Shown: positions 1 through 33,688 of the stretch, piece by piece | How the letters are laid out: each line of letters begins with the position of its first letter | Numbering within the stretch: position 1 is the stretch's first letter | Assembly: GCA_030613245.1 (NCBI GenBank) | Contig: JAUWMI010000046.1 | Span: forward strand, 1-33,688 | Source of the DNA: Candidatus Sumerlaeota bacterium | Lineage (GTDB): Bacteria; Sumerlaeota; Sumerlaeia; MWCT01; JAUWMI01 | Length of the DNA stretch: 33,688 nt | Direction: 5' to 3' | Position numbers and translations under genes: made by a program | The notes under the pieces: model-generated | Told to the model about the DNA's origin: nothing | Databases searched by the model: none | What the model saw: only the letters and a program-made list of their open reading frames with translations

Positions 1-71
1 TGCCCATCATTCTACTGTCATCTTGTAAATCTTTATAATTATGATAAATATTTTTTTCGAAATTCAATAGG

Positions 72-101
72 GAAAATCGGGGACTGGAAAATCGGGGACA
101 G
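72..101. repeat. 15-bp tandem duplication ending in GGGGAC
   Basis: Two adjacent 15-bp units, GAAAATCGGGGACTG and GAAAATCGGGGACAG, differ at one base. The GGGGAC core is shared with the ends of the transposase-derived elements further right, so this is probably debris of the same repeat family. Confidence 0.6.
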
Positions 102-171
102 ACTACGAAATTCATCCCTCATGTTTTTCCGTCATCATGTAAATCTTGTTAATCATGTCTAAATATTTTTT
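95..171. repeat. Direct repeat, left copy (GGGACAGACTAC type)
   Basis: About 77 bp starting GGGACAGACTAC and ending near AATCATGTCTAAATATTTT. It recurs in the same orientation at 5409-5485 with mostly single-base differences; the segment CATCATGTAAATCTTGTTAA is identical in both. The two copies bracket the whole four-gene accessory block. GGGACAG-type ends are familiar from sequences around REP-associated transposases, so a mobile-element origin is likely. Confidence 0.7.
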
Positions 172-203
172 TGACAGGATTTACAAGATTGACAAGATTA
201 ACA
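138..203. repeat. Imperfect inverted repeat (ATTTACAAGATT family)
   Basis: The left arm (138-159) and right arm (173-203) are imperfect reverse complements built from TGTAAATCTTGTTAATCATGTC and its opposite, around a T-rich loop. This type of short interspersed palindrome is common in intergenic DNA of many bacteria. Only the left arm is retained in the second copy near 5449-5474. No gene is seen in 1-220. Confidence 0.6.
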
Positions 204-220
204 ATCAGCTGCAGCAACAT

Positions 221-401
221 GGGGACAGGTTATAGATTTCGCCTTTTGCGTTCCCGTTTCTGTCGTTTCAGACAACGGCCTAGCAGCCTTTCTAGTTTTT
301 CCATGAAATGGGGCGCGCCGGTCGGACGCCCCGTGTACGTGCTTTCCCTGATTTCTTCGTCTTATGCTCCCCCCAATATCTCTATTAATTAACCTGTCCC
401 C
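221..401 (-). mobile_element. RAYT-derived 181-bp element, copy A
   Basis: Bounded by GGGGACAGGTTA (221-232) and its exact reverse complement TAACCTGTCCCC (390-401). Read on the minus strand, it encodes a peptide containing TGRPTGAPHF, then MEKLERLLGR and a lysine/arginine-rich tail before a stop. This is the characteristic C-terminus of a REP-associated tyrosine (Y1, IS200-like) transposase; the catalytic N-terminal part is absent. It lies just downstream of the minus-strand lipoprotein gene at 498. Copies B, C and D have the same ends, length and orientation. Confidence 0.8.
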
Positions 402-497
402 GCTTTGTGCGTATTTACTTAATTTAGCCACCGAGACAATTGGTATTATCCTTTGCAGGTACTTGTTATGAACCTCTCCCGAAATTCCTCTAAAATA

Positions 498-1550
498 TTA
501 TTCTGAAGCGCTTGTTCTAGTCGTATACCCTTTCGGCAGAGTATCAAATCCGAAAAACATCCTATATTTTAGGACTCCTTTCTTATCCGGACAGAAAACC
601 CTTCCGCTAGGGCTATCCAATAATAAGAGCTTTTGAGCCTCATAGAGAGCTAAAACCCAGTCCTTTAGGAAGAAGAGAAATGCAGGGTTCTGGCGGCTCC
701 AGGCAGGCGAAATATGGTCCATTATTCTTTTCGATTTGTACTGGACTTTTACGTTTTCTATGGTGAGTGAGTTCATGTTGAGTAGGCCTGTGCACACTTT
801 GATCAATGGACCTTCTCTTAAGTAAAAGGCTATGGCACCATTTGAAGAGACGGCAGGCGCAAAGCCCTCGCCAAGTCTTTTGATGTTCGTACTGCCGTCG
901 TCTGAGAAGCGAAACAGGACAAGGTATTCCTTATCCAGCGAAGTGTCACAGATGACGCCGCTCGAGTCGGGTAGCCAGGCCGGACGGTGGCCATAAGGGT
1001 AATGTGGTCCACCCAGGCCGTTCTGCTTGTCTCCAATGTAAAGAACGGAACTACCGTCAGAACTTATTATTATAAGCTTTCTTCTCATGTTACCACTAGG
1101 TAATAAAAAGGCAACGTATTTCCCATTTGGTGAAACTGACGGCCAGGTCAAAAGGTCTCCCTTCATAGGAAGAATTACCCTTTGTACCGAACCAGACAAT
1201 TCCAAACCGTGAAGCGGCTGCGGTTCTTGACATCCAAGTTCACGCGTAGGCACTAAAATTTTTTTCAATACAGGTCCATAGGTAGGTTGCAATAAATTTA
1301 ATTTATTCTGGTATAATTTATTACTCAACCGGCATCCGCCTGCGGAAATGTCAACTGTCCAAACATGTCTTCCGTCACTTATTACAATTGAATCGCTGAA
1401 ATATGAATCTAAGTTTCGCCACCCGCAGGAGCATAACGAAAATAAAAACAGAAAAATAACAATTGTTTTAGGACGACCGGGGTTCTGAAACGACCATTGC
1501 TTTTGCCCATGACTTTTGTGGCTCAAATTGAATATTGGCATGAAGGACAT
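498..1550 (-). CDS. Putative lipoprotein with TolB-like propeller repeats
   Basis: Function unknown. The product starts with a basic stretch and a hydrophobic segment (TIVIFLFLFSLCSC) ending in a lipobox-like LCSC, so a lipoprotein exported by Sec is likely. Downstream are blocks typical of TolB/PD40 beta-propeller repeats, such as WPSVSPNGKYVAFLL and PAWLPDSSGVICD, each followed by short strands. This suggests a six- or seven-bladed propeller or part of one. An in-frame ATG lies at 1562, but I chose the ATG at 1550 because AGGAGT sits 4-5 bases before it (ATGAGGAGTACAATG). The result is about 350 aa. It is flanked on both sides by RAYT-derived elements, copy A downstream and copy B about 270 bp upstream. 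The gene at 3089 has a similar size and probable fold. Confidence 0.7.
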   Translation of the reverse strand: MSFMPIFNLSHKSHGQKQWSFQNPGRPKTIVIFLFLFSLCSCGWRNLDSYFSDSIVISDGRHVWTVDISAGGCRLSNKLYQNKLNLLQPTYGPVLKKILVPTRELGCQEPQPLHGLELSGSVQRVILPMKGDLLTWPSVSPNGKYVAFLLPSGNMRRKLIIISSDGSSVLYIGDKQNGLGGPHYPYGHRPAWLPDSSGVICDTSLDKEYLVLFRFSDDGSTNIKRLGEGFAPAVSSNGAIAFYLREGPLIKVCTGLLNMNSLTIENVKVQYKSKRIMDHISPAWSRQNPAFLFFLKDWVLALYEAQKLLLLDSPSGRVFCPDKKGVLKYRMFFGFDTLPKGYTTRTSASE

Positions 1551-1680
1551 TGTACTCCTCATATGCCACAGTTTCTCTGCAGCCAGTTTGTCAGGGTTTA
1601 AGGTTAAATAATTTCCCTCTACCAGCCCTGTATGGGGCGAAATAATCTTTAAACACAGAAAAGATTCATGTCCCAGATAA

Positions 1681-1749
1681 CCCAGCGCTGCGCACTGGGC
1701 TTCTATAGATTGCCCCTTCGGGGCTGTTTCTGAGTGCGTGATCTATAGA
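1681..1749. repeat. Compound palindromic repeat
   Basis: Contains CCCAGCGCTGCGCACTGGG (1681-1699, imperfect hairpin), then CTATAGAT (1703-1710) and its exact reverse complement ATCTATAG (1741-1748), which enclose a GCCCC-TTC-GGGGC hairpin (1712-1724). It looks like a REP-type intergenic repeat. I see no gene between 1563 and 1817. Confidence 0.55.
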
Positions 1750-1817
1750 GCATTCACAAGTATATTCATTTCCCAAGCGATGTGGAAAAGTAAGAATCAT
1801 TATATGGGCATTATATA

Positions 1818-1997
1818 GGGACGGGTTATGTATTTCGTTTTTTTCGTCCCGGTTTCTGGCGCTTGAGAGAACGGCCAACCAGCCTTTCTAGTTTTTCTAT
1901 GAAATGGGGCGCGCCGGTCGGACGCCCCGTATAGGTGCTTTCCCTGATTTCTTAGTCTTATGCTCCCCCCAATATCTCTATTAATTAACCTGTCCCC
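1818..1997 (-). mobile_element. RAYT-derived 180-bp element, copy B
   Basis: The most divergent of the four copies. Its left end reads GGGACGGGTTA; its right end is intact TAACCTGTCCCC. Its minus-strand peptide is the most transposase-like of the set: FIEKLERLVGRSLKRQKPGR with a short basic tail and a stop. It ends 18 bp downstream of the membrane-protein gene at 2016. Confidence 0.8.
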
Positions 1998-2015
1998 GCT
2001 TTGGCCCAGTTCATT

Positions 2016-3050
2016 TCACTGTGAGCCGGTATTTTCGTCTCCCCTTTTATTCTCAGTTTCTTCAATCCATTCTTCTAGATTCTCTTTAGTTTTAATGTAC
2101 TTTTTTACGCCAACCGATTCCAACCAATACTGAAAATAGATGCTGTTGGCGGAAAAATCACGAGAGAGTGCCCTATCCAAGTCTTGGTGATTGAGAATAA
2201 CGTCTTTTAGGAACAAGAGATCATACAGAGACTCCCTGCGCCAGAGAATCTTAAAAGCGAGCTCCGAATCGCGTTCATTGGAACTAACAATCATCTTGCG
2301 CAGCCTGCTGATCTCAAATGTCGGATCACCAGCAATTTTTTTAACTATGTATGCTTCAGGAATCGTACCACGCCAAACATATTTCTTTATTATTTGGATC
2401 TGGTCTAGCCGAGCCATTTGAATGTAGCTTGCAGCAATAACCACCCCAAGGGCGATTAAGGCGCCAGCATGAAGCCAAATCGTTATTCGGAACAGTTTGT
2501 TGTTAATATCCTCCCGCCAATTACGCATGGCGTGATAAATGGCTTTAAAAAAGCTGAGAAATAGATATAATAGCAGCGCCGCTCTTACAAGAATTATCCC
2601 CGCCAAGAACACTGCAACCGTTCTTAACATTACGTGCCGAATAATTTTCCTCCATGGTTTCCGCGCCCTTTTGAGCTGCAAAAAGCCATAAACAACTCGC
2701 CAGCAAGCGAGCAGAATAATAGCTGGAAGCATAAATGGCATTCCAAGATGAATCCAGCTTTCTACACAATTAGGACACGCTGATGCTGGCTGAGTCAAAA
2801 GCATGAAAAGAAAAAGGATGACTATCGTGAGGAAAATATGGGGAAAGGTTATGTATTTCCCCTTTTTCGTCCCGGTTTCTGTCGTTTCAGACAACGGCCT
2901 AGCAGCCTTTCTAGTTTTTCTATGAAATGGGGCGCGCAGGTCGCAGGCCCCGTGTACGTGCTTTCCCTGATTTCTTCGTCTTATGCTCCCCCCAATAGCT
3001 CTATTAATCAACCTGTCCCCGCTTTGGTCCGCGGGATGGGATTGGCTCAT
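2016..3050 (-). CDS. Multi-pass membrane protein; N-terminus overrun by repeat
   Basis: Not recognised. The native part (from about 2839 downward) begins with a hydrophobic run, IFLTIVILFLFMLLTQPASA, which looks like a signal peptide or first membrane helix. A CPNC motif follows, then two or three further hydrophobic segments and a soluble charged C-terminal half of about 130 residues. The open frame extends unbroken through the whole of repeat copy C to an ATG at 3050 that lacks an SD. The only ATG after the repeat (2804) would cut the hydrophobic segment in half. A TTG inside the repeat (2894) would give a short basic n-region before the hydrophobic core and is a plausible replacement start. 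The native start codon has therefore probably been lost to the insertion. The real protein is about 275-290 aa. Confidence 0.55.
   Translation of the reverse strand: MSQSHPADQSGDRLINRAIGGSIRRRNQGKHVHGACDLRAPFHRKTRKAARPLSETTETGTKKGKYITFPHIFLTIVILFLFMLLTQPASACPNCVESWIHLGMPFMLPAIILLACWRVVYGFLQLKRARKPWRKIIRHVMLRTVAVFLAGIILVRAALLLYLFLSFFKAIYHAMRNWREDINNKLFRITIWLHAGALIALGVVIAASYIQMARLDQIQIIKKYVWRGTIPEAYIVKKIAGDPTFEISRLRKMIVSSNERDSELAFKILWRRESLYDLLFLKDVILNHQDLDRALSRDFSANSIYFQYWLESVGVKKYIKTKENLEEWIEETENKRGDENTGSQ
2840..3020 (-). mobile_element. RAYT-derived 181-bp element, copy C
   Basis: The left end is GGGGAAAGGTTA (one change from consensus) and the right end is ACCTGTCCCC. Its minus-strand reading gives FIEKLERLLGRCLKRQKPGR plus a tail and stop. 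A second minus-strand frame is open across its entire length and runs into the membrane-protein gene. The element lies between the 5' end of that gene and the 3' end of the gene at 3089. Confidence 0.8.
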
Positions 3051-3088
3051 CTATGCAAATCAAAATAATTATACTTACGATGCTTTCG

Positions 3089-4135
3089 CTATGTCTTTGC
3101 TTTTAGAAAAAGCTTCTTAGATACTTCTCGAACTCTTCCTGTATCACAATGAATAATGTATAGTGATTCAGAAGTTTCGATGCATACAATGCCAAGAAAT
3201 TCATTCCATGCTCGGAGGGCTGCAATTCTCTCAGGTAGCTCTTTAAATACTATATGAGCCTCCCCATTTCCCCCTGCTCGCCACAAAAAGCCATCTTCCG
3301 GCCCTATCCATACAATCTCTTTCCAGTCGAGTTTACAATTCCTTAGCTTAAGACCATCAACTCGCTTTCCTGACAAAAAGCGAATTGTGGTCTCCTTACC
3401 ATCCGCAACGTACAACTTTATTTTGCCGTCAGCGCTTTGACGATACAAGTCGGGGGCAATGTGTTCTTTTAAAACATCATCGTGTTTTATGTTGTCCATG
3501 TCTAAAGGAATTGACCATATAAGCTTCTCGAATGTACTCTTTTTTTCATCTCCAACTCTCACGTAAAGCCTAGCCTTGCCGTCCATTATACAGTCTTTGT
3601 GGGAAACATTAATTAATGCGGGAACAAGAAATCCCGGAGCTGGCTTCGATAACAATGGGTGATATTGTCTGCCGTCCCAACGGTATAGATTGCGTACGTG
3701 CGTGAGCTCAAGAATGTATAGATCATTCTGCATCCCGGCTACCATATATATCGCGGGAGAATCTAATGTAAGAATATGTTCCTCCCTTTGTTCACCCCGT
3801 AAAGTTCTACGCAATATCTGCCAAGAGGATTGTTCAGGAACCTTATACTCTTCATTCCTGACCATGAAGTACAAATAGTTGCTATCGCGGGAAAAACAAC
3901 AGGCATACCATGATGAAGAGGGAGACGCTAGGCACTGAATCGGTTCCAGCTCTTTATCTGTTAGCCAAATTTCATGTGTTTTCTCAGAATCCCTTTCGAT
4001 TATCACCAATGCCGATTTATTATCAAATGACCAGACCACTTCCTTAACATTAACTACTGCAGGCTTACTGCAGTTAATGAAAGAGGAAAAGAGAAAAAAA
4101 ACCAGCACAATTCCTAGGGGAACAAAGATCCTCAT
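3089..4135 (-). CDS. Putative secreted/lipoprotein, propeller-like
   Basis: Function unknown, 348 aa. The N-terminus MRIFVPLGIVLVFFLF is followed by SSFINC, so it is either a lipoprotein with an atypical lipobox (FINC) or a Sec-exported protein. The body is a succession of short beta-strand blocks, such as WSFDNKSALVIIE, CCFSRDSNYLYFMV and YRQSADGKIKLYVADG, resembling degenerate propeller blades. It has a similar length and layout to the lipoprotein at 498, although I cannot show homology by eye. I chose the ATG at 4135 because GGAGG lies 7 bases upstream. The frame stays open into repeat copy D, but that part is element sequence. Confidence 0.7.
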   Translation of the reverse strand: MRIFVPLGIVLVFFLFSSFINCSKPAVVNVKEVVWSFDNKSALVIIERDSEKTHEIWLTDKELEPIQCLASPSSSWYACCFSRDSNYLYFMVRNEEYKVPEQSSWQILRRTLRGEQREEHILTLDSPAIYMVAGMQNDLYILELTHVRNLYRWDGRQYHPLLSKPAPGFLVPALINVSHKDCIMDGKARLYVRVGDEKKSTFEKLIWSIPLDMDNIKHDDVLKEHIAPDLYRQSADGKIKLYVADGKETTIRFLSGKRVDGLKLRNCKLDWKEIVWIGPEDGFLWRAGGNGEAHIVFKELPERIAALRAWNEFLGIVCIETSESLYIIHCDTGRVREVSKKLFLKAKT

Positions 4136-4167
4136 TACAAGCCTCCGCACACAATAGGGCACAATAG

Positions 4168-4347
4168 GGGGACAGGTTATGTATTTCCCCTTTTTCGTCC
4201 CGCTTTCTGTCGTTTCAGACAACGGCCTAGCAGCCTTTCTAGTTTTTCTATGAAATGGGGCGCACCGGTCGCAGGCCCCGTGTACGTGCTTTCCCTGATT
4301 TCTTCGTCTTATGCTCCCCCAATATCTCTATTAATTAACCTGTCCCC
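4168..4347 (-). mobile_element. RAYT-derived 180-bp element, copy D
   Basis: Perfect ends GGGGACAGGTTA and TAACCTGTCCCC. The minus-strand peptide FIEKLERLLGRCLKRQKAGR retains the transposase tail. One C is missing from the C-run near 4316-4320 relative to copy C, which shifts the second open frame. The right end is followed by GCTTTGCCCC repeated in tandem (about 4348-4367). The element supplies the stop codon of the FGE-like gene. Confidence 0.8.
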
Positions 4348-5377
4348 GCTTTGCCCCGCTTTGCCCCGAATAGTACTTAATCAGCGACGCCGGCACATGC
4401 GAAGGCATGTCGGGGGGTCCAGGGTATTCAGCTGCTATTCCATTTTCTGGAATTGGAAAACCAGCTTTATCTTCCGAACATACCACACGAAATCCAAGGG
4501 AGATAAACCGCCAGCGGGCAGGCTGCACCGCCCTTGAGCCACACCGTACCCAGCTCCATGAGTCATCGTGCCAGCTTCCTCCCCGATAAATACAATCTTT
4601 ATTGGCAATCAACAACTTCTTCAAATCATACGCAGGCGAGCACATCTCCGAAACGTTACCGAGCATGTCGTAGAGACCCCAAGGATTCGGTTTGAAACTT
4701 GCCACGGGCGCCGCGCTAGCAAAGCCGTCATATACCCAAAGATGCGGAAGTGGTAGTTGAGGTTCGCTGCCAATAAAGGACAATAAGATCCAAACGGCGT
4801 TTGGTCGAAACTTATTAAATTCCTCAAGCGTCCATAAGGACTCGTATTCAACTGCGTCAGCATCCCTGTCGCCCCAGTATCGTGCAGTCGTCGTTCCTGC
4901 CCTGCAGGCATACTCCCATTCTGCTTCAGTCGGAAGACGGAAGTTCCGGCCCGTCTTTTCCGAAAGCCATTCACAAAAACGCCAGGCCTCGAAATAGCTA
5001 ACGTCAACAACTGGCTGACGATCCCTGTCTAATGTAATACCTTTGAATTCACGAGTATAATGTTTTGGGTCGAAGCAGTGAAACATGCCGTTGGTTACTT
5101 CGGTGGCCCCAATCCAGAAAGATTTTACTGTGACTGGGATGGGCTCGATCGCCCACTCATAGCGAGGCTTCTCATCGAGCGGTTGGCCCATTAGAAAAGT
5201 GCCATCTTTGATATAAACCATTCGAAGCGGGATTGAGGTCCCTTCAAAGTGTACTTGAAAATCGGAGTTTGTTTGCGGAGTTACCCACACTTTCTCATCT
5301 GCAGCCGAAATGCTCCCCACCGGCGAACACAGTACCGCAATAATCATCAGCGTAATTCTCAGGACAGCACACTTCAT
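4331..5377 (-). CDS. FGE/SUMF1-like domain protein, exported, lacks catalytic cysteines
   Basis: 348 aa with a signal peptide (MKCAVLRITLMIIAVLCSPV, ending near SISAADE) and a formylglycine-generating-enzyme (FGE-sulfatase) domain. Landmarks in order are GTFLMG, EVTNGMF, PVVDVSYFEAWRFCEWLS, FRLPTEAEWEYACRAG, NPWGLYDMLGNVSEM, YRGGSWHDDS and LGFRVV. In true FGEs the segment after RGGS carries two catalytic cysteines. Here it reads WHDDSWSWVRCGSR, and neither aligned position is Cys. It is therefore probably not a sulfatase-activating oxidase but one of the many binding or structural relatives. The start is the ATG at 5377, with AGGA 6 bases and AAGGAG further upstream. The TTG at 5398 is less likely. 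The final residues (about KRGQVN) and the stop lie in repeat copy D, so the native C-terminus has been altered. Confidence 0.85.
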   Translation of the reverse strand: MKCAVLRITLMIIAVLCSPVGSISAADEKVWVTPQTNSDFQVHFEGTSIPLRMVYIKDGTFLMGQPLDEKPRYEWAIEPIPVTVKSFWIGATEVTNGMFHCFDPKHYTREFKGITLDRDRQPVVDVSYFEAWRFCEWLSEKTGRNFRLPTEAEWEYACRAGTTTARYWGDRDADAVEYESLWTLEEFNKFRPNAVWILLSFIGSEPQLPLPHLWVYDGFASAAPVASFKPNPWGLYDMLGNVSEMCSPAYDLKKLLIANKDCIYRGGSWHDDSWSWVRCGSRAVQPARWRFISLGFRVVCSEDKAGFPIPENGIAAEYPGPPDMPSHVPASLIKYYSGQSGAKRGQVN

Positions 5378-5408
5378 TTGAATCCTGCTCTCCTTCAAAG
5401 GGGTTTCA

Positions 5409-5485
5409 GGGACAGACTACAAAATTCACCCATGAGGTTTTGCCCTCATCATGTAAATCTTGTTAATCATGTCTGAATATTTTCT
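5409..5485. repeat. Direct repeat, right copy (GGGACAGACTAC type)
   Basis: Same orientation as 95-171. It starts GGGACAGACTAC and carries CATCATGTAAATCTTGTTAA, followed by ATCATGTCTGAATATTTT. It starts about 30 bp upstream of the FGE-like gene. Between here and 5622 I see no gene or further structure. Confidence 0.7.
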
Positions 5486-5622
5486 TGTTTGACTTCAATT
5501 TTGCAGGCCGTTCTGAAATCCCCAGGATTTTATAGGGACAATCATCGCCTATCCTCACATCTTGAATATTTTGCTAGATTTGTCAAGAATGAAACTAATG
5601 CAATAGTAAATTCATGTGGGGT

Positions 5623-5816
5623 TCAGTAGGCCTTATGAGGACTTGCCTTTTCAAGGGCTTTGATGAGAATACAGAGAAGGTTATTGACGGGTGTGCGCAC
5701 GCCACATTCATCCCCCATGCGGCAGATTGCTCCATTGATCGCATCAATTTCGGTAGGTTTGTTCCGGAGTATATCTTGCAGCATTGAGGGATGATGCTGC
5801 GCCGTGGCGGGGCCTT
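5623..5816 (-). pseudogene. C-terminal relic of 2-dehydropantoate 2-reductase (panE/apbA)
   Basis: On the minus strand, immediately after the stop of the TatD-radical SAM gene, an open stretch reads HHPSMLQDILRNKPTEIDAI, then NGAICRMGDECGVRTPVNNL and a tail ending ALEKASPHKAY before TGA (5623-5625). The SMLQDI, PTEIDAING and GVxTPVN blocks are the standard C-terminal signature of ketopantoate reductase, which makes pantoate in CoA biosynthesis. Only about 60 residues remain. The NADP-binding N-terminal domain and a start codon are missing, so this is a remnant. The frame can be followed back only into the out-of-frame end of the neighbour. It suggests a deletion that joined the 3' end of panE to the TatD-radical SAM locus. 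Confidence 0.75.
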
Positions 5817-7184
5817 TTATGGTACAGAGTAGCTGCGCACGCGAAGCGGTACACCGAGCTCTTCTTCAGCAAGCTTCCGACACTTGGTAATGTTTACCCC
5901 TGGAAAATCCACTGCGCTGACGTGAACCTGGCCAATGACCTGCTTGGCCTTTCGCGTGAACTCCAGTACAGCCGCAAAGGCTTTCTGCCGCAGCTTCGGC
6001 TGACACAGCTTGTTGTACGTGGTCTGGTTATGCGCATTCAAACTGATCGAAATAGAATCAATCAGACCTCTGAGCTCAGGCAGGATGTCCCGCCCGTTAA
6101 TTAGATCCCCCTGGCCATTGGTATCCAGCCGGATCGGCACACCCCGAGCTTTTAGTTGTTTTGCAACTGCTTTCACTGTGTCCAAGCGTATGGTCGGCTC
6201 GCCAAACCCGCAAAATACAACTTCATCAAATTCCTCCACATCACCAGCTGCCTGCAGGATCTCTTCTTCGCTGGGCTCTCGGTCGAGCTTCAAATAGTGG
6301 CCCTTTACCACGTAATCATTGTTGCTGCGACAGAAGAGACATCTATTCGTACACTGATTTGTAATGTTCAGATACAGGTTATGTCCGATTGGATAGGCAA
6401 TCTTCCCGACAGAATCACCTAGCCAGCCGAATAACCTGGTCGCATTATAACGTGTGATGGCCGCAATATCTTTTAGAGTCAGGTTGCGAAGCTCCGCCAC
6501 CTGGCGCGCAATATGCTTTATATAGCTCGGTTCGTTGCGCTGTCCCCGTTTGTGCTGCGGGGCCAGGTAAGGTGAATCAGTCTCCAGCACCACACGATTC
6601 AGGTTAATCTCCGTGACCACTGCGCGCAGGGAGTCCGCGTTTGGATACGTTATAGGCCCCCCGATCCCTAGATAGTATCCCATGGCCAGAAGTTGCTCCG
6701 CATCATTCCTGGTGCCAGAAAAGCAGTGCACCACTCCTGGCCGCTCGCGCCTCGCCTCTTCCTGCAATATGGCGATGAGGTCGCTATAAGCGTCACGGCA
6801 ATGAATGATCGCCGGCAGATTCAGCGTGCGTGCAAGCTTCAGCTGCTGGCAAAACACCTGTTTCTGCAACTCAGGTTCTGAATTGCGATAATGATAGTCC
6901 AGGCCAATTTCGCCGATAGCAACGACCTTTGGATCCTCTGCCAGCGAAGCAAGATGCTCCTCAACTTCGTGCGAATAGAAGCGGGCATAGTGCGGATGGA
7001 CCCCGACGCTTGCCACGAGCATTGGATAGACGTGGGCCAGAGCAACGCTTATCTTGCTCGTTTCAAGCTTGTCGCCAACGTTGACAATCCGCTCTATTCC
7101 TGCTTTCTCTGAGCGCTTGATAACCCCCTGTAGATCGCGCTCGAACTTCTTGTCGGTCAAATGAGCGTGTGCGTCAACCAGCAT
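5817..7184 (-). CDS. TatD-family metallohydrolase fused to radical SAM domain
   Basis: 455 aa with two domains. Residues 1-255 form a TatD-type metal-dependent deoxyribonuclease TIM barrel with the expected ligands: DAHAHL (H6, H8), GEIGLDYH (E92), IIHCR (H128), VHCFSG (H153) and ETDSPYL (D203). Residues 262-455 form a radical SAM domain with NLYLNITNQCTNRCLFC, where C278-X3-C282-X2-C285 binds the 4Fe-4S cluster, and FCGFGEPTIR as the GGEP-like SAM-binding segment. Separate TatD-associated radical SAM proteins are known as gene neighbours of tatD; here they are one polypeptide. Both active sites look intact. The substrate of the radical SAM half is unknown. Start at 7184, with a weak GAGAAACGA upstream. 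It follows the DnaI-like gene after a 279-bp gap that contains hairpins. Confidence 0.9.
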   Translation of the reverse strand: MLVDAHAHLTDKKFERDLQGVIKRSEKAGIERIVNVGDKLETSKISVALAHVYPMLVASVGVHPHYARFYSHEVEEHLASLAEDPKVVAIGEIGLDYHYRNSEPELQKQVFCQQLKLARTLNLPAIIHCRDAYSDLIAILQEEARRERPGVVHCFSGTRNDAEQLLAMGYYLGIGGPITYPNADSLRAVVTEINLNRVVLETDSPYLAPQHKRGQRNEPSYIKHIARQVAELRNLTLKDIAAITRYNATRLFGWLGDSVGKIAYPIGHNLYLNITNQCTNRCLFCRSNNDYVVKGHYLKLDREPSEEEILQAAGDVEEFDEVVFCGFGEPTIRLDTVKAVAKQLKARGVPIRLDTNGQGDLINGRDILPELRGLIDSISISLNAHNQTTYNKLCQPKLRQKAFAAVLEFTRKAKQVIGQVHVSAVDFPGVNITKCRKLAEEELGVPLRVRSYSVP

Positions 7185-7334
7185 TTCGTTTCTCGCTGCA
7201 TTTCTGAAACTTCGGTCCAGAAGCGCTTCTTTCGAATTTGCACTTCTTTTCTCAAGTTAATGTGGCGCAAAACTTCTTGCAAGCTCTTTTCTTCTGCTAG
7301 ACAACCCATACTTGTTCGCACTTACTAACAAATA

Positions 7335-7391
7335 GGGCGACCCGCCGGGTCGCCCCCCACATTCTGAATTTTTGATGCGCCTAAGGCGCAT
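7335..7391 (-). terminator. Paired hairpins between dnaI-like and tatD genes
   Basis: Two perfect inverted repeats: GGGCGACCC-GCC-GGGTCGCCC (7335-7355) and ATGCGCC-TAA-GGCGCAT (7375-7391). On the minus strand they lie about 70-130 bases downstream of the DnaI-like stop. U-runs are weak, so they may be a poor terminator or a mobile palindromic repeat. Nothing else is visible between 7185 and 7463. Confidence 0.45.
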
Positions 7392-7463
7392 AAACGTCGT
7401 GCCGTCGTGGTTTTATGGGTCTTATTTGCTACGTACTCTAAGGAACCTTCCACGTATGCTGAC

Positions 7464-8150
7464 TTATTTCACGTGGCTACGGCGATAGTCTTCACGGGGC
7501 AAATCCTTAAATTCGATACACATTTCGCATAGGCGTGACACAATACGCTGGCCGAGTTGCGTTTTTAATTCTTCAAGGTCGAAGCTGGTCGTGACGATGG
7601 TAGGCTTATTCGCCTCATAGCGGCGGTTGATCAGGAGATATAGCCGATCGCGAACCCATCCGGAGGCTGCATCAGCGCCAAGATCATCGAGGACAAGCAG
7701 GTCGGTCTCTGAAACCATGTCAAGAATACCTGCTTCACCTTCGTCCGACTCGCTGCTGTACGTCTCACGAATTTTCTGCAGCAACTCTGGTACATTAAAG
7801 TAGAGTCCCATGTAACCCTTCTTGATAATTTCTTTCAAAATAGCAATAGCGATGTGGCTCTTGCCTGAGCCTACTACACCGAAGATGCGCAAGCCCTTCA
7901 TTTCTTCCCGCAGGTTAAATCCTTTAACATAGGCGTCTGCTGCTTCCCGCACCTCTTTGCGGATCTTGTCACGCCCACGAAAGCTGTCCAGCGTTTTATT
8001 GAGAAACTTCCGGGGAATCCGAGCCTGGGTTAGCTGCTGAGCCACGAGCTGATGCTTCCGACAATCGCAAGGTTTTGCCTCAAGGTCGCTCAGAATAAAG
8101 CCGTAGCCCTGGCATTTGGGACATTCGGATGTGCTACTTTTTTTTGCCAC
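7464..8150 (-). CDS. DnaC/DnaI-like AAA+ ATPase, probable helicase loader
   Basis: 228 aa. The N-terminal zinc-ribbon-like part has C10-X2-C13 and C28-X-C30 (SECPKCQGYGF, KPCDCRK). The ATPase core has Walker A GVVGSGKS (91-98), Walker B LLVLDDLGAD (151-160) and a sensor-like IVTTSF. This architecture matches DnaI/DnaC helicase loaders and their IstB-like relatives. The gene overlaps the 3' end of the upstream DnaD-like gene by 17 bp, so the pair is probably co-translated. No transposase gene is adjacent, which argues against an IstB role. By inference, the pair loads the replicative helicase at forks or the origin. Confidence 0.8.
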   Translation of the reverse strand: MAKKSSTSECPKCQGYGFILSDLEAKPCDCRKHQLVAQQLTQARIPRKFLNKTLDSFRGRDKIRKEVREAADAYVKGFNLREEMKGLRIFGVVGSGKSHIAIAILKEIIKKGYMGLYFNVPELLQKIRETYSSESDEGEAGILDMVSETDLLVLDDLGADAASGWVRDRLYLLINRRYEANKPTIVTTSFDLEELKTQLGQRIVSRLCEMCIEFKDLPREDYRRSHVK

Positions 8151-8766
8151 TCTGTGCCTCCCGCAAGAGGTCTTTGATAACCCAATGCAAGCTGGAAATC
8201 TCGTTTCGCTTAGCCCGGTGGAAAGATCGTTTGACCTTATCCAATGGAAAGCGATAGCGAATCAATTTGATCTCATCAAGAATAAACGTATTCATCTTTA
8301 AGCCAATAGTGTTAAAATATAGATCCACAATCTGCTGAAGCACCTGGTCTTGTGCCTCTGCATCCTCAGGTACTGATTCGTCCACATAGCGAAAAAAGTC
8401 GCGCCCAGGCGGAAAGAGCCTATGATGCAAACGCCGAATCTCCTGCGGCGACATCGGCGTATCAAGCGGCGTTTTGATCTTTAGTAACGCCTTTTCCTCT
8501 GGACTATCGGGAAGAAAACAACTAAGCACCTTTTCCTTCTTAAGTCTTTTGAGCAGTCGGGTAACGGCCTTCTCGTCAATCCCGGTTCGTTCGCTGAGCT
8601 CGGCAACCGACAGTTCGACGATGTCGGGCGAGGGGTTCTGAGTGCAATCAACTTCCACAATGGTCTTGAAAACGGACCACGCACCGCTGCGGATTTTCGT
8701 ATTCAACAGCCGGGGCATGCCGCTCAGCTCAAGCCAGAGAGGAAACTGGAGTAGTGCTTCTCTCAT
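8134..8766 (-). CDS. Winged-helix DnaD-like replication protein
   Basis: 210 aa. Residues about 20-90 look like a winged helix (VELSVAELSERTGIDEKAVT then RLLKRLKKEKVLS). The C-terminal part, from about LYFNTIGLKM to SLHWVIKDLLREA, resembles the DnaD/DnaB_2 helical domain, which ends in a conserved aromatic-isoleucine segment. In Firmicutes such proteins prepare DNA for helicase loading with a DnaI partner, and here the DnaI-like gene overlaps its 3' end. The family assignment is by pattern and moderately sure; the replication role is inferred from context. The start at 8766 lacks a clear SD. It follows cysS after 112 bp. Confidence 0.65.
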   Translation of the reverse strand: MREALLQFPLWLELSGMPRLLNTKIRSGAWSVFKTIVEVDCTQNPSPDIVELSVAELSERTGIDEKAVTRLLKRLKKEKVLSCFLPDSPEEKALLKIKTPLDTPMSPQEIRRLHHRLFPPGRDFFRYVDESVPEDAEAQDQVLQQIVDLYFNTIGLKMNTFILDEIKLIRYRFPLDKVKRSFHRAKRNEISSLHWVIKDLLREAQSGKKK

Positions 8767-8878
8767 TCACTTGCTTGTGATTGAATTTGCATTCAAAGAA
8801 GGAGGCGTCTGTCCACAGCTCAGCCCTTACTCGCAATCACATTGTTCCGAACAGTGCAACCGTACCTCCCCATGCAGC

Positions 8879-10342
8879 TTATTGCTTTTTCCATATTGTG
8901 CCCTGGGGATGGTCTTCCAGGTAAATTCCCATATCCTGCAGACGCTGGCGGATTGTATCAGCAATATCCCAGTGCTTCCGCTCACGCGCCATGCTGCGAA
9001 TTTCAATCAGCAAGGCGATCAATCGCTCGGTCATGTCGTCGTGTGTTACCGACGGGGGCCCACTTATCTGAAGTCCAAGGATGCTGAGGAGTTCCTCAAG
9101 AACTTTAACACAATGGGCCAACGTCACATACCGCTCGTCGAGAAGACTGGCAGGGAGGACGTCAGGAAGCTCTTTGCGTTGAAGGTTTATGTCTGCAACA
9201 AGATCGAAGATCACACTCTGAGCGCGGGCAGTGTTGAAGTCGTCGTCCATGACCTCTAAGAAAGCCTCTAAAAACCTTTGACCACGTGCAGTGAGATCGG
9301 ATGGAGGTTCTGTGCGAGTGACCTCTGACTGCGCATTGGCCTTCCAGAGATTAATAAGTTTATCTATGGTCACCAAACAATCGATAATCCGCTGACATGC
9401 GCTTTCTGCTTCCTGCAAATTCTCCTCGGAAAAATCCAGCGGATGCCGATAATGCGCCGAGAGCAGAAACAGCCGTACAGTGGCAGGATCGTAGCGCTCA
9501 AGAACCTGGTCAATGGTGAAAAAGTTGCCCAGTGACTTTGACATTTTTTCCTTGTTGATATTGAGAAATCCGTTGTGAAGCCAATAGCGGACAAAGGGTT
9601 CGCCGGTGGCACTCTCACTCTGGGCGCGTTCATTCTCGTGATGAGGGAATATCAAATCGGCGCCGCCTGAATGGATGTCAATAGTCTTGCTCAGATGTTC
9701 CATCGCCATCACCGAGCATTCGATATGCCACCCAGGCCTTCCTGCGCCCCAGGGGCTTTCCCATGACGGCTCGTCTTCTTTCGATGCCTTCCACAAGGCA
9801 AAGTCCAGCGGATTCTCCTTGCGTGGGTCAACCTCGACGCGCGCACCTTCTAGTAGATCGTCAGGATTCTTCCCCGAGAGTGCTCCGTAGGACGTGTAGC
9901 TGTTGATGCGAAAGAAAACGTCACCATCCACCACGTATGCGTGGTCTCTATCAAGTAGGGTCGAAATCAAGGTGAGCATCTGAGGAATGTGGTCGGTGGC
10001 TTTAGGGTGTGAATCAGCGCGTTGGATGGCGAGCCGATCAGCTTGCTCAAAGTAAATGCGAGTATACTTCTGTGCAATCTCTTCGGTCGTACAGCCCTCT
10101 GCCCTGGCTTTGTTGATAATCTTATCGTCAATGTCCGTAATATTCTGTACAAACTGCACCTGATAGCCATTGAATCTAAGATAACGACGGATGACGTCGA
10201 TGATTACGAAATTACGGGCGTTGCCGATATGAAAGTAGTCGTAGACCGTTGGGCCGCAATTGTACATACGCACCGTCGGCGGATTAAGCGGCACAAATTC
10301 TTCCTTGCGCCGCGTCAGGGTATTATAGATCTTCAGTGTCAC
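8879..10342 (-). CDS. cysS: Cysteinyl-tRNA synthetase
   Basis: 487 aa, a normal length. Class I synthetase that charges tRNA-Cys. Visible signatures are the HIGH-type motif in [17 protein letters not shown] (HIGN at 38-41), KMSKS at 266-270, and zinc ligands C29, C209 (GWHIECSVM), H234 and E238 (PHHENERAQ). The start ATG at 10342 overlaps the end of cysE by 20 bp, indicating translational coupling. Its neighbour cysE makes O-acetylserine, the cysteine precursor, so the two join cysteine supply to cysteine use. Confidence 0.97.
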
Positions 10343-11015
10343 TTATCTTCTCCGCAAACCGGGCCTTTACCTTGCACTCCTTCTCGACGCATTTCATGTG
10401 TTCTTCAATACATGTAATCTGTTCCTGGAGATACTCCAGACGCTCACGGATGGGATCGGGAATATGCACATGATCTAACGTCAGGCTGGAACGCTTGCCT
10501 TTGCGCTTGACGATGCGGCCAGGCACCCCAACTACGGTGCAATTATCCGGAATGTCTTTGAGTACCACGGCATTGGCGCCAATATAGACATCGGTTCCAA
10601 TAGTGATGTTGCCGAGCACCTTGGCGCCTGCTCCCACGACTACGTTGTTTTTGAGCGTTGGATGGCGCTTCCCTTTTTCTTTACCGGTTCCACCCAGGGT
10701 CACAGCCTGAAAGAGCGTTACGTTATCGCCAATTTCCGTGGTTTCTCCTATCACGACGCTCATGCCATGGTCAATGAAGAAGCCTCGGCCAATTTTCGCG
10801 GCTGGATGAATCTCGATGCCGGTAACGAAGCGACTTATCTGCGACAGCAGCCGCGGAATAAATGGAATGTGGAGATTGTGAAGAAAATGTGTGAAGCGAT
10901 GCATGACAATGGCATGGAAACCGGAATAGGTCAGAAGAACCTCGAGGCGGCCCCAGAAGCCCCGCGCTGCAGGGTCGCGTTCAAACACAGCCCTAAAGTC
11001 ATCTACGATTTTCAT
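10323..11015 (-). CDS. cysE: Serine O-acetyltransferase
   Basis: 230 aa. Acetylates serine with acetyl-CoA, the first step of cysteine synthesis. The left-handed beta-helix of hexapeptide repeats runs from about residue 70 to 170 ([47 protein letters not shown]). The catalytic His residues lie in the IDHGM and KRHPTL motifs. A charged C-terminal extension ends in EKISDTEDL. Its start codon overlaps the gltX stop by 4 bp (ATGA), and its own 3' end overlaps cysS. Confidence 0.95.
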
Positions 11016-12502
11016 TCGACTTCACCATCCTTTTTCGTTACCGCCATCAGATGTTCCAAGCATGTGCTGATTCGGGCGATGCATTCCTCTTTGCCAAGGA
11101 GATTTATTATACCAATCAGCTCTGGCCCCTTGTTCTTTCCCGTCAGGGCGAGACGAAGCGGATGATAGAGCGGCTTGCCCTTGACGCCAAGCGCCTTGCC
11201 CGTGCGTTGAAACAGGGCCACAAGCGCATCGTGTTCCATGCTCTCCAATGCAGCTATTCCGTCTTTCAGAACACGCAAGCATTCTGCGTTTTGCGGCTCT
11301 GCAGCCAGTTCAGCCAGGATTTCACAAGAATACGTTGGTCTGGACAGGACGGTCTGACACGCCTGAGGCAGCTCGGCTAGTGTCGTCACGCTGTCGCGGG
11401 TTAGGGCAATTGCTTTCTGAAATTGAAACTCCTGCGGTAGCGCCTCTGGCGAAAAGAATGGCTTTGCGAGTTCGGTAACCTGTTCAAGCGGAAGTGTGCG
11501 GAGTTTGTGGCCATTCAGAAAGTCCAACTTCTCGATGTCGAAAATTGCGCCACTCTTTCCCACGCGTTCAAGGGAAAAAGTCTGAATAAGAGTGTCAATA
11601 GACATGAGCTCATTCTCATCCGGTGGCGACCAGCCCAGCAGCGCGAGGTAGTTGACAAGTGCCTCAGGCACGTATCCAGCCTCTCTGTACGCTGCCAGGG
11701 CCACAGCGCCATGCCGCTTGGAGAGTTTGGTGCGGTCTGTGGCCAGAATCATTGGTAGATGGGCAAACTGCGGCACCCGCATCCCAAAAGCCTCATACAA
11801 CAGCTGATGGCGCGGGGTACTGGGATAGAGATCCTCGCCACGGATCACATGACTGATCTCCATTAAAATGTCGTCAACCACGTTGGCCAGATGGTACGAG
11901 GGGGATCCGTTGGAACGTAGGAGCACAAAATCGCCCAGCGTTTTACGGTCGAAAGCTGTCTCACCTCGGATGATGTCGCGCACCACTACTTCGTTCTTGT
12001 CAGGAATGCGGAACCGCACTGAAGCCCGTCGGCCCTGAGCTCGCAATTCGTCCTGCTCGGCTGCTGTGAGTGCGACGCACCGGCCGTCGTAGCGCGGTGC
12101 CTCTCCACGAGCCAGCGCCTCCTTCTTGCGTTCTTCCAGCTCTTCAGGACTACAGAAGCAATAGTAAGCCTGCCCCGTGTTGATGAGCTTCTTGGCCCAC
12201 TCCTGGTAAATCTGAGTGCGCTCAGACTGGCGGTAGGGACCATAGGGGCCTCCCACGCGCGGACCTTCATCCCACGTCAATCCCAACCACTCGAGCCCAT
12301 CCAGGATGTCCTCCAGTGTCGCCTCGTCAGATCTGGCCACATCGGTATCTTCAATACGCAGGACAAAAACCCCGCCCTTCTGGCGGACGAACAGCCAGTT
12401 ATACAGTGCAGTGCGCACGCTGCCCAGGTGGAGCGCGCCCGTCGGAGCGGGTGCAAAGCGGACTCGGACTCGCCCTGATAAGTTTCCCGTAGCGTGGTCC
12501 AT
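11012..12502 (-). CDS. gltX: Glutamyl-tRNA synthetase
   Basis: 496 aa. Class I synthetase charging tRNA-Glu. Signatures are [16 protein letters not shown] (HIGH-type, near residues 13-28), EDTD at 51-54, [20 protein letters not shown] and KLSKRHG (259-265). I chose the ATG at 12502, which has AGGGA six bases upstream and gives the standard N-terminus. The longer frame uses a GTG at 12556 and adds 18 unsupported residues. The order gltX-cysE-cysS matches the classic Bacillus operon, but here the genes overlap and leave no room for a leader between them. Confidence 0.95.
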
Positions 12503-12635
12503 TTTTGTCCCTGGTTTCCCAAAGGCAGCATTGGGCATTGAGACGATGGCCAGCACACGAAGCCGAAGGCTTTGCTTGCTTGCCTTAGACCCAGGCTGGC
12601 TCAGTTTGTATCGGCCAATTGAGTTCGATCGCTCT

Positions 12636-15008
12636 TCAGCGTAACGTAGCCTTCACCTGCTCCTTCAGCGCCTTGATAACCGCCTCCTGGTACTGGTTTA
12701 CCTCCTCATCGGTAAGCGTGCGGTCGGCAGCCCTGTAGCGAATCGAGTATGCGAGGCTTTTCTTTCCCTTAGGTATTTGATCGCCCCGAAAGAGATCAAA
12801 CAGCTTGACCTCTTCGAGGACAGGCTGGGTCACACGAGCAATGATTTGCTCAACCGCAATGGCAGGAATGCTCTCCTCAACAACCACAGCAAGATCGCGC
12901 ACAACACCAGGAAATTTTGGCACCTCGGTAAACAGCCCCTTCGGCTTTGCAAGTGATTGAACTGACTCCAGGTTTATTTCCAACAGATAGAGACGCCGCT
13001 GTAACTCAAATTTTTCTTCCATGTCAGGATGAAATTCTCCAAAGCGACCGACTTCCACATCTCCACACATCACCTTGACTGCGCGTTTTGGATGAAGATA
13101 TGAGAGCTTAGCAAGCGTGCTCATTTCTACGGAGGGCAAACTCAGGCTCTGCATGAGGAGTTCAGCTATGCCTTTAATATCGTATAAATCACATGACTCG
13201 TGGCCGCCTCGCCAGTGGGCCTGCCTCGGCCCGGTCATGGCGACGATCAGCTGCGTCTGCTCGTCAGGACACCCCTTATCATCAGTCTTGAAATACACTT
13301 TGCCAATTTCGAAAATCTTGATGTCGGAAATACCTCGGTTCATGTTGAACTTTATGGTCTCCACAATACCGGGCACCAGCGAGGTTCGCATAATGCTCTG
13401 ATTCTGGGCAATGGGGTTGAGCAGCTCGATCACATTGTGCTCTGGTAGCCCCACGGCAGCGAGCTGCTCGCGACCGATAAAACTGAAAGTAATCACTTCA
13501 GTGAAGCCCTGATTGACCAGCAGGGTTGAAAGATGGCTTGCCGCCTGATCCAGGCCATTGACTACCGTAGGGCGAGCAGGAAGATAGGGCAGCGTCGCCC
13601 GAATCTTGCCGTATCCATAGCCCCGTGCAATCTCCTCAATAAGATCAACTTCATGGTGCACATCCACACGGTACGATGGTACTGACATCATCATTCGCTC
13701 ACGGTCAGATCGGCGGATTTCGAATCCGAGGTTGACCAGCTTGTCGGCAATCTCACGAGAACTGAGCTGGGTGCCAAGCATATTGTTGACAGTCGAGATG
13801 TTCATGGGAATTGGATCTTCGGGATGAAACGTGGCTGAAATGTCAATAATTCCTTTGGTCACGTCTCCTCCGGCCAGCTCTTTAATCAGTTGAGTCGCTC
13901 GATTCAGGGCCAGGGTCACACACTCACGATCTGTGCCGCGTTCAAAACGATAAGAAGAGTCGGTCTGCTTGTTCAGCCGCTTCGAAGTCCGCCGTATGGT
14001 CAACGGAGTAAAATAGGCGCTCTCGAGCAGAATGTTAATGGAGCTATCATTAATCTCCGTATTTTTGCAGCCCATGATACCCGCGAGCGCAATCGGCTTG
14101 GACGGATCAGTGATGAGCAAATCCGTATCTTTGAGCTTGTGGGTCTCTCCATCGAGCGTCTCGATGACTTCACCCTCTTTTGCATTACGCACAATGATCT
14201 GATGGTTGCCAATCTTGTCGAGATCAAAGGCATGCAACGGATGGCCCAGTTCCAGCAACACATAGTTTGTCACGTCAACGACGTTATTGACCGCGCGAAG
14301 TCCAGCTGACTCGAGCGCCCGAACCAGCCAGAGCGGACTTGGCTGGATTTTCACATTCCGAATCAGACGCGCGGTATAGCGCATACAATCGTGTTTTGGC
14401 ACTACGCTTATCTTTACGAACGCATCAATGCGATCCATGGTTTCCTGAAAGCGCGGTGTGGGTGGAAAGACTTTTTTGCCGAACCGTGAAGCAAGCTCGC
14501 GCGCAATACCGAATATACTCAGCCAATCCGGGCGATTTGGCGTAATCTTGATGTCCAGTAGCGCATCAAAGGGTTCCCCCACAGGCATCTCGGGAGGCAA
14601 AATCAGAATGCCCGACGCATCGCTGTTCCAGTCAAGCTCAATACCTGAGCAGAGCATTCCTTCTGATGTCTCCCCGCGAATCTTGGTCTTCTTGATGACG
14701 ACACCATTAGGCAAATTCGCACCGGGCAGTGCTAGTGGCACTCGATCGCCTGGCTGAATATTTTTTGCGCCACAGACGATTTGCAGTGAAGTACTATGAT
14801 TAGTCCTGACCTGACAGAGAACCAGGTTGTCTGCGTCAGGATGGGGCCGAATGTCCTGAATCTCACAGATAACTATGCTGCCGGAGATTGCGCCCAGGTC
14901 CACGTAGCTGTCAACTTCCAGCCCTGCCATGGTCAGATCGTCAATCACTTCGAGGACCGGCAAGTCCAGCTTCACCAAGTCTTGCAGCCAACGATAGCTT
15001 ACTCTCAT
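12636..15008 (-). CDS. pheT: Phenylalanyl-tRNA synthetase, beta subunit
   Basis: 790 aa, a normal length. Partner of PheS in the alpha2-beta2 enzyme that charges tRNA-Phe. It opens with MRVSYRWLQDLVKLDLP, followed by the tRNA-binding (EMAP-like) domain (IRPHPDADNLVLCQV), the B3/B4 editing region (MRYTARLIRNVKI, NNVVDVTNYVLLELGHPLHA), the B5 domain and a C-terminal ferredoxin-fold anticodon-binding domain (FPGVVRDLAVVV to YQEAVIKALKEQV). GGAAGA precedes the ATG. It lies 53 bp downstream of pheS; gltX follows after 133 bp. Confidence 0.97.
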   Translation of the reverse strand: MRVSYRWLQDLVKLDLPVLEVIDDLTMAGLEVDSYVDLGAISGSIVICEIQDIRPHPDADNLVLCQVRTNHSTSLQIVCGAKNIQPGDRVPLALPGANLPNGVVIKKTKIRGETSEGMLCSGIELDWNSDASGILILPPEMPVGEPFDALLDIKITPNRPDWLSIFGIARELASRFGKKVFPPTPRFQETMDRIDAFVKISVVPKHDCMRYTARLIRNVKIQPSPLWLVRALESAGLRAVNNVVDVTNYVLLELGHPLHAFDLDKIGNHQIIVRNAKEGEVIETLDGETHKLKDTDLLITDPSKPIALAGIMGCKNTEINDSSINILLESAYFTPLTIRRTSKRLNKQTDSSYRFERGTDRECVTLALNRATQLIKELAGGDVTKGIIDISATFHPEDPIPMNISTVNNMLGTQLSSREIADKLVNLGFEIRRSDRERMMMSVPSYRVDVHHEVDLIEEIARGYGYGKIRATLPYLPARPTVVNGLDQAASHLSTLLVNQGFTEVITFSFIGREQLAAVGLPEHNVIELLNPIAQNQSIMRTSLVPGIVETIKFNMNRGISDIKIFEIGKVYFKTDDKGCPDEQTQLIVAMTGPRQAHWRGGHESCDLYDIKGIAELLMQSLSLPSVEMSTLAKLSYLHPKRAVKVMCGDVEVGRFGEFHPDMEEKFELQRRLYLLEINLESVQSLAKPKGLFTEVPKFPGVVRDLAVVVEESIPAIAVEQIIARVTQPVLEEVKLFDLFRGDQIPKGKKSLAYSIRYRAADRTLTDEEVNQYQEAVIKALKEQVKATLR

Positions 15009-15061
15009 TCTTCCACCTTCAAATCCGGTCTGTACAAATCCTGCGGAACAATGTGCAACAT

Positions 15062-16090
15062 TCAGAATTGGCGCAGAAACCGAAGATCGTTTTCAAAGAA
15101 TAGCCGGATATCATTGATGCGGTATTTGAGCATGGCGATGCGCTCAACTCCCATGCCAAAGGCAAAGCCGCTATATTCATCCGGGTTGTAGCCAACGTTA
15201 CGAAAGACAACGGGATGGATCATACCGGCGCCCACAATCTCGAGCCAGCCAGACTGTTTGCATACTCGGCATCCCTCGCCCATGCACATGACACAGCGAA
15301 TATCCAGCTCTGCGCTCGGTTCAGTAAAAGGGAAGAAAGAGGGCCGAAAGCGCATCGCAGTGTCAGGGCCGAACATCTCACGCATAAAAACTTCAAGCAC
15401 ACCTTTGAGATCTCCCAGGCTGATCTGTTTATCTACCATGAATCCCTCGACCTGGTGAAACATCGGGGAGTGAGAAATATCCGCATCGCGACGATAGACC
15501 TTCCCTGGTGCAATGATGGCAAGCGGCGGTTTGCGAGCCTGCATTGTGCGAATCTGAACCGGCGAAGTATGTGTGCGCAGCAGCATTGTACCATTGACAT
15601 AAAAGGTATCCTGCATCTCCCGCGCTGGATGGTCAGGCGGAATATTCAACGCTTCAAAATTGTTATAGTCCGATTCAATATCCGGACCCTCGACGACATC
15701 AAAACCCATTGAAACAAAAATCGCCTTTATTTGCTCGAGCACCTGACTAATGGGATGGCGATGGCCGATCTCTGGGCCACACCCGGGCAATGAAATGTCG
15801 AGATCTTCCTTTTCGATCCGAGTGCGTGCCTCGCTCAATTTCAATTCCTGCTCTTTGGCTTGAAGTATCTCGACGATCTTTGTCTTGGTCTCGTTGGCCA
15901 GACGACCGACCAGCGGCTTTTCCTTGGCGGTCAATTTGCCCAGATTGCGAAGAACATTTGTAAGCACGCCCTTTTTCCCTAGGTATTTTACACGCACCTG
16001 TTCCAGAGCGCTTGTGGTTTTTACGGCTTTCAACTCCTGCTCTAGCGCGGGTAAAATCTTTTCAACCTGCTGAATCATTTTCTGAAACAT
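15062..16090 (-). CDS. pheS: Phenylalanyl-tRNA synthetase, alpha subunit
   Basis: 342 aa with the ATG at 16090, a usual length for the family. Class II catalytic subunit. It starts with a coiled-coil N-terminus (MFQKMIQQVEKILPALEQEL), then HPISQVLEQIKAIFVSMGFD, motif 2 around GKVYRRDADISHSPMFHQVE, and motif 3 near the C-terminus (GFAFGMGVERIAMLKY). A GAGGG lies 9 bases before the chosen start. The longer frame adds 21 residues that do not resemble the family. Confidence 0.96.
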   Translation of the reverse strand: MFQKMIQQVEKILPALEQELKAVKTTSALEQVRVKYLGKKGVLTNVLRNLGKLTAKEKPLVGRLANETKTKIVEILQAKEQELKLSEARTRIEKEDLDISLPGCGPEIGHRHPISQVLEQIKAIFVSMGFDVVEGPDIESDYNNFEALNIPPDHPAREMQDTFYVNGTMLLRTHTSPVQIRTMQARKPPLAIIAPGKVYRRDADISHSPMFHQVEGFMVDKQISLGDLKGVLEVFMREMFGPDTAMRFRPSFFPFTEPSAELDIRCVMCMGEGCRVCKQSGWLEIVGAGMIHPVVFRNVGYNPDEYSGFAFGMGVERIAMLKYRINDIRLFFENDLRFLRQF

Positions 16091-16231
16091 CAGTGTGTGC
16101 CCTCTTTGTGCGCGACACCTTGCTGCAATCTCAGCCAACCTTTCTCCAGGCACTGCCTATCTGGCGGTGCTCCGAAAGCAACCATTGCCCGCCGAGACCT
16201 TATTGAATTCTTCCGACGGCTCCACTCCTCC

Positions 16232-16621
16232 TCACGCATGTTTGGCCTCTGGCTTGTCGCTCTGTTCCTGCAACGCCTTTTTTGCAGTGTTTACATACTC
16301 ACTGAAGGCCTGGATATCGTGCACAGCTAGGTCAGCAAGGATTTTACGATCCACTTCCACGCTGGCCAGCTTCAGGCCATTGATGAACCGGCTGTATGAG
16401 AGACCATTGAGACGCGTCGCTGCATTGATGCGGGCTATCCACAGGCGGCGAAATTCCCGCTTGCGCTGACGCCGGTCGCGATAGGCGTAGCGCAGAGCGC
16501 GTCTGACTGTCTCTTTGGCGCTCTTGAACAGACGTGAGCGTCCACTGTAGTATCCTTTCGCTCGCTTGAGCATCCGTTTGCGACGCCGTCGGGTTGCCGG
16601 CGTATTTGTCACCCGTGGCAT
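16232..16621 (-). CDS. rplT: 50S ribosomal protein L20
   Basis: 129 aa, slightly longer than usual because of a C-terminal tail rich in K, E and Q. The N-terminus [20 protein letters not shown] and the block [13 protein letters not shown] are diagnostic. L20 is needed early in 50S assembly and represses its own operon in well-studied species. A strong SD (AGGAGGAGG) precedes the ATG. It sits 67 bp after rpmI and 141 bp before pheS. Confidence 0.97.
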
Positions 16622-16688
16622 TTGATTTCCTCCTCCTGGCCCTTACGGCAGATCAATCTAATATCTGAGCACCATGATGAAACTTGGC

Positions 16689-16883
16689 TTACCATCCCAT
16701 AAGCCTTTTGATGCGTTTCTGATCACCCTTTGCAAGCTCTGTGCTCTTGCGCAGCTTACGCTTACGCTTCTTGCTTTTCTTCGTAAGAATATGACTACGG
16801 TACGCTTTATGCCGTTTCACTTTTCCAGTTGCGGTTAAGCTAAAACGTTTGCCTGCGCCGCGACTGCTTTTCATTTTTGGCAT
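16689..16883 (-). CDS. rpmI: 50S ribosomal protein L35
   Basis: 64 aa. The sequence [20 protein letters not shown] and the extremely basic middle ([17 protein letters not shown]) are typical of L35. GAGGT precedes the start. It lies between infC and rplT, the conserved order. Confidence 0.97.
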
Positions 16884-17004
16884 TGTAATACCTCAGAATC
16901 TATAATATGGCATTCCCATGTAATTCGTCCTGGTTCTGTTCAGGGATTCAAACATTGACCCGATTGAGAGAGGAGAACAGCTGGGAGACTTCCATACAAG
17001 GGGC

Positions 17005-17517
17005 TCATCCACGTTTTTTTGTCAGCATAAGAATGTGAAGCCGGCCAACCCGACGTATACCGCCTTCCGGTTCTGCCACATCTGCTAGCTGGGTGATCAT
17101 TTTCTCAATCAGCTGCTCACCGAGCTCGGTATGAGTTATCCCTCGACCCTTGTATATGATGGTGACTTTAACCTTGTGCCCATAGGAGATAAAGTCACGA
17201 ATGTGGCGCAGTTTGGTCTCGAAGTCATGAGGGCCAATAACTGGCTGCATTTTGATCTCTTTGACTTCGATCTGTTTTTGCTTTTTCCTTGCCTCCCTTG
17301 CCTTGCGCTTCTGTTCATAGAGTATCTTCTTGAAGTCTATGATCTTGCACACAGGTGGCGTAGCCTGCGGAGCCACCTCTACAAGATCTAGCCCCGACTC
17401 CTCGGCACGGCGTCTTGCCTCCTCAAGCGGCACGATACCGATCTGGGCCCCATCGTAGCTGATCAGCCGAACTTCGTTTGCACGAATTTGTTCATTAATC
17501 CGGATTTTTTCCTTAAT
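17005..17517 (-). CDS. infC: Translation initiation factor IF-3, AUU start
   Basis: 170 aa if translation begins at ATT (17517-17515). The frame upstream of the first conventional start (GTG at 17433) reads KEKIRINEQIRANEVRLISY, then DGAQIGIV, which is the conserved IF-3 N-terminal domain. An AGGGGGTGA SD lies at the right distance before the ATT, and no ATG, GTG or TTG fits there. AUU initiation of infC is the classic autoregulatory device: IF-3 discriminates against non-AUG starts and so limits its own synthesis. The C-terminal domain includes KMQPVIGPHDFETKLRHIRD and GHKVKVTIIYKGRGITH. It heads the infC-rpmI-rplT-pheS-pheT cluster. Confidence 0.95.
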   Translation of the reverse strand: MKEKIRINEQIRANEVRLISYDGAQIGIVPLEEARRRAEESGLDLVEVAPQATPPVCKIIDFKKILYEQKRKAREARKKQKQIEVKEIKMQPVIGPHDFETKLRHIRDFISYGHKVKVTIIYKGRGITHTELGEQLIEKMITQLADVAEPEGGIRRVGRLHILMLTKKRG

Positions 17518-17530
17518 ACCGAATCACCCC
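17518..17530 (-). promoter_or_regulatory. Strong SD before the infC AUU start
   Basis: On the minus strand AGGGGGTGATTCGGT directly precedes ATT. The extended complementarity to the 16S rRNA 3' end compensates for the rare start codon and decides the start assignment. Confidence 0.75.
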
Positions 17531-17552
17531 CTGCCAGAGATCTAGAATGGAA

Positions 17553-17584
17553 AGAGCGGGAAAGAGGCACACATCTCCCGCTCT
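17553..17584 (-). promoter_or_regulatory. Leader hairpin upstream of infC
   Basis: A perfect 9-bp inverted repeat, AGAGCGGGA (17553-17561) and TCCCGCTCT (17576-17584), with a 14-nt loop, ends about 23 bp before the infC SD. Read on the plus strand it is followed by TGTTTTCTT, terminator-like. Read on the minus strand it is followed by only a short U-rich stretch. It could be an attenuator in the infC leader or a terminator facing the other way. Between 17585 and 17875 I see no convincing gene. Confidence 0.45.
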
Positions 17585-17875
17585 TGTTTTCTTCTCAACT
17601 GCCAATACAGAGACCCAGGGAACAGCTCTTACGTGAGCGTAGTGGGTGAGAAGCGATCGTGCCTCTTCTTTAGCCAATTTCAATTGTTTAGGGCCTTGCC
17701 CTTGCTAATAGTAAAGATATTCTGTAATGAAAATCTCATGAGGAAGTCAAGCATTTTTTGCGCTGCTGCATTATTCCCCACCACCAGTTTCATACTCGCT
17801 GGATTACTACTGCTGACAGGTGGGGTCTATGCACTGGCCAGCGTTATGATAAGGTGTGAGGCGAGAACTATTCGT

Positions 17876-18103
17876 CTATCTACGTTTAGCACGAGGTTTC
17901 TGGCTTTCCAGCCGCTTTTTCATCCGGTCCTGAAACAACTTGTCCAGTCCAGTCCACACGCCGGCCCACACCATAGTAAAGCTCGGAATCAGCCAGAGCC
18001 AGAGGTGACGGGGAGGCATCCTGCCCGATGAGCCATACAGCTGCACTACCACGCTGTATACAATCACCCCCAAGATAGCACCGATGACGATTTTTTTTGC
18101 CAT
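17876..18103 (-). CDS. Small two-helix membrane protein, unknown
   Basis: 75 aa. Starts MAKKIVIGAILGVIVYSVVV (first membrane helix), continues with a polar loop and a second hydrophobic segment (LWLWLIPSFTMVWAGVW), then a basic tail (DRMKKRLESQKPRAKRR). The positive-inside pattern and clean helix spacing favour a real protein. I do not recognise a family. A weak GAAGA precedes the ATG. It lies between the histidine kinase and the infC leader on the same strand, with no evident shared function. The stretch 18104-18402 upstream holds no gene I can support. Confidence 0.5.
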   Translation of the reverse strand: MAKKIVIGAILGVIVYSVVVQLYGSSGRMPPRHLWLWLIPSFTMVWAGVWTGLDKLFQDRMKKRLESQKPRAKRR

Positions 18104-18402
18104 CAGTTCTTCATCCCCAATCCACTAACTTCCTCTGAGAACCAGAAATCCGGGCTTCGCACAGTCTCCCCAGCATCCATACCTAACCTAGCAAGCCAAG
18201 AGCTCCACTGCAACAAAAAAATTGAGTCGTACGCTACCCACACTCCTTTATTATACACGCCACTCCGAGGTCTGCACAAATGATATTTTAATTCCAAACC
18301 AGTGGGCAGTTAATAATATAGAATTTCTCGGATTGTGAACAAATCCATTGAGTCAAACAAAGTCGGAATTGGCATCGAAGACCAAGGACGCTAGCACCGA
18401 AC

Positions 18403-20070
18403 TTATTCAATACCTTTAGGGGGCTTGTCGATAAATGGTAAGACAATGGCGAATGTAGTGCCAGTTTCGGGGTTGGATTGAACGGAAATCTTCCCTCCGT
18501 GTTCCTCAACGATTTTCTTTGTCACCGCCAAGCCCAGACCCGTTCCACTTGACCCTTTGGTGCTAAAAAATGCTTCGAAAATTGTCTCGAGCTGCTTAGG
18601 AGGAATCCCGGCTCCAGTATCCGATACCGTAACCATAAGAACGGTGTCGTAACCGGTCAGCTGAAATTGCGGGAGTTGGGAAACGGGAGAGTGGATCTTC
18701 CGCGCCTCTACACGGACCTCGCCGCCACCACTACAGGCTTCAATTGCGTTGTTGACCAGATTGAGCAGACACCGGTATATCTGGTCTGAATCCACATAGA
18801 CTGGCCCAATATCTGGATGAATTCGGCTGACCAGCTGAACTTCTCCCCGATCTGGCTGGAGCTCCGCCGTGTCAATTACTTCGTCAATCAATGTATCAAG
18901 CTCCGTTTTCTCGAGGACTGGCTTTCTCTCTTTCACATAATCGAGCATGTCGAGTGCGAGCCCAGAAATCTTATTCACACTGCGCTTGAGAATGGCCCAG
19001 CTGCTAGTAATAGCCTCGCGGTTGCTGCCCTCTCGCGCCTTTTCATACACGAATATTGATCCCTTGACCCCGGTCATAATGTTCTTAATGTCATGAGTGA
19101 TTCCGGCCACGGTCTGGCCAACCAAGGCAAGTCGCTCTCTCTGGATGCGTTCTTCAATCAGGCGTGCATTTTCAATCGCAATCGCAGCCTGACTGGCCAG
19201 GATCACCAGCGCATCCAGATCGCGCCCGATAAACTCCCTGAGTGATTTGACTCGATTGATGTTTATAGTTCCGATGACTTTGCCTTTGGCCCGAAGGGGA
19301 ACACACATGGACGACGCAATTCCTCTCCTGCCCGCAATAGATGTAAATGTCTTGTGCTCAACCTTCCTTTTCAGGATAAGGGGACGATCATGCGTTATCA
19401 CCCATTCCGCAATGCTCCCTTTGCGCTCTATGTATCCATGTTTCATCACCGAGCCGGGCAGACCCTTGGAGGCGAGCATTTTCAGCTTGGCTCCCGGGGC
19501 TTCGAGCAACAGCATTGATCCCTGATCCGCATCGAGTTCTCCCAGCGTCAGATCAAGAATCTTTTGCAGAAGGTCGTGCAGCTGGAGTGTCGACCCAATG
19601 GCAGAACTAATTTCCAGAAGCGCGGGACTCCATGAGGCATTTTTTAATGAGCACGGCTGCTTAGATGCTGAAGCAACGGCACGCAGACGGCGGTTAAAGG
19701 CCCGAAGGTCACTTACCGGGAAAAAGCACTCATGCACTCCCATCGAATAGAGCTGCATCAGAAATGCTGCATCCGGCTGTTCCAGTGCGGCAAGAATGTA
19801 ATTCTCGTGCTGCTGTCCCGTCAGGACTCCTAGCACTTGCGACACCACGCGTAATTCCTTTTTGTCCATACCCGAACGGGCCAGGTCAATCAGAGTAACC
19901 ATCGGTTCGTCAATCGGTGGAGAAATAGCGTGCTCTCGCACCAGATTTGCCGCCGTCAGCATCCTGATTTCTGTGAATGCCTTCTGCGTGGTGCGCGACA
20001 AGCGCTCGCCATATCTTTCGTCTCTAGAAATAATTACCAGACTCTTCGTAGGCCGTAGGGTTGACCTCAT
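18403..20070 (-). CDS. GAF-domain sensor histidine kinase
   Basis: 555 aa, with no membrane segments, so cytosolic. Residues 8-130 resemble a receiver-like domain (LVIISRDERYGERLSRTTQK to ECFFPVSDLRAFNRRLRAV), but the expected phospho-acceptor Asp context is not evident, so a pseudo-receiver is likely. Residues 150-305 are a GAF domain (LLEISSAIGSTLQLHDLLQK to QAAIAIENARLIEERI). The kinase part has the phospho-acceptor H326 in VAGITHDIKNIM, an N-box NLVNNAIEA (437-445), G1 DTGAGIP (484-490) and G2 GTGLGLAV (509-516). No response regulator is nearby in the window. The signal sensed is unknown. Confidence 0.93.
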   Translation of the reverse strand: MRSTLRPTKSLVIISRDERYGERLSRTTQKAFTEIRMLTAANLVREHAISPPIDEPMVTLIDLARSGMDKKELRVVSQVLGVLTGQQHENYILAALEQPDAAFLMQLYSMGVHECFFPVSDLRAFNRRLRAVASASKQPCSLKNASWSPALLEISSAIGSTLQLHDLLQKILDLTLGELDADQGSMLLLEAPGAKLKMLASKGLPGSVMKHGYIERKGSIAEWVITHDRPLILKRKVEHKTFTSIAGRRGIASSMCVPLRAKGKVIGTININRVKSLREFIGRDLDALVILASQAAIAIENARLIEERIQRERLALVGQTVAGITHDIKNIMTGVKGSIFVYEKAREGSNREAITSSWAILKRSVNKISGLALDMLDYVKERKPVLEKTELDTLIDEVIDTAELQPDRGEVQLVSRIHPDIGPVYVDSDQIYRCLLNLVNNAIEACSGGGEVRVEARKIHSPVSQLPQFQLTGYDTVLMVTVSDTGAGIPPKQLETIFEAFFSTKGSSGTGLGLAVTKKIVEEHGGKISVQSNPETGTTFAIVLPFIDKPPKGIE

Positions 20071-20222
20071 ATCTACCGTCCCTGGTTAGGACTGACTTCA
20101 ATCATGCCACACACTCTGCTAAATTTATATCGGCTAAATAGCATGAACTATCAATGAGAGCAATAAAGTAGGTTACAGATTTTAAATCTCTAGCAAATAC
20201 AGCAAGAACGTAAAGTGCCCAT

Positions 20223-20253
20223 TTTCTTTGCGACTTTGCGGCTCTGCGGGAAA
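20223..20253. repeat. TTTGCGRCTTTGCG-type short repeat
   Basis: The stretch TCTTTGCGACTTTGCGGCTC followed by TGCGGGAAAC has the internal 9-10 base periodicity of a short intergenic repeat seen across many bacteria. It lies in the 259-bp spacer 20071-20329, where I see nothing else. Confidence 0.4.
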
Positions 20254-20329
20254 CTTTAGTAATTCATGTAATGACACCAATTGCTCTCGGCCTCAGCATC
20301 ATAGATGCCACCTCGCTGCCCTAGCCATA

Positions 20330-21730
20330 TTAATCGAGCGTAAACGACTGGCCGCGCACAGGCACCTCAACCTGGACGCCTAATTCTTGACGTATGCGCT
20401 CTCCAAGCGCCTGTGACTGTTCCTCCTCGCCATGGACAACAAAAACCCGCTTCAGACGTTTCTGCTCGTTGAGCGCCTGCACAAACTCCATCAGGTCATT
20501 GGCATCCGCGTGGGCACTAAATGCATCCATTACCTCTACTTCTGCTTTCAGTTGGTACGGCTCTCCAAAAATTTTGACTTTGGGCCGGCCCTCAACCAGA
20601 CGTCGGCCCAGCGTATGTTTGGCTTGAAACCCAACGATCAGTACAAGATTGCGCGGATTCTCAATGTTGTTCTTCAGGTGATGTAATATACGCCCGGCTT
20701 CGCACATGCCTGAGGCTGAAATAATAATACACGGCTCCTTAAATGTATTCAGCCACTTCGACTTCTCCACATCTCGAATGTACGTCACCAGCTCGAACCC
20801 CATGGGGTCGCGACCCGCCAGCAATTGCTCGCGCATCTCGCGATCATAGCATTCCGGATGATGTCGAAAAATCTCGGTCACATTGACCGACAACGGACTA
20901 TCAACAAACACAGGGATGCGCGGCATCGCCTTACGCGCCCATAGCTGCGCTAGGATGTAGACGATCTCCTGGGTTCGGCCGACTGAAAATGCCGGAATAA
21001 TAATTTTCCCGCGCCGCTCATATACCCGCGTCACAATCGCCTGGAGCCGTTCCTCTACCTTCTCTATCGGATCATGGAGGCGGTTTCCATAAGTACTTTC
21101 GATCACCAGGTAGTCAACATTCTGAGGCCTCTCAGGATCCTTGAGTATCGGGAGGTGCCGCTGGCCAAGGTCTCCGGTAAAGACCAGGCGCTTCGACCGT
21201 CCGTGTTCCTCAATGTCCAGCACCACGATGCTCGATCCCAGAATGTGTCCGGCATCCATGAACGTACAGCGCAGATGCTTGAGCAGATTGAGCGAACGAT
21301 GATAGTGTATGTCCTGAAAATAATGAAGACTCCGTTCTGCATCCTCTGTTGTATACAGAGGCTCGAGCAATGGCTTTCCAGAGCGAGCCAGCTTTTTGTT
21401 CAAATACTCAACATCTTTCTCCTGAATGTACGCGCTATCGAGCAGCAGCGCGCTGCAAAGCTCCTCTGTCGCGGCTGTACAATAGATCGAGCCTCGAAAT
21501 CCTTCTTTCACAATGTTTGGAATATTGCCGCAATGGTCAATGTGGGCGTGCGATAATACCAAAGAATGGATAGATGAGGGGTCGAATGGGAAGGTCAAAT
21601 TTCGCTCGCGAGCCTCTGCGCGACGTCCTTGAAACAATCCGCAATCCAGCAGAATCTTTTTCCCGTCAGTCTCAAACAGGTGCATAGAGCCGGTTGTAGT
21701 CCGTACGGCTCCCCAGAACTCCAGGCGCAT
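20330..21730 (-). CDS. Beta-CASP metallo-beta-lactamase-fold hydrolase (RNase-like)
   Basis: 466 aa. An MBL-fold core with motif II HAHIDHCGNIP (from residue 61), further metal-binding motifs (FMDAGHILGSS, VFTGDLG), a beta-CASP insert (IIPAFSVGRTQEIVYIL, FVDSPLSVNVTEIF) and the C-terminal RMMBL segment (VMDAFSAHADANDL). This is the CPSF73/RNase J-related group found as single genes in many bacteria. Probable activity is RNA endo- or exonuclease; the substrate is unknown. AAGGGA precedes the ATG. It is not obviously in an operon with its neighbours. Confidence 0.92.
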   Translation of the reverse strand: MRLEFWGAVRTTTGSMHLFETDGKKILLDCGLFQGRRAEARERNLTFPFDPSSIHSLVLSHAHIDHCGNIPNIVKEGFRGSIYCTAATEELCSALLLDSAYIQEKDVEYLNKKLARSGKPLLEPLYTTEDAERSLHYFQDIHYHRSLNLLKHLRCTFMDAGHILGSSIVVLDIEEHGRSKRLVFTGDLGQRHLPILKDPERPQNVDYLVIESTYGNRLHDPIEKVEERLQAIVTRVYERRGKIIIPAFSVGRTQEIVYILAQLWARKAMPRIPVFVDSPLSVNVTEIFRHHPECYDREMREQLLAGRDPMGFELVTYIRDVEKSKWLNTFKEPCIIISASGMCEAGRILHHLKNNIENPRNLVLIVGFQAKHTLGRRLVEGRPKVKIFGEPYQLKAEVEVMDAFSAHADANDLMEFVQALNEQKRLKRVFVVHGEEEQSQALGERIRQELGVQVEVPVRGQSFTLD

Positions 21731-22029
21731 TCGTGTCCCTTCCAGGAAAAAAAATCAATCAACACAGTGTACAACGTCTCCAAACACAACCGATCATTCC
21801 ATCTATTGCCAAAAACCCGGAAAGTGTCAATGCTTAACTTATTTTTGAGCTTTAGAACTTTTTGAATGCTTCAAGAGCAAAAAGCTATTGTGAGCCTTAG
21901 GCAAGGTCGTCCAGGCGGTGAATTTCTTTCACTTTAAGCCCTGAATGCAAACTGAACGAAATCCCCAGAGCTCTGGCTTATCAGCTATGACCCCTTTGCC
22001 ACATTGCTCTAAGGAGAATATGGCCTTTT
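21731..22029. other. Non-coding spacer
   Basis: No credible gene is visible between the beta-CASP start and the palindrome cluster. Short frames here have no homology signature or SD. Confidence 0.5.
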
Positions 22030-22290
22030 GGTTTTAGTCCGCCTCGGCGGACTCTTCTTTGCCCCCTGCTTTAGCTGGGGGGCTAAAAAGAAGAATTCTC
22101 AACTAGTGCGCTTCAGCGTGGCTTCTCGCAGTGACTCAGGGCTCAGTTTTCAATGGCTAAAGCCGCACGGGTGGATAAGCGACGCTAAAGCGCCCTTCAG
22201 GGTGAACCCTGGTGGTTTTTGTTTAGCCAACTTTCGCTTTCACTTCGCCTGGGCGAATGCAAAGTAGAGACCGCCTCAAGGCGGCCTACA
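22030..22290. repeat. Cluster of short GC-rich palindromes
   Basis: At least four hairpins are packed together: AGTCCGCC-TC-GGCGGACT (22036-22053), GCCCCC...GGGGGGC around 22061-22083, TTCGCC-TG-GGCGAA (22244-22257), and ACCGCC-TCAA-GGCGGC near 22270-22285. Words such as GCTAAA/TTTAGC recur. It looks like stacked REP-type elements rather than a gene or a simple terminator. The rest of 22291-22506 shows nothing clear apart from the psuG SD. Confidence 0.55.
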
Positions 22291-22506
22291 ATAAAGGTAT
22301 CGTGCAAAATTCGTGTATCTTAATGCCCTTTATGTAGCGCCATTAAAGCCTCACCGCACTCAAGTCACTTGGCAAAAGTTCTAAAGTCCAGTAAGTTATC
22401 TCCTGAGCCGCTAAGAAAACTGTTGTAATTGTGGCGCTCGTATGGAATACGCAAAAACCAATGATAGAGAAAAGCAGGTGGCCCACGTGGAGGTCTATAG
22501 CCAGTT

Positions 22507-23424
22507 GTGAAGTCCCAGAGGAACAAGATAATTGTAGCGCCTGAGGTAAAGCAGGCTCTCGCCTCACACAAGCCAATCGTTGCGCTGGAATCCACGGTCA
22601 TTGCCCATGGACTCCCGTATCCTCGCAATCTCGAAACCGCCCTCGAGTGCGAAAAGACTGTTCGAGACAACGGAGGGATTCCAGCAACCATTGGCATTGT
22701 TCGGGGTAAGCTAAAGATTGGCCTGAGCAAAGCTGAGCTCCGGTATCTTGCAAGAGAAAGGGGGATCATCAAGACCGGGCCGAGCAATCTCGCAGCGGTT
22801 ATGCTCAGCCAAAAATGGGGAGCAACGTCGGTCTCCACTACTCTGCTCGCAGCGCATCAGGTGGGTATCATGGTGCTCGTTACAGGAGCCATTGGCGGCG
22901 TGCATCTTAATGCCAGCCAGAGCTTTGACATTTCAGCCGATCTCCCTGCCCTATCGCGCTTTCGGGCAATCGTGGTTTGCTCTGGTGTAAAAGCACCACT
23001 CGATGTTGCCGCTACAATCCAATACCTGGAGACCCATGGAATTCCAGTAATCGGATACAGAACTGCCTATCTTCCGAACTTCTACACACGAAGAAGCCCG
23101 TACCGGGTTGACCTGAAGGCCAGCTCGGTTGCCGAGATTGCGCGTTTTGCCCGGAGCCACTGGGATTTGCAGTCTGGCGGATGCCTCTTGGTGACAGTTC
23201 CTGTTCCCCGCTACAACGAAGTTCCTCAGCGTATGATCGACCGTGCTATTGCTAAGGCACGTGCCGCACTACAACGTAGCAACGTTACCGGCCGCGACGT
23301 GACACCCTTTCTTCTCGCCCGCATCAGCGACGAAACGCATGGCGCAAGTCTGCGTGCCAACATCGCCCTCCTGCGCAATAACGCCCTTATCGGCACGCGC
23401 ATTGCCAGAGCCATTCAAGCCTAA
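22507..23424 (+). CDS. psuG: Pseudouridine-5'-phosphate glycosidase
   Basis: 305 aa. Interconverts pseudouridine 5'-phosphate with uracil and ribose 5-phosphate. Family landmarks are ALESTVIAHGLPYPRN (E28), VTGAIGGVHLN (H133), FDISADLPAL (metal-site Asp at 145) and VVCSGVKAPLD, where K162 matches the catalytic lysine that forms the ring-opened ribose adduct. VTVPVPRYNEVP and TPFLLARISDETHGAS follow. GTG start, with GGAGG about 13 bases upstream. Its usual partner, the PsuK kinase, is not in the window. Confidence 0.93.
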   Translation: MKSQRNKIIVAPEVKQALASHKPIVALESTVIAHGLPYPRNLETALECEKTVRDNGGIPATIGIVRGKLKIGLSKAELRYLARERGIIKTGPSNLAAVMLSQKWGATSVSTTLLAAHQVGIMVLVTGAIGGVHLNASQSFDISADLPALSRFRAIVVCSGVKAPLDVAATIQYLETHGIPVIGYRTAYLPNFYTRRSPYRVDLKASSVAEIARFARSHWDLQSGGCLLVTVPVPRYNEVPQRMIDRAIAKARAALQRSNVTGRDVTPFLLARISDETHGASLRANIALLRNNALIGTRIARAIQA

Positions 23425-23645
23425 TCTCTGTTCACCGGAGCCTGGCCTTTGTTGTCCACGACGCCAGCCCTTGCCGCGTCACTGATTTATGGCTGACCAG
23501 GCACGGCTTCTCCCCTGAAAGCATCAGCCATTCCGGACCGAACGCACCCAGATAAAATCCAGAGAGAATACGCAGACTTTCAAGAGACATTCCTTCGTCT
23601 TTTGCTATCCTTGCCGTATCATTAACAGAACGGAGGCCCGGAGAC

Positions 23646-24875
23646 ATGAAGATCATAATCAGCGACCTGCACATGGGCTGCGGCGACGCTCTCGAGGACT
23701 TTCGATACGTCGCTCAAGCCCGAACCAGACGAAAAGACCCAAAAACGCTCAGACGCCAGATTGCAAAGATGCATCGCGTGTTTCAGCGCTTTCTTGAAGG
23801 CATGCTGAAGGCCGCCCACCGCTGTAACGCCACACCAGAGCTAATCCTCCTGGGCGACATTTTCGATCTGTTACAGGTGGAGCCAAAACGCTTCCTTGAC
23901 CCTGTGAAAATCAAGCGCATTGCCTCGGCTCACTTGCCAGCCTTTCGCGCCCTTAATTCCTTCACCAAACGCGGAGGCAAGCTGACCTACGTGATTGGCA
24001 ATCATGACCACGAACTCATGCATCCCCCGATGTTCAATGCCCTGCTTCGCTATCTGCCAGAGCTGAATGCTGACCATCATCACAAACCACTGAGCCACTA
24101 TGTTGACCTCGATGCCGGTATCTATGCCGAACACGGAAATCAGTACGACCCTTTGAATCATTTCCACAAGTTTAGTGATCCTCGCGAACTTCCCTTCGGC
24201 TCCCAGATGGTTCTCAAGCTCGTGAACCCTTATGAAAAGTACTATCCTCTGATTGACAACATCGTAGGAACGCAAGCGCAGCTTTGGTACGCGCTAAAGC
24301 ACCTGCCGGGATTTCTCTCAAAAACCCTTCTAAAGTCCATGGCCTATAAACGGCTTCCATCTACACTGCCCCATGAACAGATTCTGATGCATCTCACCAA
24401 TATGATGTCCGACGCAAAGGGACTTGGCTGGGATGGAGAATTTCAACGCGGCCTCAATAAGGCCATGCAGGCAAACGAGCAACTTATTAAAACGGAGTTG
24501 ATGAAGAGCTTATCGAGCGGAATCGAGCTGCTTGATTGTTTGGAGGCAGGACCCCATCCTGGGGCCTTAATTGTGGACCACGTCGAAGGCGAGTTCTCTC
24601 GCAAGGCTCTTCGTATGCTGGAGAAGAAGAAAGGGAAAACCCTGGGCCCTATTCCCCGCACATTGCGATTTCTAATCCTGGCACACACCCATCAGGTTCG
24701 TGTGGCCCGCATCGCCAAGCGATGTTATGCCAACTCCGGATGCTGGCGGCCACGGGCGCTACCCCGTCGTACCCGCCACTTTCGCATCGTACAGACTCTT
24801 GACGCTCTACAACTGGAGCAAAAAGAGGGAGAGTGGAGACTCAAGCGGCTAGACGCGAAGAAAATGATTTCGTGA
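23646..24875 (+). CDS. Calcineurin-like metallophosphoesterase, LpxH-like
   Basis: 409 aa. The five metal-binding blocks are present: SDLHMG (D7, H9), LLGDIFDL (D71), VIGNHDHE (N119-H120), AEHGNQYDP (H163) and LAHTHQ near residue 350. The first four match LpxH-type UDP-2,3-diacylglucosamine hydrolases of lipid A synthesis and their relatives. Standard LpxH is about 240 aa; here a region of roughly 170 residues separates H163 from the last motif. So this may be a distant phosphoesterase with another substrate. Diderm context (lpxD on the opposite strand 1.6 kb away) supports but does not prove a lipid A role. GGAG precedes the ATG. Confidence 0.8.
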   Translation: MKIIISDLHMGCGDALEDFRYVAQARTRRKDPKTLRRQIAKMHRVFQRFLEGMLKAAHRCNATPELILLGDIFDLLQVEPKRFLDPVKIKRIASAHLPAFRALNSFTKRGGKLTYVIGNHDHELMHPPMFNALLRYLPELNADHHHKPLSHYVDLDAGIYAEHGNQYDPLNHFHKFSDPRELPFGSQMVLKLVNPYEKYYPLIDNIVGTQAQLWYALKHLPGFLSKTLLKSMAYKRLPSTLPHEQILMHLTNMMSDAKGLGWDGEFQRGLNKAMQANEQLIKTELMKSLSSGIELLDCLEAGPHPGALIVDHVEGEFSRKALRMLEKKKGKTLGPIPRTLRFLILAHTHQVRVARIAKRCYANSGCWRPRALPRRTRHFRIVQTLDALQLEQKEGEWRLKRLDAKKMIS

Positions 24876-24940
24876 GTGGCAAGAATCTCTTCTTCTTGCT
24901 GTCAGACACAAGCAAGAACCGTGCGTTCGGGCGTGCCTTC

Positions 24941-26380
24941 CTAGAAGTAATAGAGCTTCGAGCGAATATGTAAACGCCGAGCCACGTGCGTCTTCAATGC
25001 AGCTTTGGCCACGGCATGGCTTACTGCCTTTGCAACCTTTGGATTAAACACACTCGGGATAATGTACTCTTCGCTCAGCTCGTCGCGATGAACCACCGAT
25101 GCAATAGCTTGGGCTGCGGCCAGCTTCATCGCCTCATTGATCTCTCCAGCGCGGCAATCGAGCGCACCTCGAAATATTCCAGGAAAACAGAGCACATTAT
25201 TAATCTGATTCGGATAGTCACTGCGTCCGGTCGCAATGACTCGGGCATAGCGCGCAGCCTCTTCGGGCATAATCTCGGGCACCGGATTTGCCAGCGCAAA
25301 GATGACGGCGTTCCGCTTCATGGCTTTGACGTCTTTGGGCTTGACCAATCCGGGGCCTGACACGCCGATAAACACGTCAGTGCCGCGCATTACCGCAGAT
25401 AGTCTGCCTTTCAGCCGTTTGGGATTGGTATGGTCGGCAAGCCACTTCTTAATGACATTCATTCCTTCCCTGCGATTCTTATAGATGGCACCATGGCGGT
25501 CGCAGCAGATAATCTGTCTGATACCAGCCCGACGCAGAATGTGAGTCACCGCCACGCCCGCCGCTCCTGCCCCGTTGATCACAACTGAAATCTTGCGAAT
25601 ATCCTTCTTAACAATCTTCAGCGCATTCAGTAGTGCCGCCATCACCACTACTGCAGTTCCGTGCTGATCATCATGAAAGACAGGAATATCGAGACTCTGC
25701 TTGAGCCGTCTCTCGATGTCGAAGCAGCGCGGAGAGGAAATGTCTTCAAGATTGATCCCTCCAAAGCCTGGTGCAATATGCTGCACTGTCCGCACTATTT
25801 CGTCAGGATCTTTCGTATCGAGACAAATGGGGAAAGCATCAATACCACCAAACTCCTTAAAAAGCATGGCCTTCCCTTCCATCACAGGCATCGAGGCTTC
25901 TGGCCCTATATCGCCCAGGCCGAGCACTGCGGTACCGTCAGTGACGATCGCCACACAGTTTTTCTTGATCGTCAATGCGTAAACCTTGTTAGGATCGTCA
26001 TGAATTGCCATGCATACCCGCCCTACACCTGGCGTATAGGCCATGGAGAGGTAATGCCGGGTCTTTAGCGGCACTTTATTCTCTACACTAATCTTGCCAC
26101 CGAGATGCAAAAGGAATACGCGGTCGGAGACATTGACTATTTTAACCCCGCGCACCTCTTTTACCGCGTTAATGATTTCCTGGCCGTGCTTTTCCCCGCG
26201 CGCATTTACTGTGATGTCGCGCGTAATATCCGACTTTGTCACGGCGACGATGTCCACGGCCCCAATGTCGCCCCCTAGGGAGCCAATCGCCGATGTCACC
26301 CGTCCGAACATCCCGGGCACATTCTTGATTTCCAGCCTCAGAGTGATACTGTAGCTCACAGTCGGTGTCGCGTTTACCAT
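24941..26380 (-). CDS. NAD(P)-dependent malic enzyme with N-terminal ACT domain
   Basis: 479 aa. Oxidative decarboxylation of malate to pyruvate. Residues about 10-85 form an ACT-type regulatory domain (SITLRLEIKNVPGMFGRVTS, AIGSLGGDIGAVDIV). The catalytic part follows with YTPGVG (115-120), TDGTAVLGLGDIGPEA, GGINLEDI (Asp/Glu metal ligands), FHDDQHGTA (236-243) and the dinucleotide loop GAGAAG (270-275). The ACT fusion implies small-molecule allostery, possibly by an amino acid. The ATG at 26380 has AAAGGA upstream; the ATG at 26407 has no SD. It follows lpxD after 69 bp on the same strand, probably one transcript. Confidence 0.93.
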   Translation of the reverse strand: MVNATPTVSYSITLRLEIKNVPGMFGRVTSAIGSLGGDIGAVDIVAVTKSDITRDITVNARGEKHGQEIINAVKEVRGVKIVNVSDRVFLLHLGGKISVENKVPLKTRHYLSMAYTPGVGRVCMAIHDDPNKVYALTIKKNCVAIVTDGTAVLGLGDIGPEASMPVMEGKAMLFKEFGGIDAFPICLDTKDPDEIVRTVQHIAPGFGGINLEDISSPRCFDIERRLKQSLDIPVFHDDQHGTAVVVMAALLNALKIVKKDIRKISVVINGAGAAGVAVTHILRRAGIRQIICCDRHGAIYKNRREGMNVIKKWLADHTNPKRLKGRLSAVMRGTDVFIGVSGPGLVKPKDVKAMKRNAVIFALANPVPEIMPEEAARYARVIATGRSDYPNQINNVLCFPGIFRGALDCRAGEINEAMKLAAAQAIASVVHRDELSEEYIIPSVFNPKVAKAVSHAVAKAALKTHVARRLHIRSKLYYF

Positions 26381-26449
26381 GTTTATCAGGGTCCTTTCTA
26401 GGAGCATGAAATAGAGAAGAAACCGTTCGTCCGCATCTCGTCTCCAGCA

Positions 26450-27523
26450 CTATTTCTTCGGCAGGAACTCCGCAACCTGCTTTTCCAGCTGTTTGAGTTG
26501 CTTGTGCAATTCCGGTAGCCGCTGCATGACAGCATAGATTCTTTGGAACGCCTTCATCGGCACTCCGGGAGAGCCAAAATAATACTGGCCAGAGGGAATA
26601 TCCTTTCTAATGCCACTTTGTCCCCCAATCACTACACTATCGCCAAGGGTGACATTATCGGAGATACCCGCCTGTCCGGCCAGGATACAATTGTCACCTA
26701 ATTTCGAGGATCCCGCTATGCCCACCTGTGAAACAATAACACAATTCTTGCCGATCGTTACATTATGCGCTATTTGGACCATGTTATCAATCTTCGTCCC
26801 CTTACCAATGCGGGTCTCCGTAAGCATGGCGCGATCAACACACGAATTCGCACCGATCTCTACATCATCCTCAATCACTACAATGCCGACCTGAGGAATC
26901 TTGGTACGCACGCCGTCAATTATCTCGTACTTGAATCCATCGCTGCCCAAGACTACACCCGAATGCAAAATGACACGATTCCCGATTTCAACCCGATCGA
27001 GAACTGTGACCCGCGGATGTAACAGAACCTTATCGCCAATACGCGCGTAGGCACCAATGTAACTGTGCGCTCCGATCATTGTCTCGCTGCCAATTTGCGC
27101 ATTATCCTCCACGATTACGTATGGCCCGATAAAGACCTTGCTGCCCAGTTTTACTCCTGTGCCGATTCGCGCTGTCGGGTCTATATAATCAACCACCTCA
27201 GCTGGCGGATGAAAATAGTTTAAGAGAACCAAGACGGCCTGCCAGACGTTATCAACCTGGAGGACAGGCTTTGTCTTGAGCAGCATTCCACGCGGTACAA
27301 TAATAGCAGAAGCCCGCGACGATTCCGCCTGCGCCGTATAGTGCTCCTTGACCGCAAATGAAATCTCGTCTTCACCCGCTGCATCAAGTGTGGAGAATCC
27401 TTTTGGCACAAAATCTTCAGCCAAATTCTCGACCGTGGCATCGAGCATCTGAGCCAGACTGGTAAGTGTCATTTCCGGCTGCGCCCCTGCACTTCTGCCT
27501 CCGATCTCGGCATCAGAACTCAT
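26450..27523 (-). CDS. lpxD: UDP-3-O-acylglucosamine N-acyltransferase
   Basis: 357 aa. Adds the second hydroxyacyl chain in lipid A synthesis. The N-terminal uridine-binding domain ([15 protein letters not shown] to [13 protein letters not shown]) is followed by about ten hexapeptide repeats from residue 115. GSDGF is at 193-197, and the catalytic histidine H253 lies in [15 protein letters not shown]-terminal helix follows ([14 protein letters not shown]). The ATG at 27523 has AAGGGA upstream and lies downstream of a plausible promoter. The frame extends to 27601, but those extra residues would not be transcribed from it. LpxD marks the organism as a lipopolysaccharide-making diderm. Confidence 0.95.
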
Positions 27524-27596
27524 AATCAAACATCCCTTTTCTGAGAATGACCCAGTGCTAAACTTCTGATTTTTTGCTGCGAAAAAACCAAGAAAA

Positions 27597-27625
27597 ATCA
27601 AAACGCATCAGCAGTCGCTTGTCAA
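27597..27625 (-). promoter_or_regulatory. Candidate sigma70 promoter for lpxD
   Basis: On the minus strand TTGACA (27625-27620) is separated by 17 bp from TTTGAT (27602-27597). Transcription would start near 27590, about 65 bases before the chosen lpxD ATG. Confidence 0.45.
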
Positions 27626-27711
27626 TATCTCTTTATGGCCAGGCCTGCGCTCAACCGTAGCTCCTTGCTGCATATCATACGCCAACTGCTGTGCCAGACA
27701 AACTCATCCGG

Positions 27712-27821
27712 TGATCTTTACCTTGACAGAATCAGTTGCCCATTCCTAAAATACATCTCATCTTGGTAAGTCAAGTGTAAACATATTCCGAGGATGCTTG
27801 CAGGGTTTGAGTCCCAGAGGG
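27712..27821 (+). promoter_or_regulatory. Duplicated promoter plus structured leader, copy 1
   Basis: A 110-bp block, repeated without gaps at 30884-30993 with about 80% identity. It contains TTGACA (27723-27728), an 18-bp spacer and TAAAAT (27747-27752), a good sigma70 promoter. The predicted transcript then has a stem CAAGTGT (27772-27778) pairing with ATGCTTG (27794-27800), followed by the perfectly conserved CAGGGTTTGAGTCCCAGAGG (27801-27820). In the second copy the stem bases differ but still pair. It ends 75 bp before the first gene of the secreted trio. A regulatory RNA leader is a reasonable inference; I cannot match it to a known riboswitch class. Confidence 0.65.
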
Positions 27822-27896
27822 AAACAGCACCTGCTTGGGACAGAGACAGCTTCATTAGCTTAAGCAACTATAACTAAATATGGGAAGGAGAAAGAA

Positions 27897-28823
27897 ATGA
27901 TTAAAGGTTATGGCTTTATTAACATCCTGCTGTTGGGAATCATGCTATGTATCTTCAATGGTGCCCTGGCAGACGAGACTCCTTTATCTTTTACTATCTC
28001 CATTGAAAAAGATGCTTATATGGAGGGGGAGCCTATAATTGTGACCGATACCTTAACAAATGTTTCAAATGCTGAGTTGATGATTGGGGAGCCTGTCGGT
28101 TCTTTTAGTCAACATGAAATGGAATGGCTGGACGGCAACACAAAGGACATTCCAAAGTTATGCAGAGATACGGCCGCTATTCCATACGACCACGCATTTA
28201 AATTGGAGCCAGGAGCAGGTATCCGATCTTTATCTAGCTTAATGGAAATTTATGCTTATGGCCTCCCAGTGGGAAAGTATTCTTTAAAGGCTAAATACGC
28301 TGTAGGCACAAGGTACTATCGTTGTTGGCATGGCGAACTCTGGTCAAATACTGTAAAATTTTCCGTTGCTTCTCCTGAAGGCAAAGAAAAAAAGGCTTTT
28401 CTCATTTATAAGGAGGCTAGAGATCTCATTAATAAAGGCGTCGACCTTGGAGTAGCGCGTAGTAAGATAGATACATTAATCAGTAATTACCCGGACACAG
28501 TTTATGCAAGACATGCTGATTTTTTGAAGGCAAAATCTCTTTGGGAAGAAGTAATAGACGGAAAACAGAATTTTGAAGGAGGCATAGAAGAGTTCAGAAA
28601 ATTTCTATCAAAATACCCTGATTCTCCCTATTGGAGCGAACAAGCACAGCAATCCATTGCCATAGGGCTCTTTGTATTGGGCAAGAAAGATGAGGCAAGA
28701 ATTGAATTCCAAAAACTGCCGGAAGGTTACTTGAAGCAGACGCACTTAGAGAAATTGAAACAAAAAATTCTTCTCGACCCTGGCGGATATTCAACCTACT
28801 CATCACAGGGAGGATTACATTGA
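27897..28823 (+). CDS. Secreted protein: beta-sandwich plus TPR-like repeats, paralogue 1
   Basis: 308 aa, function unknown. Signal peptide MIKGYGFINILLLGIMLCIF ending near ALA-DE. Residues about 28-160 look like an immunoglobulin-like or BsuPI-type beta sandwich (SFTISIEKDAYMEGEPIIVT, then DTLTNVSNAELMIGEP). The C-terminal part is helical with tetratricopeptide-like pieces (KIDTLISNYPDTVYARHADF, EEFRKFLSKYPDSPYWSEQA). The next gene has the same architecture and shared motifs, including YLEGEPI/YMEGEPI, WHG and KYPDS. GGGAAGGAG precedes the ATG. Its base composition is visibly A+T-richer than the core genes. A role in the periplasm or at the surface is inferred from the signal peptide only. 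Confidence 0.8.
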   Translation: MIKGYGFINILLLGIMLCIFNGALADETPLSFTISIEKDAYMEGEPIIVTDTLTNVSNAELMIGEPVGSFSQHEMEWLDGNTKDIPKLCRDTAAIPYDHAFKLEPGAGIRSLSSLMEIYAYGLPVGKYSLKAKYAVGTRYYRCWHGELWSNTVKFSVASPEGKEKKAFLIYKEARDLINKGVDLGVARSKIDTLISNYPDTVYARHADFLKAKSLWEEVIDGKQNFEGGIEEFRKFLSKYPDSPYWSEQAQQSIAIGLFVLGKKDEARIEFQKLPEGYLKQTHLEKLKQKILLDPGGYSTYSSQGGLH

Positions 28824-28853
28824 TGCTATTGAGCAAAAAGGAGGGGAATTCTT

Positions 28854-29774
28854 ATGAGATACTTAGCGAAACGAAGTGGAAAGTGTTTTCTGTTCATTGC
28901 ACTTCTGCTAATTATTGCAATACAATCAACCGCATCAGTGCAATCTTCCCCACTACAATTAAGCGTTCGTCTTAGTAAGACGTCATATTTGGAAGGTGAA
29001 CCGATACTGATTCTACTGCGCCTTGTCAATGTAGGACAAAAAGAACTAAAAGTTGCAGAGCCCTTGGTTCCTCAAGGTTTTCTAAAAATAGTGCTTAGAG
29101 GGGTGGATGCACAAGGAAAAGATGTGAACATTCCACGGCTGATGCGGGATGTACTTATGCCGCCGCAGGATTATGGTATTCAGCTTGCTCCCGCGCAGTC
29201 ATTAGAAATAATCTGGAGCCTCAACGAATCTTATCCGGGCGGCCTGTACGTCGGCTCTTATCGGGTGGTGCCCGTGTACGATACTGCCAGATATGCCTCG
29301 GCCTATCCTCAAATCTGGCACGGTATTATTACCGGAGATGAACTGAGATTTGATGTTAAGGCTCCAACAGGAACTGAAATGGCAGCCTGGAGTCTCTTTA
29401 AGGAGGCACGTGATATTTTAAATAGCAGATCCAGCACAGAATACTCCAAGGCTGGAAAGATTTTTTCGGATCTAATAGCAAAGTACCCCGACTCAGTATA
29501 CGCGCCATATGCATCTTACTTAATAGGGGAATCCTATTATTTCATGCAAACTGACAATACGCAGCATTTTGCCAAAGCAGTGCCTGCGTTCGAGACTTTT
29601 CTGGCCAGGTTTCCGAATTACCATTACTATTCCGATTTGGCGCGGACTTACTTAGTATTTTCGCTTCATAATCTGGGGCAAAATGAACGTGCTCTGCAAA
29701 TCCTCGAACAAGTTCCTGACGGACGCGGCAAAGATCTTATGCTAAAAATTATAAACAGCTCATTGAAGCAGTAA
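28854..29774 (+). CDS. Secreted protein: beta-sandwich plus TPR-like repeats, paralogue 2
   Basis: 306 aa, function unknown. Signal peptide (FLFIALLLIIAIQSTASVQS). The beta-sandwich region begins LQLSVRLSKTSYLEGEPILI and carries KVAEP. A middle motif YPQIWHGIITGDELRFDVKA aligns with YRCWHGELWSNTVKFSVASP of paralogue 1. The C-terminal helices include IFSDLIAKYPDSVYAPYASY and FETFLARFPNYHYYSDLART. AGGAGGGG lies upstream, 30 bp after the first gene's stop, so the two are co-transcribed. The pair clearly arose by tandem duplication and has diverged strongly. Confidence 0.8.
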   Translation: MRYLAKRSGKCFLFIALLLIIAIQSTASVQSSPLQLSVRLSKTSYLEGEPILILLRLVNVGQKELKVAEPLVPQGFLKIVLRGVDAQGKDVNIPRLMRDVLMPPQDYGIQLAPAQSLEIIWSLNESYPGGLYVGSYRVVPVYDTARYASAYPQIWHGIITGDELRFDVKAPTGTEMAAWSLFKEARDILNSRSSTEYSKAGKIFSDLIAKYPDSVYAPYASYLIGESYYFMQTDNTQHFAKAVPAFETFLARFPNYHYYSDLARTYLVFSLHNLGQNERALQILEQVPDGRGKDLMLKIINSSLKQ

Positions 29775-29867
29775 GGCTAAGGTTTTCTACCATAGAATAG
29801 AACGAGAAGATGGAATACAACGTAATGACATGATATTGGGACTCCGTATTATGAGGAGGACTGAACA

Positions 29868-30569
29868 ATGCAAAAAATATTTTCTGTAAGTCTTCTTCTA
29901 TTTTGCTCATGGTCTATTACACTATGGGGATACCAAGCGGAAGATCAAGCAAGCTCGTCAGATATAAAAGAAAAATTTGAACAGGCATATCAGGCGTATA
30001 CAAATATGCCTAGCACGCCTACAATACGATCAACCATTGGACCGGAGGAAGGTAGACATCTACATAATATCGCCAAACTAGGAGTGCCCGCTCTGCCATA
30101 TATTGTTGAAAAGATGAAAGAAACAAAGAACTTTTATCTAAATCTGCCTTTTTTAATAATAACGAGAAAATGCTTTGAAAAATCCGACTATGAAGATCCA
30201 AGCAAAATAGGAGACTCGAGAACAATACTCAAAATGCACATTCAATGGTGGGAGGAAGGCCGCAAGGAAACGCCTCAACGGTTTTCAAATCTGTATGCTG
30301 AATGGAAGCATTTAAGGGAAGCGGGTAAAGATAAAGAAGCAACCTCGAAGTATTACATGATAAGAAATCTTGGCATTGATGCCCTGCCTTTGATCGTCCA
30401 AAAAATAGGACAGGGCGACAGTGAATTGGTGCCCATAGTAGCATACCTCGATAATGATGTGAGCTCTACTGCCACAATATCGCAGGTGGTCTCCTGGTGG
30501 GCAGAAAATAAGAATAAATTGACACTCCCTCCAGTGGACGAACCATTAACCCCTGCTGCGACACCCTGA
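29868..30569 (+). CDS. Secreted protein of unknown function
   Basis: 233 aa. Signal peptide MQKIFSVSLLLFCSWSITLW ending near GYQAED. The mature part is mostly helical with two similar blocks, LHNIAKLGVPALPYIVEKMK and YYMIRNLGIDALPLIVQKIG. Each is followed by a segment containing WW (IQWWEEG, VSWWAEN), which suggests a duplicated HEAT-like unit. GAGGAGG precedes the ATG. It lies 93 bp after paralogue 2 on the same strand and is likely the last gene of the operon. I do not recognise a family. Confidence 0.75.
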   Translation: MQKIFSVSLLLFCSWSITLWGYQAEDQASSSDIKEKFEQAYQAYTNMPSTPTIRSTIGPEEGRHLHNIAKLGVPALPYIVEKMKETKNFYLNLPFLIITRKCFEKSDYEDPSKIGDSRTILKMHIQWWEEGRKETPQRFSNLYAEWKHLREAGKDKEATSKYYMIRNLGIDALPLIVQKIGQGDSELVPIVAYLDNDVSSTATISQVVSWWAENKNKLTLPPVDEPLTPAATP

Positions 30570-30883
30570 ATCGTAAAAATTCAATTGGAGGTGTGAACGA
30601 TATTGGAAGGATATTGAGACGTCGTTCCCGGTAATGAGCTAAGCTGAGGAAAATACATCTAAATATATAGACGCCCATGGAAAAGTAAGAAAGCCCCATA
30701 ATTAATTATCCTGCCCCATTTCAATGCACCGCCAAGAATGAATCGAGCATGTTTGGCGGCCATGCTCACTTCTTGCTATAGCTGTCACCCCTCAACCTGA
30801 AGTTTTCCTAGCCGTAAAAAATAAAACAGCTCTTATCCCAATCCTACGGACTAAACTTGCGTGCACTCGATAGACTGCTCTGC
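30570..30883. other. Spacer with a degenerate element end
   Basis: No gene seen. GGAGGTGTGAACG followed by ATATTG just after the third gene looks like a decayed ribosome site without a usable frame. TTAATTATCCTGCCCC (30702-30717) resembles the right end of the left-hand RAYT elements (TTAATTAACCTGTCCCC) and may be a solitary remnant. Confidence 0.35.
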
Positions 30884-30993
30884 TGATCTTTACCTTGACA
30901 GAATCAGCTGCTCGTTCCTAGAATCCGTCTCATGTTGGTAAGTCAGGCGTACCCAGAACAGGAGTGCGCCTACAGGGTTTGAGTCCCAGAGGG
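30884..30993 (+). promoter_or_regulatory. Duplicated promoter plus structured leader, copy 2
   Basis: Second copy of the block at 27712-27821. TTGACA (30895-30900), an 18-bp spacer and TAGAAT (30919-30924). The leader stem is AGGCGTAC (30945-30952) with GTGCGCCT (30964-30971), eight pairs including one G-U. The invariant CAGGGTTTGAGTCCCAGAGG follows. The block ends 116 bp before the chosen start of the M20 peptidase gene. Confidence 0.65.
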
Positions 30994-31109
30994 GAACCGT
31001 CCGGCTCGCCACAAGAACTTTATACGGAGGTCAAATCTGACAGGCAGTGGTTTCCCATTGAATGTATGCACAAACAGTCCATTGCCTGTGCATGGAAAGG
31101 ATTGAACAG

Positions 31110-32627
31110 ATGACTCTGTCGCGGCAAGAGCTAAAAGAGAAACTGGTGCACTGGGTTAATGAGAAACGCCAGGAGATCGTTGAAGAAACGGCTCGGCTAC
31201 TCTCTTTTCAGACAGTAAGTGGAGGCAAATCAGAAGCCGAAAAAGATACCTATAACCGCGAGATCAAACGCTGCCTGGAATATCTTGGGGCGCTGGCTGA
31301 ACGGCTGGGTTTAACATTTCGTAATTATGATAATCTTGTGGCGGTCATTGAACGAAAAGGCAATAAAAACGCGCTAGGCATTCTGCTGCACATTGACGTG
31401 GTTCCTCCAGGGGAAGGTTGGACGCATCCTCCTTTTGGTGGGGTTGTGGCAGACAACATACTCTGGGGCCGGGGCACTCAAGATGATAAGGCCCCCCTGA
31501 TGTCGTGTCTCTATGGTCTCGCAGCGGTAAACCACCTAGGGCTGGAGTTTACTCGCACCGTTAAAATAGCGATTGGAACCCGGGAAGAAACTGGTGAATG
31601 GGACGATATGCGCCACTTCCTGAATGTGGAGGGTGCCCCGGAATTCAGCTTCACACCGGATGCAAATTTCCCGATTATCAATGGCGAAAAGGGGATGCTG
31701 ACGCTACTCCTGAAGGCCGGCTGGCCTGGGATTAGTGCATCGCCAATAGGGCTCAGGGTGGTAACTCTTGAGGGAGGAGAGCGGGCAAACATGGTGCCAG
31801 ATCGGGCGGTGCTTTGCCTGCGGTTTCCCGAGGCAGAGGTTGAAAAAATCCAGGGGTTCATAACGGCGCAGACGCAAAGATTTCTCAAGGCGAACCCTGC
31901 GGCAAAGCTCGAACCTCTGCGCGTTCTTGGCAAGCAAGAAGAAAATCATCTTGTTGACGCAGAACTACTCTTCCTAGGAAAAAGTGCGCACGGTAGCCTT
32001 CCCTATGACGGTCATAATGCAATTCTCGATGGGCTGAAGTTTATCGCTTTTCTGGAACTCCCTTCTCAGCCGCTTGTTGCATATGCCCGTTTAGTTGATG
32101 CTGCATGTTCCGATCTGTTCGGCAACGGACTGGGTATTGCCCACGAACACCACTTTATCGGGAAAACAACCGTGAACCTGGGAATTTTACGACTTGATGA
32201 GCATGGTGCGGAAGGCAAAGTGAATGTGCGCCATCCGCTCGGCTTGACGATTCCTGAGGTGGTGAAGCGCGCGACTGGAGTTGTTAAAGAGGCAACCAGC
32301 AGCTCAGGAGTCGAGCTCCAGTGCGAGCGCGGCAGCAAAGGCGTGGAACCTCTGTTTGTCGATCCTGAAGAAAACCGTTTCTTTATTTCTTCTTTGCAAG
32401 AAGCCTACGAGACTATAACCGGCAAGGAGCCCCGGCTGGAAGCCATTGGTGGAACAACGTTTGCCAAAGCCTTTCCAAATGCCGTGAGCTTCGGGCCGGT
32501 CATGCTAGATGAGGAAAAAGAACTGGCGCACCAGACGGACGAACACGTCTCAATCGAGCACCTCCTTAGAAATACAAGAATTTATGGGTATGCCATTGCC
32601 TTGCTGTGCACGAAAATTGCACAGTAG
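31110..32627 (+). CDS. M20-family dipeptidase (PepV-like)
   Basis: 505 aa. Di-zinc aminoacyl dipeptidase. Metal and catalytic residues are visible: LHIDVVP (H94, D96), GRGTQDDKAP (bridging D125), REETGEW (catalytic E159 and ligand E160), FTPDANFP (D184), and a C-terminal ligand His in EKELAHQTDEH. The lid domain lies between (EGGERANMVPDRAVLCLRFP, HGSLPYDGHNA). PepV/Sapep-type enzymes hydrolyse short peptides in the cytosol; there is no signal peptide. I chose the ATG at 31110, with AAAGGA eight bases upstream. The ATG at 31062 adds 16 residues without support. Confidence 0.9.
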   Translation: MTLSRQELKEKLVHWVNEKRQEIVEETARLLSFQTVSGGKSEAEKDTYNREIKRCLEYLGALAERLGLTFRNYDNLVAVIERKGNKNALGILLHIDVVPPGEGWTHPPFGGVVADNILWGRGTQDDKAPLMSCLYGLAAVNHLGLEFTRTVKIAIGTREETGEWDDMRHFLNVEGAPEFSFTPDANFPIINGEKGMLTLLLKAGWPGISASPIGLRVVTLEGGERANMVPDRAVLCLRFPEAEVEKIQGFITAQTQRFLKANPAAKLEPLRVLGKQEENHLVDAELLFLGKSAHGSLPYDGHNAILDGLKFIAFLELPSQPLVAYARLVDAACSDLFGNGLGIAHEHHFIGKTTVNLGILRLDEHGAEGKVNVRHPLGLTIPEVVKRATGVVKEATSSSGVELQCERGSKGVEPLFVDPEENRFFISSLQEAYETITGKEPRLEAIGGTTFAKAFPNAVSFGPVMLDEEKELAHQTDEHVSIEHLLRNTRIYGYAIALLCTKIAQ

Positions 32628-32674
32628 CCGATCACCAGCTGTAACATAACGGGTGTGATCCTGCGATTCTGTGC

Positions 32675-33415
32675 ATGGCAGTATCTCCCGAAGACTTTAC
32701 ACGCCAAACCGCAAGTCAATACACCATGTCACTTGTTGCCCATAAGCAACCCCGCAATATTTTCATGCGTATCTACAAGCAGCTCTACTCATCGTTTGGC
32801 CCTCAGTATTGGTGGCCGGGCGATTCAACTGAAGAGATCATCATCGGCGCCGTTCTGACGCAGAATACCAGCTGGCAAAACGTGGTTCGGGCGATTGACC
32901 GGTTAAAGCGCTCGAATGTCGTTTCGCTACGCAAGATCCTCGCGATGTCGGACAATAAATTAGCCCGCCTAATCCGTCCTGCGGGCTATTTCAGAATTAA
33001 AACTAAGCGGCTGAAATCTGTTGCAGACTTCTGGGTTCAGCAGTGGGACACCGACTGGCCGCGCGTGCGGCGTGCGTCCTTCGCCCGCCTCCGCACGCAA
33101 TTGCTCAACGTCTACGGCATCGGACCTGAGACCGCTGATTCAATTCTTCTTTACGCGTTCAACAAGCCGACTTTTGTTGTGGACGCATATACGCAGCGCA
33201 TCGGTGGACGCCACGGCCTGTTCCCTCCTGGCGCAAGATATGCGGATATACAGAAGAACGTCGAGTCTGCTATTCCGCGCCGCCCTGCTCTCTACAACGA
33301 ATACCATGCGCTCTTAGTTCGGTTGGGAAAAGAATACTGCCGTGCGCGACCACGCTGCCTCGATTGTCCGTTAAATCACCGTATCTTTTTTAGGAAAAAT
33401 CAGAGACCCCATTGA
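32675..33415 (+). CDS. Endonuclease III-like DNA glycosylase (HhH-GPD)
   Basis: 246 aa. HhH-GPD fold: EEIIIGAVLTQNTSWQNVVR, then the helix-hairpin-helix VYGIGPETADSILL (147-160) and the catalytic aspartate D170 in FVVDAYTQR. The lysine that makes endonuclease III a lyase (GxGxKTA) is replaced by glutamate (E152), as in MagIII-type 3-methyladenine glycosylases. A monofunctional alkyl-base glycosylase is therefore more likely. The iron-sulfur loop keeps C222, C228 and C231, but the expected fourth cysteine is absent. The start is uncertain: no SD stands before the ATG at 32675 or the internal ATGs at residues 18 and 31. Confidence 0.85.
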   Translation: MAVSPEDFTRQTASQYTMSLVAHKQPRNIFMRIYKQLYSSFGPQYWWPGDSTEEIIIGAVLTQNTSWQNVVRAIDRLKRSNVVSLRKILAMSDNKLARLIRPAGYFRIKTKRLKSVADFWVQQWDTDWPRVRRASFARLRTQLLNVYGIGPETADSILLYAFNKPTFVVDAYTQRIGGRHGLFPPGARYADIQKNVESAIPRRPALYNEYHALLVRLGKEYCRARPRCLDCPLNHRIFFRKNQRPH

Positions 33416-33566
33416 TTGGAAGATTTTATTGGCGCATTGTCTTCCCTTAACCATGATATCAGCCAATGCTTTTTACTGACTTTTGTTGTTCTCTAATTTC
33501 CTGGCTCTTTGTCAAATGAGTTAGCGTTTTTTGATCGTAACAATAGAGAAAGGTCGGCTGAATAGT

Positions 33567-33590
33567 AGGGGCGTTTAATTAAACGCCCCT
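33567..33590. repeat. Perfect 24-bp palindrome
   Basis: AGGGGCGTTTAA followed by its exact reverse complement TTAAACGCCCCT. With no loop it is more like a REP-type palindrome than a terminator, though it could end the glycosylase transcript about 150 bp upstream. Nothing else is visible in 33416-33688. Confidence 0.6.
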
Positions 33591-33688
33591 GCTCGTCCTG
33601 TTGGCTGGTGAAGAGGGAATACACAGCAGGCACATTACGTAATGAGGCACAGATCCAAGCAATTGCCGTACGCTTGCCGAGATACGAA

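Follow-up and report, generated by a model that had tools for sequence, protein, structure and literature searches.

Promoter regions that were duplicated, or that were captured after gene insertion or tandem duplication, are a known kind of arrangement. The pair of sequence blocks described here resembles such cases in that same-strand copies precede different neighbouring units and that their similarity stops abruptly on both sides, but differs in that each block also takes in ~70 nt of transcript, in which two segments are strictly conserved, and in that the copies are ~22% diverged. Cis-regulatory leader RNAs, such as riboswitches and protein-binding leaders (Rfam 15), also lie at the 5' end of a transcript and have conserved segments around a variable stem. 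Unlike them, the block has no Rfam match, its stem is absent from the predicted ensemble of one copy, and no expression platform was seen. Parts of the block also recall the T-arm (GGG-UUUGAGU-CCC) and D-loop (UUGGUAAG) of tRNAs, since its loop resembles a T-loop and the hairpin appears in the RNAalifold consensus. However, the block has no acceptor or D stem, and the segment that resembles a T-arm is invariant in both copies. An origin from tRNA or tmRNA was rejected, as ARAGORN finds neither.

Within the window, by which we mean the whole 33,688-nucleotide stretch of DNA that was analysed, the feature is real and modest: a duplicated promoter with a 5' leader that links two units, whereas an RNA stem maintained by compensatory changes is not established. 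We assign a probability of about 0.62 to the explanation that duplication of a promoter and its 5' leader gave two co-regulated units. Through the shared promoter, a dipeptidase is linked to a secreted cassette that is itself uncharacterised, and this is a functional hint in a sparsely sampled lineage.

Duplicated promoters and the units they precede

The two blocks (Table 1) are 129 bp in length, 78% identical without gaps, and arranged as a direct repeat on the same strand with an offset of 3172 bp. They are true homologous copies, beyond chance. A BLAST search with copy 1 against the whole 4.29-Mb genome returned copy 2 at an E value of 3.8e-24, followed only by chance matches of 14-19 nt. 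In the register of 3172, identity rises from background at ~27690, stays high until ~27825 and then returns to background, and no extra similarity between the copies was found beyond the block edges, either upstream or downstream. An earlier note on this DNA had described 110-bp blocks at 27712 and 30884; the homologous pair stands, but its actual extent is the 129 bp that begin at 27697 and 30869.

Table 1. Positions in the window of the promoter-leader blocks, their elements and the associated genes
Feature	Positions	Strand	Remark
Promoter-leader block, copy 1	27697..27825	+	Upstream of secreted trio
Invariant 24-nt run TGATCTTTACCTTGACAGAATCAG over -35, copy 1	27712..27735	+	With TGAT/ATCA dyad (putative operator)
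Sigma-70-like promoter, copy 1	27723..27752	+	TTGACA-18-TAAAAT
Invariant 11-mer TTGGTAAGTCA, copy 1	27763..27773	+	Near predicted transcript start
Candidate weak stem, copy 1	27773..27799	+	AAGUGU/AUGCUU, unstable alone
Invariant 21-mer CAGGGTTTGAGTCCCAGAGGG, copy 1	27801..27821	+	
Secreted TPR-type protein 1	27897..28823	+	
Secreted TPR-type protein 2	28854..29774	+	Paralogue of protein 1 (~33% identical)
Secreted protein 3	29868..30569	+	No family
Promoter-leader block, copy 2	30869..30997	+	Upstream of M20 dipeptidase gene
Invariant 24-nt run over -35, copy 2	30884..30907	+	Inside GCTGAT-N15-ATCAGC (30882-30908)
Sigma-70-like promoter, copy 2	30895..30924	+	TTGACA-18-TAGAAT
Stable predicted hairpin, copy 2	30945..30971	+	AGGCGUAC/GUGCGCCU
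Invariant 21-mer, copy 2	30973..30993	+	
M20 family (Sapep/PepV-like) dipeptidase	31110..32627	+	

As the earlier note had stated, copy 1 lies ahead of a trio of secreted-protein genes and copy 2 ahead of a peptidase gene, with 69 and 110 nt, respectively, from the end of the shared block to the start codons. The peptidase scores 318 bits with the M20 dipeptidase family TIGR01887, for which the cut-off is 208, and the likelier start of its gene is the ATG at 31110, which follows GGAAAGG. The gene on the far side of block 1, transcribed divergently, is lpxD.

The promoters reported for the two copies are borne out. Both match 11 of the 12 consensus bases around an 18-bp spacer, and they are the two best-scoring promoter-like sites within 3.7 kb, so both copies would be predicted to start transcripts, at ~27759 and ~30931. 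The longest sequence that is identical between the copies is untranscribed and was absent from the earlier note: it is the 24-nt run over the -35 element, whose core has just two occurrences genome-wide, even when 3 mismatches are allowed. In copy 2 this run lies inside a perfect dyad whose half-sites are 21 bp apart from centre to centre, whereas the dyad of copy 1 is weaker, with just 4 bp per side. The identical -35 region probably holds an operator common to both copies. Since the promoter and transcript start are shared, it is probable that the two units are co-regulated. The earlier note had envisaged a shared regulon; common control of the two units agrees with our results, but a wider regulon does not, because the block is found nowhere else in the genome and would thus serve at most two neighbouring units.

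Conserved transcribed segments and the putative stem

Two further runs of perfect identity follow the 24-nt run: one of 11 nt close to where the transcript is predicted to start, and one of 21 nt located ~40 nt further on. When matches and mismatches were shuffled, a longest run of this length arose in 4% of cases, and a sum of the top three runs this large in 0.15% (p ~0.0015). Selection has probably kept the invariant segments, and the alternative of a patchy shared history is less likely because one of the runs coincides with the promoter. The invariant lead-in reported previously corresponds to the 11-mer, which is the same in both copies, and the reported 20-mer is indeed invariant but extends to 21 nt. 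Between these two segments most bases had been said to differ; divergence is evident, but amounts to 14 of 29 bases, or about half. The possibility of a leader peptide was rejected, as no frame through the block, read by eye, is kept with a start codon in both copies.

The divergent part between the 11-mer and the 21-mer was proposed to contain an RNA stem kept by compensatory changes. In both copies, six consecutive pairs can be formed in register (AAGUGU/AUGCUU and AGGCGU/GCGCCU). Of these, one pair differs on both sides, from A-U to G-C, and three differ on one side only, and copy 2 has two additional pairs that copy 1 does not form. On paper, therefore, the pairing is as claimed, with 6 bp and one double change, but its survival is not borne out by energy. 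The predicted probability of the six pairs is 0.9-1.0 in copy 2 and at most 0.04 in copy 1 in every window tried, and the energy of the isolated six pairs is about +0.3 kcal/mol in copy 1 versus -6.6 kcal/mol in copy 2. Whole-leader folding gives z-scores of 0.07 and -1.77 for the two copies, and RNAalifold does not set the two-copy alignment apart from its column-shuffled versions (p 0.07-0.15).

More specific tests gave lower frequencies. In 0.8% of column shuffles of the 76-nt alignment there was a stem of 6 bp or more in which four or more pairs varied and one of them changed on both sides; random letters at the changed positions kept all six pairs in 5%, and random placement of the changes did so in 1%. 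Slid registers pair far more poorly than the true one. These stem-specific tests (p ~0.005-0.05) are all post hoc and concern two sequences with a stem chosen after the fact, and a shuffle control based on pair counts is powerless with two sequences. Support for a conserved RNA stem is consequently weak, and for copy 1 the predictions lean negative. The locus also illustrates how readily two diverged copies can yield an apparent compensatory change.

According to the explanation we favour, a segment comprising the promoter, the control region upstream of it and the initial 60-70 nt of the transcript would have been duplicated, an event that probably accompanied the arrival of the secreted trio between lpxD and the M20 gene, and both copies would have retained promoter function. 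A common operator over the -35 element would then put the trio and the dipeptidase under the same control at the DNA level, and the two invariant early-transcribed runs would represent a common 5' leader element, acting as RNA or as DNA. If they act as RNA, they might bind a protein or a small RNA, or affect stability of the 5' end.

Other explanations must be weighed against this one. The first 65 nt could be a structured cis-regulatory RNA, in which a variable stem lies between conserved single-stranded or junction segments (UUGGUAAGUC, ACAGGGUUUGAGUCCC) that would bind a ligand, protein or small RNA and so control both units. We consider this doubtful: an arrangement of conserved segments around a variable one is indeed seen in many leader RNAs, and the stem-specific frequencies, the behaviour of slid registers and the copy 2 hairpin, with a probability near 1, are in its favour, but the copy 1 stem is nearly absent from prediction and unstable by energy, the z-scores and RNAalifold values argue against it, the favourable tests are post hoc and limited to two sequences, and there is no Rfam match, no further member and neither a terminator nor an obvious expression platform. 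In a more specific form, which we find unlikely, the 5' leader would be an RNA particular to this lineage, with a variable stem framed by two strictly conserved segments, and would jointly control the secreted TPR-protein cassette and the dipeptidase. Given that there are only two sequences, that copy 1 is not predicted to form the stem, that shuffled alignments fold about as well as the real one and that no relative with the block was found for a comparison of covariation, the undescribed structured regulatory RNA suggested by the earlier note is unsupported, though it is not refuted either. An RNA regulator in this leader would be new, if true, but our results do not suffice for such a claim.

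It is also conceivable, if improbable, that the early-transcribed shared segments function as DNA, either as the target of a transcription factor or in the control of early elongation, and do not act as RNA. In favour of this, the longest invariant run, with its conserved dyad, covers the untranscribed -35 region; however, the 21-mer starts ~40 nt into the transcript, which is far for a simple operator, and no factor was identified. Very improbable, in our estimation, is a decaying duplication in which one copy is now functionless and the runs of identity reflect chance or gene conversion. Free divergence in the middle of the block and the lack of a stable hairpin in one copy fit decay, but both promoters retain their near-consensus sequence and 18-bp spacer, identity clusters over promoter elements, and both copies are properly placed upstream of intact genes.

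Neither leader contains a terminator. Just 5' of the M20 ribosome-binding site, at 31040-31089, is an 11-nt inverted repeat (91%) with a 28-nt loop, and the other leader has no counterpart.

Distribution and neighbourhood of the block

As far as the collections searched have shown, the block is confined to this lineage. The phylum sample is sparse, comprising 40 genomes including this one, and the nearest relatives share only the order. In these 40 genomes, the 20-mer core with 2 mismatches allowed matched just the two known copies. A covariance-model search of the genome and its relatives, as proposed in the earlier note, also recovered no others among the 40 phylum genomes and 386 relatives. 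The exact gapped pattern was found three times across 85,000 species, versus an estimated chance expectation of roughly ten; with none accompanied by the neighbouring conserved bases, these matches were dismissed as chance. The gapped pattern had no match in viral contigs, and phage and plasmid matches of only 20-24 nt were likewise attributed to chance. Rfam 15 gave nothing at the gathering score and, at an E value of 5, just a chance snoRNA match elsewhere. No similar leader was seen upstream of M20 orthologues of other genera, and our literature search found nothing bearing on the element. A leader controlled by CsrA was rejected, as this 96%-complete genome has no PF02599 match while controls were positive.

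A weak covariance-model match also falls within secreted gene 3, in its coding part (29973-30037, 11.9 bits, E 0.21), with stem letters nearly as in copy 2 (TCAGGCGTA ... CGCCTACA). We take this candidate third copy to be a probable chance match.

The neighbourhood offers hints about how the two blocks arose. In one genome of the same class (G012), lpxD and M20 adjoin each other in divergent orientation, separated by ~260 bp and nothing else, and another genome (G006) has an HhH-GPD gene downstream of M20 on the same strand, as is the case here. These arrangements suggest an ancestral order of lpxD <- -> M20 -> HhH, although among ~30 relatives lpxD is beside M20 in only one, and HhH is beside M20 in only one. 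Because lpxD and M20 adjoin divergently in one member of the class, the secreted trio has probably been inserted between the two genes, with a copy of the promoter and leader ending up on each side, and the three-gene cassette was likely acquired. The trio segment (28000-31000) has a GC content of 0.41-0.44 versus ~0.51, but low GC content is not unique to it, as other parts of the contig are also low.

Upstream of the M20 orthologues of several relatives (loci L020, L024, L026, L028, L032, L034 and L044) there is an A-run followed by CTTCACA or a similar sequence, such as AAAAAAACACTTCACA in L026, and this motif is possibly a promoter element of the class.
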